NCBI RefSeq assembly: GCF_041080675.1
Contig: NZ_CP163520.1
Coordinates: 6,014,001 to 6,078,000 of the forward strand
From: Streptomyces sp. cg36
GTDB taxonomy: Bacteria; Actinomycetota; Actinomycetes; Streptomycetales; Streptomycetaceae
Reading direction: 5' to 3'
DNA: 64,000 nt
Made by a program: the position numbers and the translations under genes. The notes under the pieces are model-generated. The model worked only from the letters and a program-made list of their open reading frames with translations, searched no databases and was not told where the DNA came from. Every line of letters begins with the position of its first letter. Positions within the stretch are counted from its first letter, which is position 1. Shown here piece by piece: positions 1 to 64,000 of the stretch.

Positions 1-378
1 GGCGAGGGCCTGGACGTCCGCAAGGCCGGTGACCAGGTCTCCTACACGCTGGCCCAGCTGGACGGCGGCCTCAAGGACGTCCCGGCCGAGCAGGCCGAGT
101 CCGTCGTGATCGCGTACGAGCCGGTGTGGGCCATCGGCACCGGCGAGGTCGCCACGCCCGAGGACGCGCAGGAGGTGTGCGGCGCCATCCGCGGCCGTCT
201 CGCCGAGCTGTACTCGCAGGAGCTGGCCGACAAGGTCCGCATCCAGTACGGCGGCTCGGTCAAGGCGTCCAACGTGGCCGCGATCATGGCGCAGCCGGAC
301 GTCGACGGCGCCCTGGTGGGCGGCGCGGCGCTGGACGCCGACGAGTTCGTCAAGATCGTCCGCTTCCGCGACCAGTGA
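1..378 (+). CDS. tpiA: Triosephosphate isomerase, 3' part
   Basis: Only the C-terminal 125 residues lie in the window; the gene is open at its 5' edge. The fragment carries the TIM signature [11 protein letters not shown] with the catalytic glutamate, and the phosphate-binding loops YGGSVK and GALVGGAAL near the end. The enzyme interconverts dihydroxyacetone phosphate and glyceraldehyde 3-phosphate in the cytoplasm. It precedes secG on the same strand, as in many actinobacteria where gap-pgk-tpi-secG are adjacent. No clear terminator was found before secG, so read-through is possible. The product is certain from the signature; the start cannot be assessed. Confidence 0.97.
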
Positions 379-488
379 GTATGCGGTAGCGCGGATCCGT
401 CGTACCCTTGCGGGGGTCGGGCTCGGGATTATGGAATACGTCCCCCCGGCCCCCGTCGCCATATCAGTCCTAGGAAGTTGGTCCAGCC

Positions 489-725
489 GTGATTGTCGGG
501 TTCTCGATTGCCCTGATCGTCTTCAGCCTGCTGCTGATGCTGCTGGTGCTGATGCACAAGGGAAAGGGCGGCGGCCTCTCCGACATGTTCGGTGGCGGAA
601 TGCAGTCGTCCGTCGGCGGCTCCTCGGTCGCCGAGCGCAACCTCGACCGCATCACCGTGGTGGTCGGTCTGCTGTGGTTCGCGAGCATTGTCGTACTTGG
701 TCTGCTGATGAAGCTGGACAACTGA
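489..725 (+). CDS. secG: Preprotein translocase subunit SecG
   Basis: A 78-residue membrane protein with a GTG start. It has two hydrophobic segments (about residues 3-22 and 55-74) joined by a glycine-rich loop containing KGKGGGLSDMFGGG, the usual SecG architecture and length. SecG joins SecYE in the plasma membrane and assists SecA-driven export. It lies 110 bp after tpiA, an arrangement conserved in actinobacteria. No other function is likely. Confidence 0.95.
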   Translation: MIVGFSIALIVFSLLLMLLVLMHKGKGGGLSDMFGGGMQSSVGGSSVAERNLDRITVVVGLLWFASIVVLGLLMKLDN

Positions 726-834
726 TCTGTCGTCTCCGCGTTCAGGTACGGGTGTAACTACAATCACTGGACGCGCGTTGGGCCTTACGTAGACTGGGGC
801 ATCTTCGAGCACCATCACGCAGGGAGTTACGACC

Positions 835-1170
835 GTGGCAAGTGGCAACGCGATCCGGGGAAGCCGGGTCGGAGCGGGGCCGATGGGTGAGGCGGAGCGC
901 GGAGAGTCCGCGCCGCGCCTGCGCATCTCCTTCTGGTGCTCGAACGGGCACGAGACGCAGCCGAGCTTCGCCAGTGACGCACAGGTTCCGGAGACGTGGG
1001 ACTGCCCGCGCTGCGGCTTCCCGGCCGGTCAGGACCGGGACAACCCGCCGGACCCGCCGCGCACGGAGCCGTACAAGACCCACCTCGCGTATGTGCGCGA
1101 GCGCCGCAGCGACGCGGACGGCGAGGCGATCCTGGCGGAGGCGCTCGCCAAGCTCCGCGGCGAGATCTGA
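835..1170 (+). CDS. RbpA-family RNA polymerase-binding protein
   Basis: A 111-residue protein with a GTG start. The central part has a zinc-ribbon-like pattern (FWCSNGHE, then WDCPRCGF about 25 residues later), as in RbpA. The C-terminal helix, with THLAYVRERR and LAEALAKLRG, resembles the sigma-interacting helix of RbpA. RbpA proteins bind RNA polymerase and the principal sigma factor and stabilise open complexes. The N-terminus differs from the better-known Streptomyces RbpA I remember, so this may be its paralogue rather than the main copy. A TACAAT hexamer at 759-764 is a possible -10 element. A strong hairpin follows the gene. Confidence 0.85.
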   Translation: MASGNAIRGSRVGAGPMGEAERGESAPRLRISFWCSNGHETQPSFASDAQVPETWDCPRCGFPAGQDRDNPPDPPRTEPYKTHLAYVRERRSDADGEAILAEALAKLRGEI

Positions 1171-1177
1171 CAGCGAA

Positions 1178-1214
1178 GGGCCCGGTGGACGAACGCGGTT
1201 CGTCCACCGGGCCC
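1178..1214 (+). terminator. Hairpin terminator after the RbpA-type gene
   Basis: A perfect 17-bp inverted repeat (arms 1178-1194 and 1198-1214) with a 3-nt loop, starting 8 nt after the stop codon and followed by a short T run. It isolates the upstream genes from the MFS exporter gene. Confidence 0.85.
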
Positions 1215-1253
1215 TTTCGGTATCACCGCAGGCCGGACGCGTGCCGGACGGCA

Positions 1254-1276
1254 TTGTCAGTGGCTCGCCCTACCGT
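1254..1276 (+). promoter_or_regulatory. RecA-NDp / PafBC-type DNA-damage promoter
   Basis: TTGTCAGTG (1254-1262), eight bases, then TACCGT (1271-1276). This matches the published actinobacterial LexA-independent DNA-damage promoter pattern tTGTCRgtg-N8-TAnnnT, now assigned to the activator PafBC. The expected transcription start near 1283 leaves a short leader with GGGGGAG just before the GTG at 1305. The match is seen directly; the regulation is inferred. Confidence 0.6.
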
Positions 1277-1304
1277 GTGAAGCAGTCGATCACATGGGGG
1301 AGTT

Positions 1305-2528
1305 GTGGCAGCAGCGGAGGCCGTCGGCGCGGCCGTGGCGCAGGCGCCGAGCTGGCGCGGGGGCTTCGGCCGGCTGTGGACGGCCGCGGTCGTGTCCCGG
1401 TTCGGGGACTCGCTGCGCACGGCCGCGCTGCCGCTGCTCGCCGCCTCACTGACCAGTGACCCCCTGAAGGTCTCGCTGGTGACCGCGGTCGGCTTCCTGC
1501 CCTGGCTGCTGTTCGGACTGCTCGGCGGCGCCGTCGCCGACCGGGTCGACCAGCGCCGGGCCATGTGGGCGGTCGACCTGGTGCGCGGTGCGCTGGTCGC
1601 CGCCTTCGCCGCGGCCGTGGCCCTCGGGCAGGCGTCCCTCGCCCTGCTCGTCGCGCTCGCCTTCGCGCTCACCTCGCTGCAGACGCTCTTCGACAACGCG
1701 GCGACCGCCCTGCTGCCCTCGCTGGTGCCGAAGTCCGCGCTCGGCCGGGCCAACGCCCGGCTGATGACCGGCCAGCAGCTGGCGGGGGGCTTCCTCGCCG
1801 CCCCGCTGGTGCCGCTGCTCCTGGCCGCGGGCCCCGCCGTGCCGTACGCGGCGGACGCGGCCACCTATGTGCTGGCGGCGGCCCTGGTGGCGTCGCTGCG
1901 GGCGGGCGCGCCGGACCGGCCCGCGCGCCCGCCCGGCTCGACGCTGCGCGGCGAGACCGCCGAAGGGCTGAGGGCGCTGTGGCGGGACCGCGTCCTGCGC
2001 GGCCTGTGCACGGCCACCACCCTGTGCAACATGGGCGTGGGCGCGCTCATCGCCACCCTGGTCCTGCACGTCACGGGCTGGCTGCACGCGGGCCACGCGG
2101 GATACGCGGCGGCGATCGCGGCGTACGGGGCGGGCGCGGTGGCGGGCGGATCCCTCACCCACCGGCTCGCCCGGCGCCTGGGCCGCCCCCGCAGCGTGCT
2201 CCTGGCGGGCGCGGTCCAGACGGGCTGCCTGGCCGCCATCGGGGGGATACGGGAGCTGTGGGTGACGGTCGCGGCCATGGCGGTGTTCGGCGCGATGGGC
2301 ATGGTGTGGAACGTCAACCAGGTGACGCTGATGCAGGAGCGAACTCCCCGGGAGATGCTGGGGCGCACCAGCGCCGCCTTCCGCACCCTCGCCGTGGCCG
2401 GTGCCCCGCTGGGCGCGGTCCTGGGCGGCGCCACGGCCGGCGCCTGGGGGCTCAACACGCCCGCGCTGCTGGCGTCCGGCTTGTTCCTGGCCGCAGTCGG
2501 CGCTCTGATTCCTGCGCTTACGTCCTGA
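1305..2528 (+). CDS. MFS transporter, EntS-like
   Basis: A 407-residue integral membrane protein with about 12 hydrophobic segments. It has the MFS motif [12 protein letters not shown] between segments 2 and 3, and a segment (TLLFDNA-like, here [17 protein letters not shown]) typical of the enterobactin exporter-like MFS_3 subfamily. The GTG at 1305 follows GGGGGAG with good spacing. It probably exports a small molecule; the substrate cannot be told. It stands alone between the rbpA-type terminator and pgi, and its promoter looks DNA-damage inducible, which suggests a role in toxic compound export during genotoxic stress. That role is inference. Confidence 0.8.
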
Positions 2529-2587
2529 TCAACTACTTTGGAGGGGCAGCGGGGCAGGTACGTACGCGAGTACGAGGAAGTGGGCTG

Positions 2588-4258
2588 ATGTCCGAGATGA
2601 ACACCAACAAGGGGCAGGCGCGCAGCGCCCTCAACCAGATGCCCGAGTGGGCCGCACTGGGCAAGCACCGCGAGCAGTTGGGCGACACCCATCTGCGCGA
2701 GCTCTTCGCCGCCGACCCCGGCCGGGGCACCGGCTACACCCTGGCCGTCGGCGACCTCCATCTCGACTACTCGAAGCACCTCGTCACCGACGAGACGCTG
2801 GCGCTGCTGCGCGAACTCGCCGTGGCGACCGACGTGGCCGGGCTGCGGGACGCGATGTTCCGCGGCGAGAAGATCAACACCACCGAGGACCGGGCGGTGC
2901 TGCACACCGCCCTGCGCGCCCCGCGCGACGCGGTGATCGAGGTCGACGGCGAGAACGTGGTGCCGGGTGTGCACGCGGTGCTCGACAAGATGGCCGACTT
3001 CTCCGAGCGGGTGCGCGCGGGCCGGTGGACCGGGCACACCGGCAAGCGGATCAGGAACGTCGTCAACATCGGCATCGGCGGCTCCGACCTCGGTCCGGCG
3101 ATGGCGTACGAGGCGCTGCGCTCCTTCGCCGACCGGGATCTGACGGTCCGTTTCGTCTCCAACGTGGACGGCGCCGATCTGCACGAGGCCGTCCGCGACC
3201 TGGACCCGGCCGAGACGCTCTTCATCATCGCCTCCAAGACCTTCACGACCATTGAGACCATCACCAACGCCACCTCCGCGCGCAGCTGGCTGCTCACCGG
3301 GCTGAACGCCGGTCAGGAAGCCGTCGCCAAGCACTTCGTGGCCCTCTCCACCAACGCGGAGAAGGTCGAGGACTTCGGCATCGACACGGCCAACATGTTC
3401 GAGTTCTGGGACTGGGTCGGCGGGCGCTACTCGTTCGACTCGGCGATCGGCCTCTCGCTGATGATCGCCATCGGCCCGGACCGGTTCCGTGAACTGCTCG
3501 ACGGCTTCCACCTCGTCGACGAGCACTTCCGCACCGCGCCCCCCGAGGAGAACGCACCGCTCCTGCTCGGCCTGCTCGGCGTCTGGTACGGGGCGTTCTT
3601 CGACGCGCAGTCGCACGCGGTCCTGCCCTACAGCCACTATCTGTCGAAGTTCACGGCCTACCTCCAGCAGCTGGACATGGAGTCCAACGGCAAGTCGGTG
3701 GACCGCGACGGCAACCCGGTGCGCTGGCAGACCGGCCCGGTCGTCTGGGGCACCCCCGGCACCAACGGCCAGCACGCCTACTACCAGCTGATCCACCAGG
3801 GCACCAAGGTCATCCCCGCCGACTTCATCGGCTTCGCCGAGCCGGTCGCCGACCTGCTGCCCGGCCTGGTCGCCCAGCACGACCTGCTGATGGCCAACTT
3901 CTTCGCCCAAACGCAGGCGCTGGCGTTCGGCAAGACCCCGGAGGAGGTGCGCGCCGAGGGCGTGGCCGAGGAGCTGGTGCCGCACAAGACGTTCCTCGGC
4001 AACCACCCCACGACCACGGTCCTGGCCAAGGAGCTCACGCCCTCCGTCCTCGGCCAGCTGATCGCGCTCTACGAGCACAAGGTGTTCGTCCAGGGCGCCG
4101 TCTGGAACATCGACTCCTTCGACCAGTGGGGCGTGGAGCTGGGCAAGGTCCTCGCCAAGCGCGTCGAGCCCGCGCTGACCCAGGGGGCGGACGTACCGGG
4201 CCTGGACGCCTCCAGCAAGGCCCTGGTCGCCAAGTACCGCGCGCTGCGGGGGCGTTGA
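2588..4258 (+). CDS. pgi: Glucose-6-phosphate isomerase
   Basis: A 556-residue enzyme of usual length. Visible signatures are [11 protein letters not shown], the sugar-phosphate loop [19 protein letters not shown], the catalytic histidine region [11 protein letters not shown], and the C-terminal PGI signature [10 protein letters not shown]. It interconverts glucose 6-phosphate and fructose 6-phosphate. The ATG at 2588 follows GAGGAA with about 8 nt spacing; the open frame extends far upstream but that part is a shadow of the MFS gene. A second ATG lies three codons in. It converges with the pentose phosphate operon, whose Zwf uses the same substrate. Confidence 0.96.
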
Positions 4259-4271
4259 TCCCGCAAAGCGA

Positions 4272-4305
4272 CGGGCCCGGCCCACCGTGAGGTGGACCGG
4301 GCCCG
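4272..4305. terminator. Bidirectional hairpin between pgi and pgl
   Basis: A 15-bp inverted repeat with one mismatch (arms 4272-4286 and 4291-4305) and a 4-nt loop, lying between the convergent stop codons of pgi and pgl. It can serve both strands. Confidence 0.8.
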
Positions 4306-4325
4306 CCCGGCTCAGCGCCCGGACC

Positions 4326-5108
4326 TCACGGCGAAGCCGGCGGGTACAGGGCGCGCGGCAGCTGCGAGGCCGCCGCCGAGTCCAGCAGCCACAGGGTGCG
4401 GCCACGGCCGTACGCACCCGCGGCCGGGGCCTGGACCTCGCCCGCGCCGGACAGGGCGATGGCCGCGGCCCGCGCCTTGTCCTCGCCCGCCGCGAGCAGC
4501 CACACCTCGCGGGCCGACCGGATCGCCGGCAGGGTCAGGGAGACCCGCACCGGCGGCGGTTTGGGCGCGCCGTGCACCCCGACCACCGTCCGCTCCTGCT
4601 CGCGCACCCCGGGCAGCTCCGGGAAGAGCGAGGCCACATGGGTGTCGGGGCCGACGCCCAGCATCAGCACGTCGAACGCCGGGACGTCGCCGTGGTCCTC
4701 GGGGCCGGCCGCGGCGGCCAGCTCCTCGGCGTAGGCAGCGGCGGCGGCGTCCACGTCCGAGCCGTACGGCCCGTCCGAGGCGGGCATGGCGTGCACCCGC
4801 CGCGGGTCCACCGGCACCGCGTCCAGCAGCGCCGCGCGGGCCTGCGTGACATTGCGCTCCGGGTCGCCCTCGGGCAGGAACCGCTCGTCGCCCCACCACA
4901 GGTCGAGCCGCGACCAGTCGATCGCGTCCCGGGCGGGGGAGGAGGCGAGGGCCGCGAGCAGCCCGTTGCCGTTGCGCCCGCCGGTGAGGACCACCGACGC
5001 CGAGCCGCGCGCGGCCTGGGCGTCCACCACCTTCGTGATCAGCCGGGCCGCCGCGGCCTGCGCCATCAGCTCCTTGTCGCGGTGGACGACGAGCTGAGGG
5101 GTGTTCAC
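4326..5108 (-). CDS. pgl: 6-phosphogluconolactonase
   Basis: A 260-residue protein of the DevB/NagB fold. The signatures are LTGGRNGNG near the N-terminus, WWGDERFLP, and VLMLGVGPDTHVASLFP. It hydrolyses 6-phosphogluconolactone from the Zwf reaction to 6-phosphogluconate. The GTG start overlaps the opcA stop in GTGA (5105-5108), so translation is coupled. It is the last gene of the tkt-tal-zwf-opcA-pgl operon and ends at the bidirectional hairpin shared with pgi. The long open frame running upstream in this phase is not part of the protein. Confidence 0.93.
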   Translation of the reverse strand: MNTPQLVVHRDKELMAQAAAARLITKVVDAQAARGSASVVLTGGRNGNGLLAALASSPARDAIDWSRLDLWWGDERFLPEGDPERNVTQARAALLDAVPVDPRRVHAMPASDGPYGSDVDAAAAAYAEELAAAAGPEDHGDVPAFDVLMLGVGPDTHVASLFPELPGVREQERTVVGVHGAPKPPPVRVSLTLPAIRSAREVWLLAAGEDKARAAAIALSGAGEVQAPAAGAYGRGRTLWLLDSAAASQLPRALYPPASP

Positions 5109-6151
5109 TTGGCCGCCGCCTTCTTGGCCGGGGCCTTCTTCGCGGCGGGCTTGGCCTCGGCTGCCTCCGGCTGCGGGCCGGACCCGGCGGCCTGCGCCGC
5201 GGCCTCCTCGGCCTGCGCCGGGACCGGCTCGCCCAGCCGGTCCACACCGAACTTCAGCGCGGAGGCGTAGGTGTCGTCCGGGTCCAGGCGCCGCAGCTCC
5301 TCGGCGATCAGCTCGGCCGTCTCGCGGCGCTTGAGCGCCACCGCGCGGTCCGGCTGGCCCTGCATGGAGAGCGTGGCCAGCGAGCCGTCGGCCCGGTCCA
5401 GGACGATCGGCCCGCAGTCCGTCTCCATCCGGACGGCGGTGAGCCCGGGCCCGGACGAGAGGGAACGGCGCACCGGCACGTCCAGCCGGTCCGCGAGCCA
5501 CATGGCGAGCAGCTCGCAGCTCGGGTTGAACTCCTCGCCCTCCACCTCGACCGAGGTCACCTTGCACGACACCTGGTCGAGCGCCGCGGCCAGCATCGAA
5601 CGCCAGGGCGTGATGCGGGTCCACGACAGGTCGGTGTCGCCCGGGGTGTAGGTCTCGGCGCGGGCGGTCAGCTCGTGGATGGGCTGCTCGGCCGCGTAGG
5701 TGTCGGTGACCCGGCGCTGGGCCAGCGAGCCCAGCGGGTCGTTGGTGGGGTCCAGCGGCGCGTTGACCGGCCACCAGACGACGACGGGCGCGTCCGGCAG
5801 CAGCAGCGGCAGCACCACGGACTGGGCGTGGTCGGAGACCTCGCCGTAGAGCCGCAGGATGACCGTCTCGCCGGTGCCCGCGTCCGCCCCGACCCGCACC
5901 TCGGCGTCGAGCCGCGACTGGGTGCGGTCGCGGGGGGTGCGCGAGACCCGCTTGATGACGACCAGGGTGCGCGAGGGGTGCTCGCGCGAGGCGTCGCTGG
6001 CGGCACGGAGCGCGTCGTACGCGTTCTCCTCGTCGGTGACGATGACCAGGGTCAGGACCATGCCGACGGCGGGGGTGCCGATGGCGCGGCGGCCCTGGAC
6101 GAGCGCCTTGTTGATCTTGCTGGCCGTGGTGTCCGTAAGGTCGATCTTCAT
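5105..6151 (-). CDS. opcA: Glucose-6-phosphate dehydrogenase assembly protein OpcA
   Basis: A 348-residue protein starting MKIDLTDTTASKI, characteristic of OpcA, with LLLPDAPVVVWWP and PWRSMLAAALD further on. The last 40 or so residues form an Ala/Lys-rich tail with PAAKKAP-type repeats, probably disordered. OpcA is needed for assembly or activity of G6PDH in cyanobacteria and actinobacteria and may carry redox control. Its ATG overlaps the zwf stop (6148-6151) and its stop overlaps the pgl start, so zwf, opcA and pgl are translationally coupled. Confidence 0.94.
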   Translation of the reverse strand: MKIDLTDTTASKINKALVQGRRAIGTPAVGMVLTLVIVTDEENAYDALRAASDASREHPSRTLVVIKRVSRTPRDRTQSRLDAEVRVGADAGTGETVILRLYGEVSDHAQSVVLPLLLPDAPVVVWWPVNAPLDPTNDPLGSLAQRRVTDTYAAEQPIHELTARAETYTPGDTDLSWTRITPWRSMLAAALDQVSCKVTSVEVEGEEFNPSCELLAMWLADRLDVPVRRSLSSGPGLTAVRMETDCGPIVLDRADGSLATLSMQGQPDRAVALKRRETAELIAEELRRLDPDDTYASALKFGVDRLGEPVPAQAEEAAAQAAGSGPQPEAAEAKPAAKKAPAKKAAAK

Positions 6152-7671
6152 GGCCGGCGCCAGCTCCGTCCGTCTCGTGCGAGCATTTCGTCCGCCTCGA
6201 CCGGGCCCCAGGTGCCCGACGCGTACTGCGCGGGCTTGCCGTGGGTGTCCCAGTACCGCTCGATCGGGTCGAGGATCTTCCAGGACAGCTCGACCTCCTC
6301 CAGGCGCGGGAAGAGGTTGGAGTCGCCGAGCAGGACGTCGAGGATGAGCCTCTCGTACGCCTCCGGGCTGGACTCGGTGAAGGACTCGCCGTAGGCGAAG
6401 TCCATCGAGACGTCCCGGACCTCCATCGAGGTGCCGGGCACCTTGGAGCCGAACCGCACGGTCACGCCCTCGTCCGGCTGGACCCGGATGACCAGGGCGT
6501 TCTGGCCCAGCTCCTCCGTCGCCGTGTGGTCGAAGGGGGAGTGCGGGGCGCGCTGGAAGACCACCGCGATCTCGGTGACCCGGCGGCCCAGGCGCTTGCC
6601 GGTGCGCAGGTAGAAGGGGACGCCCGCCCAGCGGCGGTTGTCGATCTCCAGCTTCACCGCGGCGTAGGTGTCGGTCTTCGACTTGGGGTCGATGCCGTCT
6701 TCCTGGAGGTAGCCGACGGCCTTCTCGCCGCCCTGCCACCCGGCCGCGTACTGGCCGCGCACCGCGTTGGCTCCCAGGTCCTTCGGCAGCCGCACGGCGC
6801 CGAGCACCTTGGTCTTCTCGGCCGCCAGCGCGTCGGCGTCGAAGGAGGCGGGCTCCTCCATCGCGGTCAGCGCGAGCAGCTGGAGGAGGTGGTTCTGGAT
6901 GACGTCACGGGCGGCGCCGATGCCGTCGTAGTACCCGGCCCGGCCGCCGATGCCGATGTCCTCGGCCATGGTGATCTGGACGTGGTCGACGTACGACCGG
7001 TTCCAGAGCGGCTCGAACATGGTGTTGGCGAAGCGGAGCGCCAGGATGTTCTGGACGGTCTCCTTGCCGAGGTAGTGGTCGATCCGGAAGACCTCGTCCG
7101 GCGGGAAGACCTCGTGGACGACCTGGTTGAGCTCCTGCGCGGAGACCAGGTCGTGGCCGAAGGGCTTCTCGATGACCGCGCGGCGCCAGGAGCCCTCCTT
7201 CTGGTCGGCGAGCCCGTGCTTCTTGAGCTGCTGGACGACCTGCGGGAAGAACTTCGGCGGCACCGAGAGGTAGAACGCGAAGTTGCCGCCGGTGCCCTGC
7301 GCCTTGTCGAGCTCGGCGATGGTGGACTTCAGCTGCTCGAAGGCGTTGTCGTCGTCGAAGTCGCCCTGGACGAACCGCATGCCCTGGATGAGCTGCTGCC
7401 AGACCTCCTCGCGGAAGGGGGTGCGCGCGTGCGCCTTGACGGCGTCGTGCACCTCCTGCGCGAAGTCCTCGTCCTGCCACTCGCGACGGGCGAAACCGAT
7501 CAGCGAGAAGCCCGGCGGGAGCAGCCCCCGGTTGGCGAGGTCATAGACGGCGGGCATCAACTTTTTACGGGACAAATCGCCCGTGACGCCAAAGATCACC
7601 AGGCCCGACGGCCCCGCGATGCGCGGGAGCCGTCGGTCTGCGGCGTCACGCAGCGGATTGCTGCTTGACAA
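6148..7671 (-). CDS. zwf: Glucose-6-phosphate 1-dehydrogenase
   Basis: A 507-residue enzyme of usual length. The N-terminal NADP-binding motif is VIFGVTGDLSRKKL, and the substrate signature RIDHYLGKE carries the catalytic His and Lys. It oxidises glucose 6-phosphate to 6-phosphogluconolactone, making NADPH. The best start is an unusual TTG at 7671, 3 nt after the tal stop, with GGAGGG embedded in the end of tal at good spacing. The stop overlaps the opcA start. An internal ATG would remove the nucleotide-binding motif, so it is unlikely. Confidence 0.95.
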   Translation of the reverse strand: MSSSNPLRDAADRRLPRIAGPSGLVIFGVTGDLSRKKLMPAVYDLANRGLLPPGFSLIGFARREWQDEDFAQEVHDAVKAHARTPFREEVWQQLIQGMRFVQGDFDDDNAFEQLKSTIAELDKAQGTGGNFAFYLSVPPKFFPQVVQQLKKHGLADQKEGSWRRAVIEKPFGHDLVSAQELNQVVHEVFPPDEVFRIDHYLGKETVQNILALRFANTMFEPLWNRSYVDHVQITMAEDIGIGGRAGYYDGIGAARDVIQNHLLQLLALTAMEEPASFDADALAAEKTKVLGAVRLPKDLGANAVRGQYAAGWQGGEKAVGYLQEDGIDPKSKTDTYAAVKLEIDNRRWAGVPFYLRTGKRLGRRVTEIAVVFQRAPHSPFDHTATEELGQNALVIRVQPDEGVTVRFGSKVPGTSMEVRDVSMDFAYGESFTESSPEAYERLILDVLLGDSNLFPRLEEVELSWKILDPIERYWDTHGKPAQYASGTWGPVEADEMLARDGRSWRRP

Positions 7672-7674
7672 GGT

Positions 7675-8793
7675 TTAGCCCTCCGAAGGTGCCAGGCGCT
7701 TGAGCTCCGCCTCGGTCGACTTGAGCAGGTCGTTCCAGGCCGCCTCGAACTTCTCGACGCCCTCGTCCTCCAGGAGCTGCACGACCTCGTCGTAGGAGAT
7801 CCCCAGCTTCTCGACCGCGTCGAGCTCGGCACGGGACTGCTCGTAGGTGCCGGTCACGGTGTCGCCGGTGATCTGCCCGTGGTCGGCGGCCGCCTCCAGG
7901 GTGGCCTCCGGCATGGTGTTCACCGTGTTGGGCGCGACCAGGTCGTCGACGTACAGGGTGTCCTTGTACGCCTTGTCCTTCACCCCGGTCGAGGCCCACA
8001 GCGGACGCTGCTTGTTGGCGTGCGCCTTGTCGAGCGCGGTCCAGCGGTCCGAGGAGAAGACCTCCTCGTACGCCTGGTAGGCGAGCCGGGCGTTGGCCAG
8101 ACCGGCCTTGCCGCGGGCGGCCTTGGCCTCGTCGGTGCCCAGCGCGTCGATCCGCTTGTCGATCTCGGTGTCCACCCGGGACACGAAGAAGGACGCCACG
8201 GAGTGGATCTTCGCCAGGTCCAGGCCGCGCTCCTTGGCCTTCTCCAGGCCGGCCAGGTAGGCGTCCATGACCTCGCGGTAGCGCTCCAGCGAGAAGATCA
8301 GCGTGACGTTGACGCTGATGCCCTTGCCGATGACCTCGGTGATCGCGGGCAGGCCCGCCTTGGTCGCCGGGATCTTGATGAGCGTGTTCGGCCGGTCCAC
8401 CAGCCACGCCAGCTGCTTGGCCTCGGCGACCGTCGCCGCGGTGTTGTGCGCCAGGCGCGGGTCGACCTCGATGGAGACCCGGCCGTCCTGGCCCTCGGTC
8501 GCGTCGAAGACCGGGCGCAGGATGTCGGCGGCGTCCCTCACGTCTGCCGTCGTGATCATCCGGATCGCCTCTTCGACGGTCACCTTGCGGGCCGCGAGGT
8601 CGGCGAGCTGGGCGTCGTAGCCGTCACCCTGGCTGATCGCCTTCTGGAAGATCGACGGGTTGGTGGTGACACCCACCACGTGCGACTGGTCGATCAGCTC
8701 GGCCAGGTTGCCGGAGGTGATCCGCTTGCGCGACAGGTCGTCGAGCCAGATCGCCACGCCCTCGTCGGAGAGGCGCTTGAGTGCGTCTGTCAT
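7675..8793 (-). CDS. tal: Transaldolase
   Basis: A 372-residue TalB-type enzyme. It begins [12 protein letters not shown] and has the signature [11 protein letters not shown] and the Schiff-base lysine in [10 protein letters not shown]. It transfers dihydroxyacetone units between sedoheptulose 7-phosphate and glyceraldehyde 3-phosphate. The ATG at 8793 is preceded by AGGAGA with good spacing. It follows tkt by 35 bp and precedes zwf by 3 bp, in the middle of the pentose phosphate operon. The much longer open frame upstream is antisense-type shadow of tkt. Confidence 0.95.
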
Positions 8794-8828
8794 GAGAAAT
8801 GCATCTCCTACTAGTTCGTATACCGGCG

Positions 8829-10916
8829 TCAGCGCGTGGCGGCGGCGAGAGATTCCCGGGCGGCGGCGGCCACGTGCTCGGCGGTGAAGCCGAACTCGCG
8901 GAAGAGGACCTTGCCGTCCGCCGACGCGCCGAAGTGCTCCAGCGAGACGATCCGGCCCGCGTCGCCCACGTACCGGTGCCAGGTCAGACCGATGCCGGCC
9001 TCGACCGCGACCCGGGCCCGGACCGACGGCGGCAGGACGCTGTCCTTGTACGCCTGGTCCTGCTCCTCGAACCACTCCACGCACGGCATCGAGACCACCC
9101 GGGTCGGCACGCCGGCCGCCTGGAGCTGCTCGCGGGCCTCGACGGCCAGCTGGACCTCGGAGCCGGTGCCGATCAGCACGACCTGGGCGTCGCCGCCGTC
9201 CGCGTCGAAGAGCACATAGCCGCCCTTGGCCGCGTTCTCGTCCGCCTCGTACGTCGGCACGCCCTGACGGGTCAGCACCAGGCCGTGCGGGGCGCCCTTG
9301 CCGAACACCTTGGTGTAGCGCTTGAGGACCTCGCGCCAGGCGATGGCCGTCTCGTTGGCGTCGGCCGGACGGACCACGTTGAGACCGGGGATCGCGCGGA
9401 GCGAGGCCAGGTGCTCGACGGGCTGGTGGGTCGGGCCGTCCTCGCCCAGACCGATGGAGTCGTGCGTCCACACGTACGTCACCGGCAGGTGCATCAGGGC
9501 CGACAGGCGCACCGCGTTGCGCATGTAGTCGGAGAACACCAGGAAGGTGCCGCCGTAGATGCGGGTGTTGCCGTGCAGCGCGATGCCGTTCATCTCGGCG
9601 GCCATCGAGTGCTCGCGGATGCCGTAGTGGATCGTGCGGCCGTACGGGTCGGCCTCCGGCAGCGGGTTGCCCTCGGGCAGGAACGACGAGTTCTTGTCGA
9701 TCGTCGTGTTGTTCGAGCCCGCGAGGTCGGCCGAGCCGCCCCACAGCTCCGGGATGACCGCGCCGAGCGCCGCCAGGACCTTGCCGGAGGCCGCGCGGGT
9801 GGCGACGCCCTTGCCGGTCTCGAAGGCGGGCAGGTGCTGCTCCCAGCCGGCCGGCAGCTCGCCCGCCGCGATCCGGTCGAACTCGGCGGCGCGCTCCGGG
9901 TTGGCCGTGCGCCAGGCGGCGAACGACTTCTCCCACTCGGCCCGCGCCTCACGGCCGCGGTCCAGGGCGGCGCGGGTGTGCGCGATGACCTCGTCGGCGA
10001 CCTCGAAGGTCCGCTCCGGGTCGAAGCCGAGGACGCGCTTGGTGGCCGCGACCTCGTCGTCGCCGAGCGCCGAGCCGTGCGCGGCCTCGGTGTTCTGCGC
10101 GTTCGGCGCGGGCCAGGCGATGATCGAGCGCATCGCGATGAACGAGGGGCGCCCGGTCTCGGCCTTGGCCGCCTCGATCGCCGCGTACAGCGCCTTGGGG
10201 TCGAGGTCGCCGTCGGCCTGCGGCTCGACGCGCTGGACGTGCCAGCCGTACGCCTCGTACCGCTTCATCGTGTCCTCGGACACGGCCGTCTCGGTGTCGC
10301 CCTCGATCGAGATGTGGTTGTCGTCCCACAGCAGGATCAGGTTGCCGAGCTTCTGGTGCCCGGCCAGCGAGGACGCCTCGGCGGAGATGCCCTCCTGGAG
10401 GCAGCCGTCGCCCGCGATCGCGTAGATGAAGTGGTCGAACGGGGACTCGCCCCGAGCGGCCGACGGGTCGAACAGGCCGCGCTCGTAGCGGGCGGCCATG
10501 GCCATGCCCACGGCGTTGGCGACACCCTGGCCGAGCGGGCCGGTGGTGGTCTCCACGCCCGGGGTGTGGCCGTACTCCGGGTGGCCCGGGGTCCGCGAAC
10601 CCCAGGTCCGGAACGCCTTCAGGTCGTCGAGCTCAAGCCCGAACCCGGCCAGGTACAGCTGGATGTAGAGCGTCAGGGACGAGTGGCCCGCGGACAGCAC
10701 GAAGCGGTCGCGGCCGGTCCAGTCCGGGTCCGCCGGGTCGTGGCGCATCACCTTCTGGAAGAGGGTGTACGCGGCCGGGGACAGGCTCATCGCCGTACCA
10801 GGATGGCCGTTGCCGACCTTCTGTACAGCATCCGCGGCCAGGACGCGGCCGGTGTCTACGGCCCGCTGGTCCAGTTCGGTCCACTCAAGGTCTGTGGTGG
10901 TCGGCTTGGTGCTCAC
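8829..10916 (-). CDS. tkt: Transketolase
   Basis: A 695-residue thiamine-diphosphate enzyme of normal length. Visible features are the N-terminal [15 protein letters not shown], the ThDP motif GDGCLQEG followed by the NL(I)LLWDDN stretch, and the central [12 protein letters not shown]. It moves two-carbon ketol units in the non-oxidative pentose phosphate branch. GTG start; the best Shine-Dalgarno is AGGAG, a little far upstream. First gene of the operon. On its own strand a TAGGCT hexamer (plus-strand 10981-10986) could be its -10 element, without a convincing -35. Confidence 0.95.
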
Positions 10917-11252
10917 CCTGGGTCAGGGCTCCTCTCCACATGTTCGTTCCCGGTGACTGAGGGCGCACCGGGCGTTGTCGAGCCTACCTCCGCCGCAACG
11001 ATCACTTTTTCGAGTGCCCACCGGTTGGGACACACATCTCCAGAGTGCCCAAGAGCGTTCACTTCCGCCTCATGGCCCGGCCTTTCGCGACCCGCCCCAA
11101 CACGACCCCACCCCCGCGAAGGGCGGTGGAGGGGCAACGTCTAGAGTGGCGTGGTACGCGCAAGTCTTTACCGGGCATTCACGCCCGGAACGTCCGGGCC
11201 CATCCGACCGATTGCCCCGGGACTTGCTGGGAATTCTCTGTCAGGGGTGTGC
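10917..11252. other. Divergent intergenic region, tkt/ctaB
   Basis: A 336-bp gap between divergent starts. It should hold the promoters for the pentose phosphate operon (TAGGCT on the minus strand at 10981-10986) and for ctaB (TAGAGT at 11142-11147). Neither has a good -35. No convincing ORF or RNA gene was seen. Confidence 0.5.
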
Positions 11253-12200
11253 GTGACGGCCGTCGAGTCCCGACCCGCAGGGGTCGTCTTGACTCCCAGC
11301 CCGGGGGGCCATCGGCCGTTCGGGGCCCGCGTCAAGGCGTTCGTGGCACTGACCAAGCCGCGGATCATCGAACTGCTCCTCATCACCACCATTCCGGTGA
11401 TGTTCCTGGCCGAGCAGGGCGTTCCGTCGCTGTGGCTGGTGGTCGCGACCACCGTCGGCGGCTATCTCTCGGCCGGCGGCGCCAACGCGCTGAACATGTT
11501 CATCGACCGCGACATCGACGCGCTGATGGACCGGACCTCGCAGCGGCCACTGGTGACCGGCATGGTCTCGCCGCGCGAGTGCCTGGCCTTCGGCCTCACC
11601 CTCGCGGTGGTCTCCACGCTGTGGTTCGGCCTCCTCGTCAACTGGCTGTCCGCCGCGCTGTCCCTCGGTGCGCTGCTCTTCTACGTGGTCGTCTACACGA
11701 TGCTGCTGAAGCGCCGCACCTCCCAGAACATCGTCTGGGGCGGCATCGCGGGCTGTCTGCCCGTCCTCATCGGCTGGTCCTCGGTGACCAACTCGATGTC
11801 CTGGGCACCGGTCATCCTCTTCCTGGTGATGTTCTTCTGGACGCCGCCGCACTACTGGCCGCTCTCCATGAAGGTGAAGGACGACTACGCGCGCGTGGGC
11901 GTGCCGATGCTGCCGGTGGTCGCCTCCAACAAGGTGGTCGCGCGTCAGATCGTCCTCTACAGCTGGGTGATGGTGGCGGTCTCGCTGCTGCTGACCCCGC
12001 TCGGCTACACCGGCTGGTTCTACACGGCGGTGGCGCTGCTCGCGGGCGGCTTCTGGCTGTGGGAGGCGCACGGGCTGCAGAACCGCGCCAAGGCCGAGGT
12101 GACGGGCGCCAAGCTCAAGGAGATGCGGCTGTTCCACTGGTCCATCACCTATGTCTCGATCCTCTTCGTGGCCGTCGCGGTGGACCCCTTCCTGCGGTAG
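11253..12200 (+). CDS. ctaB: Protoheme IX farnesyltransferase (heme O synthase)
   Basis: A 315-residue UbiA-family membrane prenyltransferase with about nine hydrophobic helices. It carries the two Asp-rich motifs [15 protein letters not shown] and [12 protein letters not shown], and [10 protein letters not shown] at the start of the family domain. It attaches a farnesyl group to heme B, giving heme O, which CtaA (encoded 1.6 kb downstream on the other strand) turns into heme A. The GTG at 11253 follows AGGGG by 5 nt. The frame is open back to a GTG at 11151 just after TAGAGT, so a longer leaderless product cannot be excluded. Confidence 0.95.
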
Positions 12201-12217
12201 CCGACCCGCTCCTTCGT

Positions 12218-12257
12218 ACGGGAGGGCCCAGTGGCGCAGGCCACTGGGCCCTCCCGT
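12218..12257 (+). terminator. Hairpin terminator after ctaB
   Basis: A perfect 18-bp inverted repeat (12218-12235 and 12240-12257) with a 4-nt loop, 17 nt after the ctaB stop. It is very stable but lacks a T run, as is usual in Streptomyces. Confidence 0.85.
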
Positions 12258-12292
12258 CGCATCCGGGGCTACCCGCGAGTAGCATCCTGGGC

Positions 12293-12634
12293 ATGGCAGA
12301 CACCCAGGTTGACGAGAAGCAGGCCGCCAAGGACGAGCGGCGGGCGGCGAAGCTCGCCCGCCAGATCGGCAACTTCGCCAAGGAGCACGGCGGCGCCGAG
12401 GGCCAGGTCGCGTACCTCGGTCAGCGGGGCGCCCGGATCGTCCTCGTCGGCTCCGACGGCGGCTGGGGCGACCTGGTGGCCCCCAGCCGGGAGATCGCGC
12501 TGAGCGCCGTCGAGAAGGCCGGGATCACCGTCCACGACGAGTTCGACGGCGAGTTCGCGCTGAAGGTGAAGACCGGCCCGTACGAGTGGACCCGGATGGC
12601 GGGAATCCAGCTCGGCGGTCCGAAGAACGGCTGA
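12293..12634 (+). CDS. Small conserved-type protein of unknown function
   Basis: A 113-residue soluble protein with a charged, Lys/Arg/Glu-rich N-terminal helix (about residues 6-35) and a compact C-terminal part containing GQRGARIVLVGSDGGWGDL. No signal peptide or membrane segment and no catalytic motif I recognise. It has its own ATG after the ctaB terminator, but upstream translation signals are weak, so it may be leaderless. Codon use is typical of the window and supports a real gene. Function unknown. Confidence 0.7.
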   Translation: MADTQVDEKQAAKDERRAAKLARQIGNFAKEHGGAEGQVAYLGQRGARIVLVGSDGGWGDLVAPSREIALSAVEKAGITVHDEFDGEFALKVKTGPYEWTRMAGIQLGGPKNG

Positions 12635-12649
12635 ACGAACCGCAACACT

Positions 12650-12709
12650 CATCCGGGGCTCACCCGTTAGGCGGGATGGAAGAGCCGTCCAGCCAGGGAG
12701 CCCCGGATG
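12650..12709 (+). promoter_or_regulatory. Long-range hairpin enclosing a start codon
   Basis: A perfect 12-bp inverted repeat: arm 1 at 12650-12661 and arm 2 at 12698-12709, separated by 36 nt. Arm 2 contains the ATG (12707-12709) of the amidohydrolase-like gene and part of its Shine-Dalgarno AGGGAG (12695-12700). If both arms are transcribed, pairing would hide the initiation site. It could instead be a terminator for the gene ending at 12634. Confidence 0.45.
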
Positions 12710-13831
12710 ATCGACGCTGTGCCCCAGCCGGAGCTGGTGGACCAGTACTGCCACGGCGTGCTCCGCACCGAACTGGGGCTCGGCACGTTCGAGACGCAGC
12801 TGGGCAGGACCGGCGCGCCGCCCGCGCCCGGCACCACGTTCTTCGACACCCAGACCGGCTTCGCCGTGCGCCGCTGGTGTCCGCCGCTGCTCGGCCTGGA
12901 GGCGCACTGCCCGCCGGCCCGCTATCTGGCCCGCCGCCGCGAGCTGGGCGTCCTGGAGACCGGCCGGCGGCTGCTGCGCGGCTCCGGCGTCCGCGCCTAT
13001 CTGGTCGACACCGGACTGCCCGGCGACCTCACCGGACTGCCCGGCGACCTCACCGGACCGGGCGAGCTGGCCGCCGCCGGGGCCGCCGAGGCCCATGAGA
13101 TCGTCCGCCTGGAGCTGCTGGCCGAACAGGTCGCCGACACCTCGGGGACCGTCGACGCCTTTCTGGCCAACCTCGCCGAGGCCGTGCACACCGCGGCCAC
13201 CTCGGCCGTCGCCTTCCTCTCCGTCACCGCCGCGCGCGAGCCCCTCGACCCGGCCCCGCCGGGCCCCGGGGAGGTGCGCGGGGCGGCGGGGCGCTGGCTC
13301 ACCCGGCGCCGCATCCAGGAGCCGCTGGAGGACCCGGTGCTGCTGCGGCACGTGCTGTGGAGCGCGGTGGCCTCGGGACGCCCGCTCCAGCTGCGCCTGG
13401 GCATGGCCGATCCGACCGGGCTCGCGGGCTTCGCCGCCGCCACCAACGGTCTCGGCACCGACCTGGTGCTGCTGCACGGCTATCCGTACCACCGCCAGGC
13501 CGCCCATCTGGCGAGCGTCTTCCCGCACGTGTACGCGGACGTGGGCCCGGCCCTGGTGCGCACCGGGGCGCGGGCCGCCGACGTACTGGCCGAGCTGCTG
13601 GAGCTGGCCCCGTTCGGGAAGCTGCTCTACTCCAGCGGCGCGCGCGGCCTGCCCGAGCTGCACGTGGTGGGCGCCCGGCTCTTCCACCACGCGCTCGGCC
13701 GGGTGCTGGGCGCGTGGGTGGCCGAGGGGGCGTGGGCGCGCACCGACGCGGACCGGGTCGCCGCGCTGATCGGCGCGGGCAACGCCCGGCGGGTGTACGG
13801 GCTGTCAGGCGCGGGTGAGGGCCGGGTCTGA
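12707..13831 (+). CDS. Amidohydrolase-like protein, possibly metal-free
   Basis: A 374-residue protein resembling the amidohydrolase-2 (TIM-barrel) family, with LVLLHGYPYHRQAAHL in the middle and KLLYSSGARGLPEL near the C-terminus. The expected N-terminal His-x-His reads DQYCHG, and the late Asp of the usual GSD motif is absent (SSGARG), so metal-dependent hydrolysis is doubtful. A 21-bp unit is tandemly duplicated inside the gene, giving TGLPGDL twice. Its 3' end overlaps that of the convergent ctaA by 27 bp. The ATG follows AGGGAG with good spacing. Confidence 0.65.
   Translation: MIDAVPQPELVDQYCHGVLRTELGLGTFETQLGRTGAPPAPGTTFFDTQTGFAVRRWCPPLLGLEAHCPPARYLARRRELGVLETGRRLLRGSGVRAYLVDTGLPGDLTGLPGDLTGPGELAAAGAAEAHEIVRLELLAEQVADTSGTVDAFLANLAEAVHTAATSAVAFLSVTAAREPLDPAPPGPGEVRGAAGRWLTRRRIQEPLEDPVLLRHVLWSAVASGRPLQLRLGMADPTGLAGFAAATNGLGTDLVLLHGYPYHRQAAHLASVFPHVYADVGPALVRTGARAADVLAELLELAPFGKLLYSSGARGLPELHVVGARLFHHALGRVLGAWVAEGAWARTDADRVAALIGAGNARRVYGLSGAGEGRV
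13010..13051 (+). repeat. 21-bp in-frame tandem duplication
   Basis: Two identical 21-bp copies (13010-13030 and 13031-13051), each encoding TGLPGDL, then a partial third copy reading TGPGEL. It lies inside the amidohydrolase-like gene and keeps the frame. Confidence 0.9.
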
Positions 13832-14800
13832 CTGGGCGGGCACGGTCACGGCGGTCTGCGGGCGCTCGCGGAGCGAGAGCAGGACGCGGACCACCGCGAT
13901 CCACACCAGGCAGGAGCCGAACATGTGCAGGGCCACCAGGGCCTCGGGCGTCTTGGTGAAGTACTGGACGTAGCCGATGATCCCCTGGCCCATCAGCACC
14001 AGGAACAGGTCGCGGGCGCGGTCGCGCGGGCCCGCCGGGGCGTCGACCGCCTTCAGGACGAACCAGAGCGCGACCGTGAGGGCCACCACGACCCAGGCGA
14101 GGTCGGCGTGGAGCTGGCTGATCATCGTCCAGTTCAGCGGGATGCGCTCCACGTCGCTGGAGTCGCCCGCGTGTCGCCCCGAACCGGTGACGACCGTGCC
14201 GACCGCGACCAGCAGGCCCGCGGCGACCACCAGCAGCCAGGTCAGCTGGACCACGGCCTTGCCGACCAGCGGGCGCGGCGCGTCGTCGCCCTCGCGGGTG
14301 CGCTGCCAGGTCGTCATCGCGACCGTGAGGAGCGCGGTGGAGAGCAGGAAGTGCGCCGCGACCGTGTACGGGTTGAGGCCGACCAGGACGACGACGCCGC
14401 CCAGCACCGCGTTGCCCATCACGATCCAGAACTGGGCCCAGCCGAGCCGGGTGACCGAGCGCCGCCGGGGCTTGGCCGCGCGGGCCGCGACGATCGCCCA
14501 GCCGACGGCCGCGCACAGCACGTAGGTGAGCATCCGGTTGCCGAACTCGACGGCGCTGTGGAAGTTCATCTCGCCGGTCGGCGTCAGGCTCTGGTCGGTG
14601 CACTTGGGCCAGGTCGGGCAGCCGAGCCCGGAGCCGGTGAGCCGGACCGCGCCGCCGGTCACCACGATGACGACGGCCATGACGACGGCGCTGAGCGCCG
14701 CGCGCTGGACGGTCCGCGGGGACGGCGTCCACCGCTCGGCGATGAAGGCGAGCGGGTTGCGCACCGCCTGAGCCACATCGGCTCGGGTCACGTTCGGCAT
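13805..14800 (-). CDS. ctaA: Heme A synthase (COX15/CtaA family)
   Basis: A 331-residue protein with eight predicted membrane helices. The first external loop has the conserved cysteine pair GLGCPTWPKC, and conserved histidines appear in MNFHSAVEFGNR, AHFLLSTALL, SQLHADLAWV and ALHMFGS. It oxidises heme O to heme A for the aa3 cytochrome oxidase. The ATG at 14800 is preferred; TACGAT lies only 7 nt upstream on the coding strand, so the mRNA may be leaderless. A GTG 10 codons further upstream is the alternative. It overlaps the convergent amidohydrolase-like gene by 27 bp. Confidence 0.92.
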   Translation of the reverse strand: MPNVTRADVAQAVRNPLAFIAERWTPSPRTVQRAALSAVVMAVVIVVTGGAVRLTGSGLGCPTWPKCTDQSLTPTGEMNFHSAVEFGNRMLTYVLCAAVGWAIVAARAAKPRRRSVTRLGWAQFWIVMGNAVLGGVVVLVGLNPYTVAAHFLLSTALLTVAMTTWQRTREGDDAPRPLVGKAVVQLTWLLVVAAGLLVAVGTVVTGSGRHAGDSSDVERIPLNWTMISQLHADLAWVVVALTVALWFVLKAVDAPAGPRDRARDLFLVLMGQGIIGYVQYFTKTPEALVALHMFGSCLVWIAVVRVLLSLRERPQTAVTVPAQSDPALTRA

Positions 14801-14878
14801 GGGCCCTATCGTAGGGGGCCGTTTGTGCACGTTTTCACGAGGGGGCCGGAACGAGCCGCCGGCCCCCGGCCGGACCGG

Positions 14879-15652
14879 CTACTCCCAGCGGAAGAACCGG
14901 GCCGCCGCACCGAGGCCCAGCACCGCCCAGACCGCCAGGATCCCCAGGTCGCCCCAGGGCATCGAGGCGCCGTGCTGGAGGACGTCGCGCAGCCCGTCGG
15001 AGAGGGCCGAGATCGGCAGCAGGCCGAGCGCGTCCCGCACGCCGTCCGGGAACTTGTCCATCGGCACGATGACCCCGCCGCCCACCAGCAGCAGCAGGAA
15101 GACCAGATTGGCGGCGGCGAGCGTCGCCTCGGCCTTGAGCGTGCCCGCCATCAGCAGCCCGAGCCCCGAGAACGCGGCGGTGCCGAGCACCAGGAGCAGC
15201 AGCACGGCAAGCGGGTTGCCGTGCGGCGACCAGCCGAGCGCGAGGGCGATCACGATCAGCAGGACGACCTGGAGCACCTCGGTGACCAGCACCGACAGCG
15301 TCTTGGCGGTCATCAGCGCCCAGCGCGGCAGCGGGGAGGCGCCGAGCCGCTTGAGCACGCCGTAGCGGCGCTCGAAGCCGGTGGCGATGGCCTGGCCGGT
15401 GAAGGCGGTGGACATCACGGCGAGCGCGAGGACGCCCGGTGTGAGGAAGTCCACGGACTTGCCCGCGCCGGTGTCGATGATGTCGACCCCGCTGAACAGC
15501 ACCAGCAGCAGCGTCGGGATGACCACGGTGAGCAGCAGCTGCTCGCCGTTGCGCAGCAGCATCCGCGTCTCCAGCGCGGTCTGCGCGCTGATCATCCGGC
15601 CGACGGGCGCGGCCCCCGGCTTCGGCGTGTACGTACCAGCACCGGCGCTCAT
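14879..15652 (-). CDS. ABC-2 type transporter permease
   Basis: A 257-residue membrane protein with six hydrophobic segments and the ABC-2 permease stretch ERRYGVLKRLGASPLPR after the second segment. It is the membrane half of an exporter with the ATPase encoded just upstream; the start and stop overlap in ATGA (15649-15652). The pair sits between ctaA and the suf operon, the same place as an ABC exporter pair in mycobacteria as I recall. The substrate is unknown; a role in export linked to respiration or heme is speculation from position. Confidence 0.87.
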   Translation of the reverse strand: MSAGAGTYTPKPGAAPVGRMISAQTALETRMLLRNGEQLLLTVVIPTLLLVLFSGVDIIDTGAGKSVDFLTPGVLALAVMSTAFTGQAIATGFERRYGVLKRLGASPLPRWALMTAKTLSVLVTEVLQVVLLIVIALALGWSPHGNPLAVLLLLVLGTAAFSGLGLLMAGTLKAEATLAAANLVFLLLLVGGGVIVPMDKFPDGVRDALGLLPISALSDGLRDVLQHGASMPWGDLGILAVWAVLGLGAAARFFRWE

Positions 15653-16575
15653 CGGCGCAGCTCCCTACCGGTCAGTTCCAGGAAGACGTCCTCAAGGGTG
15701 TGGCGCTCGACCGCGATGCCGTCGGGGAGCACGCCGTGCTGGGCGCACCAAGAGGTGACGGTGGCCAGCAGCTGGGGGTCCACGGTGCCGCTGATGCGGT
15801 ACGCGCCCGCGGTGAGCTCGGCGGCGGCCGTGCCGTCGGGGAGCGCCTTGAGGAGCGAGGCGAGGTCGAGGCCGGGGCGGCCGGTGAAGCGCAGGGTGTT
15901 CTCGGCGCCGCCGCGGCAGAGCGTCTCGGGGGAGCCCTGGGCGACGACCTTGCCCGCGTCCACGATCGCCACGTCGTCCGAGAGCTCTTCGGCCTCGTCC
16001 ATGAAGTGGGTGGTCAGGACGGTGGAGACGCCGTCGGCGCGCAGTTCGCGGACCAGGTCCCAGGTGGCGCGGCGGGCCTGCGGGTCGAGCCCGGCCGTCG
16101 GCTCGTCCAGGAAGACCAGTTCGGGGCGGCCGACCACGGCCATGGCGAGCGCCAGGCGCTGCTGCTGGCCGCCGGAGAGCCGCCGGTAGGTGGTGCGTCC
16201 GCACTCGCCGAGGCCCAGGCGCTCGATCAGCGCGGGCACGTCCAGCGGGTGGGCGTGCAGCTTGGCCATGTGGCGCAGCATCTCCTCGGCGCGGGCGCCG
16301 GAGTAGACGCCGCCCGACTGGAGCATCACGCCGATGCGCGGGCGCAGCCGCTCGGCCTCGGTGACGGGGTCCAGGCCGAGGACCCGGACGGTGCCCGCGT
16401 CGGGCCTGCGGTAGCCCTCGCAGACCTCGATGGTGGTGGTCTTGCCGGCACCGTTGGGGCCGAGGACGGCGGTGACGGTCCCGGCGGCGACCCGCAGGTC
16501 GAGGCCGTCCACGGCGGTCTTCGATCCGTACCGTTTGACCAGGCCGGTCACCTGGACGACGGACTCGCTCTTCAT
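15649..16575 (-). CDS. ABC transporter ATP-binding protein
   Basis: A 308-residue DrrA-type ATPase. Walker A is GPNGAGKTT, the Q-loop MLQSGG, the signature LSGGQQQRL, Walker B LVFLDEPTAGLD and the switch histidine TTHFMDE. A C-terminal extension of about 90 residues follows the nucleotide-binding domain, ending LEDVFLELTGRE as in DrrA. The ATG at 16575 is chosen; the open frame runs further upstream without homology. The hexamer TAGACT lies just upstream and could be a -10 close to the start. Translation is coupled to the permease. Confidence 0.92.
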   Translation of the reverse strand: MKSESVVQVTGLVKRYGSKTAVDGLDLRVAAGTVTAVLGPNGAGKTTTIEVCEGYRRPDAGTVRVLGLDPVTEAERLRPRIGVMLQSGGVYSGARAEEMLRHMAKLHAHPLDVPALIERLGLGECGRTTYRRLSGGQQQRLALAMAVVGRPELVFLDEPTAGLDPQARRATWDLVRELRADGVSTVLTTHFMDEAEELSDDVAIVDAGKVVAQGSPETLCRGGAENTLRFTGRPGLDLASLLKALPDGTAAAELTAGAYRISGTVDPQLLATVTSWCAQHGVLPDGIAVERHTLEDVFLELTGRELRR

Positions 16576-16805
16576 GACGAGCCAGTCTAGGCAGCGCGGG
16601 AAGGGCGCCGGACCGTGGGTCGGGGGTCGTACGGGGGCGTGGACGCGCGGGTGCGCGACCCTTGATTTCCGGCCGTCGAAGGGGCCGCGCGGCGGGTGTG
16701 CGGGGGCCGCCGGAAGCGATCCGCGGATGACGTGCGAAAACACCCCCCGTCCGGCCGTTACCCGAGGTCAAGCCGGTCGCGGGGGCTCAATTCGGGGGTG
16801 CCCCA

Positions 16806-16819
16806 TTTGATCGATCAAA
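16806..16819. promoter_or_regulatory. Perfect 14-bp palindrome, unknown factor
   Basis: TTTGATCGATCAAA is its own reverse complement. It lies about 105 bp upstream of the suf operon start in an AT-rich patch. It resembles an FNR/Crp half-site pair but with 2 rather than 4 central bases, so the binding factor is not assigned. Confidence 0.4.
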
Positions 16820-16838
16820 GATCGTTTCCGCAGGTCAG

Positions 16839-16854
16839 CTTAGGTATGCCTAAG
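16839..16854. promoter_or_regulatory. Palindrome resembling half of an iron box
   Basis: CTTAGG-TATG-CCTAAG is a perfect inverted repeat. TTAGGT is the left half of the DmdR1/IdeR iron box, but the 19-bp consensus is matched only in about 11 positions. Its place upstream of the suf operon makes iron control attractive but unproven. Confidence 0.35.
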
Positions 16855-16889
16855 TGATGCAGCGCACCGCTCGATGATCGCGACGTGGC

Positions 16890-16926
16890 TTGTCAGGCTC
16901 TGAGGAATTACGCAACAATGGTGTTG
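16890..16926 (+). promoter_or_regulatory. suf operon promoter with SufR operator
   Basis: CAAC-N6-GTTG at 16913-16926 matches the palindrome I recall for Streptomyces SufR operators. TTGTCA at 16890-16895, 17 bases upstream of CAACAA (16913-16918), is a plausible -35/-10 pair. Transcription would then begin at or next to the GTG start of sufR, giving a leaderless message, and the operator would cover the -10 region. The palindrome is seen; promoter placement is inferred. Confidence 0.6.
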
Positions 16927-17681
16927 TGAAAAACGTCGGCGAGGCTCCGCAGGAGGAACTCGCGACCGGTGAGCGGTCCACCCGCAACCGGGTCGCGCGC
17001 TCCATCCTGGACCACGGTCCCTCCACCGTCGCGGACCTCGCGAAGCGGCTCGGCCTCACCCAGGCCGCCGTCCGCCGCCACCTCGACGCCCTGGTGGCCG
17101 ACGAGGTCGTGGCCCCCCGCGAACAGCGGGTGTACGGGGCGCGGACCCGCGGCAGGCCCGCCAAGGTCTTCGCCCTCACGGACTGCGGGCGGGACGCCTT
17201 CGACCAGTCGTACGACAAGCTGGCCGTGGACGCGCTCCGCTGGATCGAGAAGTCCGCGGGCGGCGGCGCGGCCGGCGAGGAAGCCGTCGTCGCCTTCGCC
17301 CGGGCCCGTATCGAGTCCCAGGCGGAGAGCTACCGCGAAGCCGTGGCCGCGGCGCCGCCCGAGGAGCGGACCGAGGCCCTGGCCAGGGCCTTGACCGCCG
17401 ACGGGTACGCTGCTACGGCGCGCAGCGCGCCCCTCCCCGGACGGGGCGAGCAGCTCTGCCAGCACCACTGCCCGGTCGCGCACGCCGCCGAGCAGTTCCC
17501 GCAGCTGTGCGAGGCGGAGACGGAGTTCTTCTCCCGCCTCCTCGGGACCCATGTGCAACGTCTGGCCACCATCGCCCACGGCGACGGGGTGTGCACGACG
17601 TTCATCCCGCACAGCGCACCACAGTCCCCGCAAGACACCGAATCAGCATCCACGAGCACGGCCGGGAGGAACCCCGCATGA
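16926..17681 (+). CDS. sufR: Iron-sulfur sensing repressor SufR
   Basis: A 251-residue DeoR/ArsR-like winged-helix regulator. The HTH spans about residues 20-80 ([20 protein letters not shown]), with the wing [12 protein letters not shown]. The C-terminal half has a cysteine cluster C-x3-C-x12-C ([11 protein letters not shown], then PQLCEAE) fit to hold a [4Fe-4S] cluster. SufR represses its own suf operon when cluster supply is adequate. The start is GTG at 16926, inside the operator palindrome; an in-frame TTG at 16890 has no support. Its stop overlaps the sufB ATG. Confidence 0.92.
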
Positions 17682-19099
17682 CTCTCCCCACGGAGACTGC
17701 CCACCCCGAACTTGAGGGCCTGGGCAACTACGAGTACGGCTGGGCCGACTCCGACGCGGCGGGCGCCGCAGCCAAGCGCGGGCTCTCCGAGGCAGTCGTC
17801 CGCGACATCTCGGCGAAGAAGAACGAGCCGGAGTGGATGCTGAAGCTGCGGCTCAAGGGCCTGCGGCTGTTCGGCAAGAAGCCCATGCCGAAGTGGGGCT
17901 CGGACCTCTCGGGCATCGACTTCGACAACATCAAGTACTTCGTGCGGTCCACCGAGAAGCAGGCGGAGTCCTGGGAGGACCTGCCCGAGGACATCAAGAA
18001 CACGTACGACAAGCTCGGCATCCCCGAGGCGGAGAAGCAGCGCCTGGTGGCCGGTGTCGCGGCCCAGTACGAGTCCGAGGTCGTCTACCACCAGATCCGC
18101 GAGGACCTGGAGGCGCAGGGCGTCATCTTCCTCGACACCGACACCGCGCTGAAGGAGCACCCGGAGCTCTTCCAGGAGTACTTCGGCACCGTCATCCCGG
18201 TCGGCGACAACAAGTTCGCGTCGCTGAACACGGCCGTGTGGTCCGGCGGCTCGTTCATCTACGTGCCCAAGGGCGTCCACGTCGACATCCCGCTCCAGGC
18301 CTACTTCCGCATCAACACGGAGAACATGGGCCAGTTCGAGCGGACGCTGATCATCGTCGACGAGGACGCGTACGTCCACTACGTCGAGGGCTGCACCGCC
18401 CCGATCTACTCCTCGGACTCGCTGCACAGCGCCGTCGTCGAGATCATCGTCAAGAAGGGCGGCCGCTGCCGCTACACGACGATCCAGAACTGGTCGAACA
18501 ACGTCTACAACCTGGTCACCAAGCGCGCCGTGGCGTACGAGGGCGCGACCATGGAGTGGATCGACGGCAACATCGGTTCCAAGGTCACCATGAAGTACCC
18601 GGCCGTCTACCTGATGGGCGAGCACGCCAAGGGCGAGACGCTCTCCATCGCCTTCGCGGGCGAGGGCCAGCACCAGGACGCCGGCTCCAAGATGGTCCAC
18701 ATGGCGCCGAACACCTCGTCCAACATCGTCTCCAAGTCGGTGGCGCGCGGTGGCGGCCGTACCTCGTACCGCGGTCTGGTCGAGATCGGCGAGGGCGCGG
18801 CCGGATCGAAGTCCAACGTGCTGTGCGACGCGCTGCTCGTCGACACGATCTCCCGCTCCGACACCTACCCGTACGTGGACGTCCGCGAGGACGACGTGTC
18901 CATGGGCCACGAGGCGACCGTCTCCAAGGTCTCCGAGGACCAGCTCTTCTACCTGATGAGCCGCGGTCTGACGGAGTTCGAGGCGATGGCGATGATCGTG
19001 CGCGGCTTCGTCGAGCCGATCGCCAAGGAGCTGCCCATGGAGTACGCCCTGGAGCTCAACCGGCTGATCGAGCTGCAGATGGAGGGCTCGGTCGGCTGA
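17678..19099 (+). CDS. sufB: Fe-S cluster assembly scaffold SufB
   Basis: A 473-residue SufB of usual length. Typical segments are GLGNYEYGW near the start, [30 protein letters not shown], and the C-terminal [22 protein letters not shown] region with the conserved histidine. With SufC and SufD it forms the SufBC2D scaffold on which clusters are built. The ATG at 17678 follows GGGAGGAA and overlaps the sufR stop in ATGA. Many overlapping frames in this highly biased gene are shadows. Confidence 0.97.
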
Positions 19100-19161
19100 C
19101 GACCGCTCCCCGTCCGGCAGTTGAGCAGATTCTGATTCAGGAAGAGAGCACTACGACAGCC

Positions 19162-20343
19162 ATGGCTGAGGCTCAGAACATCCCGGCCGGTTCCACCACG
19201 GCCGGCTCGATCGCGGTGGCCGCCGAGTCGACCGTCGCCACGCGCATGAGCGCGCCCCCGTCCTTCGACGTCGCGGACTTCCCGGTCCCGCACGGCCGTG
19301 AGGAGGAGTGGCGGTTCACGCCGATGGCGCGGCTGCGCGGGCTGCACGACGGCACCGCGGTCGCCACCGGCGACGGCGTGCGGGTCGAGGTGACCGCCCC
19401 CGAGGGCGTCACCGTCGAGACCGTCGGCCGTGACGACGAGCGGCTCGGCCGGGCCGGCAAGCCGGTCGACCGCGTCGCCGCCCAGGCGTACTCGTCGTTC
19501 GAGAAGGCGTCGGTCGTCACCGTCGCCAAGGAGGCCGTCCTCAGCGAGCCGATCCGCATCGCCGTGCACGGCGAGGGCGGCACCGTCTTCGCGCACCAGG
19601 TCATCGAGCTCGGCGCGTTCGCCGAGGCCGTCGTGGTCATCGACCACACCGGCGACGCGGTCCTCGCGGCCAACGTCGACTACGTCCTGGGCGACGGCGC
19701 CAAGCTGACCGTCGTCTCCGTGCAGGACTGGGACGACAAGGCCGTCCACGTCGCCCAGCACAACGCGCTGGTCGGCCGGGACGCCTCCTTCAAGTCCGTC
19801 GTGGTCACCTTCGGCGGCGACCTGGTCCGCCTCCACCCGCGCGTCTCCTACGCGGGCACCGGCGGCGAGGCCGAGCTCTACGGCCTGTACTTCACCGACA
19901 AGGGCCAGCACCAGGAGCACCGCCTCCTGGTCGACCACAACACGCCGCACTGCAAGTCCAACGCCGTGTACAAGGGCGCCCTCCAGGGCGACGACGCGCA
20001 CGCCGTGTGGATCGGCGACGTCCTCATCCAGGCCGCGGCCGAGGGCACCGACACGTACGAGATGAACCGCAACCTCGTGCTCACCGACGGCGCCCGCGTC
20101 GACTCCGTGCCGAACCTGGAGATCGAGACCGGTGAGATCGCCGGCGCCGGTCACGCCTCGGCCACCGGCCGGTTCGACGACGAGCAGCTCTTCTACCTGA
20201 TGGCGCGCGGCATCCCGGCCGCCGAGGCCCGCCGCCTCGTCGTGCGCGGCTTCTTCGCCGAGCTCGTCCAGCAGGTCGGCGTCGCCGACGTCGAGGAGCG
20301 CCTGCTCGCCAAGATCGAGGCGGAGCTGGAGGCGTCCGTCTGA
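19162..20343 (+). CDS. sufD: Fe-S cluster assembly protein SufD
   Basis: A 393-residue SufD, with the family entry point PHGREEEWRFTP, the central HLRLHP-type beta-helix repeats, and the C-terminal GHASATGRFDDEQLFYLMARGI shared with SufB. It partners SufB in the SufBC2D complex and aids iron acquisition. It begins 62 bp after sufB and ends overlapping the next start in TGATG (20341-20345), so the Rieske-type gene is coupled to it. Confidence 0.96.
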   Translation: MAEAQNIPAGSTTAGSIAVAAESTVATRMSAPPSFDVADFPVPHGREEEWRFTPMARLRGLHDGTAVATGDGVRVEVTAPEGVTVETVGRDDERLGRAGKPVDRVAAQAYSSFEKASVVTVAKEAVLSEPIRIAVHGEGGTVFAHQVIELGAFAEAVVVIDHTGDAVLAANVDYVLGDGAKLTVVSVQDWDDKAVHVAQHNALVGRDASFKSVVVTFGGDLVRLHPRVSYAGTGGEAELYGLYFTDKGQHQEHRLLVDHNTPHCKSNAVYKGALQGDDAHAVWIGDVLIQAAAEGTDTYEMNRNLVLTDGARVDSVPNLEIETGEIAGAGHASATGRFDDEQLFYLMARGIPAAEARRLVVRGFFAELVQQVGVADVEERLLAKIEAELEASV

Positions 20344-20663
20344 TGTCCGCCTTCGTCCGCGCCTGCGCACTGAGCGAGCTGGAGGAGGACACCCCGGTGC
20401 GGGTGGAACTCGACGGCACGCCGGTGTCGGTCGTCCGCACCGCGGGCGAGGTGTTCGCGATCCACGACATCTGCTCGCACGCGAACGTCTCGCTGTCGGA
20501 GGGCGAGGTGGAGGACTGCCAGATCGAGTGCTGGCTGCACGGCTCCACGTTCGACCTCCGCACCGGCAAGCCGTCCGGCCTGCCGGCCACGCGACCCGTG
20601 CCCGTATACCCCGTAAAGATCGAAGGGGACGATGTTCTCGTCTCCGTGTCCCAGGAGAACTAA
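20343..20663 (+). CDS. Rieske-type ferredoxin in the suf operon
   Basis: A 106-residue non-heme oxygenase-type Rieske ferredoxin. The [2Fe-2S] ligands are in CSHANVSLSEG and CWLHGSTFDL (Cys-x-His and Cys-x2-His). A ferredoxin at this position is common in actinobacterial suf operons. It may deliver electrons for cluster building or be a client of it; the partner is unknown. The ATG overlaps the sufD stop, and sufC follows after 6 bp. Confidence 0.93.
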   Translation: MSAFVRACALSELEEDTPVRVELDGTPVSVVRTAGEVFAIHDICSHANVSLSEGEVEDCQIECWLHGSTFDLRTGKPSGLPATRPVPVYPVKIEGDDVLVSVSQEN

Positions 20664-20669
20664 GTCCCC

Positions 20670-21434
20670 ATGGCAACGCTTGAAATCCGCGACCTGCACG
20701 TCTCCGTGGAAGCCGAGAACGGCCCCCGGGCGATCCTCAAGGGCGTCGACCTGACCGTGAAGCAGGGCGAGACCCACGCCATCATGGGTCCCAACGGCTC
20801 CGGCAAGTCCACCCTCGCGTACTCGCTCGCGGGTCACCCCAAGTACACGATCACCGGCGGCACGGTCACCCTGGACGGCGAGGACGTCCTGGAGATGTCC
20901 GTCGACGAGCGCGCCCGCGCCGGCGTCTTCCTCGCCATGCAGTACCCGGTCGAGGTCCCCGGCGTCTCGGTCTCCAACTTCCTGCGCACCTCGGCCACGG
21001 CCGTGCGCGGCGAGGCCCCCAAGCTGCGCACCTGGGTGAAGGAGGTCAAGTCCGCGATGGAGCAGCTCCAGATGGACCCGGCCTTCGCCGAGCGCAACGT
21101 CAACGAGGGCTTCTCCGGCGGTGAGAAGAAGCGCCACGAGATCCTGCAGCTGGAGCTCCTCAAGCCGAAGATCGCGATCCTGGACGAGACCGACTCGGGT
21201 CTGGACGTCGACGCGCTGCGGATCGTCTCCGAGGGCGTCAACCGCGTCCGCGAGACCGGTGAGGTCGGCACCCTGCTGATCACGCACTACACCCGCATCC
21301 TGCGTTACATCAAGCCCGACTTCGTGCACGTGTTCGCGAACGGCCGCATCGCCGAGTCCGGCGGCGCCGAGCTCGCCGACAAGCTGGAGAACGAGGGCTA
21401 CGAGGCTTACACGAAGGGCGGCGCTTCCGAGTGA
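20670..21434 (+). CDS. sufC: Fe-S cluster assembly ATPase SufC
   Basis: A 254-residue ABC-type ATPase without membrane domains. Walker A is GPNGSGKST, the signature FSGGEKKRHEIL and Walker B IAILDETDSGLDVDAL, all SufC-typical. ATP binding drives the conformational change of SufB-SufD. Its stop overlaps the GTG of sufS in GTGA (21431-21434). Confidence 0.97.
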   Translation: MATLEIRDLHVSVEAENGPRAILKGVDLTVKQGETHAIMGPNGSGKSTLAYSLAGHPKYTITGGTVTLDGEDVLEMSVDERARAGVFLAMQYPVEVPGVSVSNFLRTSATAVRGEAPKLRTWVKEVKSAMEQLQMDPAFAERNVNEGFSGGEKKRHEILQLELLKPKIAILDETDSGLDVDALRIVSEGVNRVRETGEVGTLLITHYTRILRYIKPDFVHVFANGRIAESGGAELADKLENEGYEAYTKGGASE

Positions 21435-22687
21435 CGATTCTGCCGGGCCTCCTCGACACAGAGGCGATCCGCAAGGACTTCCCCTTGCTGGACCGTGTGG
21501 TCCACGACGGGAAGAAGATCGTGTACCTCGACAGCGCGGCGACTTCGCAGAAGCCGCGCCAGGTGCTCGACGCCCTGAACGAGTACTACGAGCGGCACAA
21601 CGCCAACGTCCACCGGGGTGTGTACACGGTGGCCGAGGAGGCCACGGCGCTGTACGAAGGGGCGCGCGACAAGGTCGCCGCGTTCATCAACGCGCCCAGC
21701 CGCGACGAGGTGATCTTCACCAAGAACGCCTCGGAGTCGCTCAACCTGGTCGCCAACATGCTGGGCTGGGCCGACGAGCCCTACCGGGTGGACCACGAGA
21801 CCGAGATAGTCATCACGGAGATGGAGCACCACTCCAACATCGTGCCCTGGCAGCTGCTCTCGCAGCGCACCGGCGCGAAGCTGAAGTGGTTCGGCCTCAC
21901 CGACGACGGCCGTCTCGACCTCTCCAACATCGACGAGATCATCACGGAGAAGACGAAGATCGTCTCCTTCACGCTGGTCTCGAACCTGATGGGCACGGTC
22001 AACCCGGTCGAGGCGATCGTCCGCCGCGCGCAGGAGGTCGGCGCGCTGGTGTGCGTCGACGCCTCGCAGGCCGCGCCGCACATGCCGCTGGACGTGCAGG
22101 CCCTCCAGGCCGACTTCGTGGCCTTCACCGGCCACAAGATGTGCGGCCCGACGGGCATCGGCGTGCTGTGGGGCCGCCAGGAGCTGCTGGAGGACCTGCC
22201 GCCGTTCCTGGGCGGCGGCGAGATGATCGAGACGGTCTCGATGCACTCGTCGACGTACGCGCCGGCGCCGCACAAGTTCGAGGCGGGCACGCCCCCGATC
22301 GCGCAGGCCGTGGGCCTGGGCGCGGCCGTGGACTACCTCGCGGCCATCGGCATGGACAAGATCGCCGCGCATGAGCACGCGATCACCGAGTACGCGGTCA
22401 AGCGGCTGCTCGAAGTCCCCGACCTGCGGATCATCGGCCCCAGCACGGCCGAGGACCGGGGCGCGGCGATCTCCTTCACACTGGGCGACATCCACCCGCA
22501 CGACGTGGGCCAGGTCCTCGACGAGCAGGGCATCGCGGTGCGGGTGGGCCACCACTGCGCCCGTCCGGTCTGCCTGCGCTACGGAATTCCCGCGACCACG
22601 CGAGCGTCTTTCTACCTGTACTCCACGCCCGCCGAGGTCGACGCCCTGGTGGACGGCCTGGAGCACGTACGCAACTTCTTCGGCTAG
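21431..22687 (+). CDS. sufS: Cysteine desulfurase SufS
   Basis: A 418-residue group II cysteine desulfurase. The PLP lysine is in FTGHKMCGPTGIGVLWG and the catalytic cysteine in VGHHCARPVCLRYG near the C-terminus. It takes sulfur from cysteine, leaving alanine, and passes persulfide to SufU. GTG start overlapping sufC; sufU follows 9 bp later. Full length and intact. Confidence 0.96.
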   Translation: MTILPGLLDTEAIRKDFPLLDRVVHDGKKIVYLDSAATSQKPRQVLDALNEYYERHNANVHRGVYTVAEEATALYEGARDKVAAFINAPSRDEVIFTKNASESLNLVANMLGWADEPYRVDHETEIVITEMEHHSNIVPWQLLSQRTGAKLKWFGLTDDGRLDLSNIDEIITEKTKIVSFTLVSNLMGTVNPVEAIVRRAQEVGALVCVDASQAAPHMPLDVQALQADFVAFTGHKMCGPTGIGVLWGRQELLEDLPPFLGGGEMIETVSMHSSTYAPAPHKFEAGTPPIAQAVGLGAAVDYLAAIGMDKIAAHEHAITEYAVKRLLEVPDLRIIGPSTAEDRGAAISFTLGDIHPHDVGQVLDEQGIAVRVGHHCARPVCLRYGIPATTRASFYLYSTPAEVDALVDGLEHVRNFFG

Positions 22688-22696
22688 GGGTAGGAC

Positions 22697-23161
22697 GTGA
22701 AGCTGGATTCGATGTACCAGGACGTCATCCTGGACCACTACAAGCACCCGCACGGGCGGGGCTTGCGGGACGGTGACGCCGAGGTGCACCACGTGAACCC
22801 GACGTGCGGGGACGAGATCACCCTGCGCGTGAAGTACGAGGGTTCGCGGATCTCGGACATCTCGTACGAGGGCCAGGGCTGCTCCATCAGCCAGGCCAGC
22901 GCCTCGGTCCTCAACGACCTGCTGGTCGGCAAGGACCTGGACGACGCGCGCCGGATCCAGGACGCCTTCCTGGAGCTGATGCAGTCGAAGGGCCAGCTGG
23001 AGCCGGACGACGCGATGGAGGAGGTGCTGGAGGACGCGGTGGCGTTCGCCGGCGTCTCCAAGTACCCGGCGCGCGTCAAGTGCGCCCTGCTGAGCTGGAT
23101 GGCCTGGAAGGACGCGACGGCCCAGGCACTGGGTGCCGGAGCCGAGAGGAAGAGCGCATGA
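22697..23161 (+). CDS. sufU: Sulfur acceptor SufU
   Basis: A 154-residue IscU-like protein. Three conserved cysteines appear in NPTCGDEI, GQGCSIS and RVKCALLSW, and the SufU-specific insertion lies between the second and third. In Gram-positive bacteria SufU is the zinc-bound sulfur shuttle for SufS. GTG start 9 bp after sufS. Its stop overlaps the next gene in ATGA. Confidence 0.95.
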   Translation: MKLDSMYQDVILDHYKHPHGRGLRDGDAEVHHVNPTCGDEITLRVKYEGSRISDISYEGQGCSISQASASVLNDLLVGKDLDDARRIQDAFLELMQSKGQLEPDDAMEEVLEDAVAFAGVSKYPARVKCALLSWMAWKDATAQALGAGAERKSA

Positions 23162-23496
23162 GCGAGAACGCGGAGGCCACGTTGAAGCCGGCCTCGGAGG
23201 AAGAAGTACGAGAGGCGCTGTACGACGTCGTCGACCCCGAGCTGGGCATCGACGTCGTCAACCTGGGCCTGATCTACGGCATCCACATCGACGACTCCAA
23301 CGTCGCCACCCTGGACATGACCCTGACGTCGGCGGCCTGCCCGCTGACCGATGTGATCGAGGACCAGGCGAAGTCCGCGACCGAGGGCATCGTCAACGAA
23401 CTCAAGATCAATTGGGTCTGGATGCCGCCGTGGGGCCCGGACAAGATCACGGACGACGGCCGCGAGCAGCTGCGCGCGCTGGGGTTCAACGTCTGA
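23158..23496 (+). CDS. sufT: MIP18/DUF59-type Fe-S protein SufT
   Basis: A 112-residue DUF59 protein. The family core is VVDPELGIDVVNLGLIYG and the conserved cysteine is in LTSAACPLTD. SufT-type proteins act in cluster maturation or delivery to clients. It overlaps sufU in ATGA and is the last gene of the operon, ending 19 bp before a very strong hairpin. Confidence 0.93.
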   Translation: MSENAEATLKPASEEEVREALYDVVDPELGIDVVNLGLIYGIHIDDSNVATLDMTLTSAACPLTDVIEDQAKSATEGIVNELKINWVWMPPWGPDKITDDGREQLRALGFNV

Positions 23497-23515
23497 TCCC
23501 ACCCGCCCCACCCGT

Positions 23516-23563
23516 ACGCCGGACGGCCCTCATGCGCTGCGACGCATGAGGGCCGTCCGGCGT
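23516..23563 (+). terminator. suf operon terminator
   Basis: A perfect 21-bp inverted repeat (23516-23536 and 23543-23563) with a 6-nt loop, starting 19 bp after the sufT stop. It is the most stable hairpin seen in the window. Confidence 0.9.
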
Positions 23564-23652
23564 TGTTCGCCTTCCGTACGTATCCCGTACGGCCGGAATT
23601 GGCGCACGCACACGACTCTTCTCGTCGACATCACGCCGACGAGAGGCCCCCA

Positions 23653-25047
23653 GTGCTGTATGACGTTTCCCGTGCCAAGCGCGTTGCCCTCGCGGCCGTG
23701 AGCGGGGCTCTTACGCTGTCCGCCATGGGTCTGAACGCCCCCGCGCACGCGGCCGGTTACGGCACCCCGACCCTCTCGCTCTCGGCCGGGTACCTCTCGG
23801 GTGCCGTGGGGGCGAGTGGGGACCCCGTGGTGACCGTGACCGTGGGGCAGAGCGGGGCCGACGCGTCCGCGCTCACCCTCGCCGCCTCCGCCAGCACCAA
23901 GGCGTCGGTCGCCGCGCCCGGCGACGTGAGCGTCACCGGGAGCGGGGCCACCCGGCAGGTCGCGGTGGCCGCGCGCGGGCGCGGCTACACCGACCTCACC
24001 CTCAAGCTGACGGGCCTCGGCGGCAAGAGCGTCACCAAGACGCTGCACTACGCCGCCTCCGCCGCCGTCCAGGACGGCCCGGACACCCGCTATCTGACCG
24101 GCTCCAGCGACGCCTCCGCCGCCGTCGACGTGGGCGGCGGGTACGCCGTGGTCGCCGACGACGAGTCCAACACGCTGCGGCTCTACGACCGTGCGAAGTC
24201 CGGTGCGCCCGTGAGGACCTGGGACTTCAGCTCCCAGCTCGGGGTCTCCAAGGAGATCGACATCGAGGGCGCGGCCCGGGTCGGCGACACCGTGTACTGG
24301 ACCGGCTCGCTCGGCAACAACAAGGACGGCGAGTACAAGGCCGACCGCAACACCGTCTTCACCACCACCGTGACCGGATCCGGGGCGAACACCCAGCTCA
24401 CCCTCGGCCGCTCCTACAAGAAGCTCCGCGACGACCTGGTCGCCTGGGACCGCGCCAACGGCGACCGGTACGGCTTCGCCGCCGGGACCGCCACGGGCCA
24501 GGTGCCCAAGCAGATCGACGGGTTCAACGTGGAGGGGCTGGAGTTCGCGCCCGGCTCGGCCACCACCGCGTACATCGGCTTCCGCGCTCCGCTGGTGCCC
24601 CCGGTGAACGGCGGCAGGGCGCTGATCGTGCCCGTCACCAACTTCGACAAGGTGCTGGGCAGCGGCGCCAAGGCCGTCTTCGGGACGCCCGTCGAGCTGG
24701 ACCTGGGCGGGCTGAGCATCCGGGACATCCGCAAGAACGCGGCCGACCAGTACCTGATCGTCGCCGGCTCGTGGGCGGCCGACGACAACTCCGACCCGTA
24801 CGCGCTCTACTCCTGGGACGGCGTCGCCGCGCACGCCCCGGTCAAGCTGCGCTCCCTGCCCACCAGCGACCCGGGCGGCTGGGAGGCCGTGGTGGACGTG
24901 CCGGACCTGACGGTGCCGGGCGCCCGCGCCCAGCTGATCACCGACGACGGGTCGGCCGATCTGTACGGGGACGGCACCGAGGCCAAGGACCTCACGCACC
25001 CCGAGTGGAAGAAGTCCCGCGCCACCTGGTTCACCGTCACCGGCTGA
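23653..25047 (+). CDS. Secreted DUF3616-like protein
   Basis: A 464-residue protein with a Sec signal peptide: VSRAKR, a hydrophobic stretch, then APAHA|AG around residue 34. The mature part starts with an Ig-like, Ser/Ala-rich segment. It continues with a domain containing EIDIEGAARVGDTVYWTGSL and FNVEGLEFAPG, which I recognise as DUF3616-like, probably a beta-propeller. The GTG at 23653 follows GAGAGG at 6 nt; the frame is open further upstream through the suf terminator but that part has no signal sequence logic. An extracellular function is likely, its nature unknown. Confidence 0.78.
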   Translation: MLYDVSRAKRVALAAVSGALTLSAMGLNAPAHAAGYGTPTLSLSAGYLSGAVGASGDPVVTVTVGQSGADASALTLAASASTKASVAAPGDVSVTGSGATRQVAVAARGRGYTDLTLKLTGLGGKSVTKTLHYAASAAVQDGPDTRYLTGSSDASAAVDVGGGYAVVADDESNTLRLYDRAKSGAPVRTWDFSSQLGVSKEIDIEGAARVGDTVYWTGSLGNNKDGEYKADRNTVFTTTVTGSGANTQLTLGRSYKKLRDDLVAWDRANGDRYGFAAGTATGQVPKQIDGFNVEGLEFAPGSATTAYIGFRAPLVPPVNGGRALIVPVTNFDKVLGSGAKAVFGTPVELDLGGLSIRDIRKNAADQYLIVAGSWAADDNSDPYALYSWDGVAAHAPVKLRSLPTSDPGGWEAVVDVPDLTVPGARAQLITDDGSADLYGDGTEAKDLTHPEWKKSRATWFTVTG

Positions 25048-25064
25048 CCGGCTGACCGGCTGAC
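25041..25064 (+). repeat. Triple 8-bp repeat at a stop codon
   Basis: Three tandem copies of CGGCTGAC. Because the unit is 8 bp, the three TGA triplets (25045, 25053, 25061) fall in all three reading frames. The first is the stop of the DUF3616-like gene. Confidence 0.9.
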
Positions 25065-25146
25065 CGCCGCCGCCCCGCCCCGGCCGCCCGGACCCGCCGT
25101 CCGGGTACGGTCGGGGCATGGCCTGCGACCAGGGAACGTGCGACTG

Positions 25147-25683
25147 ATGGCCCGCCGGTACGACCCCGAACGGCGGCGCCGCATCATCGACGCGGCGATC
25201 CGGGTGGTCGGCGAGCGCGGCATCGCCGGGCTCAGCCACCGCAGCGCCGCCGCCGAGGCCGATGTGCCGCTGGGCTCCACCACGTACCACTTCGCCACCC
25301 TCGACGAGCTGCTGGTCGCCGCGTTGCGCCAGGCCAACGAGGGGTTCGCCGCCGTGCTCCGCGACCGCGGGGCGCTGGCGGCGCCGGGCGTGGACGTGGC
25401 CGCCGAACTGGCCCGGCTGATGGGCGAGTGGATCGCGGGGGACCGGGCGCGGGCGGAGCTGGAGTACGAGCTGTATCTGGCGGCGCTGCGGCGCCCCGCG
25501 CTGCGGCCGGTGGCGGCCGAGTGGACCGAGGGCGTGGCCGAGCTGCTGGCCCCCCACACGGACCCGGTGACGGCGCGCGGCCTGGTGGCCCTGATGGACG
25601 GGATCTGCCTCCAGGCGCTGCTCACCGGCGGCGACTACGACGAGGAGTACGCGCGCGTGCTGCTCTCCCGGCTGCTGCCCTGA
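25147..25683 (+). CDS. TetR-family regulator
   Basis: A 178-residue regulator. The N-terminal HTH reads RRIIDAAIRVVGERGIAGLSHRSAAAEADVPLGSTTYHF, summarised here by its key HRSAAAEADVPLG helix pair at about residues 30-48. The ligand domain is helical and ends LLSRLLP. The ATG at 25147 is preferred over a GTG at 25138 because AGGGA (25131-25135) would be only 2 nt from the latter. It is followed after 78 bp by an SMR efflux gene, whose upstream region contains GTAC-centred repeats, so it probably represses that gene. Confidence 0.85.
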   Translation: MARRYDPERRRRIIDAAIRVVGERGIAGLSHRSAAAEADVPLGSTTYHFATLDELLVAALRQANEGFAAVLRDRGALAAPGVDVAAELARLMGEWIAGDRARAELEYELYLAALRRPALRPVAAEWTEGVAELLAPHTDPVTARGLVALMDGICLQALLTGGDYDEEYARVLLSRLLP

Positions 25684-25724
25684 TGGCACACCCGGCCGTC
25701 CACCCCACCGTTCACCCAGTCGTT

Positions 25725-25755
25725 GTGTACGGGTGTACGCATCGCTGTGTACGCT
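25725..25755 (+). promoter_or_regulatory. SMR promoter with three GTGTACG repeats
   Basis: GTGTACG occurs at 25725-25731, 25733-25739 and 25747-25753. The third overlaps TACGCT (25750-25755), a plausible -10 ending 6 nt before the ATG of the SMR gene, so the message may be leaderless. The repeats are candidate sites for the adjacent TetR protein. Confidence 0.45.
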
Positions 25756-25761
25756 CGGCGC

Positions 25762-26085
25762 ATGCCCTATGTCCTGCTTTCCTGCGCCATCGCATCGGAG
25801 ATCGCCGCGACCTCCGCGATGAAGTACAGCGAAGGCTTCACCAGGCTCTGGCCCTCGCTGGTCACCGTCTGCGGATACCTCCTCGCCTTCTATCTGCTCT
25901 CGCTCACCCTGAAGTCGATGTCGGTGGGCACCGCGTACGCGATCTGGTCCGGCGCGGGCACGGCCGTCATCGCCGTGATCGGCATGGTCTTCCTGGGCGA
26001 GACGATGACGGCCGCCAAGCTCGCCGGGATCGCGCTGGTCATCGGCGGGGTGGCGCTGCTCAACCTCGGCGGCGCGGCGCACTGA
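25762..26085 (+). CDS. Small multidrug resistance (SMR) transporter
   Basis: A 107-residue protein with four membrane helices and the SMR hallmarks: the essential glutamate in CAIASEIAATSAMKYSEGF, and AYAIWSGAGTAVIAVIG. It exports lipophilic cations by proton antiport, probably as a dual-topology dimer. The ATG at 25762 begins the family at the usual residue; an earlier in-frame start at 25723 is not needed. It pairs with the TetR gene just upstream. Confidence 0.93.
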   Translation: MPYVLLSCAIASEIAATSAMKYSEGFTRLWPSLVTVCGYLLAFYLLSLTLKSMSVGTAYAIWSGAGTAVIAVIGMVFLGETMTAAKLAGIALVIGGVALLNLGGAAH

Positions 26086-26112
26086 GTCCGCCGCGCGCCG
26101 CCCCCGCCCGGC

Positions 26113-26997
26113 TCACGCCCCGGCGGCCCCCCGCACCACCGCCAGTGCCGCCCGCACGCTCTCCTCGACATCGGTGATCGGGTACAGCGCCTCCACCACC
26201 GTGCGGTCCCGGTCGACCACCAGCGTCAGCCGCTTGAGCCGGCTCACCCCGGCCGTGCGGAACGTCGGCAGCCGCAGCGCCGCCGTCAGCGTCAGCTCCG
26301 CGTCCGACAGGAGCGGGAAGCGCAGCCGCTCCTTGTCCGCGAACGCCCGCTGCTCGTCCGGGCGCTGGGTGGACACCCCGTGCACGGTCGCGCCCGCCGC
26401 CGTGAACTCCGCCAGCTGGTCGCGGTAGGTGCACGACTCCAGCGTGCACCCGGGCGCCCCCGGGATCCCGGCCCAGCCGGGCGGGTACGACTCCTTGCGG
26501 GCGTAGGCGCCCGGGAAGAGGTACAGGACCGTGTGCGGGGTGTCCGGCGACACCGGGTCGCGCGGCTCCCCGTCGAAGTCGGTCAGCAGGAGCGCCGGCA
26601 CCTTCGTGCCCACCAGCTCCCGTACCCGCTCGGTCTCCCCGGACGTCTCGGTCGCCGTGGCCATCGTCTCTCCTTCTCCCAGCACCCAGGTGTCTCCCCA
26701 GTCCTGGAGTGCGATCAGTACGGGCAGCAGGGCACGGCCGCGGGGGGTGAGCCGGTACTCGTACCGCACGGGGCGGTCCTGGTACGGCTCCCGCGTGAGG
26801 ACCTCGGTCTCCACGAGCAGCTTCAGCCGTTCGGCGAGCACCTTGCGGGACATGCCGAGCTCCCGCTGGAGCGCGTCGAACCGGTGCACCCCGCGTGCGG
26901 CGTCGCGCACGATCAGCAGGGTCCACCAGTCGCCGACGACGTCGAGGGCCTGGGCGATGGCGCAGTGCTCGTCATGGAGGCGAGTGCGTTGGGGCAT
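26113..26997 (-). CDS. HxlR regulator fused to a PrxQ/BCP-type peroxiredoxin
   Basis: A 294-residue two-domain protein. Residues 1-105 are an HxlR/DUF24 winged helix (HCAIAQALDVVGDWWTLLIVRD, key VGDWWTLLIVRD; LAERLKLLV; the wing YEYRLTPRGRALLP). Residues 112-294 are a bacterioferritin-comigratory-protein type peroxiredoxin, with PGCTLESCTYRD giving the peroxidatic and resolving cysteines in C-x4-C spacing, and FPLLSDAE. An ATG at 26664, with AAGGAG 5 nt upstream, could also start the peroxiredoxin alone. The gene is divergent from an MFS exporter and likely controls it in response to peroxides or thiol stress; that is inference. Confidence 0.85.
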   Translation of the reverse strand: MPQRTRLHDEHCAIAQALDVVGDWWTLLIVRDAARGVHRFDALQRELGMSRKVLAERLKLLVETEVLTREPYQDRPVRYEYRLTPRGRALLPVLIALQDWGDTWVLGEGETMATATETSGETERVRELVGTKVPALLLTDFDGEPRDPVSPDTPHTVLYLFPGAYARKESYPPGWAGIPGAPGCTLESCTYRDQLAEFTAAGATVHGVSTQRPDEQRAFADKERLRFPLLSDAELTLTAALRLPTFRTAGVSRLKRLTLVVDRDRTVVEALYPITDVEESVRAALAVVRGAAGA

Positions 26998-27032
26998 GCC
27001 GCCATCCTTCCGTACGGTCCGGCCGTACGCCG

Positions 27033-27078
27033 TTGACCTGCGGCCCCCATGCTGACATAGTCCGTTCCCATAAGGAAC
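27033..27078 (+). promoter_or_regulatory. MFS promoter with HxlR-type operator
   Basis: TTGACC (27033-27038), 17 bases, then CATAGT (27056-27061) is a good promoter for the gene starting at 27123. GTTCC-CATAA-GGAAC (27064-27078) is a perfect inverted repeat lying on the expected start point. It extends outward to AGT...ACT, 8 of 10 positions in each arm. Such a site suits the divergently encoded HxlR protein as repressor. Confidence 0.6.
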
Positions 27079-27122
27079 TCACTCCGGGTTCCGGCTCGTA
27101 CGACACCAGGGGGGACGTCGTC

Positions 27123-28355
27123 GTGAAGACCTTGCGCGCGGTGCCCAGAACCGTCCGGATGCTCTGCTTCGGCATCTTCTTCAACGCGGTCGTGAGCTTC
27201 ACGTTCGTCTACCTCTTCGTCTATCTGACCGGCCCGCGCGGACTGGGCGTCGCCCAGGCCGGGCTGATCGGCGGGATCGGCGGAATCGGCCTGGTCGCCG
27301 GGAACTTCACCGGCGGCTGGTTCGGCGACCGCTACGGCCACCGCCGCGCCCTGCTCGCCGGAGCCCTGGTCAGCGGCAGCCTGCTGGCCGTCCTCGCGCT
27401 GCTGCCCACCCCGGTCCTGATCGCCGCGCTCCCGCTGGCCCAGTACGCCTCCGGAGTCGTCCGGGCCGCCAACTCGGCGCTGGTCGCCGTCGGCGTCCCC
27501 GAGGGCAGCCGCCGCCAGGGCTTCGCCGTGATGCGGTTCGCCTCCAACGCGGGCTTCACCGTCGGACCGCCGCTGGGCGCGCTCGTCGCCGCCCACTGGT
27601 CCTACGACTGGCTCTTCGCCGCCGACGGCATCGGCACCCTGCTCTTCGCCGCCTACGCGGCCCGGGTGCTGCCCGCCCGCGCCGCCGCCCCCGCCCGGCC
27701 GGGCCACGAACGGGCCGAGCGCGGCCTGTGGCAGGAGCTGCGGATGCGGCCCGCCGTGCTCGTCCTGCTCGCCGCGATCGTCTGCGTCGACCTCGTCTAC
27801 CGCCAGCAGTACTCCACCCTGCCCGTCTTCCTCGCCGACCACGGCATGGACGCCCATGTCTACGGCTGGCTGATCGCCGTCAACGGCGGTGTGATCCTCT
27901 GCCTCGAACTGCCCGCCGTGCACGCCCTGCGCGGCCGGGCCCCGCTCCCGGTGATCGGCTGCGGGCTGCTCCTGGTCGGCCTCGGCTACGCGCTGCTCAT
28001 CCCGGGCGCCTCGCTCGGCTGGGCCCTCGCGCTGATGGTGTCGCTCACCCTCGGCGAGATCCTCTACAAGACCACCGCCACCGCCTACGTCGCCGACCAG
28101 GCGCCCGCCCACGCCCAGGGCCGCTTCCAGAGCCTGTACGCCGGTGCCTCCATCAGCGGGCAGGTGCTGGCCCCGCCGCTCGGCGGCGCCCTCTACACCG
28201 CCGCGCCCGCCCTGCTGTGGCCGCTGTGCGCCGTCCTGGCGGGCCTCGCCGGGCTCGCGGTGCTGCGGGCGGGGGGTTCGCGGGCGCCGCTGACCGGGGC
28301 CGACGCGCGCTCGTCACTTGAGACCGGTTCGCCCCGGCGGGCCGCCGCCGGTTAG
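27123..28355 (+). CDS. MFS transporter
   Basis: A 410-residue transporter with about 12 hydrophobic segments. The MFS motif between segments 2 and 3 is [14 protein letters not shown], and [12 protein letters not shown] near the middle is typical of DHA1-type drug exporters. The GTG at 27123 follows AGGGGGG with about 8 nt spacing. It is divergent from the HxlR-peroxiredoxin gene, with a strong promoter and operator between them, and ends only 10 bp before dapD. Probably an exporter of a reactive or toxic compound; substrate unknown. Confidence 0.83.
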
Positions 28356-28365
28356 GTTCTGTGCC

Positions 28366-29361
28366 ATGACCGACACGACTGCTACTGCTTCTCGCTCCAC
28401 CGGCGCCGTCGCCGCCGGCCTCGCCACCCTCGCCGGCGACGGCACCGTTCTCGACACCTGGTTCCCCGCCCCCGAGCTGGCCGCCGAAGCCGGCCCGGCC
28501 GGCACCGAGCGCCTCACCGCCGACCAGGCCACCGCCCTCCTCGGCAAGGGCGCCGCCGCCGCGCTCGGCGTCGACGAGCGCCGGGGCGTCGAGGTCGTCG
28601 CCGTCCGTACGGTCATCGCCTCGCTCGACGACAAGCCGCTGGACGCGCACGACGCCTACCTGCGGCTGCACCTGCTCTCGCACCGCCTGGTCAAGCCGCA
28701 CGGCCAGAACCTCGACGGCCTCTTCGGCCTGCTCGCCAACGTCGCCTGGACCTCGCTGGGCCCGGTCGCCGTCGACGAGCTGGAGACGGTGCGGCTGAAC
28801 GCCCGCGCCGCCGGACTCCACCTCCAGGTGACGTCCGTCGACAAGTTCCCGCGCATGACCGACTACGTGGCCCCCAAGGGCGTCCGCATCGCCGACGCCG
28901 ACCGGGTGCGCCTCGGCGCCCACCTGGCCGAGGGCACCACCGTCATGCACGAGGGCTTCGTGAACTTCAACGCGGGCACGCTCGGCACGTCCATGGTCGA
29001 GGGCCGCATCTCCGCCGGTGTCGTCGTCGGCGACGGCTCCGACATCGGCGGCGGCGCCTCCACCATGGGCACCCTGTCGGGCGGCGGCAACGTCCGCATC
29101 GTCATCGGCGAGCGCTGCCTGGTCGGCGCGGAGGCGGGCGTGGGCATCGCGCTGGGCGACGAGTGCGTGGTCGAGGCCGGGCTCTACGTCACCGCGGGCA
29201 CCCGTGTGACGATGCCCGACGGCCAGATCGTCAAGGCCCGTGAGCTCTCCGGCGCCTCGAACATCCTGTTCCGCCGGAACTCGGTCACCGGCGCCGTCGA
29301 GGCCCGGCCCAACAACGCGGTGTGGGGCGGGCTCAACGAGGTCCTGCACGCGCACAACTGA
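28366..29361 (+). CDS. dapD: Tetrahydrodipicolinate N-succinyltransferase
   Basis: A 331-residue DapD of the actinobacterial type. The C-terminal half shows left-handed beta-helix hexapeptide repeats around [20 protein letters not shown], with the family segments [10 protein letters not shown] and [11 protein letters not shown]. It succinylates tetrahydrodipicolinate in the succinylase branch of diaminopimelate and lysine synthesis. TAGGTT ends 7 nt before the ATG, so transcription may start at the ATG itself. The convergent neighbour is a dapA homologue, in the same pathway. Confidence 0.94.
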
Positions 29362-29373
29362 GGCGCCGCGAGG

Positions 29374-29410
29374 GCGCGTCCGGCCACGCACACCGCGCGG
29401 CCGGACGCGC
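29374..29410. terminator. Hairpin between dapD and dapA
   Basis: A perfect 12-bp inverted repeat (29374-29385 and 29399-29410) with a 13-nt loop, lying between convergent stop codons. It can terminate both strands. Confidence 0.75.
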
Positions 29411-29419
29411 GCCGCGCTC

Positions 29420-30295
29420 CTACGGCGCGGCCATCAGAGCGGCGTGCGCCCTGCGCAGCGCCCCGGCCTGTTCCGCGGTGGCGGGCCGCAGGGGCTCCCG
29501 CACCGGGCCGCCCAGCAGCGCCTTCGCGGTCACCGCGCCCGGCAGGCCCGCCGCCATCATCAGCTCCGCCAGCGCGAGCGTGCGGTGGTTGAGACGGGCC
29601 GCCTCCGCCGGGTCGCCCTTGTCGTGGGCGTCGAGCGGGGCCCGCAGCTGCCCCGGCGCCACGTTCGCCACCGTGCTGACGTATCCCGCGCCCCCCACCG
29701 CGTACAGCGGCAGGTTCAGCTCCTCGCAGCCCGAGTAGTACGCCAGCGAGGTGCGGCCGATCACCTTGGTGGAGCCCAGCAGGTCGTACGCGCAGTCCTT
29801 GACCGCCACGATCCGCTCGTGCTCCGCCAGCCGCAGCAGCGACTCCGTGCCGATCCGCACCCCGGTCCGGCCCGGGATGTCGTACAGCATCACCGGCAGC
29901 GCCGTGGCGTCCGCGACCGTACGGAAGTGGGCCTCCACCGCGTCCTGCGGCGGGCGGCTGTAGTACGGCGTGACCACCAACAGGCCGTCCGCGCCCGCCC
30001 GTTCGGCCGCGCGGGCCAGCTCCACGGTGTGCCGGGTGTCGGCGCTGCCCACCCCTGCCACGACGGGCACGTCCGCGCCGACCGCCTCGCGCGCCGCCCG
30101 CACCAGCGCGGTCTTCTCCGCGTCGGAGGTGGTCGGGGCCTCACCGGTGGTGCCGTTGAGGACCAGGCCGTCGCAGCCCTCGGCCACCAGGTGCGCGGCG
30201 AGCCGCCGGGCGGCGTCGAGGTCGAGGCCGCCGTCGGCGGCGAAGGGCGTGACCATGGCGCACAGTGCGCGCCCGAAAGGGCGGGAAGTACTCAT
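29420..30295 (-). CDS. dapA: 4-hydroxy-tetrahydrodipicolinate synthase family protein
   Basis: A 291-residue (beta/alpha)8 lyase of the DapA family. Key segments are NGTTGEAPTTSDAEK, the tyrosine loop VTPYYSRPPQ, YDIPGRTGV and the Schiff-base lysine in IVAVKDCAYD. It condenses pyruvate with aspartate semialdehyde. The ATG at 30295 has no clear Shine-Dalgarno; the frame stays open upstream to 30418. Streptomyces usually has several dapA paralogues, so this may be a second copy or another DapA-type aldolase, but the convergent dapD supports the lysine role. Confidence 0.87.
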   Translation of the reverse strand: MSTSRPFGRALCAMVTPFAADGGLDLDAARRLAAHLVAEGCDGLVLNGTTGEAPTTSDAEKTALVRAAREAVGADVPVVAGVGSADTRHTVELARAAERAGADGLLVVTPYYSRPPQDAVEAHFRTVADATALPVMLYDIPGRTGVRIGTESLLRLAEHERIVAVKDCAYDLLGSTKVIGRTSLAYYSGCEELNLPLYAVGGAGYVSTVANVAPGQLRAPLDAHDKGDPAEAARLNHRTLALAELMMAAGLPGAVTAKALLGGPVREPLRPATAEQAGALRRAHAALMAAP

Positions 30296-30451
30296 TCCCG
30301 AAGTCTCGGGCCGACGGGCGTGAAGGTCTACTGAGAGTTTCTCCCGGATATTCATCAGCATCGCTGAACTGTGGGCGGACCGCGCGCTCTTGGCGACCGG
30401 CGGCCCTTGCGTCACCATGAGAAGCCGGTGTGCCCCCTCCAGGAGGTCGAC

Positions 30452-30586
30452 ATGAAGCTCGGCAAGGCTCTCGCCACTGGTGTCGCGGAAGAACGGCCCG
30501 AGGAGGCCGAGGCCGTACGGGCCGAGGCGCCCGTGCCCGAAGAGGTTCCGGCCGAGGTCCCGGCCGAGGTGACGGCGGCCCGATGA
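30452..30586 (+). CDS. 44-residue acidic protein
   Basis: A small ORF with an excellent AGGAGG (30441-30446) 5 nt before its ATG, and a stop overlapping the next ATG in ATGA (30583-30586). The product is MKLGKALATG followed by a Glu/Ala/Pro-rich tail with PAEV repeats, encoded by a 12-bp tandem unit. The start signal and coupling make it likely to be translated, as a leader gene or partner of the downstream cysteine-rich protein. No family recognised. Confidence 0.6.
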   Translation: MKLGKALATGVAEERPEEAEAVRAEAPVPEEVPAEVPAEVTAAR

Positions 30587-31245
30587 GGCTGCGGCTCCCC
30601 GAGGAACGCCCGACGGAGCCGCCCATCGGCTACAAGATCGCCCGCGCGGCGCTCTCCCAGGACGGCTCCCGGGCCGGGTTCCTCGGCGTCTCGCTCGGCG
30701 CCGCCCTGCCCTACGGGGTGCTCGACGACGCGGGCTGCGCCTACGGCCGGCGCCACCGCCCGCCCTCGCGCCGGTGCGACTGCGGCTTCCACTGCCTGCA
30801 CCGGCGCGCCGAGGCGGCGGCGCTGACCTGCGTGGGCGAGCACCGGGGCGCGCTGCTGCTCGAAGTCGCGGTGCTGGGCCGCTACATCAGGTTCGAACGC
30901 GGCATGCGGTACGCCCGCCAGCGGGTGCGCACCGCCACCGTCGGCCCCTGCCGCTGCGGACGCCCGGCCACCGGGCTCGCCGACGCGGGCTGGGGGCGGC
31001 CCGGCTGGCGGGTCGTGGAGCCGGTGTGCGCGGTGTGCGCGGGGCAGCGGGCCACCGTGTCGTTCGCCGACTTCGCCGGGCGCGCGGGCGCCGGGCTGAA
31101 GCTGTGCGCGGGGCCCGCCGAGGAGACGGGCGCCGCCGCGCCCGGCCGGACCGTGCCGGAGCTGGCCGCCGAGGCGGCGCTGCTCCAGGCCCGGCTCGAC
31201 TGGTTCCAGAGCGAGTTGGCGCGCCTCGGCGACAAGGAGGCGTGA
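30583..31245 (+). CDS. Cysteine-rich protein of unknown function
   Basis: A 220-residue protein, translationally coupled to the 44-residue ORF. It begins with MRLRLPEERP and GYKIARAAL. Three cysteine clusters stand out: CDCGFHCLHRR (about residue 65), CRCGRP (about 124) and VCAVCAGQ (about 148), a pattern that suggests two or more zinc or metal sites. The last 40 residues look helical (ELAAEAALLQARLDWFQSEL). No signal peptide or membrane helix. I do not recognise the family; nucleic-acid or protein binding through zinc ribbons is only a guess. Confidence 0.65.
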   Translation: MRLRLPEERPTEPPIGYKIARAALSQDGSRAGFLGVSLGAALPYGVLDDAGCAYGRRHRPPSRRCDCGFHCLHRRAEAAALTCVGEHRGALLLEVAVLGRYIRFERGMRYARQRVRTATVGPCRCGRPATGLADAGWGRPGWRVVEPVCAVCAGQRATVSFADFAGRAGAGLKLCAGPAEETGAAAPGRTVPELAAEAALLQARLDWFQSELARLGDKEA

Positions 31246-31268
31246 GCGGGTCCGCCCCGACAGCGCGA

Positions 31269-31314
31269 GGGGCGGGGTGACGGGCGCCGCCTTCCGCCGC
31301 CGTCACCCCGCCCC
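31269..31314. terminator. Hairpin between convergent genes
   Basis: A perfect 15-bp inverted repeat (31269-31283 and 31300-31314) with a 16-nt loop, between the cysteine-rich gene and the nuclease gene. It likely serves both. Confidence 0.75.
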
Positions 31315-31322
31315 GGCCGTCG

Positions 31323-33170
31323 CTACGGGCGGAAGCGGATGACCTGCGGGTCGTGGTCGCTGGTCTGGTCCGCGAACTCCGCGTTGATGTGCACGCTGTC
31401 GTAGTCGAAGTCCCGGATCGCCGGGCTGTGCAGGATCTGGTCGAGCACCTGGGTGTTGCCCTGGTACACGTAGGAGTAACGCTCCTTCTTCGGCAGCGCG
31501 CGGAACGCCGAGCGCAGCGCGCCGCCGTCCTCCAGCGCCTTGGTGGTGCCCGAGAAGTCGAAGTCGTTGATGTCGCCGAGGGCCAGGACCCGGGCGTGCT
31601 TGTCGACCGCGAGGAGCTGCTTCACGAACCCGTTGACGGCCTGCGCCTGGAGCAGCCGCTTGGCCTCCGAGGAGCGCGGGACCGGCTGGTGCTGCGAGAC
31701 CAGGCCCTCGTCGCCGCCCTTGGAGGAGAAGTGGTTGGCGATCACGAAGACCGTCTTGCCCTTGAAGACGAACTCGCCCGCGAGCGGCTTGCGGCTGTCC
31801 GCCCACGCCGGGTTCGCCGGGTCGATCCGGCCGGGGGAGAGGGTGAGGGCCGGGCGGCCCTTGGTGCCGGTGACGCCGACGGCGGTCTTGTAGTCGCCGC
31901 CGGGGCGGTCGGTGAAGGAGACCCGCGCCGGGTTGAAGAGGAAGCCCTGGCGGATGTTGCCGCCAGGCTCGCCGCCGTCCTTCAGGTTCTCCGGGTCGAT
32001 CGAGCGCCACTGGTAGGCGGGGCCGCCCTTGGCGAGGATCGCGTCCGTGAACTTCTTGACCGTGACGGAGGCGTCGACCGTGCCGTCGTTCTTGGCGCCG
32101 TTGTTGTCCTGGATCTCCTCCAGGGCCACGATGTCGGGCGAGGCGAGGTGGGTGACGATGCCGTCGGCCAGCGCGTCGAACTTGGACTGCGGGTCGGTCG
32201 GGTCCAGGTTCTCCACGTTGTAGGTTGCGACCGCGAGCTCACCGGTGCGCTGCTTGCGGGTGCTCTCCCGCTTGAGGCCGTTGTCCTTGACCGTGCCGAG
32301 CGTACGGGCGGTGATCGTGTACCCGCCGAACTGGTTGAAGTCCAGCGGCCCCTCGGTGGTGCCGGTGAGCGTGTCGCCGACGTTCGCGGTGGGGAACGGC
32401 TGCTGGGCGGTCGGCACCAGGCTCTGGACCTGGAGGCGGCCGGTGTTCTGGTCGTCGTAGGACGAGTAGAGCGTGCCGCCCCGCTTGGTGCGGTTCTCGT
32501 GCGGCTTCACGGTGACCCACAGCTCGCTGTACGGGTCGGTGGCGCCGACGATCCGCGAGGTGCCGATGCGGACGTTCATGCCCTCCAGGGACTCGTAGTA
32601 GTCCAGGGCGTACTTCTTCGGCTTCAGGGTCAGGTTGTTGACGCTGTTGCCGGCGGCCGGGTCGCCCGCCGGGGTGTAGCGGTCGGGCACCGAGCGGGCC
32701 GTGATCACGACCGGGGCGGGCAGCGCGTTGCCCGAGGAGACGACCGTCACGGCCGGCTTCGATATCTGGGTCAGCGACTGGTTGCCGGAGGAGAGGCCGC
32801 CCGGGACGTACTCGGTGACCGTGCCCGAGACCGTCACCGCGTCACCGACGGCCACCTTCGGCGCCGAACTGGTGAAGACGAAGATGCCCTCGCTGGTCGC
32901 CGGGTCGGCGTCCGGCGTCGTGTCCTGGAACCAGAAGCCCTTCGACGAGCCGTACGTCCGCACGCCGGTGACGACGCCGGGCACGTCCGCCACCTGCTGG
33001 CCGGCCAGCGGCGAGGTGCGGGTCGTGCCCTGGATGTCGTGGATGCGGACCGCGGTGGCGGTGGCGGTGGCGGCCGGGTCGGCGGCGGCGGACGAACCGG
33101 CGGCCAGCAGACCGGCGCCCAGCGCGGCGGCGACGACGGCGGAGACGGCGGCGGATCTCGGAACGGGCAT
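31323..33170 (-). CDS. Secreted endonuclease/exonuclease/phosphatase (ExeM/NucH-like)
   Basis: A 615-residue protein with a Sec signal peptide (MPVPRSAAVSAVV to about GSSAAADP). Residues 40-300 contain OB-fold-like domains typical of ExeM/YhcR nucleases. Residues 330-615 form the EEP catalytic domain, with ATYNVENLDP, PDIVALEEIQDN, IANHFSSKGG, LALGDINDFDFS and the final SDHDPQVIRF. It should degrade extracellular DNA or RNA with divalent metals. The ATG at 33170 follows GGAG by 7 nt. A short GCGGTG repeat encodes an ATATATA run behind the signal peptide. It may serve phosphate or nucleotide scavenging, as may the nearby PhoX-like gene. Confidence 0.88.
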   Translation of the reverse strand: MPVPRSAAVSAVVAAALGAGLLAAGSSAAADPAATATATAVRIHDIQGTTRTSPLAGQQVADVPGVVTGVRTYGSSKGFWFQDTTPDADPATSEGIFVFTSSAPKVAVGDAVTVSGTVTEYVPGGLSSGNQSLTQISKPAVTVVSSGNALPAPVVITARSVPDRYTPAGDPAAGNSVNNLTLKPKKYALDYYESLEGMNVRIGTSRIVGATDPYSELWVTVKPHENRTKRGGTLYSSYDDQNTGRLQVQSLVPTAQQPFPTANVGDTLTGTTEGPLDFNQFGGYTITARTLGTVKDNGLKRESTRKQRTGELAVATYNVENLDPTDPQSKFDALADGIVTHLASPDIVALEEIQDNNGAKNDGTVDASVTVKKFTDAILAKGGPAYQWRSIDPENLKDGGEPGGNIRQGFLFNPARVSFTDRPGGDYKTAVGVTGTKGRPALTLSPGRIDPANPAWADSRKPLAGEFVFKGKTVFVIANHFSSKGGDEGLVSQHQPVPRSSEAKRLLQAQAVNGFVKQLLAVDKHARVLALGDINDFDFSGTTKALEDGGALRSAFRALPKKERYSYVYQGNTQVLDQILHSPAIRDFDYDSVHINAEFADQTSDHDPQVIRFRP

Positions 33171-33498
33171 CAACAAACTCCGGGGGGTGAGGGTCAGGTG
33201 CACGTGCGGGTGCGGTGCTGCTCAGGTGTGCAGCAAGTTCTACGCGCGTCAATCTCTTGGCTGAGCGGGGCAGTTGTCAAGGGTCGCCGGGTGGCCGGAA
33301 TTCGACGGCCGGATGAACGGCCGGGTCCGGGGTGCCCCGGGCCGTCCCGGATTCCCGGACGCAACCGCCGCCGCCCCCGGCCGGAACGCGCCGGAGGCCG
33401 TGCCGCGTACCGGGGCCGGGCGCGGCGATACCCGGCGAAATGCGTCTACGCTGGGTCCCTCTCGCACCACACCGCTTCCCCCGAGGAGTACGTCACAG
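33171..33498. other. Divergent intergenic region, nuclease/hypothetical
   Basis: A 328-bp gap. On the minus strand TTGACA occurs about 90 nt upstream of the nuclease start, but without a good -10. TACGCT at 33447-33452 may serve the plus-strand gene. No ORF, RNA or clear palindrome of note was seen. Confidence 0.4.
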
Positions 33499-34938
33499 AT
33501 GTCCGGAGACCGCCCCACCCTGCCGCCGGTGCGGCTGCACTCCGAGGCCGAGCTCGCGCGGGAGGCGCTGGCCGCCCCGCTGCTGGCCCGCGCGGTCCGG
33601 CTGGCCCGCTGGGCCGGGCCCGGCACCCGCGTCGGCGCCGGGGGCGAGCTCGTGGAGGAGCAACTGCCCGCCGCCGCGGCCGAGCTGGGCCTGACCGCCG
33701 ACGAGGACGGCGCGGCCGAGGCCAGCGAGGCGTGGCGGGTGGCCGTCGACGCGGGCCTGGTGGAGGTCGAGGACCCCGAGGACGAGGACGGCGAGGGCAC
33801 CGCCGCACCCGGCGAGAGCCTGGCCCTGCTCACCTCCGGCTCCCCGCAGGACGTCCTCACCACCTGGCTCGACGCGTTCGACGCGGTGTTCGCGGACGCG
33901 ACCGCCCCGGTGCTCGACGACTTCGCCGACCTCATCGGCGACGACGGCGAGATCGACTTCGACCGGCTGGACTGGGACCCCCAGGCCGAGGCCGACTTCC
34001 TGGAGGGCGTGCTCGGCAACCTCTACCTGCTCACCGTCACCGAGGGCGGCGCGGGCGAGGGCCCGGTGCCGCTGCCCGCGCTGGCCGCCTCGATGATCGT
34101 CCCGGACGACATGGGCGAGCCCACCGACGACATCCTGGAGCAGGTGTCGGACGCGATGATGCGCCTCGACGACCAGTTCCGCCTCCTGGAGCCGATCGGC
34201 CTGGTCGCGTACCGGCCGGTGGACGAGGCCCTGATGGCCGAGGAGGGCGAGGAGCCCGCCCCGCCCGTCGACGACGAGGACGTCGCCCGGTACGGCATGG
34301 TCCGCCTCACCCCGCTCGGCCTCTACGGCGTACGGGCCCGGATGCTGGAGGCGGGCGTGGACGCCCCGGCCGTCGGCGACCTCGCGGACAAGGGCGCGGA
34401 CGTGCTGCTCGACGGGATCGCCTACTACCCGGAGGCGGCGGCCCGCGCCGAGACCGAGCAGTGGCTGGCGCGGCACGAACTGCCCGGCGCGGTCGCCGAG
34501 TTGCTGGCCGCCGCCCGCGGCTCGGACGAGCGCGGGCCGCTGCGCCGGCTCCACTGCCAGCAGGCGCTCGCGCTCACCGGCGCGGAGGCGGAGCCCGCGC
34601 TGCGCGCCGTCCTGGACGACGTCGAGCTCGGCGGCCTCGCCCGGGTCTGGCTCGCCGAGCGGGGCGCGGCGGACGTTCCGGCGCCGCCGGAGTCGATGGT
34701 GTTCTGGCTGGCCGTCGACACGATCGCCGCGCAGCTGGCGGTCGACGGGGACCTGGAGGAGCTCCAGGGGCTGGTGGAGGGGCTGGTCGGCCAGCACAGC
34801 GGGTTCTTCGACGCGGCCTGGCGGGTCGACCATCCCGCCACGGCGGACGTCCTGGAGGCGATGGGGCGGTTGCACCCGGAGAAGAAGGTGGCGAAGGAGG
34901 CCCGGAAGGCCGCCTTCAAGGCGCGGTCGCGGGCGTAG
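33499..34938 (+). CDS. Acidic cytoplasmic protein of unknown function
   Basis: A 479-residue protein starting MSGDRPTLPPVRLHSEAELAREALAA (key LHSEAELARE). It is strongly acidic, with EVEDPEDEDGEG near residue 95, and predicted mostly helical. No signal peptide, membrane helix or catalytic motif was recognised. The C-terminus is basic (PEKKVAKEARKAAFKARSRA end) and helical. Its ATG follows GAGGAG. Similar proteins are, as I recall, annotated as hypothetical in many streptomycetes. The region after it is an unusual repeat array. Function unknown. Confidence 0.75.
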   Translation: MSGDRPTLPPVRLHSEAELAREALAAPLLARAVRLARWAGPGTRVGAGGELVEEQLPAAAAELGLTADEDGAAEASEAWRVAVDAGLVEVEDPEDEDGEGTAAPGESLALLTSGSPQDVLTTWLDAFDAVFADATAPVLDDFADLIGDDGEIDFDRLDWDPQAEADFLEGVLGNLYLLTVTEGGAGEGPVPLPALAASMIVPDDMGEPTDDILEQVSDAMMRLDDQFRLLEPIGLVAYRPVDEALMAEEGEEPAPPVDDEDVARYGMVRLTPLGLYGVRARMLEAGVDAPAVGDLADKGADVLLDGIAYYPEAAARAETEQWLARHELPGAVAELLAAARGSDERGPLRRLHCQQALALTGAEAEPALRAVLDDVELGGLARVWLAERGAADVPAPPESMVFWLAVDTIAAQLAVDGDLEELQGLVEGLVGQHSGFFDAAWRVDHPATADVLEAMGRLHPEKKVAKEARKAAFKARSRA

Positions 34939-35456
34939 CGCCCCTTTTTGGGCCCGGAGTTCGTCTGCGGGCCGGTGGGGGCCGCTCGCGCAGTTCCCCG
35001 CGCCCCTTTCGGCCCGGAGTTTGTCTGCGGGCTGTCTCCAACTGGTCGCGCAGTTCCCCGCGCCCCTCAAATGCGCCCCTTCGGGGCGCCCCGAAGGGGC
35101 GCGGGGAACTGCGCGAGCAACTCGCCACGGTCCGCAGGTGGACGGCGGCCGGTTTTTAGGGGCGCGGGGAACTGCGCGAGCAACTCGCCACGGTCCGCAG
35201 GTGGACGGCGGCCGGTCTTTTGGGGCGCGGGGAACTGCGCGAGCAACTCGCCACGGTCCGCAGGCGGGCGGCGGCCGGTCTTTTGGGGGCGCGGGGAACT
35301 GCGCGAGTGGCCCCCACCGGGCCGCAGGTGGAGGGCGGCCCCCCAGGGGCAAGGGAGTTGGGGTGGGCGACACCCCGTGTTGGCGCGGGGTTCGCCCGCC
35401 CCCGGGACCCTGGCCGCGCCCCCCGCCCTCTCCGCACCCCCGTCAGGAGACCCGCG
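34939..35456. repeat. Array of a 63-bp Streptomyces-type repeat in both orientations
   Basis: Six copies of a 22-bp core (starting GGGGCGCGGGGAACTGCG) fill this 518-bp gap. Two are inverted (34985-35006; 35045-35066, one mismatch) and four direct (starting at 35096, 35159, 35222, 35286) with 63, 63 and 64 bp period; the last is decayed after the core. Hairpins at 35073-35089 and 35087-35101 separate the two orientations. ORFs through the array give 21-residue repeats and are not genes. The remaining 120 bp before 35457 hold nothing recognisable except the Shine-Dalgarno of the next gene. Confidence 0.9.
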
Positions 35457-36896
35457 ATGTCGCTCAGCCGCAGGGAGTTCGCCAGGAATTCCGCCCTCAC
35501 CGGCGCCGGAGTCGCCCTCACCGGCACGGTCGGCGCGCTGGCCACGGCGCCCGGCGCCCTCGCCGCCGAGGAGTACGGCCCGGCCGGGCACGGGCACCCC
35601 CACGAGCCGGGCTACGGCCCCCTGCTGCCCGACCCGAAGGGCGTACTCGCCCTGCCGAAGGGCTTCTCGTACCGGATCGTCACCCACAGCGGCGTCACCA
35701 GGCTGGAGTCCGGCGAGACGACCCCCTCCAACCACGACGGCACCGCCGCCTTCGAGGGCGCGCGCGGGGCGGTCCTGCTGGTCAACAACCACGAGCTGAA
35801 GGGCCCGCGCCAGAACTGGCCGCACCCGGTGCCGCTCACCGAGGGGCTGGTGTACGACCCGGCCGCGTCCGGCGGCTGCACGGTCGTCGAGGTGCGCCCG
35901 CACGGCGGCCCGGTCGCCGAGTGGGTCGGCATCGCGGGCACCTCCACCAACTGCGCGGGCGGCGCCACCCCTTGGGGCACCTGGCTGACCTGCGAGGAGA
36001 CCGAGGACCGTGCCGGGTTCAACGGGATGACCAAGGACCACGGCTACGTCTTCGAGGTCGACCCCCACGACCGGCGCGCCAACCGCGCCCCGCGCCCGGT
36101 CAAGGCGCTCGGCCGGTACGCCCACGAGGCCGTGGTCGTCGACCCCCGGCGCGGCCACCTCTACCTCACCGAGGACGCCTCCGGCCCCAACGGCCTCCTC
36201 TACCGCTGGACCCCGCCGCACGGCTTCAAGCACGGCCGGGGCCGCCTGCGCACCCTCGCCGACGACGCCGGGGTGCTCCAGGCCACCCGCTGCTTCGACA
36301 CGGGCGGCCGGTTCGTGGACGACCTCTCGCGCGCCACGAGGACCGGCACGGTGTACGGGGTGGACTGGGTCGACGTGCCCGACCGCGACGCCCGCACCAC
36401 CTCCGTGCGCAAGCAGTTCACCGGCGAGCAGGTCACCCGCGCCCGCAAGCTGGAGGGCATGTGGTGGGGCGACGGCGGCGCGTACCTCGTCTCCTCGTAC
36501 GCCCGGGACGAGTCCCCGGTGCCCCACGACGGCCAGGTGTGGTTCTACGACCCGCGCCGCCGGACCCTCACCCTGAAGGTGCTGCTCGGCGTCAACCCGG
36601 ACCCCGGCGCGGACGGCGCGTTCGACGGCCCGGACAACATCACGGTCTCCCCGTACGGCGGTCTGGTCATCGCCGAGGACGGCGAGGGCGTGCAGCACCT
36701 GTTCGGCGCCACCGACTCCGGCCGCACCTACCCGATCGCCCGCAACGAGCTCAACCAGGGCACCGAACAGGAGCCGGAGTACAGCGAGTTCACCGGGGTG
36801 ACCTTCTCGCCCGACGGCCACACCCTGTTCGCGAACATCCAGGAACCGGGCATCATGCTGGCCATCACCGGCCCCTGGCGCCGCCAGCCCCGCTAG
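35457..36896 (+). CDS. PhoX-like (DUF839) Tat-exported protein
   Basis: A 479-residue protein with a Tat signal: SRREFARNSALTGAG, then a hydrophobic stretch, and cleavage near GALAAEEY. The mature part matches the PhoX/DUF839 family, with LLVNNHEL, GGCTVVEV, WLTCEET, LYLTEDAS, EGMWWGDGG and PDNITVSPYGGL. PhoX enzymes are calcium/iron alkaline phosphatases; several actinobacterial relatives lack proven activity. ATG at 35457 after AGGAGA. It comes directly after the repeat array and is convergent with the kinase pair. A phosphate-scavenging role is plausible. Confidence 0.87.
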   Translation: MSLSRREFARNSALTGAGVALTGTVGALATAPGALAAEEYGPAGHGHPHEPGYGPLLPDPKGVLALPKGFSYRIVTHSGVTRLESGETTPSNHDGTAAFEGARGAVLLVNNHELKGPRQNWPHPVPLTEGLVYDPAASGGCTVVEVRPHGGPVAEWVGIAGTSTNCAGGATPWGTWLTCEETEDRAGFNGMTKDHGYVFEVDPHDRRANRAPRPVKALGRYAHEAVVVDPRRGHLYLTEDASGPNGLLYRWTPPHGFKHGRGRLRTLADDAGVLQATRCFDTGGRFVDDLSRATRTGTVYGVDWVDVPDRDARTTSVRKQFTGEQVTRARKLEGMWWGDGGAYLVSSYARDESPVPHDGQVWFYDPRRRTLTLKVLLGVNPDPGADGAFDGPDNITVSPYGGLVIAEDGEGVQHLFGATDSGRTYPIARNELNQGTEQEPEYSEFTGVTFSPDGHTLFANIQEPGIMLAITGPWRRQPR

Positions 36897-36924
36897 GCCC
36901 GCTCCGGGCCGGGGGCCGCGCCCG

Positions 36925-39162
36925 TCAGACCGGCCCGTCGTACGCCCGTATCGCCTCCGTGCCGATACGGGCGTACCAGCCCGTCGCGTCCGCCGCGAGC
37001 CCGCTCACCCGGTCCGGGAGCGTGCGGGCCGTCCGGGCGCGGCCGTCGGCCAGGCGCAGGGCGGTGCAGACGGCGCCCGCCGCCGCGTACACCGTGGGGC
37101 CCGCCACCACCGGCGGGAGCTGGGCGACCCCGCCGCCCACCCGCGCGCTCCAGCGGACCCGGCCGCTCGCCGCCGCCAGCGCCTCCAGGGTGTCCGCGTC
37201 GCGCCAGTGCAGCAGCAGGCCGCCGCCGGTCACCGGCGCGCGGGCCCCGCCGAGCCGTCCGGGCCAGCTCACGTCCAGACCGACGGTCGGCCGCGACCAG
37301 CGGCGGCGCACGTCGTCGGGCGCGAACCCGTACAGCCGGTCCCCGGCGGCCAGCAGCAGGGTGCCCGCCACCGGGGCGAGCGCGGTCGCGCCCGCCGGCA
37401 GCCCCACCCCCTCCAACTGGCCCCCGCCCTTGACCACTTGCCCGTCCCCGGCCCCGAGCAGCACCACCCGGCCCGCCGTGGTGAGCAGCGCGAACCGGTC
37501 CGCCGACGCACACAGCGCGAGCACCGCCCCGTCGGCCCCGGTCGGCGCGTACGTCCAGCGCGTCACCCCGTCCGCCACGCCCGCGCAGACCACCGGACCG
37601 TACTGGCCGGGCGCGGGGGCCAGCAGCAGGGCCCCGCCGAGCACGGCGGGCGGCGCGGTGGCCGGGCCAGGCGGACGGCTCCAGCGCACCCGGCCGGTCG
37701 CCGGGTCCAGGGCCCGCACGGCGCTGGTGGTGGACGTGGCGGCGTACGAGCCGATCAGCAGCCCGCCCGCCGAGGTGAACCAGCCGGGCACGGAGGCGGG
37801 GCGCGGAGGCGCCAGCCGCAGGGCGCCGTCGGACAGGCGGACGGCGGGCAGCCCCAGGTCCGGCGCCAGCAGCAGCGGGCCGGACACCCCCCACCGGCCG
37901 CCGACCCCGTCGGACGCCCGCCGCCAGCCGACCGCGCCGTCCCCGGCAGCCCGCGCCTCCACCACACCGGTGGCCGGGGATGCCGAGTCGGTGCCGTGGA
38001 CCAGCAGCGAGGACCCCGTCGCCAGCATCGCCCGCACCGCCCCGGGGCCGGGCTCCAGGGTCCAGCGGGTCCCGTCCCGCCCGGCGCGCACCACCGGCCG
38101 CCGGCCCGTCCCGGACTCCGGGCCCGGGTGCGAGGGCCGCAGCACCGCGTACGCGAACAGCCCGGCCAGTCCCGCCCCGCCGGCCAGCAGCAGCCCGCGC
38201 CGGGCCGTCTCGCGGCGGTGTCCGGTCTCCGAGGCCGCGGGCGGCGGCCCGGTCCCGGCGGGCGGGGGAGCGTCGGCGGGCTCCGGGACCGGCTCGTCGG
38301 TGAGGACCAGCGAGCGCACCGGCTCCTCGCGCCACCACAGCGGCGGCCGGGGGTCGCGCAGCGCCCGCAGCACGGTCCGCACGGTCGGCCGGGACGCGGG
38401 GTCCTTGTCCAGGCAGCGCGCCACCACGTCGCGCAGTCCCGCCGTGCGCGAGACACCGGCCAGGTCCGGCTCCTCGTGGACGGCCCGGAACAGCAGGACC
38501 GCCACCGCGCCGGTGCCGAAAGGATCGCGGCCGGTCGCCGCGTACGCCAGCACCGCGCCCAGGGCGAACACATCGGCGGCGGCCGTGGCCGGCGGCCCGT
38601 CCCCGGCGATGAGTTCGGGTGCAAGATAGCCCGGGGTGCCCAGCGTCGAGCCCGCCTCGGTGAGGCCGCCGCGCCCCACCGCGCGGGCGATGCCGAAGTC
38701 GATGACCCGCGGCCCGTCCGCCGTCACCAGCACGTTGGAGGGTTTGAGGTCGCGGTGGACCAGGCCCGCCGCGTGGATCCGGGTGAGGGCCTCGGCGAGG
38801 GCCGAGCCGAGCGCCCGTACCGCCGCCGGGCGCAGGGCGCCGCTCCGGGCCACCGCCCGGCTCAGCGTCACGCCCGGCAGGAACGCCGTCGCCAGCCACG
38901 GCACCGCGGAGTCCGGGTCGGCGTCCAGGACGGCCGCCGTGTGCGCGCCGGTCACCGCCCGGGCCGCCGCCGCCTCGCGCCGGAACCGCTCCCGGTAGTG
39001 CGGGTCGTCCGCGAGGTGGGCGTGGACGGTCTTCACCGCCACCAGGCGCCCGCCGGGCGTGCGCCCCAGGTACACCTGCCCCATGCCGCCCGCGCCCAGC
39101 CTGCCCAGCAGCCGGATCCCGCCCAGCGCGCGGGGGTCGCCGGGAAGCAGCGGGTCGCTCAC
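36925..39162 (-). CDS. Ser/Thr protein kinase with C-terminal PQQ-type repeats (1)
   Basis: A 745-residue protein. The kinase domain (about 15-270) is complete: LGAGGMGQVYLG, VAVK, HRDLKPSNV, DFGIARA and GTPGYLAPE. A twin-arginine then a hydrophobic segment (ARRGLLLAGGAGLAG, about residue 320) precede a long C-terminal domain with repeated motifs like VRWSRPPG and LDPATGRVRW, typical of PQQ-like beta-propellers. The GTG start overlaps the stop of the upstream kinase gene in GTGA, so both are made together. The C-terminal part probably senses something outside the membrane; ligand unknown. Confidence 0.87.
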   Translation of the reverse strand: MSDPLLPGDPRALGGIRLLGRLGAGGMGQVYLGRTPGGRLVAVKTVHAHLADDPHYRERFRREAAAARAVTGAHTAAVLDADPDSAVPWLATAFLPGVTLSRAVARSGALRPAAVRALGSALAEALTRIHAAGLVHRDLKPSNVLVTADGPRVIDFGIARAVGRGGLTEAGSTLGTPGYLAPELIAGDGPPATAAADVFALGAVLAYAATGRDPFGTGAVAVLLFRAVHEEPDLAGVSRTAGLRDVVARCLDKDPASRPTVRTVLRALRDPRPPLWWREEPVRSLVLTDEPVPEPADAPPPAGTGPPPAASETGHRRETARRGLLLAGGAGLAGLFAYAVLRPSHPGPESGTGRRPVVRAGRDGTRWTLEPGPGAVRAMLATGSSLLVHGTDSASPATGVVEARAAGDGAVGWRRASDGVGGRWGVSGPLLLAPDLGLPAVRLSDGALRLAPPRPASVPGWFTSAGGLLIGSYAATSTTSAVRALDPATGRVRWSRPPGPATAPPAVLGGALLLAPAPGQYGPVVCAGVADGVTRWTYAPTGADGAVLALCASADRFALLTTAGRVVLLGAGDGQVVKGGGQLEGVGLPAGATALAPVAGTLLLAAGDRLYGFAPDDVRRRWSRPTVGLDVSWPGRLGGARAPVTGGGLLLHWRDADTLEALAAASGRVRWSARVGGGVAQLPPVVAGPTVYAAAGAVCTALRLADGRARTARTLPDRVSGLAADATGWYARIGTEAIRAYDGPV

Positions 39163-41411
39163 ACCGGGCCGTCCGGGCCGTGGAACGTGGTGAGGACCGT
39201 ACCGACGAAGACGTGCACCAGGGAGCCCCCGGCGGCGGCGCGCAGCTCGCCGGTGCCCGTGAAGGGCGCGGCCCACGCCGTCTCGCCCGTCGCCGGGTCC
39301 AGGGCGTGCACGCCCCACTTCGGCCCGCCCAGGGCGGGCTGGTCGGTGCCCGGCTCCGGGCCGGTGGCGTAGAGCCGTCCGTCCGCGAGCAGCGGCGGCT
39401 CCTCGGCGTCCCCGCCCAGCCGGGCCACGTCCGTGCGCAGCCAGCGGGTCCGGCCGGTGGCCGCGTCCAGGGCGCTGATCTCGGCGTACGAACCGGCGTG
39501 CACCAGGCCGCCGGTGGCCCTCGGGGTCACCGAGACGGAGTCGGTGACGCCCCGGGACCAGAGGGTGGTCCCGGTCGCCAGCTCCACGGCGCCGACCGCC
39601 TGGCCGAGCGCGAAGTAGCCGGTGCCCGAGGCGCCGGGGTGGGCGTCGGGGCGGGCCGCGCCGCCGGGTATGGCCGCCTCCTGGCCGCCGTCGGCGGCCC
39701 GCAGGACGAACAGGGGCTCGCGCGAGCGCGGGTCGGGCCGCCCGGAGCCGTCCGGGCCGCCGTGGGCGGAGGCGGCGATCGCGAACCGGCCGCCCGCGTA
39801 CCGCAGCGCGGTCACCGCGCCCGAGGTCCCCTCGTGGTACCAGAGCCCGCGCCCGGTGGCCGCGTCGTAGCCGTAGGCCCGCCAGGGCTTGCGCCCCTCG
39901 GTGCGCAGCGACCACTGGTCGTACGACGCGTACGTGACCAGGCAGACCACACCGTCCCCGGTCGCCAGCACCGCGCGGGTGCCGTCGAGTTCGGCGGTTC
40001 CCGGCAGCGGCGAGGTGCGCGGGCGCAGTCCGTCCGGGACGGCGCCGCGGGTCTCCCAGCGGACATCGCCGGTGGCCGCGTCGAGGGCGGCCAGGGTCGG
40101 GGCCATGCCGAGCGCGGTGCGCACGACGTGGACGGTGTCCGCGCCGTCCGGCACGACCTGGCCCGTGTCCCGGGCGTCCCGCTGCCAGCGGACCGCGCCG
40201 GTCGCCGGGTCCAGCCGGGTCAGGGAGGCGGTGTCGTGGACGTAGAGGGCGTCGCCGTGGCGCAGCAGGGAGCCGCCGTACTGGGTGGCGCCGAGCTCCC
40301 GCGTCCACAGCGTCCGGCCGCGCGGCCGGGCCGCTGTCCGGGCCGGGGCCGCGGCGGCCCGGCCGCCGTCCCCGTCGAGCGCCACGGCCGCCGAGACCCC
40401 GGCCGCGGCGACGGCGCCCGAGGCCGACCAGAACAGGAAGCGCCGCCGGGAGGCGCCCGGGGCCGGGCCGTTCTCCCCGCCCGGGGGCTCCTCGGGGGCG
40501 GGCCCCGCCTCGATCAGCTCGTCGGTGGCCTCCTCGTGCCGCCGGATCAGGGCGGTGACCTGCTCCTCCTCCCACCACGGCGTGGGCTCGCCACGCGCGG
40601 CGCACCAGGTGAGGACCTCGGCCGCGGTGGGCCGGTCGGCCGGGTCGCGGGCCAGGCACCGGCCGAGGAACTCCCGCCACTCGGGCCCCGGCAGCCCGTC
40701 CAGGTCCGGCTCCTCGTGCAGGGTGCGGTGGAGGACCTCGGGGGCGCTGCCCGCGCCGAACGGATTGCGGCCGGTGACGCAGAGCGCCAGCAGGGCGCCG
40801 AGCGCGAACACATCGGCGGGCGGGCCCGGTTCGGCGTCCCGGGCCAGCTGCTCGGGCGCGATGAACCCGGGGGAGCCGACGATCTCGCCGCTGCCGGTGA
40901 GGGCGTCGCCCTCACCGACGCCCTTGGCGATCCCGAAGTCGATGACCTTGGGCCCGTCCCGGGTGACGATCACATGGGCGGGCTTGAGGTCGCGGTGGAC
41001 CAGCCGCGCGCGGTGCACGGTGGTCAGCGCCTCCGCCAACAGGGCGCCCAGGGCGGCCAGTTGGGGCGCGCTGAGCGGCCCGAGCGCGGAGACGGCCTCG
41101 GCGAGGGACGGGCCCGCGCAGTACGCCTGGGCCAGCCACGGCGGCTCCGCCTCCGGGTCGGCCGCCAGCACCCCGGCGGTGTACGGCCCGTCCACGGCCC
41201 GCGCCGCCGCCACCTCCCGGCGGAACCGCTCGCGGAACCGCGGATCCGCCGCCAGCCGGGGGTGGACCGTCTTCAGCGCCACCAGCCGCCCGGACGCGGA
41301 CCGGGCGAGGTGCACCTGGCCCATCCCGCCCTCGCCGAGCAGCGCGACGAGCCGGTACCCGCCGATCTCCCGCACCCCGCCTCCAGCCCCAAGTCCCTCT
41401 GCCGTCACCAT
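39159..41411 (-). CDS. Ser/Thr protein kinase with C-terminal PQQ-type repeats (2)
   Basis: A 750-residue paralogue of the next gene in the operon. The kinase domain (about 18-275) has LGEGGMGQVHLAR, VALK, DFGIAKG and GFIAPEQ, but the catalytic loop reads HRDLKPAHV, with His where kinases have the metal-binding Asn. Near residue 320 SRRRFLF leads into a hydrophobic segment, a good match to the Tat consensus. The C-terminal 390 residues carry PQQ-propeller repeats (LDPATGAVRWQRD, ALDAATGDVRWE, LDPATGETAW). The ATG at 41411 has a weak Shine-Dalgarno. First gene of the kinase pair. Confidence 0.87.
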   Translation of the reverse strand: MVTAEGLGAGGGVREIGGYRLVALLGEGGMGQVHLARSASGRLVALKTVHPRLAADPRFRERFRREVAAARAVDGPYTAGVLAADPEAEPPWLAQAYCAGPSLAEAVSALGPLSAPQLAALGALLAEALTTVHRARLVHRDLKPAHVIVTRDGPKVIDFGIAKGVGEGDALTGSGEIVGSPGFIAPEQLARDAEPGPPADVFALGALLALCVTGRNPFGAGSAPEVLHRTLHEEPDLDGLPGPEWREFLGRCLARDPADRPTAAEVLTWCAARGEPTPWWEEEQVTALIRRHEEATDELIEAGPAPEEPPGGENGPAPGASRRRFLFWSASGAVAAAGVSAAVALDGDGGRAAAAPARTAARPRGRTLWTRELGATQYGGSLLRHGDALYVHDTASLTRLDPATGAVRWQRDARDTGQVVPDGADTVHVVRTALGMAPTLAALDAATGDVRWETRGAVPDGLRPRTSPLPGTAELDGTRAVLATGDGVVCLVTYASYDQWSLRTEGRKPWRAYGYDAATGRGLWYHEGTSGAVTALRYAGGRFAIAASAHGGPDGSGRPDPRSREPLFVLRAADGGQEAAIPGGAARPDAHPGASGTGYFALGQAVGAVELATGTTLWSRGVTDSVSVTPRATGGLVHAGSYAEISALDAATGRTRWLRTDVARLGGDAEEPPLLADGRLYATGPEPGTDQPALGGPKWGVHALDPATGETAWAAPFTGTGELRAAAGGSLVHVFVGTVLTTFHGPDGPV

Positions 41412-41580
41412 GTGCGACGCAGGCGGCGCGCCGGTCGGTTGCGCGTCCGAACGGTGGGCCGGACCACACTGTGGGGTGCGGGAGATCGGCGCGTCCAGTA
41501 CGCCTCCCCACCGGCGCGGGGACCCCCGCCGCCCGGCGCCCGGACCGGGGCCGGGCGGGCCCTCGCGCGAGGCCGGGCGA

Positions 41581-42798
41581 TCAGGCCCGGGTCAGCACCA
41601 GGCTCACGTTGTGGCCGCCGAACCCGAAGGAGTTGGCCAGGGCCGCGTCCCACGCGCCGGTGCGGTTCTCGCCCGCCACCACGTCGAGGGCGACCTCCGG
41701 GTCGAGCCGCTCCAGATTGCGGGTGGCCGGGACGGTGCCCTCGTACAGGGCGAGCAGCGCCGCCATCGCGCCGACCGCGCCGGAGGCGCCGAGCATGTGG
41801 CCGGTCATCGACTTGGTGGCGGTGACCACCGGATGCGTGCCGATCGCCCGCGCCACCGCCTGCGCCTCGGCGAGGTCACCGGACGGCGTCGAGGTGGCGT
41901 GGGCGTGGACCACGCCGATGTCGGCGGCCCCCAGCCGCGCGTCCGCCAGGGCCGACTCGATCGCCCGCACCTGCCCGGCCACGTCGGAGGCGGTGATGTG
42001 GTCGGCGCTGGACGTGACGGCCGCGCCCGCCACCGCCCCGTACACCCGCGCCTTCCGCGCCCGCGCGAACGAGGCGCGCTCCAGGACCAGTACGCCCGCG
42101 CCCTCGCCCATCACGAATCCGCTGCGGTCCGCGTCGAACGGCCGGGACGCCGCCTCGGGGTCGCTCTCCCGCGGCGACAGCGCCTTCATCTGCGCGAACG
42201 CGGCCAGCGTGAACGGGTGCAGACACGCCTCCGTGCCGCCCGCGACCACCACGTCCGCCCGGCCCGCGCGGATCAGGTCGAGCCCCATCGCGACGGCCTC
42301 GGCCCCGGACGCGCAGGCGCTCACCGGGGTGCGCGCCCCGCCCCGCGCGCCGAGGTCCATGGAGACCCAGGCGGCCGGGCCGTTGGGCATCAGCATGGGG
42401 ACCGCGTACGGGGAGAGCCTGCGGGCGCCGCTCTTCTCATAGGTGTCGTCCTGGCCCAGCGTGGTCAGGACGCCGCCGGTGCCGGTGCCGATCACCACGG
42501 CCAGCCGCTCCGGCGCCACCTCCGGGGCGCCCGCGTCCCGCCATGCCTCGCGGGAGCCGATCAGCGCCAGTTGTTCACATCGATCAAGCCGGCGGGCCTC
42601 CACCCGGTCCAGCAGGGACGCCGGGTCGACGGGCAGCCCGGCGGCGACCGAGACCGGCAGCCCGGCCGCCCACTCCTCGGTGAGCAGGGTGGCCCCGGAC
42701 CGGCCGCTCAGCAGTCCGGACCAGGTGGACGCGGTGTCGATGCCCACGGGGGTGATCGCGCCGAGCCCGGTCACCAGTACCTCTTCTTGATCACTCAT
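41581..42798 (-). CDS. FabF-type 3-oxoacyl-ACP synthase
   Basis: A 405-residue ketosynthase of KAS II type. The catalytic triad is intact: Cys in VSACASGAEAV, His in HAHATSTPSGD and His in TKSMTGHMLGASGA; the terminal NSFGFGGHN is present. It condenses malonyl-ACP with an acyl-ACP. No acyl carrier protein, FabH or ketoreductase lies nearby, so it acts either as a spare housekeeping FabF or in a special lipid or polyketide reaction. ATG at 42798. It stands alone between the kinases and a TerD gene. Confidence 0.88.
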   Translation of the reverse strand: MSDQEEVLVTGLGAITPVGIDTASTWSGLLSGRSGATLLTEEWAAGLPVSVAAGLPVDPASLLDRVEARRLDRCEQLALIGSREAWRDAGAPEVAPERLAVVIGTGTGGVLTTLGQDDTYEKSGARRLSPYAVPMLMPNGPAAWVSMDLGARGGARTPVSACASGAEAVAMGLDLIRAGRADVVVAGGTEACLHPFTLAAFAQMKALSPRESDPEAASRPFDADRSGFVMGEGAGVLVLERASFARARKARVYGAVAGAAVTSSADHITASDVAGQVRAIESALADARLGAADIGVVHAHATSTPSGDLAEAQAVARAIGTHPVVTATKSMTGHMLGASGAVGAMAALLALYEGTVPATRNLERLDPEVALDVVAGENRTGAWDAALANSFGFGGHNVSLVLTRA

Positions 42799-43028
42799 GA
42801 CCTCGACCCTGCCAGGCGGGAACGGTCGCGCGGCAGGGTCGGAGGGGAGTGTTTTGTCCCTCGCCTGTTGTGGAGTTCCTCCAGTTTCACGAGTGAGCCG
42901 ACGCCGTCCCCGTACGCGGGAGCCCGGGTGCCGGGGCGCGCCGAGGGCCGGTCCCGGTACGCGCGAGGCCCGCCGCACCGCGCGGGGCGGGCGGCGGGCC
43001 TGGGCCGGCCGGGGCGGTCCCGCGGAGG

Positions 43029-44228
43029 TCAGAGCGCCTCGGCCGACGGCTTCACCATGCCGCGCACGGTCCGGGACTTCACGAAGTTCCCCAGCGCCGT
43101 CATCTCCCACTCGCCGGAGAACTGGCGGATCAGCTTCGCCATCATCACGCCGGTCTGCGGCTCGGCGCCGGTGAGGTCGAAGCGGACCAGCTCCTCGCCG
43201 GTCGCGGCGTCGATCAGCCGGCAGTACGCCTTGGCGACCTCGGTGAACTTCTGGCCGGAGAACGAGTTCACCGTGAAGACCAGGCCCGTCGCCTCGGCCG
43301 GGAGGCGGCCCAGGTCGACGACGATCACCTCGTCGTCGCCCGCGCCCTCGCCCGTGAGGTTGTCGCCGGAGTGCTTGACGGCGCCGCCCAGGATGGAGAG
43401 CTTGCCGAAGTAGCAGCTGTCCAGGTGGTTGCGCTGCGGGCCGTAGGCGATCACCGACGCGTCCAGGTCGATGCTCTTGCCGCGGAACGCGGGCTCCCAG
43501 CCGAGCCCCATCTTGACCTGGGAGAGCAGCGGGCGCCCGCCCTTGACCAGCGACACCGTCTGGTTCTTCTGGAGGCTCACCCGGCCCTTGTCCAGGTTGA
43601 TCTTCCCGCTGCCGGGGGCGGCGGCGGGCGCGGGCGGGGCGGCCGGGGGAGCGGCGGGCATCGGCGGCGCGGCCACGGGGGCGGGCTGGAGCGGCGCGGC
43701 GGGTGCCGGGGCGGCGGCCTGCGGCTCCTCCTCCACCGTGACGCCGAAGTCGGTGGCGATGCCCGCCAGCCCGTTGGCGTACCCCTGGCCGACCGCGCGG
43801 GCCTTCCAGGCGCCGCCGCGCAGATAGACCTCCATGACCACCAGCGCGGTCTCGCCGCCCAGGCCCGGCGGGGTGAAGGTGGCGATCACGCTGCCGTCGT
43901 CGGCGTTGCGCAGGGTGGCCGTGGGCTCGATGCCCTGGAAGGTCTGGCCCGCCGCGTCGGGGCTCGCGGTGACGACGATCTTCTCGATGCCGGGCGGCAC
44001 GGCCGCCGTGTCCACCACGATCGAGTCGGGCCCGGAGCCGCCGCCGGACCGGTAGGTGACACCGGGGCCCGACGGCTGGTTGTAGAAGATGAAGTCGTCG
44101 TCGGAGCGCACCTTGCCGTCGGCGGTGAGCAGCAGGCCCGACACGTCGAGCCGCACCGGGGCGGCGACGTCCACCGCCACTCGGGCGGTCGGGAGCGGAA
44201 GGTTCGAGCCAGGTGTCATTGCGGTCAT
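43029..44228 (-). CDS. Two-domain TerD-family stress protein
   Basis: A 399-residue cytoplasmic protein. Residues 1-165 form a TerD-like domain, with DDDFIFYNQPSGPG and MEVYLRGGAWKARAVGQGY. A Pro/Ala-rich linker (about 167-205) follows. The second TerD domain (205-395) has KGGRPLLSQVKMGLGWEP, YFGKLSILGGAVKHSGDN and GDDEVIVVDL. The acidic clusters fit calcium binding known in TerD. Such proteins are linked to tellurite and other stress resistance, and to development in streptomycetes. An ECF-type promoter (GGAAC-N18-GTT) lies directly before its ATG, supporting stress control. Confidence 0.88.
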   Translation of the reverse strand: MTAMTPGSNLPLPTARVAVDVAAPVRLDVSGLLLTADGKVRSDDDFIFYNQPSGPGVTYRSGGGSGPDSIVVDTAAVPPGIEKIVVTASPDAAGQTFQGIEPTATLRNADDGSVIATFTPPGLGGETALVVMEVYLRGGAWKARAVGQGYANGLAGIATDFGVTVEEEPQAAAPAPAAPLQPAPVAAPPMPAAPPAAPPAPAAAPGSGKINLDKGRVSLQKNQTVSLVKGGRPLLSQVKMGLGWEPAFRGKSIDLDASVIAYGPQRNHLDSCYFGKLSILGGAVKHSGDNLTGEGAGDDEVIVVDLGRLPAEATGLVFTVNSFSGQKFTEVAKAYCRLIDAATGEELVRFDLTGAEPQTGVMMAKLIRQFSGEWEMTALGNFVKSRTVRGMVKPSAEAL

Positions 44229-44236
44229 GTCCCGGG

Positions 44237-44262
44237 AACGAGCGGCGCCGCTTTACGGTTCC
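44237..44262 (-). promoter_or_regulatory. ECF-sigma-type promoter of the TerD gene
   Basis: On the minus strand GGAAC (44262-44258), 18 bases, then GTT (44239-44237). This fits the GGAAY-N18-GTT form used by sigma-R and related ECF factors. The predicted start would be within a few bases of the ATG at 44228. The spacer contains the perfect palindrome AGCGGCGCCGCT. Confidence 0.45.
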
Positions 44263-44286
44263 TTGAATGTCCCGCGAATCCCGGAT

Positions 44287-45111
44287 TCAGTGCGGCCACT
44301 GCGGCGGACGGGTGGTGAAGTGCCCGCCGAGCCAGGTGTCGTCGGGGTCCCCGGGGGCGGGTTCGCCCTGTTCGGCGAGGAGTTTCGCGGCGTACCGCTC
44401 GGAGTCGTCCAGCGGTTCGTACCCCAGCGCCCGCGCCGAGGCGAGGTCCCACCACAGCCGGGTGTTGGCGGAGGAGCCGTGGACGACGGTGTGGCCGACG
44501 CCCTCGGCGCTCAGGGCCGCGTGGAAGAGCCGGGCCCCGTCGGCGGGGCTCAGCCAGAGGGAGAGCATCCGCACCGAGGTGGGCTCGGGGAAGCAGGAGC
44601 CGATCCGCACCGAGACGGTCTCCAGGCCGTGCTTGTCCCAGTAGAACTGGGCCAGGTCCTCGCCGAACGCCTTGGACAGGCCGTAGAAGGTGTCCGGGCG
44701 GCGGAGGGTGTCGACCGGGATCAGCTCGTCCGGCGCCAGCGGCACCTTCCCGCGCGGGCGCGGGGTGAAGCCGACCACGTGGTTGGAGGAGGCGAAGACC
44801 ACGCGCGCGACGCCCTCTTGGCGGGCTGCCTCGTAGAGGTGCTGGGTGCCCTCGATGTTGGCCCGGAGGATCTTGTCGAAGGACGCCTCCAGCGAGATGC
44901 CCGCGAGGTGGAGCACCGCGTCGACGCCCCGGACCGCCTCGCGCAGCGCGTCCCGGTCGGCGAGGTCCGCGGTGATCGCCTCCGGCGCGCCCGGGACCGG
45001 CCGCACGTCGAGGAGGCGCAGCGCGTAGCCGTACGCCGGGAGCAGCTCCCGCATCAGGGTGCCGAGGCCACCGGCCGCGCCGGTGAGCAGGACGGTGCGG
45101 GGAGCGGGCAT
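44287..45111 (-). CDS. udh: Uronate dehydrogenase
   Basis: A 274-residue short-chain dehydrogenase. It has the NAD motif TGAAGGLG, the segment VVFASSNHVVGF, the Tyr-x3-Lys pair in FYGLSKAFGED, and VRIGSCFPEPTSVRMLS, all as in Agrobacterium Udh. It oxidises glucuronate or galacturonate to the aldarolactone with NAD. The ATG at 45111 is preferred, having GAGGAGA 6 nt upstream and giving the family length; the frame is open 30 codons further. It is divergent from kdgD, another enzyme of the same oxidative uronate pathway, and shares an operator region with it. Confidence 0.87.
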   Translation of the reverse strand: MPAPRTVLLTGAAGGLGTLMRELLPAYGYALRLLDVRPVPGAPEAITADLADRDALREAVRGVDAVLHLAGISLEASFDKILRANIEGTQHLYEAARQEGVARVVFASSNHVVGFTPRPRGKVPLAPDELIPVDTLRRPDTFYGLSKAFGEDLAQFYWDKHGLETVSVRIGSCFPEPTSVRMLSLWLSPADGARLFHAALSAEGVGHTVVHGSSANTRLWWDLASARALGYEPLDDSERYAAKLLAEQGEPAPGDPDDTWLGGHFTTRPPQWPH

Positions 45112-45198
45112 GGGCTGTCTCCTCGGGGCGCGGGCGGCGGGGCGTACGGGAGGGGCGGGCGCGGTGACCGGCGCGGGGCCGGACATTTGCGTGGACGC

Positions 45199-45245
45199 CA
45201 TTCATATCCGTGGACACGCTAGGGAGCTGGATTCCGCTCCGTCAA
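45199..45245 (-). promoter_or_regulatory. udh promoter and IclR-type site
   Basis: On the minus strand TTGACG (45245-45240), 18 bases, then TAGCGT (45221-45216). It is followed at once by TGTCCACGGATATGAATG (45216-45199), an imperfect inverted repeat of the TGTYC-N8-GRAYR type. The same -10 hexamer and a related site occur at the divergent kdgD promoter. Confidence 0.6.
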
Positions 45246-45293
45246 GAGCGGGCGGGCGCCGTGTGTCGGCCCGGCGGATCGGCGGCGGGCGCC

Positions 45294-45346
45294 TTGACCG
45301 CCGTCGCGCGGCTGCCTTAGCGTGGCGATGTTCAGAAATATGGACG
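45294..45346 (+). promoter_or_regulatory. kdgD promoter and IclR-type site
   Basis: TTGACC (45294-45299), 18 bases, then TAGCGT (45318-45323). TGTTCAGAAATATGGACG (45329-45346) follows at the expected start point. Its first nine bases are identical to those of the palindrome upstream of iclR at 51810. Confidence 0.62.
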
Positions 45347-45387
45347 CCAATCAGAATTGTACACGACGCCTTGCTCAGGGAGCGCCC

Positions 45388-46404
45388 GTGACGCCCGTGA
45401 ACCCCGCCCCGCTCGCCGCCCGACTGGACGGTCTGCTCTTCTTCCCCGTGACCCCCTTCCGGCCGGACGGCACCCTCGACCTCGACGCCTTCCGCGCCCA
45501 TGTCGCGGGCGGGATCGAGGCCGGTGCGGGGGCCGTCTTCGCGTGCTGCGGGACCGGCGAGTTCCACGCGCTCACCCCGGCGGAGTTCCGGGAGTGCGTG
45601 GCCGCGGCGGTGGCGGAGGCGGCCGGCCGGGTGCCGGTGGTGGCGGGCGCGGGGTACGGGACGGCCCTCGCGGTCCAGTACGCGCGCCTGGCCGAGGAGG
45701 CGGGCGCCGACGGGCTGCTCGCCCTGCCGCCCTACCTGGTCGCCGCCGACCAGGAGGGACTGCTGCGCCACTACACCGAGCTCGCCGCCGCCACCTCGCT
45801 CGACACCATCGTCTACCAGCGCGACAACGCGGTCCTCACCCCCGCGACCGTCGTCGAACTCGCCCGCACCGAGGGCGTGATCGGCCTCAAGGACGGCATC
45901 GGCGACCTCGACCTGATGCAGCGCACCGTCAGCACGGTCCGCCGCGAGCTCCCCGGCCGGGAGTTCCTGTACTTCAACGGGCTGCCCACCGCCGAACTCA
46001 CCGCCCTCGCCTACCGGGGCATCGGCGTCACCCTCTACTCCTCGGCGGTCTTCTGCTTCGCGCCCGACCTCGCCCTCGCCTTCCACCGGGCGCTGGCGCA
46101 CGGCGACGACGCCACGGTGAACCTGCTGCTCGACGGGTTCTTCGTCCCCCTCGTCGAACTGCGCAACCAGGGCCGGGGATACGCCGTCTCGCTGGTCAAG
46201 GCGGGAGTGCGGCTGGCCGGTCTGGAGGTCGGCGACGTACGGCCCCCGCTGAACGAGCCCGACCCGGCCCACGTCGAACAGCTCGCCGCGCTGATCGAGC
46301 GGGGCCGGGCGCTGCTCGCCGACGGCCGTGCCGGCGGGGCGGCTCCCGCTTCCGGGCCGGGCGCGGTCGAAGGCGCGGCCCCCGCTGCCGGGGCGGGCGC
46401 GTGA
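45388..46404 (+). CDS. kdgD: 5-dehydro-4-deoxyglucarate dehydratase
   Basis: A 338-residue DapA-superfamily lyase. Key segments are GLLFFPVTPF, the phosphate-loop equivalent CCGTGEFHALTP, YQRDNAVLTP and the Schiff-base lysine in VIGLKDGIGD. It decarboxylates and dehydrates 5-keto-4-deoxyglucarate to alpha-ketoglutarate semialdehyde. GTG at 45388 after AGGGA; a second GTG lies three codons in. An Ala/Gly-rich tail of about 25 residues follows the fold. Its stop overlaps the next gene in GTGA. Likely partners are Udh (divergent) and the aldehyde dehydrogenase at 51918. Confidence 0.9.
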   Translation: MTPVNPAPLAARLDGLLFFPVTPFRPDGTLDLDAFRAHVAGGIEAGAGAVFACCGTGEFHALTPAEFRECVAAAVAEAAGRVPVVAGAGYGTALAVQYARLAEEAGADGLLALPPYLVAADQEGLLRHYTELAAATSLDTIVYQRDNAVLTPATVVELARTEGVIGLKDGIGDLDLMQRTVSTVRRELPGREFLYFNGLPTAELTALAYRGIGVTLYSSAVFCFAPDLALAFHRALAHGDDATVNLLLDGFFVPLVELRNQGRGYAVSLVKAGVRLAGLEVGDVRPPLNEPDPAHVEQLAALIERGRALLADGRAGGAAPASGPGAVEGAAPAAGAGA

Positions 46405-47552
46405 GGGCCTCCGCGTTCCTCTACCCCTGGGACGTCGTCGGCGACCCGGCCGCCGCCGGGCGGCTGGTGGACCTCGGCGTCCGCCAGGTGACGCTGGCCG
46501 CCGCCTACCACTCCACCCGCGCCCTCACCCCGCGCCACCCGCGCCACCGCGTGGTCACCGCCGAGTACGCGGCGGTCCTCTATCCGCCGGACGAACGGCG
46601 CTGGTCGGGGCGGGAGCTGCGGCCCCACCCCGCCGGATCCTGGGCCCTGGGCGACGCCTACGGCGAGGCCGCCGAGGCGCTGGCGCGGGCCGGACTCGAC
46701 GTCCACTCCTGGGTCGTCCTCGCCCACAACTCCCGCCTCGGCGCGGAACACCCCGGCACCTCGGTGGTCAACGCCTACGGCGACCGCTACCCGTGGGCGC
46801 CGTGCGTGGCGCGCCCCGAGGTCCGGTCCCATCTGGTCTCGCTGGCCGCCGAGGCGGCGGTACGGCCCGGGGCGCGCGGGACCGAGCTGGAGTCCTGCGG
46901 CTGGTACGGGCTGGCCCATCTGCACGCCCACGACAAGACCTCGGGCGTCGGCCTCGACGACACCGCCCAGTATCTGATGTCGCTCTGCTTCTGCGCCGTC
47001 TGCCGGTCCGGGTACGCCCAGGAGGGCCTGGACGACGAGCAGTTGGCGGCGGGGGTGCGGGCCGCGCTGGAGCCGGTGTGGCGCGGGGCGCCGACGACGG
47101 GCCCGGCCGGGGAGACGCTCCTGGAGGCGACCGTGGGCCACCGGGCGGCGGTCGCCCGCACGTTCCAGGAAGAGGTCGTCGGGGCCGTACGGGCCGCCGC
47201 CGGGCCGGAGTTCCGGGTCCTGCTGCACGCGGATCCGGGGGTCCACCGGTGCGGGGCGAACGCGGGCGTGGACCCGGCCGCAGTGTTCGCCCTCGCGGAC
47301 GGCGTGGTGGCGCCCTGCCCCTCCGGCCGTACGGACGCGCTGGGCGCCTTCGCTCCCCACGCGGCCCGGACGGGCGGGGTGCTGGCCGCCAACCTCACCG
47401 TGGTGTCGGGCCTGGGCGGCACCCCGCACACCCTCGCCGAGGACGCCGACCGGGCGGCGGCGGCGGGCGCGACCGAACTGCGCCTGTACCACGCGGGTCT
47501 GGCCTCGGACGAGGACCTGGCGGCGGTCCGGAAGTCGGGGGCGCTGACCTGA
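46401..47552 (+). CDS. Unknown protein coupled to kdgD
   Basis: A 383-residue protein with a GTG start overlapping the kdgD stop. It begins VRASAFLYPWDVVGDP and has QVTLAAAYHSTRALTPRHP, WVVLAHNSRLG, ESCGWYGLAHLHAHDKT and a cluster LCFCAVCRSGY. The alternating strand-helix pattern suggests a TIM barrel, and the Tyr/His/Glu-rich loops resemble a glycoside hydrolase-like active site. No signal peptide. I do not recognise the family. Its coupling to kdgD argues for a role in uronate or uronide breakdown, which is inference. Confidence 0.72.
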   Translation: MRASAFLYPWDVVGDPAAAGRLVDLGVRQVTLAAAYHSTRALTPRHPRHRVVTAEYAAVLYPPDERRWSGRELRPHPAGSWALGDAYGEAAEALARAGLDVHSWVVLAHNSRLGAEHPGTSVVNAYGDRYPWAPCVARPEVRSHLVSLAAEAAVRPGARGTELESCGWYGLAHLHAHDKTSGVGLDDTAQYLMSLCFCAVCRSGYAQEGLDDEQLAAGVRAALEPVWRGAPTTGPAGETLLEATVGHRAAVARTFQEEVVGAVRAAAGPEFRVLLHADPGVHRCGANAGVDPAAVFALADGVVAPCPSGRTDALGAFAPHAARTGGVLAANLTVVSGLGGTPHTLAEDADRAAAAGATELRLYHAGLASDEDLAAVRKSGALT

Positions 47553-47610
47553 CGGGGCCGGAACCGGGGCAGCACCGGGGCGCGCCCCGGCCCCGCCGAC
47601 CCGCGCCGAC

Positions 47611-48828
47611 TCACGCCCCCCGTCGCACCGGCGCGGGGCGGGCCAGCGCCGTCGCCACGGCGAGCGCGCCCGCGCCCACCAGCGGCAGCAGCACCCGTAC
47701 GTCCACCCATCCCACCAGCGCCGCCCCCAGGCCCGTCGCCAGCGCGTTCGGCACGAACAGCAGGGTGCCGGCCGTCGCCGCCGTGCGGCCGAGCACGGCG
47801 TCCGGCACCTCCCGCTGCACCGACGTCAGCGCCGCCACCAGTACGCAAGGCAGCCCGAGCCCGATGCCCGCCCCGGCCGCCAGCGCCGTCACGTCGTACG
47901 GCAGCGCCCGCAGGCCCACCGAGAGGGCGAAGAGCGCGGTGCCCGCCGCCGCGAACGTCCGCGCGGGCAGTCTGCGCAGCAGCGGCCCGGCCAGCAGGCC
48001 CGCCGCCACCGACCCGACGCCCTGCACCGCGTACAGCACCCCCGCGAACGCGGGCGGGCGGCCCAGGCGTTCGTCGACGACCGCGTAGAGCGCGGCCCCG
48101 TTCAGGCCCGCGCACAGCATGGTGGCCCCGCCCGCGAGCACCAGGGGCCGCAGCACCGGCGACGCCCACAGCGTCCGCGCGCCCTCGGCCGTCCCCGCCC
48201 GCCGGGCGCCGCCGGGCCGCTCCTCCCGCACCGGGACCAGCGCGAAGACCCCGGCCGCCAGCAGGAACGTCACCGCGTCCAGGGCCGCGACCGCCGCCCC
48301 GCCCCAGCGCGCGTACATCCCGGCCCCGGCCAGCGGGGCCACCAGTTTCATGCCCTCGTTGACCGTCATGCGCAGACCGTTGAAGTCGGCGAGGAGTTCC
48401 CGGTCGACGGCCTTCGCCACCAGCGCGGTCTCGGCGGCGTCCTGGACCACGCCGTTGGCCCCGTACACCAGGAGCACCGCGAACAGGATCCAGACGCGGC
48501 CCGCCCCGTCCACCGCGAGCAGCGGCAGGAGCAGGGCCGCCATCGCCAGGTTGCTCCCCACCAGCAGCGGGCGCCGCCGCACCCGGTCGGCCACCGCGCC
48601 CAGCACCGGGCCCACCAGCGTCGGCGCCCACAGGGCGAAGACCGTGAGCGCCGCCGTCGTGCTGGACCCGGTCAGCGACTTGGCCCAGATCCCGGCGGTG
48701 AGCCACATCGCCGACGAGCCGAAGCCGGAGACCACCACCCCGGTCAGATACAGCCGCGCCGCCCGGTCGCCGAGCACCCGCCCCAGTGGCCGCGCCCGGC
48801 CCTTCCGCTTCTCCCCGATCTCGTTCAC
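47611..48828 (-). CDS. MFS transporter, EntS-like
   Basis: A 405-residue membrane protein with about 12 hydrophobic segments and the MFS motif GAVADRVRRRPLL. It belongs to the same MFS_3/EntS-like group as the exporter at 1305 (VQDAAETALVAKAVDRELL corresponds to its [14 protein letters not shown] stretch). GTG start at 48828 with a weak Shine-Dalgarno. It lies between the kdgD unit and a penicillin-binding protein gene, on the minus strand. Substrate unknown; not obviously a uronate importer, because this group usually exports. Confidence 0.8.
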   Translation of the reverse strand: MNEIGEKRKGRARPLGRVLGDRAARLYLTGVVVSGFGSSAMWLTAGIWAKSLTGSSTTAALTVFALWAPTLVGPVLGAVADRVRRRPLLVGSNLAMAALLLPLLAVDGAGRVWILFAVLLVYGANGVVQDAAETALVAKAVDRELLADFNGLRMTVNEGMKLVAPLAGAGMYARWGGAAVAALDAVTFLLAAGVFALVPVREERPGGARRAGTAEGARTLWASPVLRPLVLAGGATMLCAGLNGAALYAVVDERLGRPPAFAGVLYAVQGVGSVAAGLLAGPLLRRLPARTFAAAGTALFALSVGLRALPYDVTALAAGAGIGLGLPCVLVAALTSVQREVPDAVLGRTAATAGTLLFVPNALATGLGAALVGWVDVRVLLPLVGAGALAVATALARPAPVRRGA

Positions 48829-48848
48829 GGCGCCAATGTCGCCGCTGA

Positions 48849-48894
48849 GGCCGCCCGTACGGATCGGGCGGACGCCCTGGGCGCACGGGCGGCC
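48849..48894 (-). terminator. Probable terminator after the PBP gene
   Basis: A 10-bp inverted repeat (48849-48858 and 48885-48894) with a 26-nt loop, just after the stop codon of the penicillin-binding protein gene. The long loop makes it a weaker candidate than the others. Confidence 0.4.
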
Positions 48895-48899
48895 GTGCC

Positions 48900-50354
48900 C
48901 TACGCGGAGCCCAGGGCCGCCCGCATCATCTTCTGCGCGACCGGCGCCGCGAGCCCGTTGCCGCTGACCTCCGAGCGGGCGGCGCCCGAGTCCTCGATGA
49001 GGACGGCGACCGCCACCTCCTTGCCGGTGGTGGAGCTCTTCGCGTACGAGGTGAACCAGGCGTACGGCGTCTTGGAGTTGCCCACGCCGTGCTGGGCGGT
49101 GCCCGTCTTGCCGCCGACCTCGGCGCCGTCGACCTTGGCGTTGGATCCGGTGCCCTGCTCGACGACCGTGACCATCGCGCCGCGCAGCTGGCTCGCGGTC
49201 CGCGCCGACATGATCCGCCGGTCGTCGCCGTCCTCGTACGACTGGAGGGTGTCGCCGTCGGCGTCCGTCACCTTGGAGACCATATGGGGCGCCGCCATGA
49301 CTCCGTCGTTGGCAATGGCGGCCGACACCATGGCCATCTGGAGCGGGGTCGCGGTCACGTCGAACTGGCCGATGCCCGTCAGCGCGGTCTGCGCCCGGTC
49401 CATGCCCTTGGGGTACACGCTGGGCGTCGCCCGCACCGGCACGTCCTGCTTGGCGTCGTTGAAGCCGAGCTTCTCCGCCATGGCCCTGACCTTGTCCTGG
49501 CCGAGGCCGTCCGCCATCTTCGCGAAGACGTTGTTGCAGGAGTACTGCAGCGCCGTGCGGATCGTGGCGTTCTCGCAGGGCGCGGACGGGTTCTCGTTGG
49601 TCAGCACCGTCCGGGTGTTCGGCAGGGTGTACGGGTTGGGGCTGTCGGTCTTCACGTCCACCGACGGGTACAGCCCGTTCTCCAGCGCCGCTGCCGCCAC
49701 CACCAGCTTGAACGTCGAGCCCGGCGGCAGCGGCTGCCGCATCGCCCGGTTGACCATCGGCTTGTCCGGGTCGTCGTTGAGCGCCTTCCAGGCGGCGCCG
49801 TCGGTGGAACCGGCGATCTTCGACGGGTCGTACGACGGGGTGGAGACCATGCCGAGGATCCGGCCGGTCTTCGGGTCGATGGCGACGGCCGCGCCCTTCT
49901 TCTTGCCCAGCGCCTGGTAGGCCGCCTTCTGCACGGCCGGGTCGATGGTCGTCAGCACGTTCCCGCCGGCCGCCCGCTCGCCGGTGAGCGCCGAGAGCGG
50001 GTCCTTCATCCGGCTGTCGGTGCCGTCCAGCACCTTGCTGTAGATGCCCTCCAGCTGGGTCGCCCCGTACACCTGTGAACTGAAGCCGGTCACCGCCGAG
50101 TACAGGGCGCCGTCGGTGTAGGTGCGTTTGTACGCGAGGTCGCCGCTCTTCGTCCTCTCCGATCCGGTGACCGGGGACCCGGCCACGATGATGTCCCCGA
50201 GCGGGTTCGCGTACAGCGCGATGGTGTTCCGCCGGTTCAGCTTGTCGTCCGCGAGGGCCTGGCCTTTGTAGAACTGCACATAGGTGGCTCGTCCGAGGAG
50301 GGCGAGCACCATGAGCAGACAGAAGACCGAGGCGCGCCTGATCGTTTTGTTCAT
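48900..50354 (-). CDS. Penicillin-binding protein (transpeptidase, PbpA-like)
   Basis: A 484-residue protein with one N-terminal membrane anchor (about 7-26). The transpeptidase motifs are PPGSTFKLV (Ser-x2-Lys), QYSCNN (Ser-x-Asn) and GGKTGTA (Lys-Thr-Gly). It lacks a glycosyltransferase domain, so it is a class B PBP, shorter than PBP2 or FtsI and close to actinobacterial PbpA. It crosslinks peptidoglycan. GGGAAC about 35 nt before its ATG, 18 nt from CGTC, might be an envelope-stress ECF promoter, but the spacing is unusual. No SEDS partner is adjacent. Confidence 0.92.
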   Translation of the reverse strand: MNKTIRRASVFCLLMVLALLGRATYVQFYKGQALADDKLNRRNTIALYANPLGDIIVAGSPVTGSERTKSGDLAYKRTYTDGALYSAVTGFSSQVYGATQLEGIYSKVLDGTDSRMKDPLSALTGERAAGGNVLTTIDPAVQKAAYQALGKKKGAAVAIDPKTGRILGMVSTPSYDPSKIAGSTDGAAWKALNDDPDKPMVNRAMRQPLPPGSTFKLVVAAAALENGLYPSVDVKTDSPNPYTLPNTRTVLTNENPSAPCENATIRTALQYSCNNVFAKMADGLGQDKVRAMAEKLGFNDAKQDVPVRATPSVYPKGMDRAQTALTGIGQFDVTATPLQMAMVSAAIANDGVMAAPHMVSKVTDADGDTLQSYEDGDDRRIMSARTASQLRGAMVTVVEQGTGSNAKVDGAEVGGKTGTAQHGVGNSKTPYAWFTSYAKSSTTGKEVAVAVLIEDSGAARSEVSGNGLAAPVAQKMMRAALGSA

Positions 50355-50450
50355 CCCGGACAGAAGACGAGCCGGATGAGGGCATTCGTTCCCTATGGCC
50401 GGTTTTCTCAGGAAGCTCTCATCTGCCGGCGGGCCCCTCGGCGGGCGGCG

Positions 50451-50951
50451 TCAGGGCGCCAGCAGCAGGACGACCTCGTCGATCTCCCGGCCCCGGGCCT
50501 GGGCGAACCCCCGGTCGTGGCCGACGATGTCGAAGCCGCACTTCTGGAGCACCCGGATCGAGCCGGTGTTGTCGGCCGCCGCGCGCGCGTGCAGCGGGCG
50601 CACCGGGACGAGCGCGACCAGCGCCGAGAGCGCGGCGGTGGCGACGCCGCGCCCCCAGTGGGCGCGGTCCACCCAGTAGGTCACCTCGCGCTCGTCCGGC
50701 GGGCCGTACACCGACGCGTGGCCGACGACCTCGCCGTCGGCCAGCACCGTGCGGATGACGGCGTCGGAGGAGAGGATCCGGGCCCAGTGCGCGTCGAAGC
50801 GGGCCCGGTCGGCCGGGTCCTCGGGGCCGAAGGCCGCCATGCGCACCGACTCGGGGTCGCTCATCTGCGCGTAGAACAACGGCAGGTCGCCGCCGCGCAC
50901 CTCGCGCAGGACGACGGACGGACGGGGCCGGGCCGCGGGGTTCGAAGACAT
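50451..50951 (-). CDS. GNAT N-acetyltransferase
   Basis: A 166-residue RimJ/RimL-type acetyltransferase. The acetyl-CoA loop is WGRGVATAAL and the late helix NTGSIRVLQKCGFDIVGH is typical. The substrate is unknown. It starts 3 bp after the iclR stop on the same strand, so it is likely co-transcribed with the regulator; a functional link is not evident. Confidence 0.85.
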   Translation of the reverse strand: MSSNPAARPRPSVVLREVRGGDLPLFYAQMSDPESVRMAAFGPEDPADRARFDAHWARILSSDAVIRTVLADGEVVGHASVYGPPDEREVTYWVDRAHWGRGVATAALSALVALVPVRPLHARAAADNTGSIRVLQKCGFDIVGHDRGFAQARGREIDEVVLLLAP

Positions 50952-50954
50952 GCC

Positions 50955-51725
50955 TCAGAGCCTACGGGTGGCCAGTGTCAGCCGGTCGCGGGCGTCGAAC
51001 AGGGCGTCCTTGACCATCTGCTCGTGCGCCGGGGTCAGCCGCGCCACCGGGACCGAGCAGCTGATGGCGTCGCGCGCGGGGGTGCGGTACGGGATGGCGA
51101 CGCCGAAGCAGCGCAGCCCCAGCGTGTTCTCCTCGCGGTCCACCGCGTACCCCTGCTCGCGGATCTGGTGCAGCTCCTCGATCAGCTTCTCGCGGTCGGT
51201 GATGGTGTGCTCGGTGAGCTGCTGGAGGGTCTCCGGGAGCAGCTTGCGCACCTGCTCGTCGCTGTGGGTGGCGAGCAGCGCCTTGCCCAGCGAGGTCGAG
51301 TGCGCGGGCAGCCGGCGGCCGACGCGGGTGAAGGGGCGCAGATAGTGCTGCGACTGGCGGGTGGCCAGATAGACCACGTTGGTGCCGTCGAGGCGGGCGA
51401 GGTGGATGGTCTCCGTGGTGTCGTCGGAGAGCCGGTCGAGGGTGGGGCGGGCGGCGGCCACGACCTCGTCGCCGTCGATGTACGAGGTGCCCACGAGCAG
51501 GGCGCGCACCCCGATGCCGTACCGCGTGCCGGTGGCGTCGGTCTCCACCCAGCCGAGCTCGACCAGGGTGCGCAGCAGCATGTAGAGGCTGGACTTCGGA
51601 TAGCCGACGGCCTCCTGGACGGCTGCCAGGGAGTGCATTCCGGGGCGTCCCGCGAAATATTCGAGCAGCTCCACCGTGCGCACGGCGGACTTGACCTGGG
51701 CCCCGCCCGTATCCGGAGTCGACAT
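50955..51725 (-). CDS. IclR-family regulator
   Basis: A 256-residue regulator. The N-terminal winged helix reads SAVRTVELLEYFAGRPG, with YPKSSLYMLLRTL as recognition helix. The C-terminal effector domain has HSTSLGKALLA and GYAVDREENTLGLRCFGVAIPY, typical of IclR. The ATG at 51725 follows GAGG; the frame is open upstream to 51809. It is divergent from a KGSADH-type aldehyde dehydrogenase. A palindrome upstream resembles sites at the udh and kdgD promoters, so it probably controls the whole uronate set and itself. Confidence 0.88.
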   Translation of the reverse strand: MSTPDTGGAQVKSAVRTVELLEYFAGRPGMHSLAAVQEAVGYPKSSLYMLLRTLVELGWVETDATGTRYGIGVRALLVGTSYIDGDEVVAAARPTLDRLSDDTTETIHLARLDGTNVVYLATRQSQHYLRPFTRVGRRLPAHSTSLGKALLATHSDEQVRKLLPETLQQLTEHTITDREKLIEELHQIREQGYAVDREENTLGLRCFGVAIPYRTPARDAISCSVPVARLTPAHEQMVKDALFDARDRLTLATRRL

Positions 51726-51786
51726 TCGACCTCGCCCCTTCTCGTCTGCGCGTCTTGCCAACGCAGAACGCCCGTCAATAGAGTCC

Positions 51787-51827
51787 AGCATATTCACCAG
51801 CAGGAACAATGTTCAGAATACCGAACA
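51787..51827. promoter_or_regulatory. iclR promoter and palindromic operator
   Basis: TGTTCAGAATACCGAACA (51810-51827) is an 18-bp imperfect palindrome with perfect TGTTC/GAACA ends. It is preceded by GAACA, which forms a second small palindrome with it. On the minus strand it overlaps a weak -35, 17 bases from TATGCT (51792-51787), the probable -10 of iclR. It can serve the divergent aldehyde dehydrogenase as well. Confidence 0.6.
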
Positions 51828-51917
51828 AACCCTGGTGGGGGAGCAGTGCGGGCAAGGACGGCCAGCGAGGTCCCGTTCCCGGACCACGGGCGGGACCGGT
51901 ACCCGGAAGGACATCGC

Positions 51918-53465
51918 GTGAGCGCAGCACCAGTCTGGAGCGTCGACCCCCGAACCGGGAAGCCGCGCGAGGAAGTCGCTTGTGAGGCCACCGAGTACGA
52001 GGTGGACGCGGCCGTCCGGGCCGCCCGCGCGGCGCGCGGCGCGCTCGCCGACCGGGGCGCCCGGGCCGCGCTGCTGCGCGCCGCCGCCGACCTCCTCGAC
52101 GGCTCCGCCGGGCACGTGGTGGAGGCCGCCGACGCCGAGACGGCCCTCGGCCCGGTCCGGCTCACCGGTGAACTCGCCCGCACCACCGCCCAGTTGCGGG
52201 CCTTCGCGGACGTCGTGGACGAGGGCGCCTTCCTGGACGTGCGCATCGACCACGCCGACGCGGACCGCACCCCGCCCTGGCCCGACCTGCGGCGGACGAA
52301 GGTGGCACTGGGCGTCGTCGCGGTGTACGCGGCGTCCAACTTCCCGCTCGCCTTCTCCGTCCCCGGCGGCGACACCGCCAGCGCGCTCGCGGCCGGCTGC
52401 CCCGTCGTGGTCAAGGCGCACCCCGACCACCCCGCCACCGCCGAACTGTGCGCGGCGCTGCTGCGGCGGGCCGCCGAACGGGCCGGACTGCCCAAGGACG
52501 TGGTGACGCTGGTCCACGGCTTCGGGGCGGGGCTCGCGCTGGTGCGCCATCCGCTGGTCGCCGCCGCCGGCTTCACCGGGTCGGTACGCGGCGGGCGCGC
52601 CCTCTTCGACGCGGCGGCGGCCCGGCCGGTGCCGATCCCCTTCCACGGCGAACTGGGCTCCCTCAACCCGGTGGTGGTCACCGAGGCGGCGGCCGAGGAG
52701 CGCGGCGAGCTGATCGGGGCCGGGCTCGCGGCGTCGATGACGCTGGGCGTCGGCCAGTTCTGCACCAAGCCGGGCTTCGTCCTCGCCCCCGCCGGGGCCG
52801 GGGGCGACGCGCTGGTCAAGGCGCTGACGGCGGCGGTCAGCGACTCCGAGGCGGGGGTGATGCTCGACCACCGGATGCGGGACGCGTTCGTCACCGGCGT
52901 CGCCGAGCGGGCCGCGCTCGACGGGGTCGAGGCACCCGTGACGCCCGGCGCGGGCGGCGCGCACACCGTGAGCGCGGGGTTCCTCACCGTACGGGCCGCC
53001 GCGCTCGCCTCGGCGGGGCCGCACGACCTGCTCCTGGAGGAGTGCTTCGGGCCGGTGACGGTGGTCGCGCGCTACGCGCACCCGGCCGAGGTCACCGAGG
53101 TGCTCTCGCGGCTGCCGGGGAACCTCACGGCGACGCTGCACCTGTCGCGCGCGGAGGCCGGGGGCGCCGGAGGGGGAGCCGGACTCCTCGCCGAACTGGT
53201 CCCGCTCGCCGGACGGGTGCTGGTGGACGGCTGGCCGACCGGGGTGGCGGTCGCGCCCGCCCAGCACCACGGAGGCCCCTACCCCGCCACCACCTCGGCC
53301 TCCACGTCGGTGGGGTCGACGGCCGTGGAGCGCTGGCTGCGTCCGGTGACCTACCAGGACACGCCGCAGGCGCTGCTGCCGGTGGAGCTGCGGGAGGGGC
53401 CGGGGGCGGGGGTCCCGAGGCGGGTGGACGGCAGGTACGAGCCCGCCGCCCCGCCCGTTTCCTGA
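51918..53465 (+). CDS. Aldehyde dehydrogenase, probable alpha-ketoglutarate semialdehyde dehydrogenase
   Basis: A 515-residue enzyme of the KGSADH-like branch. The general base lies in HGELGSLNPVVV and the catalytic cysteine in VGQFCTKPGFV; the N-terminal NAD part has YAASNFPLAFSVPGGDTA. It oxidises alpha-ketoglutarate semialdehyde, the KdgD product, to alpha-ketoglutarate. GTG at 51918 with GGAAGG 7 nt upstream. It is divergent from the IclR gene across a shared operator. It is 5.5 kb from kdgD, which is unusual for this pathway. Other semialdehydes cannot be excluded. Confidence 0.85.
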   Translation: MSAAPVWSVDPRTGKPREEVACEATEYEVDAAVRAARAARGALADRGARAALLRAAADLLDGSAGHVVEAADAETALGPVRLTGELARTTAQLRAFADVVDEGAFLDVRIDHADADRTPPWPDLRRTKVALGVVAVYAASNFPLAFSVPGGDTASALAAGCPVVVKAHPDHPATAELCAALLRRAAERAGLPKDVVTLVHGFGAGLALVRHPLVAAAGFTGSVRGGRALFDAAAARPVPIPFHGELGSLNPVVVTEAAAEERGELIGAGLAASMTLGVGQFCTKPGFVLAPAGAGGDALVKALTAAVSDSEAGVMLDHRMRDAFVTGVAERAALDGVEAPVTPGAGGAHTVSAGFLTVRAAALASAGPHDLLLEECFGPVTVVARYAHPAEVTEVLSRLPGNLTATLHLSRAEAGGAGGGAGLLAELVPLAGRVLVDGWPTGVAVAPAQHHGGPYPATTSASTSVGSTAVERWLRPVTYQDTPQALLPVELREGPGAGVPRRVDGRYEPAAPPVS

Positions 53466-53523
53466 ACCTGCCCGGGCCCGGCCGCCCGGCTCCCGGCCCC
53501 CGACGGGCCCGCCGCCCCTTCCG

Positions 53524-54348
53524 CTATGCCTTCCCCACCGGCTCCTGCAGCTCCGTCACCCAGTCCGCTTCGTCTTCCGGGCACTCCAGGGTGACCTCCC
53601 TGGGGTACGCCGTGGAGCGGTAGCCGTTCTCCTCGATCCAGTGGGCCAGGGTCTGGACCGTGGTCAGGACCTGGGACATCGGCCCCCGGTGGACCGCCGT
53701 CGCCGCCCGGTCCACGGCGGGCAGGTCGTGGACGCGCAGCGCGTCGTGGTGGCCGGGGGGCGCGGAGACCTGGACGCCCGCGTGGACCGTGATCGCTCCG
53801 CCGCCCCGCGGCCCGTCCTCGTACCAGGCGATGCCGGGGCCGCTCGGGGCGATGCCCGCCGCGGCCAGGCGCTGGAACAGCTCCTGGTAGAGGGGGCGGA
53901 TCACCGCCGTGATGTGCTCCGGCTCGAAGCTCTCGGCCGTGCCGGTCAGTTCGGCGACCCGGATCGCCGGGACGCTCTTCAGGACCACGTCGTCGGTGGG
54001 CATGTGCCCCTCGCTCTCGATCGACCGGAGCCTCGCCTCGACCTGGCGCAGCCGCGCCCGCCCGGTCTCGATCGCCGCCGCCAGCTCGGCCTGGCGCAGC
54101 CGCAGCATGCCGCGCAGTTCCGCCGTGTCCACCTTCTCGTCCAGGATCTCGCGCACCTGGAGGAGGGTGAAGCCGAGGTCCTTGAGGGCGATGACGCGGT
54201 TGAGCCGGGCCAGCTGGGCCGCCGTGTAGAAGCGGTAGCCGGTGGCGGGGTCGACATGGGCGGGGCGCAGCAGTCCGGTGGCGTCGTAGTGGCGCAGCAT
54301 CCGGACCGACACACGGCCGTGCCGGGCGAAGTCTCCGATGGTGAACAT
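53524..54348 (-). CDS. MerR-family regulator with GyrI-like domain
   Basis: A 274-residue regulator. The N-terminal MerR HTH is FTIGDFARHGRVSVRMLRHYD (key VSVRMLRHYD) and DPATGYRFY, followed by a coiled-coil dimerisation helix (about 75-115). Residues 120-270 form a GyrI/BmrR-type effector domain that binds lipophilic or cationic compounds. ATG at 54348 with GGAG 6 nt upstream. It lies 64 bp after a DHA2-type exporter gene on the same strand, so it likely senses that exporter's substrates. Confidence 0.88.
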   Translation of the reverse strand: MFTIGDFARHGRVSVRMLRHYDATGLLRPAHVDPATGYRFYTAAQLARLNRVIALKDLGFTLLQVREILDEKVDTAELRGMLRLRQAELAAAIETGRARLRQVEARLRSIESEGHMPTDDVVLKSVPAIRVAELTGTAESFEPEHITAVIRPLYQELFQRLAAAGIAPSGPGIAWYEDGPRGGGAITVHAGVQVSAPPGHHDALRVHDLPAVDRAATAVHRGPMSQVLTTVQTLAHWIEENGYRSTAYPREVTLECPEDEADWVTELQEPVGKA

Positions 54349-54412
54349 GATGGCTCCGACTCCACCGGCTGACACGGTGTGAGGGTCAAGGGCGGGTTCC
54401 CGGCTCCCGAAC

Positions 54413-55810
54413 CTACCCGTTGCGCCGGGGGACGCCCGGGGCGGTCAGCCGCCAGGTGGCCAGCGCGGTCGCGGCGAACAGGGCCGCCGACACCAGCAGC
54501 GTCGTGCGCATCCCGGGGACGAATCCGGTGCCCTCGCCGACCAGCGACCCCGCCAGCGCCACGCTCAGCGCGCCCGCCACCTGGCGGCCCGCGTTCAGCA
54601 CCCCGGCCGCCAGGCCCGCCCGCTCCGCCGGGACCGCCTCCATCATCGCGGCGGTCAGGGCCGGGATGGACAGGGCGCAGCCGAGCGCGAGGGGCACCAT
54701 CAAGAACGCGGCCACCAGGACGGGGGTGCGGGTGTCGGCGACGAGCAGGAGCAGCAGGCCCGCCACCGCCAGCAGCTGGCCGAGCAGCATCGGGCGGCGC
54801 GCGCCGTAGCGGTTGGCGAGCTTGCCGGAGAGGACGTTGGTGACCGGGATCAGGGCGGTCATCGGCAGGAACATCACCCCCGCCACCAGCGCCGACTCGC
54901 CCCGCACCCGCTGGAAGTAGAGGCTGAAGACGAAGATCACGCCGTAGAACGCCACGCTCGCCGCCGAGCCCACCGCGACCGCGACGGCCACCGTCGGCGT
55001 ACGGAACAGCCCGAGCGGGACGACCGGGTGCGCCGCGCGCGACTCGATCAGCCAGAACGCGGCCCCCGCGAGCAGCGCCACCGCGCCCGCCCCGACGCGG
55101 ACCGGCCCGGACTCGATCACCGCGAAGGCGAGCGCGGCCAGGGCGAGGGCCGCCGTCAGCTGGCCCGGCAGGTCCAGGGGCGTGCGGCGGCGCTCGGCGC
55201 GCGGCGCGCGGGCGGTCAGGGCGAGGGCGGCGAGGCCGAGGGGGAGGTTGATGAAGAAGATCCCGCGCCAGTCCCAGGCGGTGGTGAGGGCGCCGCCCGC
55301 GACCGGGCCGAGCGCCACGGCGACCGAGCCGCCGGCCGCCCACAGCGCCACCGCGCGGGCCCGCCGCGCCGGGTCGGCGTACGCCTGGCGGACCAGGGCG
55401 AGCGAGGCGGGCAGCACCACGGCGGCGGCCGTGCCCTGGACGACCCGGGCGCCGACGAGCACGCCGAGGTCCGGGGCCAGGCCGCAGGCGGCGGAGGCGA
55501 GGGTGAAGACGACCGTGCCCAGCGCGTAGGCGCGGGCCGCGCCGATCCGGTCGGCGAAGGCACCGGTCGAGAGCATCAGCGCGGCGAACGCCAGGGTGTA
55601 GGCGTCCACCACCCACTGGAGCCCGGTCATCCCGCCGCCGAGGTCGGAGCCGATCGCGGGCAGCGCCACGTTCACCACGGACGCGTCCAGGGTGATCAGG
55701 GCGAAGCCCAGCAGGGCGGCGGCCAGGGTGAGGCCGGGGGCGGAGGCGGGGCGTGCGGGCCCCAACTGGGCGGTGGCGGTGGCCTCTTGGCGTACGGCGT
55801 TCGGTGACAT
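54413..55810 (-). CDS. MFS drug exporter, DHA2 (14-TMS) type
   Basis: A 465-residue protein with about 14 hydrophobic segments. The N-terminal LDASVVNVALPAIG and QWVVDAYTLAFAALMLS are signatures of DHA2-type drug/proton antiporters, as is RVVQGTAAAVVLP later. It exports hydrophobic drugs or metabolites. The MerR gene follows it, and a GlxA-type regulator is divergent. Substrate unknown. Confidence 0.88.
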   Translation of the reverse strand: MSPNAVRQEATATAQLGPARPASAPGLTLAAALLGFALITLDASVVNVALPAIGSDLGGGMTGLQWVVDAYTLAFAALMLSTGAFADRIGAARAYALGTVVFTLASAACGLAPDLGVLVGARVVQGTAAAVVLPASLALVRQAYADPARRARAVALWAAGGSVAVALGPVAGGALTTAWDWRGIFFINLPLGLAALALTARAPRAERRRTPLDLPGQLTAALALAALAFAVIESGPVRVGAGAVALLAGAAFWLIESRAAHPVVPLGLFRTPTVAVAVAVGSAASVAFYGVIFVFSLYFQRVRGESALVAGVMFLPMTALIPVTNVLSGKLANRYGARRPMLLGQLLAVAGLLLLLVADTRTPVLVAAFLMVPLALGCALSIPALTAAMMEAVPAERAGLAAGVLNAGRQVAGALSVALAGSLVGEGTGFVPGMRTTLLVSAALFAATALATWRLTAPGVPRRNG

Positions 55811-55880
55811 GTCCTCAGCGTGACGGGCCGCCCCCGGTTACAGTAGTGGCCTGAATGCCATGCATCCGGAGGTTCTGGCC

Positions 55881-56885
55881 ATGAAGTCCGCCCCGCGAGC
55901 CGTACCCGTCGAGCCGTCCGCGCCCTGGCGGCCCCACCACGTGGTGGTGATCGCGCCGTCGCCGGTGTCGATGTTCAACCTGGCCATCCCCGAGCTGCTC
56001 TTCGCCAAGGTGGAGATCGACGGGGCGCCGGGCTACGAGCTCACCGTCTGCACGCCCCGGCCGGGCCCGATCGCCACCACCGGCGGGCTCGACCTGTCGG
56101 TGGGGCGGGGCCTGGACGCCGTGGCGGAGGCGGACACCGTGCTGGTCGCCGGGACCGGGAAGCGGTACGAGGTCGACCCGGACACGGTGGCCGCGGTGCG
56201 GCGGGCCGCCGCCGAAGGGCGGCGGATCACCTCCATCTGCAGCGGCGCCTTCGTGCTCGCCGAGGCCGGGCTGCTCGACGGGCGCAGCGCCACCACGTAC
56301 TGGGAGCTGGCCGGGGAGCTGCGCAGCCGCTATCCCTCGCTCGACCTCAAGGGCGACGTCCTCTACGTCGAGGACGGCAACGTGATGACCTCCTCCGGCT
56401 ACGCGGCGGGCATCGACATGTGCCTCCACATGATCCGTACCGACTACGGGGCAGCCGTCGCCAACCAGGTGGCGCGGGCCGCGCTGGTGGCGCCGGTGCG
56501 GCCGGGCGGGCAGACCCAGTTCACCCAGACCCCGCTGCCCGCCGAGCGGGGCGTGGTGTGCGCCGACACCCGGGGCTGGGCGATGCGCAACCTCGACAAG
56601 CCGCTGACCCTCACCGACCTGGCCCGGCACGCGGGGGTGAGCGTGCGCACCCTGACCCGGCGCTTCCACGCCGAGAGCGGGGTCAGCCCGCTGCAGTGGC
56701 TGCTGCACCAGCGCATCGAGCGGGCCAAGGAGCTCCTGGAGACCACCACGCTCGCCGTGGACCGGATCGCCGGGGCGTGCGGCTTGGGCAGCGCGGACTC
56801 GCTCCGGGCCCATCTGGTGCGGCGCACCGGCCTCACCCCCAGCGCCTACCGGGCCAGTTTCAGCAGGCTGGAGCGGGTGGGGTGA
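55881..56885 (+). CDS. GlxA-type AraC regulator with DJ-1/PfpI domain
   Basis: A 334-residue protein. Residues 15-190 form a DJ-1/PfpI-like domain with the nucleophile-elbow segment SICSGAFVLAEAGLLDGR. Residues 225-330 carry an AraC HTH pair (LARHAGVSVRTLTRRF; RIAGACGLGSADSLRAHLV). Such regulators sense small metabolites without known catalysis. The ATG at 55881 has GGAGG 8 nt upstream, so it is preferred over the in-frame ATG at 55860. TACAGT (55839-55844) is a likely -10. It is divergent from the DHA2 exporter. Confidence 0.88.
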   Translation: MKSAPRAVPVEPSAPWRPHHVVVIAPSPVSMFNLAIPELLFAKVEIDGAPGYELTVCTPRPGPIATTGGLDLSVGRGLDAVAEADTVLVAGTGKRYEVDPDTVAAVRRAAAEGRRITSICSGAFVLAEAGLLDGRSATTYWELAGELRSRYPSLDLKGDVLYVEDGNVMTSSGYAAGIDMCLHMIRTDYGAAVANQVARAALVAPVRPGGQTQFTQTPLPAERGVVCADTRGWAMRNLDKPLTLTDLARHAGVSVRTLTRRFHAESGVSPLQWLLHQRIERAKELLETTTLAVDRIAGACGLGSADSLRAHLVRRTGLTPSAYRASFSRLERVG

Positions 56886-56901
56886 GCCGGGCGGGAGGCC
56901 G

Positions 56902-56929
56902 GGGAATGCGCCGGGGCGGACCCGTGTTG
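56902..56929 (+). promoter_or_regulatory. Sigma-R (thiol stress) promoter
   Basis: GGGAAT (56902-56907), 18 bases, then GTTG (56926-56929). This is a full match to the Streptomyces sigma-R consensus GGGAAT-N18-GTT. Transcription should start near 56935, giving a leader with GGAGAGAAG before the ATG at 56979. The target encodes a CPWC thiol oxidoreductase, exactly the class sigma-R controls. Confidence 0.7.
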
Positions 56930-56978
56930 CCATACTTGAAAGTCACACAAAATCATCATCGAGTCGGAGAGAAGTGAC

Positions 56979-57689
56979 ATGCGCGTCGAGATCTGGAGCG
57001 ACATCGCCTGCCCCTGGTGCTATGTCGGAAAGGCCCGTTTCGAGAAGGGTCTGGCCGAGTTCGCCCACCGCGATGACGTCGAGGTCGTGCACCGCTCCTT
57101 CGAGCTCGACCCGAACCGGCCCAAGGACCAGGTCGGCCCGGTGATCCCGATGCTGGCCGAGAAGTACGGCCGCACCCTGGACGAGGCCCGGGGCATGGAG
57201 GAGCACGTCGCCTCCAACGCCCACGCCGAGGGCCTGGGCTACCTCGTCGACGGCCGCGACCACGGCAACACCTTCGACATCCACCGGCTGCTGCACCTGG
57301 CCAAGGCCCGTGGCCGCCAGGGCGAGCTGCTCGACCTCGCCTACCGGGCCAACTTCGCCGAGGAGCGCTCGGTCTTCGACGCCGAGGTGCTCCTCGCCCT
57401 CGCCGTGGAGGCGGGCCTGGACGCGGACGAGGCGCGCGCCGTGCTCGCCGACGAGAGCGCCTACGCCGACGAGGTGCGGGCGGACGAGGCCGAGGCGGCG
57501 GCGCTGGGCGCCAGCGCGGTGCCGTTCTTCGTCGTCGACCGCAAGTACGGCATCTCCGGCGGCCAGCCCGCCGAGGTCTTCACCCAGGCGCTGACCCAGG
57601 CGTGGCAGGAGCACACCCCCGTACTGGCCACGCTCGGCACCGACGCGGACGCGTGCGGCCCGGACGGGTGCGAGGTCCCGCGCGCCTGA
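56979..57689 (+). CDS. DsbA/FrnE-family oxidoreductase
   Basis: A 236-residue protein with an N-terminal CPWC active site (DIACPWCYVGKARF) and the helical FrnE insertion (about 50-150). It ends with the cis-Pro loop ASAVPFFVVDRKYGISGGQP. There is no signal peptide, so it works in the cytoplasm. FrnE-type proteins are thiol oxidoreductases or isomerases linked to oxidative stress. A CGPDGC tail could add a redox pair. Its sigma-R promoter supports a thiol-stress role. Confidence 0.9.
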   Translation: MRVEIWSDIACPWCYVGKARFEKGLAEFAHRDDVEVVHRSFELDPNRPKDQVGPVIPMLAEKYGRTLDEARGMEEHVASNAHAEGLGYLVDGRDHGNTFDIHRLLHLAKARGRQGELLDLAYRANFAEERSVFDAEVLLALAVEAGLDADEARAVLADESAYADEVRADEAEAAALGASAVPFFVVDRKYGISGGQPAEVFTQALTQAWQEHTPVLATLGTDADACGPDGCEVPRA

Positions 57690-57738
57690 CCCGCCGTCGC
57701 CGATTGACCCCGGGGCCGGGGGACCCCAGGGTGGGATC

Positions 57739-58794
57739 ATGGAGATCCTGGAGCCTTTGTCGGGCGACGAGTTCGCGCCCGAGACGACGTATCTGAACAC
57801 CTCCAGCTGCGGCCTGCTGCCCCGGCGGGCCGTCGCCGCCGTCGCCGAGCTCGCCGGGGCGAACGCGGCGGGCACCCGCGACGGCGCGGGCAGCTTCGAG
57901 GCGCTCGCCGCCGTGCGGAGCTCGTTCGCCCGGCTCGCCGGGGTCGGCGCCGACCGGGTCGCGCTCGGCTCGTCGGTCTCCGTGCACGTCGCCCTGATCG
58001 CCCACGGGCTGCCCGCCGGGGCCGAAGTCCTCGCTCCCGAGGGGGAGTTCAGCTCGGTGGTGCAGCCGTTCGCGGTGCGCGGCGACCTCAAGATGCGGTA
58101 CGTGCCGCTGGAGGCGCTGGCCGAGGAGGTGCGGCCGGACACCGCGCTGATCGCCTTCTCCTCCGTGCAGTCGGCCGACGGCCGGGTCGCCGACCTGGCC
58201 GCGGTACGGGCCGCGGCGGCGGCGCACGGCGCCCGTACGCTGCTCGACGCCAGCCAGTCGGCGGGCTGGCTGCCGCTGGACGCGGGCGCCCACGACTACA
58301 CGGTCACCGCCGGGTTCAAGTTCCTCGCCTGCCCGCGCGGCACCTCGTTCCTCACCGTCACCGAGGAGGCCCAGGAGCGGCTCGGGGCCCTGCACTCGGG
58401 GTGGTTCGCCGCCGAGGACCTCGGCGACAACTACGGCCCGGTGCGCGCGCTCGCCCGCACCGCGCGCCGCTACGACGAGCCCGGCTCGTTCCTCTCGTAC
58501 CACGCGGCACAGCACTCGCTCGCGCTGCTGGAGTCGGTGGGCATCGGCGCGGTGCACGCCCACGCCCTGGCGCTCGCGGACCGGCTGCGCGCCGGGCTCA
58601 CCGCCCTCGGCCACCGGTCCGTCGCCGAGGACTCGGCGGTCGTCGCGGTGCCGGGCCTGGACGGCGTGCGGGAGGAGCTGATGCGGGCCGGGGTGTCCTG
58701 CTCGGCCCGGGGCGGCAATCTGCGCTTCGCGGTCCACCTCTACAACTCCTCGGCGGACGTGGACCGCGCCCTTGACGTCCTAGCGGCCGTCTGA
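57739..58794 (+). CDS. Class V aminotransferase family protein
   Basis: A 351-residue PLP enzyme. The N-terminal YLNTSSCGLLPRR, the Asp of LLDASQSAGW and the Schiff-base lysine in VTAGFKFLACPRG mark a fold-type I class V protein. Candidates include a cysteine lyase of the EgtE kind or another kynureninase-like enzyme; sequence alone cannot decide. It begins 50 bp after the DsbA/FrnE gene and may share its sigma-R promoter. Its 3' end overlaps the convergent MarR gene by 15 bp. Confidence 0.8.
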   Translation: MEILEPLSGDEFAPETTYLNTSSCGLLPRRAVAAVAELAGANAAGTRDGAGSFEALAAVRSSFARLAGVGADRVALGSSVSVHVALIAHGLPAGAEVLAPEGEFSSVVQPFAVRGDLKMRYVPLEALAEEVRPDTALIAFSSVQSADGRVADLAAVRAAAAAHGARTLLDASQSAGWLPLDAGAHDYTVTAGFKFLACPRGTSFLTVTEEAQERLGALHSGWFAAEDLGDNYGPVRALARTARRYDEPGSFLSYHAAQHSLALLESVGIGAVHAHALALADRLRAGLTALGHRSVAEDSAVVAVPGLDGVREELMRAGVSCSARGGNLRFAVHLYNSSADVDRALDVLAAV

Positions 58795-59376
58795 CGGGCT
58801 CTTGCGGCCCGCTGTGGGGCGGCGGGCCGGCGCGCCCGGCTCCGCGAGGCACTCCTCCTCGCTCACCAGCGGGCACAGGTTCGCCTCCAGCTTCTCCAAC
58901 AGGCCGCTCAGCAGGGCCCGTTCGGCCGGGTCGAGGCCGGCCAGGGTCGTGTCCTCCAGGCCGCACCACGCGGCCTCGACCTCATGGCGCAGGGCCTGGC
59001 CGGCGGGCGTCGCCTCGACCAGGGAGGCGCGCCGGTCGGCGGGGTCGGGGCGGCGGCGGACGTGCCCCGACTGCTCAAGGCGCTGGAGCATCTTCGTCAC
59101 CGTGGACGGGTCGAGCTCCATCACCCGGATGAGCTCGGACTGGCGCACCGCGCCCGCGTCCCACAGGTGCATCATCAGGATCTCCTGGCCCGGGTAGAGC
59201 CCGGTCGCGCGCAGGGCCCGGCCCGCGGCGAGGCGGTGCAGCCGGGCCACCCGGGACACGGCGTGGCTGACCGGGCCGCCGCGGGCCGCGCCGGGCGTGC
59301 GGGACAGCCCTTCGGTGCAGGCGGTGGGTGCCGCCTCGGTACAGAGGGGGTCTTGGGCGCGGGTCTCCGGGGTCAT
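58780..59376 (-). CDS. MarR-family regulator
   Basis: A 198-residue regulator. The HTH is QSELIRVMELDPSTVTKMLQRLE (key LDPSTVTKMLQRL) with the wing DPADRRASLVEAT. It has extra residues at both ends: a 35-residue N-terminal tail and a basic C-terminus. It is divergent from an Old Yellow Enzyme gene, with two TGGTCGGCCAA sites between them, so it very likely represses that gene and itself. Confidence 0.88.
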   Translation of the reverse strand: MTPETRAQDPLCTEAAPTACTEGLSRTPGAARGGPVSHAVSRVARLHRLAAGRALRATGLYPGQEILMMHLWDAGAVRQSELIRVMELDPSTVTKMLQRLEQSGHVRRRPDPADRRASLVEATPAGQALRHEVEAAWCGLEDTTLAGLDPAERALLSGLLEKLEANLCPLVSEEECLAEPGAPARRPTAGRKSPSDGR

Positions 59377-59390
59377 GCCAGAAGTTTACC

Positions 59391-59445
59391 TTGGTCGGCC
59401 AATCAATGGGTTACAGTTGGCGGCGTCGGATTACTTGGCCGACCA
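59391..59445. promoter_or_regulatory. Paired MarR operators
   Basis: TTGGTCGGCCAA (59391-59402) and, inverted, TTGGCCGACCA (59435-59445) share an identical 11-bp element. Each is also nearly palindromic itself. They flank the divergent MarR and Old Yellow Enzyme promoters, a standard layout for MarR autoregulation. Confidence 0.6.
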
Positions 59446-59468
59446 CATAACCCTCCCCTGGAGCTGTC

Positions 59469-60557
59469 ATGACCACCGCCTTCGACCCGATCGACCTGTC
59501 CGGCCTGCGCCTTTCCAACCGCATCGCCATGGCCCCGATGACCCGCAGCCGCGCCTACGGCCCCGGGAACTCGCCCACCGCGTCCACGGCCGAGTACTAC
59601 GCCCAGCGCGCCACCGCCGGGCTGATCATCACCGAGGGCATCCAGCCGGCGGAGGTCGGCCAGGGCTACCCCGACACCCCGGGCCTGCACAGCGAGGAGC
59701 AGGTGGCCGCCTGGCGCACGGTCACCGACGCCGTGCACGCCCGGGGCGGCCGGATCTTCGCCCAGCTGATGCACGCCGGCCGGATCGGCCACCCCGATCT
59801 GCTCCCCGGCGACCTGCACAACGTCGCCCCCTCGCCGGTCGCCGCCGCCGGGCAGGTCTACACCCACAACGGCCCGCAGGCGTTCGTCACCCCGCGCGAG
59901 CTGACCGGCGACGAGGTCCTGGAGACCATCGGCGCCTTCGTGTCGGCCGCGCGCAACGCCGTCGCGGCGGGCTTCGACGGCGTGGAGCTGCACGGCGCCA
60001 ACGGCTACCTCATCCAGCAGTTCCTCGCCCCCAACACCAATCTGCGCACCGACCGCTGGGGCGGCTCCGACGAGGCCCGCGCCCGGTTCGCCGCCGAGGT
60101 GGTCAAGGCCGTCGCCGCCGAGATCGGCGCGGGCCGCACCGCGCTGCGCATCTCGCCCGGAAACCCGTACAACGACGTCTTTGAGCCCGCGCCCGAGGCC
60201 ACGTACACCGCGCTGGTGCGCGAACTCGCCCCGCTCGGCCTCGCCTATCTGCACATCCTGGAGGGCGGCCCCGAGATCCGGGAGCTCACCCTGACCCTGC
60301 GCAAGCTGTTCGAGGGCACGATCGTCCTCAACGCCGCCACCAGCGGCCCCACCGGCCCCGACGAGCTGCGCCTGATCGAGGACGGCACCACCGACCTCCT
60401 GTCGTACGGGGCGCTCTTCCTCGCCAACCCGGACCTGCCGCGGCGGCTGCGCGCGGGCGGCCCGTTCAACGCCCCCGACCCGGCGAGTTTCTTCGGCGGG
60501 GACGACCGGGGCTACCTCGACTACCCCGCCCTGGACGCCGCCGCGACCGTCGGCTGA
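59469..60557 (+). CDS. Old Yellow Enzyme family alkene reductase
   Basis: A 362-residue FMN protein of NemA/XenB type. The active-site His-Asn pair lies in VELHGANGYLIQQFL, the FMN-binding start is RLSNRIAMAPMTRSRA, and GALFLANPDLP closes the barrel. It reduces activated alkenes, maleimides or nitro esters with NADPH. It is divergent from a MarR repressor with clear operators, as in the NemR-NemA pairs of other bacteria, so electrophile induction is likely. ATG at 59469. Confidence 0.93.
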   Translation: MTTAFDPIDLSGLRLSNRIAMAPMTRSRAYGPGNSPTASTAEYYAQRATAGLIITEGIQPAEVGQGYPDTPGLHSEEQVAAWRTVTDAVHARGGRIFAQLMHAGRIGHPDLLPGDLHNVAPSPVAAAGQVYTHNGPQAFVTPRELTGDEVLETIGAFVSAARNAVAAGFDGVELHGANGYLIQQFLAPNTNLRTDRWGGSDEARARFAAEVVKAVAAEIGAGRTALRISPGNPYNDVFEPAPEATYTALVRELAPLGLAYLHILEGGPEIRELTLTLRKLFEGTIVLNAATSGPTGPDELRLIEDGTTDLLSYGALFLANPDLPRRLRAGGPFNAPDPASFFGGDDRGYLDYPALDAAATVG

Positions 60558-60608
60558 CCCCGGGAAAACCCCTGTTCACGGCCCGGTTCCCCGAGGGAGG
60601 ATCGGGCC

Positions 60609-61310
60609 GTGACCATGGACATCCAGCAGAACGGGCGGATGGCGGACGCCGTCCGCAACAACGCCGAGTGGTGCGCCGCCCTGTGCCGCGCGCACGGCAT
60701 CACGGGGGAGTGGGGCCCGCGCGCCTGGACCAGCCCCCGGCGCACCCCGCTGTACTACCCGGACGCGGTGACCCTCGCGCCCGGGGCGCGGGCGGGCGAC
60801 ATCGTGCCCCTGATCGACGCCGCTCCGGGCGCCTCCGTCAAGGACAGCTTCGCCACCCTCGACCTGACGGCCGACGGCTTCGGGGTCCTCTTCGACGCCC
60901 GGTGGATCCACCGCCCCGCGCCCGGGCCGGGCACCGGCGGCTGGGAACCGGTGCGCACGGCCGAGGAGTTGGCCGCCTGGGAGCTGGCCTGGTCGGACGG
61001 GGAGGGCGGCGGTCTCTTCCCGCCCGCGCTGCTCGAAGAGGACGCGCACACCTTCCTCGCGGCCCGGGACGCGGACGGCCGGACCGTGGCGGGCGCCGTC
61101 GCCAGTACGAGCGGGCCGGTGGTGGGCGTCTCCAACCTGTTCGCGGCCGACGGCGGCCTCGACGCGGCCTGGGCCGGATGCCTGGACGCGCTCGCCCGCC
61201 ACCGGCCCGGCCTCGACGTCGTCGGCTACGAGAGCGGCGACGACCTCGACGCCGCCGTGCGCGCCGGGTTCGCCCCGGTCGGCGAGCTCAGGATCTGGCT
61301 GCTTCGGTGA
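60609..61310 (+). CDS. GNAT-like protein
   Basis: A 233-residue cytoplasmic protein. The C-terminal part has FLAARDADGRTVAGAVAS, GVSNLFAADG and a late VGYESGDDLDAAVRAGFAPVGELRIWL segment, the layout of a GNAT fold with a poorly conserved acetyl-CoA loop. The N-terminal half is unrelated to families I know. GTG at 60609 has GGGAGGA 8 nt upstream; an ATG two codons later is the alternative. Its 3' end overlaps the convergent DinB-like gene by 23 bp. Substrate unknown. Confidence 0.68.
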   Translation: MTMDIQQNGRMADAVRNNAEWCAALCRAHGITGEWGPRAWTSPRRTPLYYPDAVTLAPGARAGDIVPLIDAAPGASVKDSFATLDLTADGFGVLFDARWIHRPAPGPGTGGWEPVRTAEELAAWELAWSDGEGGGLFPPALLEEDAHTFLAARDADGRTVAGAVASTSGPVVGVSNLFAADGGLDAAWAGCLDALARHRPGLDVVGYESGDDLDAAVRAGFAPVGELRIWLLR

Positions 61311-61947
61311 GGGGCTCGCCGTACCAGCGCCAGGTGTCCTGGTGCGGCAGCTCCGGCAGGTCGGCCCGGCCGGTGGCCCACAGCAGCACGCGCCACCGGT
61401 CCGGCTCGGCCGGGACGTCGCGGAACAGCCGCGCCAGCACCCGGTCGCACAGTCCGCCGGGCGGCGTCCAGCCGACGCCGAGGCCCTGGGCCACGTCATG
61501 GGTGTGCAGCAGGGTCTCCACGATCCCCATCGCCGCGAAGCCCTCCGGGTCCGAGACGCCGAAGCCGTGGTGGGCGCGCACCTCCGGGGAGGACGTGCGG
61601 ACCATCGCGGTCAGCAGGGCGCCGCTGGCCTCCAGGGTCTGGAGGAGCCCGGCGGGCCCGGCCGCGCGGTCGGCGTGCACCGCGTTGCGGGGCCCGCCGG
61701 GCCGCTTCGCCTCCCACAGGTACGGCACCTCGCCGTCGAGCGGCGGCTGCTGCGGGCCGAGCTGCACGGCGTACGCGAAGAGGTCGTCCGAGAGGTGCTC
61801 GACGGTCTCCCAGCAGTCCCACTCCAGGGAGCCCGCCCGCACGCTCCAGTCCGCGCCGAGCCCCGCCCGCAGCGCGGTGACCGAGAGCCGCACGGAGTGC
61901 TCGACATCGGCGCCGGTGACGGGAGTTCGTGAAGTCGCATCAGCCAT
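61288..61947 (-). CDS. DinB/MDMPI-like protein
   Basis: A 219-residue protein of the mycothiol-dependent maleylpyruvate isomerase-like/DinB superfamily. WETVEHLSDDLFAYA and the later HTHDVAQGLG supply the His/Glu/His positions that bind a metal in this fold. These proteins often use mycothiol, the actinobacterial thiol. Function here is unknown. It lies 19 bp downstream of ectD on the same strand, so it may be read with the ectoine operon, and overlaps the convergent GNAT-like gene. Confidence 0.75.
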   Translation of the reverse strand: MADATSRTPVTGADVEHSVRLSVTALRAGLGADWSVRAGSLEWDCWETVEHLSDDLFAYAVQLGPQQPPLDGEVPYLWEAKRPGGPRNAVHADRAAGPAGLLQTLEASGALLTAMVRTSSPEVRAHHGFGVSDPEGFAAMGIVETLLHTHDVAQGLGVGWTPPGGLCDRVLARLFRDVPAEPDRWRVLLWATGRADLPELPHQDTWRWYGEPLTEAARS

Positions 61948-61966
61948 GGACCGACCGTACCAACGA

Positions 61967-62821
61967 TCACCGCACCGGCGTGAAGTCTCTCGCGCCGATG
62001 AACTCCGGGCGCCGCACCGGGGCCGCGAACGGCTCGGCCGCCGCGTTCTCCACGCTGTTGAAGACGATGAAGACGTTGCTGCGCGGATACGGGGTGATGT
62101 TGTCCCCGGAGCCGTGCATGCAGTTGCAGTCGAACCAGGTCGCCGAGCCCGCGCGGCCGGTGAACAGCCGGATGCCGTGCCGGTCGGCCATCGTGGTCAG
62201 CGCCCCGTCGGACGGCGTGCCCGCGTCCTGCATCTGCAGCGACTTCTTGTAGTTGTCCTCGGGCGTGGCCCCGGCGCACCCGAGGAAGTCCCGGTGCGAA
62301 CCGGGCATGATCATCAGGCCGCCGTTGGTGTCGTGGTTCTCGGTGAGCGCGATCGACACCGACACGGTCCGCATCCGGGGCAGACCGTCCTCGGCGTGCC
62401 AGGTCTCGAAGTCCGAGTGCCAGTAGAAGCCCGACGCGCCGAACCCCGGCTTCACATTGATCCGCGACTGGTGGACGTACACGTCCGAGCCCAGGATCCG
62501 CCGGGCGGTGCCGACCACGCGCTCGTCGCGCACCAGACCCGCGAAGACCTCGCTCAGCCGGTGCACCTCGAAGACCGAGCGCACCGACCGCGTCTGCGGC
62601 TCCACGATCGAGCGCTCGTCGGCGCGGACCGCCGGATCGGCGATCATCCGCTCCAGCTCGCGCCGGTAGAAGGCCACCTCGTCGTCGGCGAGCAGCTGGT
62701 CGACGGTGAGGAAGCCGTCCTTCTCGTACGACTCGAAGCCCTCCGACGGGCCCCAGACGACCGGGTCCTGACGGGGCGTCACCACTTCGGCGGCGCCGCG
62801 GGTGGGGTACAGGTCCTGCAT
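61967..62821 (-). CDS. ectD: Ectoine hydroxylase
   Basis: A 284-residue Fe(II)/2-oxoglutarate dioxygenase. The diagnostic segment FYWHSDFETWHAEDG carries the first His and Asp iron ligands, the third His lies in DCNCMHGSGDN, and the 2-oxoglutarate Arg in PRSNVFIVFN. It converts ectoine to 5-hydroxyectoine. It starts 5 bp after ectC in the usual ectABCD order. Fully intact. Confidence 0.96.
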   Translation of the reverse strand: MQDLYPTRGAAEVVTPRQDPVVWGPSEGFESYEKDGFLTVDQLLADDEVAFYRRELERMIADPAVRADERSIVEPQTRSVRSVFEVHRLSEVFAGLVRDERVVGTARRILGSDVYVHQSRINVKPGFGASGFYWHSDFETWHAEDGLPRMRTVSVSIALTENHDTNGGLMIMPGSHRDFLGCAGATPEDNYKKSLQMQDAGTPSDGALTTMADRHGIRLFTGRAGSATWFDCNCMHGSGDNITPYPRSNVFIVFNSVENAAAEPFAAPVRRPEFIGARDFTPVR

Positions 62822-62826
62822 GTCGA

Positions 62827-63231
62827 TCAGCCCTCCTCGGGTTCGGTCAGCAGCGGGTAGACGCCGTTCTCGTCGTGGTCCTCCCGTCCGGTGACGGGCG
62901 GGTTGAAGACGCAGACGCAGCGGAAGTCGGTCTTGGGACGCAGGGTGTGGCGCTCATGGCCGTTCAGCAGGTACATCGTGCCGGGCTCGATCCAGTGGGT
63001 CTCGCCGCTCTCGTGGTCGGTGAGCTCGGCCTCGCCCTCCACGCACAGCACCGCCTCGATGTGGTTGGCGTACCACATCGACGTCTCGGTGCCCGCGTAC
63101 AGGACCGTCTCGTGCAGGGAGAAGCCGACCTTCTCCTTGGCGAGCACGATCCGCTTGCTCTCCCAGGTGCCGGAGGCGGCCCGGACGTGGCGGTCGGTGC
63201 CCTCGATGTCCTTCAACGAGCGGACGATCAC
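62827..63231 (-). CDS. ectC: Ectoine synthase
   Basis: A 134-residue cupin enzyme of usual length. It begins [14 protein letters not shown] and has the cupin core [20 protein letters not shown] and [15 protein letters not shown]. It cyclises N-gamma-acetyl-diaminobutyrate to ectoine. The GTG start has GGGAG about 10 nt upstream. It lies 32 bp after ectB and 5 bp before ectD. Confidence 0.96.
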
Positions 63232-63263
63232 AGTGGGTTGCTCCCTTTCCTCGTAGGTACGGC

Positions 63264-64000
63264 TCAGACGGCCGTCTCGCGGACGGCGCGGGCGAGGGTG
63301 CGCAGCCCCTCGTCCAGCTCGTCCTCGGTGATGGTCAGCGGCGGCAGCAGCTTGGCCACCTCGCTCCGCGGGCCGGACGTCTCCACCAGCAGGCCGAGGT
63401 CGAAGGCGCGCCGCGCCACCCTGCCCGCCCGGTCCTTGTCGTGGAACTCCAGGCCCCAGACCAGACCGTGGCCCCGGTACTCCTTGACGTCGACCAGGTT
63501 CTCCTCGGTGAGGGAGATCAGCGCCTGCTCGACCTGCTCGCCCCGGGTCCTGGTCTGCTTCTCCAGGGCGCCGCCGTCCGACCAGTACGCCTCCAGGGCC
63601 GCGGTCGCGGTGACGAAGGCGGGGTTGTTGCCGCGGAAGGTGCCGTTGTGCTCGCCCGGCTCCCACACGTCCAGCTCCGGCTTGAACAGGCAGAGCGACA
63701 TGGGCAGTCCGTAGCCGCTGATCGACTTGGAGAGCGTGACGATGTCCGGGCTGATGCCCGCCTCCTCGAACGAGAAGAACGCGCCGGTGCGCCCGCACCC
63801 CATCTGGATGTCGTCGACGATCAGCAGCATGTCCTGGCGCCGGCACAGATCGGCGAGCGCCCGCAGCCACTGGGGCCGGGCCACGTTGATGCCGCCCTCG
63901 CCCTGCACGGTCTCCACGATCACGGCCGCGGGCTTGTTGAGCCCGGAGCCCTGGTCCTCCAGGAGCCGCTCGAACCACAGGAAGTCGGGCACCTGCCCGT
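63264..64000 (-). CDS. ectB: Diaminobutyrate-2-oxoglutarate transaminase, C-terminal part
   Basis: The C-terminal 245 residues of a class III aminotransferase; the 5' part and ectA lie beyond the window. [16 protein letters not shown], the PLP aspartate in [15 protein letters not shown] and the PLP lysine in [11 protein letters not shown] are all present. It makes L-2,4-diaminobutyrate from aspartate semialdehyde, the first ectoine step. Aspartate semialdehyde is also the DapA substrate. Confidence 0.95.

Follow-up and report, generated by a model that had tools for sequence, protein, structure and literature searches.

The question raised by this locus of Streptomyces sp. cg36 is how a transcriptional regulator that carries a peroxiredoxin within its own polypeptide would be controlled, and which of its cysteines would be involved in this control. 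The initial annotation of the window, by which we refer to the entire analysed stretch of 64,000 nucleotides, had described an HxlR repressor joined in one open reading frame to a complete PrxQ/BCP-type peroxiredoxin, and had proposed that the protein senses peroxide with the C-x4-C pair of its enzyme domain and directly releases DNA.

Architecture and distribution of the fusion

The gene and the two domains of its product are located as follows:

26113..26997, minus strand: HxlR-peroxiredoxin fusion gene, one open reading frame with ATG start, encoding 294 amino acids
26683..26940, minus strand: HxlR winged-helix domain, residues 20-105 (Pfam PF01638, 83.7 bits against a cut-off of 20.8)
26116..26610, minus strand: peroxiredoxin domain of BCP/PrxQ fold, about residues 130-294 (Pfam AhpC-TSA and Redoxin; Foldseek match to 5epf)

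The presence of an HxlR-type winged helix above the curated cut-off places the protein among the HxlR/DUF24 regulators, and in sequence comparisons this half finds its best PDB matches in 4gcv and 2f2e, with the structures of HypR, HxlR, YodB and QsrR also being matched. In the second half, AhpC-TSA covers residues 181-269 (54.7 bits against a cut-off of 26) and together with Redoxin residues 181-270; the NCBIfam cut-offs for PrxQ are missed by far (45.9 against 260 and 45.4 against 140 bits). A model of the whole protein, predicted by AlphaFold2 from an alignment of 70 rows (56 fusions including the window protein, 8 peroxiredoxin-only and 6 HxlR-only sequences), is of high confidence (pLDDT 91.2, pTM 0.87). 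Foldseek searches with this model confirm a thioredoxin/peroxiredoxin fold of the BCP kind for the second domain, with M. tuberculosis BcpB (5epf) as top PDB match (TM 0.86 by target length) and the leading matches being of the BCP/PrxQ/AhpE kind, the 1-Cys AhpE among them. The open reading frame, the Pfam matches and the joint model, which is the structure prediction that the annotation had suggested as a check, all bear out the union of both domains in a single frame.

All 120 homologues listed in a protein search (the best 120 of 2299) contain both domains, and the fusion is therefore more than a chance event. In a sample of the genus, 84 of 295 genomes show a match at E ≤ 1e-60 that in each case spans both domains, and the preservation of the full-length frame excludes a chance join or a sequencing error as its origin. 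The outcome that the annotation had named as speaking against its proposal, namely that the two domains are always made separately, is found in neither set, and the family survey it had called for shows the fusion to be widespread in the genus. Among 61 relatives, the match spans both domains in 19, of which 9 belong to a single genus from a different family within the order and one to another family of the class. A sample of 396 genomes of the phylum (E ≤ 1e-30) contains the full-length fusion in three, the window's genome and two others of its genus, and the best 80 of 171 confirmed stretches in a scan of named genomes comprise 79 from Streptomyces and one labelled 'Actinobacteria bacterium'. 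As far as sampled, the fusion is patchy and restricted to actinomycetes. Two divergent copies are present in each of the genomes G488 and G616 of the genus sample, and a decayed relative with a match to residues 172-293 and two internal stop codons is found in genome G030 (loci L028 and L207).

Where database names are given, the listed homologues are mostly called 'winged helix-turn-helix transcriptional regulator'. One entry among the best 120 of 2299 (P0115) is annotated as 'DNA-binding HxlR family transcriptional regulator/peroxiredoxin', and the architecture is therefore already held in databases. A search of the open literature, with most subscription journals outside its scope, found among the papers listed no characterised regulator of either the HxlR-peroxiredoxin or the MerR-peroxiredoxin type described below. 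Both results agree with the annotation, which knew of no characterised example and allowed that such fusions may exist in databases.

Candidate operator, promoter and neighbouring genes

Upstream of the fusion gene, the following features were assigned:

27060..27082, minus strand: candidate palindromic operator GTGAGTTCC-TTATG-GGAACGGAC, a conserved block in 103 distinct upstream regions
27033..27061, plus strand: promoter of the divergent MFS gene, TTGACC-N17-CATAGT (one found, against 0.0 with sd 0.2 in shuffled sequences; boxes conserved)
27123..28355, plus strand: divergent MFS transporter gene, the likely target (Pfam MFS_1, 156.8 bits; GTG start chosen by us)

The 103 distinct upstream regions, obtained from 120 of the window's clade, share a single strongly conserved block, GTGAGTTCC-N5-GGAAC. 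In a scan with the pattern GTNAGTTCCNNNNNGGAACTNAC, which allowed up to 3 mismatches in 16 positions and covered 330 bp upstream or the first 60 bp, the corresponding 23-bp palindrome GTnAGTTCC-N5-GGAACTnAC was found upstream of 160 of 166 fusion loci, a set which includes near-identical loci and counts that of the window twice (L007, L009). At up to 2 mismatches, 141 of the 166 loci contain the palindrome. By clade, it is present in 120/121 loci of the window's clade, 14/16 of clade B, 10/11 of C, 4/6 of D, 9/9 of E, 2/2 of F and 1/1 of G, with two sites in 13/16 loci of clade B and 3/9 of clade E. Since the pattern was derived from these same loci, the test lies in the contrast with their flanks and not in the match rate; the flanking remainder of the loci contains 6 sites in 1,145,278 bp.

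In the 9.0-Mb genome of the strain, a 15-letter version of the pattern matches one place with 0-1 mismatches, which is 27060-27082. A genome-wide regulon is unsupported, as the four further places, at 2 mismatches of 15, are taken as chance; the reversed control pattern matches none. The palindrome at 160 of the fusion loci and the single close match in the genome together make a local autorepressor the most likely function, and we are fairly confident in assigning autoregulation to the predicted operator at 27060-27082.

The same kind of site is located just upstream of 6 of 24 single-domain HxlR relatives, from which it follows that the palindrome probably belongs to the HxlR subfamily, whose DNA specificity would have been retained in the fusion. 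In many single-domain relatives (such as L121, L122 and L126), we noticed by eye a C-terminal stretch with a C-x2-C motif, which perhaps takes the position of the peroxiredoxin as a zinc ribbon.

The candidate operator overlaps with the MFS promoter at its -10 box and expected start. For clades E and F, the right arm of the palindrome extends into a TATACT box, which precedes the chosen start codon by a few bases. This arrangement points to repression as the putative mode of action, although a contrary case is provided by B. subtilis HxlR, which is described as an activator (PMC7835342).

Within the window's clade, which comprises 121 loci, the MFS gene lies divergent to the fusion in 99; the other 22 show no MFS match and retain at least one other neighbour. 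Outside this clade, where neighbouring genes were called by a simple GC3-based picker, 34 of 45 loci have as their nearest upstream gene a divergent one at a distance of at most 260 bp, counting overlaps; of the rest, 5 have no called gene and 6 a gene on the same strand, in five cases more than 1 kb away. Nine divergent neighbours scanned with Pfam comprise exporters of the MFS type (three), ABC-2 permeases (two) and single cases of an O-methyltransferase, an enolase and a PAS-domain protein, the ninth having no Pfam match. The expectation of one fixed target gene is rejected, since the divergent neighbour varies by clade; such variation of the targets under an unchanged operator is in line with a local autoregulator. 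The enolase paralogue, which is divergent to the fusion in one clade (L198:611-1906, identified by Pfam; L025, L189 and L197 by sequence likeness), would be an unexpected target of a redox regulator. The gene of the PAS-domain protein is divergent to a clade B fusion (L182:3355-4734). In the window, genes of a TetR-like and an SMR-like exporter protein, assigned by eye at 25138-26085, are oriented towards the fusion gene, which they accompany in most loci of the clade; the names of other neighbours, such as DapD and DapA, were likewise given by eye.

Conserved cysteines and the peroxiredoxin active site

The protein encoded in the window contains three cysteines, whose codons are listed together with the loop preceding the second of them:

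26962..26964, minus strand: codon of C12, homologue of the sensing cysteine of the HxlR family (257/257 fusions)
26446..26448, minus strand: codon of C184, by position the peroxidatic cysteine (257/257 fusions), which aligns with PGCT of 5epf
26431..26433, minus strand: codon of C189, second cysteine of the C-x4-C pair (209/257 fusions), not conserved across the family
26449..26511, minus strand: extended active-site loop separating P162 from C184, which exceeds that of PxxxTxxC by about 15 residues and has alanine in the place of threonine

Conservation was evaluated in an alignment of 257 distinct sequences, which were gathered from 120 database proteins, 164 locus proteins and the window protein after dropping 28 duplicates, with L182 and L185 excluded due to frames that are overlong at the N-terminus. 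As most rows are near kin of the window protein, clusters weigh more than rows.

Members of the HxlR family contain a conserved sensing cysteine near the N-terminus, the counterpart of C12 (PMC7835342), and homologous residues are described to sense oxidants or electrophiles in HypR, CatR and HxlR (PMC7835342, PMC6943732). The match of C12 to Cys14 of HypR was deduced from the start of the sequence alignment. That HxlR proteins usually employ a single cysteine had been stated in the annotation, which did not mention that such a residue is also present here. The expectation that C12 would be special to the fusion was rejected, as its equivalent is found in 24/24 single-domain relatives (sequences read by eye), and the conservation of C12 thus needs no transfer of oxidation between the domains. 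It might be C12 alone that responds to electrophiles, quinones or thiol-reactive drugs, with the peroxiredoxin being a tethered detoxifier or a mycothiol-reset 1-Cys enzyme that does not steer DNA binding. Such an arrangement would be in line with the conservation of C12 with and without a peroxiredoxin, the exporters among the divergent neighbours, the kind of operator shared with six of the 24 single-domain relatives and the 1-Cys AhpE among the fold matches. It leaves unexplained, however, why every clade preserves the joint frame and why MerR regulators carry the same peroxiredoxin, and we consider it unlikely. A formaldehyde sensor resembling B. subtilis HxlR, which detects its ligand through a Cys-x-Lys pair (PMC7835342), is rejected, since this pair is absent in the residues following C12 (CAIA, CSIA, CGIA, CAVA), which were checked in up to four of the commonest forms per clade.

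The C-x4-C pair noted in the annotation is indeed present as C184/C189. In the 257 fusions, position 189 is Cys in 209, Arg in 44 and Ser, Ala or Gly in 4 sequences. Two small clusters (1/1 and 2/2) and 206 of 213 members of the window's cluster retain the cysteine, which is replaced by Arg in 41/41 members of the six other clusters. Outside the HxlR fusions, the 120 best-listed of 7392 matches comprise 72 short proteins, of which 71 contain C-x4-C, and 48 long ones, which all contain it; a further exception is the peroxiredoxin of L233, with Arg at the second position. On a tree of the peroxiredoxin parts (78 rows, built by a quick method and with weak support for 36 of 75 inner branches), from which L232 and L233 are missing since the motif search did not detect them, the HxlR fusions form one group with a support of 97, and the cysteine has changed to Arg at least twice, with Ser, Ala and Gly rows left out of this count. 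In clades C, D and G, nine proteins contain exactly two cysteines, C12 and C184, when counted from residue 4 on, with possible N-terminal extensions outside the count; any intramolecular disulfide in these proteins must join C12 and C184. The pattern of conservation in the family favours these two residues as the working pair. An extra cysteine at residue 160 is present in 183/257 fusions, including 14/14 of clade B, and is replaced by Leu in the window protein.

These data also bear on the switch proposed in the annotation. As elaborated here, C184 and C189 would form the intramolecular disulfide of PrxQ, and the unfolding of a helix would be relayed to the HxlR dimer to release DNA, rendering C12 unnecessary. 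This would correspond to the known chemistry of PrxQ/BCP proteins, which are the best fold matches, and the pair is found in the window protein and nearly all of its cluster. Still, the six clusters with Arg at position 189 share the same operator and the nine two-cysteine members have no third cysteine to engage. The C-x4-C pair is hence not a family-wide feature, and we regard the switch as an improbable explanation, which is possible within the window's own clade.

The canonical active-site motif of peroxiredoxins is PxxxTxxC. Of the complete peroxiredoxin described in the annotation, the fold and the residues C184, P162 and R256 are present (P162 and R256 in 257/257 fusions, T185 in 256/257), whereas the spacing of the motif is altered, with P162 standing 22 instead of 7 residues before the cysteine, and the motif itself is absent, with Ala181 at the canonical position of the threonine, three residues before C184. 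Among the 213 proteins of the window's cluster, 204 have Ala and 9 have Thr as residue 181. Elsewhere, this position holds Thr in 11/14 of clade B and Ser in 4/6 of clade D, and Ala in all stand-alone and MerR-fused rows of the tree. At a second place, the final residue of a YPx(T/S) motif, these stand-alone and MerR-fused rows have Thr or Ser in 38/38 cases, and the fusions contain Thr in 13/14 of clade B, 10/11 of C, 6/6 of D and 1/1 of G, Ser in 9/9 of E, Ala in 2/2 of F and Ala (A164) in 213/213 of the window's cluster. Our guess would be that the YPx(T/S) residue substitutes for the canonical threonine. Because threonine is missing from both candidate places in the window protein (A164, A181), its peroxiredoxin domain may be slow or may rely on another residue. 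The two alanines in the window's cluster and the loss of the second cysteine in others would also be compatible with a peroxiredoxin that has turned into a non-catalytic ligand-binding or dimerisation domain, but a dead active site would be expected to drift, whereas C184, P162 and R256 are invariant and T185 is nearly so, and we consider this alternative very improbable.

A second fusion, the proposed mechanism and known systems

Among the same 120 listed peroxiredoxins (the best of 7392), 47 are joined to a MerR DNA-binding domain as identified by Pfam (examples are L029:1480-2433, L031:1024-2025 and L038:1483-2454), and C-x4-C is kept in all 47. The remaining one of the 48 long proteins, P0220, combines the same peroxiredoxin with a methyltransferase domain (Pfam). 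On the tree, where the MerR label of eight locus rows was assigned by eye, the MerR fusions are found in a part separate from the HxlR fusions and are interspersed with stand-alone forms, with weak internal support. Because they occupy different parts of the tree, the HxlR and MerR fusions represent separate events; the MerR group itself may still be of single origin. The independent fusion of the same subfamily supports the mechanism proposed below. Redox sensing via this domain appears probable, and control of DNA binding by oxidants through the fused peroxiredoxin is our best reading of the sequence data.

HxlR-family proteins act as homodimers. In the mechanism that we propose, a dimer of the HxlR domain would bind the palindrome at 27060-27082 and block both its own promoter and that of the divergent MFS gene. 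The fused peroxiredoxin would serve as oxidant receiver, with C184 being oxidised by peroxide or a related oxidant and the oxidation being handed over to C12, located where helix 1 of the HxlR domain begins, either within or between subunits. Oxidation of C12 would shift the winged helices, leading to the release of DNA and the production of exporter and regulator. In the window's clade, C189 might additionally form the usual PrxQ disulfide with C184, either as intermediate or as a reset path.

For the redox-controlled autorepressor speak the operator at the fusion loci, its overlap with the promoter, the invariance of C12 and C184 and the confident joint model. The transfer from C184 to C12 is consistent with the repeated change of C189 to Arg and with the nine two-cysteine members in three clades; against it stand the presence of C12 in single-domain relatives and the retention of C189 in the window's cluster, whose peroxidase chemistry may be weak, given the lack of threonine at both places. 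A self-contained, redox-controlled autorepressor with transfer from C184 to C12 is thus the best explanation we can offer, although we hold it with reservation, and the transfer step, taken by itself, is a tentative proposal. More speculative is its generalization to a natural thiol relay in one polypeptide, where C184 oxidises C12, a dispensable second cysteine has been lost more than once and the peroxiredoxin is a portable module of HxlR and MerR regulators.

The well-known bacterial peroxide sensors OxyR, OhrR and PerR react via their own thiols or metal. If our proposal is true, a regulator with its own peroxiredoxin would borrow enzyme-grade reactivity for an ordinary thiol switch, a relay principle known from eukaryotic two-protein relays and man-made probes, and a subfamily joined to two unrelated DNA-binding families would constitute a portable oxidant-sensing module. 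With a defined candidate operator, a likely target and two or three cysteines, the idea is directly testable with point mutants. The fusion may be what governs an exporter in many streptomycetes, and it could be employed as a ready-made oxidant sensor for transcription.

With HypR, YodB, CatR, QsrR and B. subtilis HxlR, as members of the HxlR/DUF24 family, the fusion has in common the winged helix, the N-terminal cysteine and, as a predicted binding site, a palindrome at its own promoter; it differs by carrying a whole peroxiredoxin and, from the formaldehyde-sensing HxlR, by having no Cys-x-Lys pair. In the two-Cys switch of the HypR type, the second sensing cysteine resides inside the HxlR domain, whereas the HxlR domain of the window protein has no second cysteine, its other two being C184 and C189. 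With BCP/PrxQ proteins and the 1-Cys AhpE it shares the fold, C184, P162 and R256 and, in the window's clade, C-x4-C, but it contains a long active-site loop, no canonical threonine, an attached regulator and often an Arg in place of the second cysteine. In the MerR fusions of actinomycetes, the N-terminal DNA-binding domain is unrelated to HxlR, and the peroxiredoxin that follows it is of the same subfamily; C-x4-C is retained in all listed cases, and the peroxiredoxin part belongs to another branch of the tree.

In the name of the probe roGFP2-Tsa2ΔCR, ΔCR denotes the loss of the resolving cysteine. If C184 passes its oxidation to C12, the fusions would have discarded the second cysteine as engineers did in peroxiredoxin-based probes. 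In roGFP2-Orp1 and roGFP2-Tsa2ΔCR, the components are likewise fused, although by engineering (PMC7662651, PMC7481202). The same idea, a peroxidase that passes oxidation to the thiol of a regulator, is described there for Orp1-Yap1 and PRDX2-STAT3 (PMC7662651, PMC7481202), which are two-protein systems, whereas in the HxlR fusion the proposed transfer would take place within a single polypeptide chain or between its copies.
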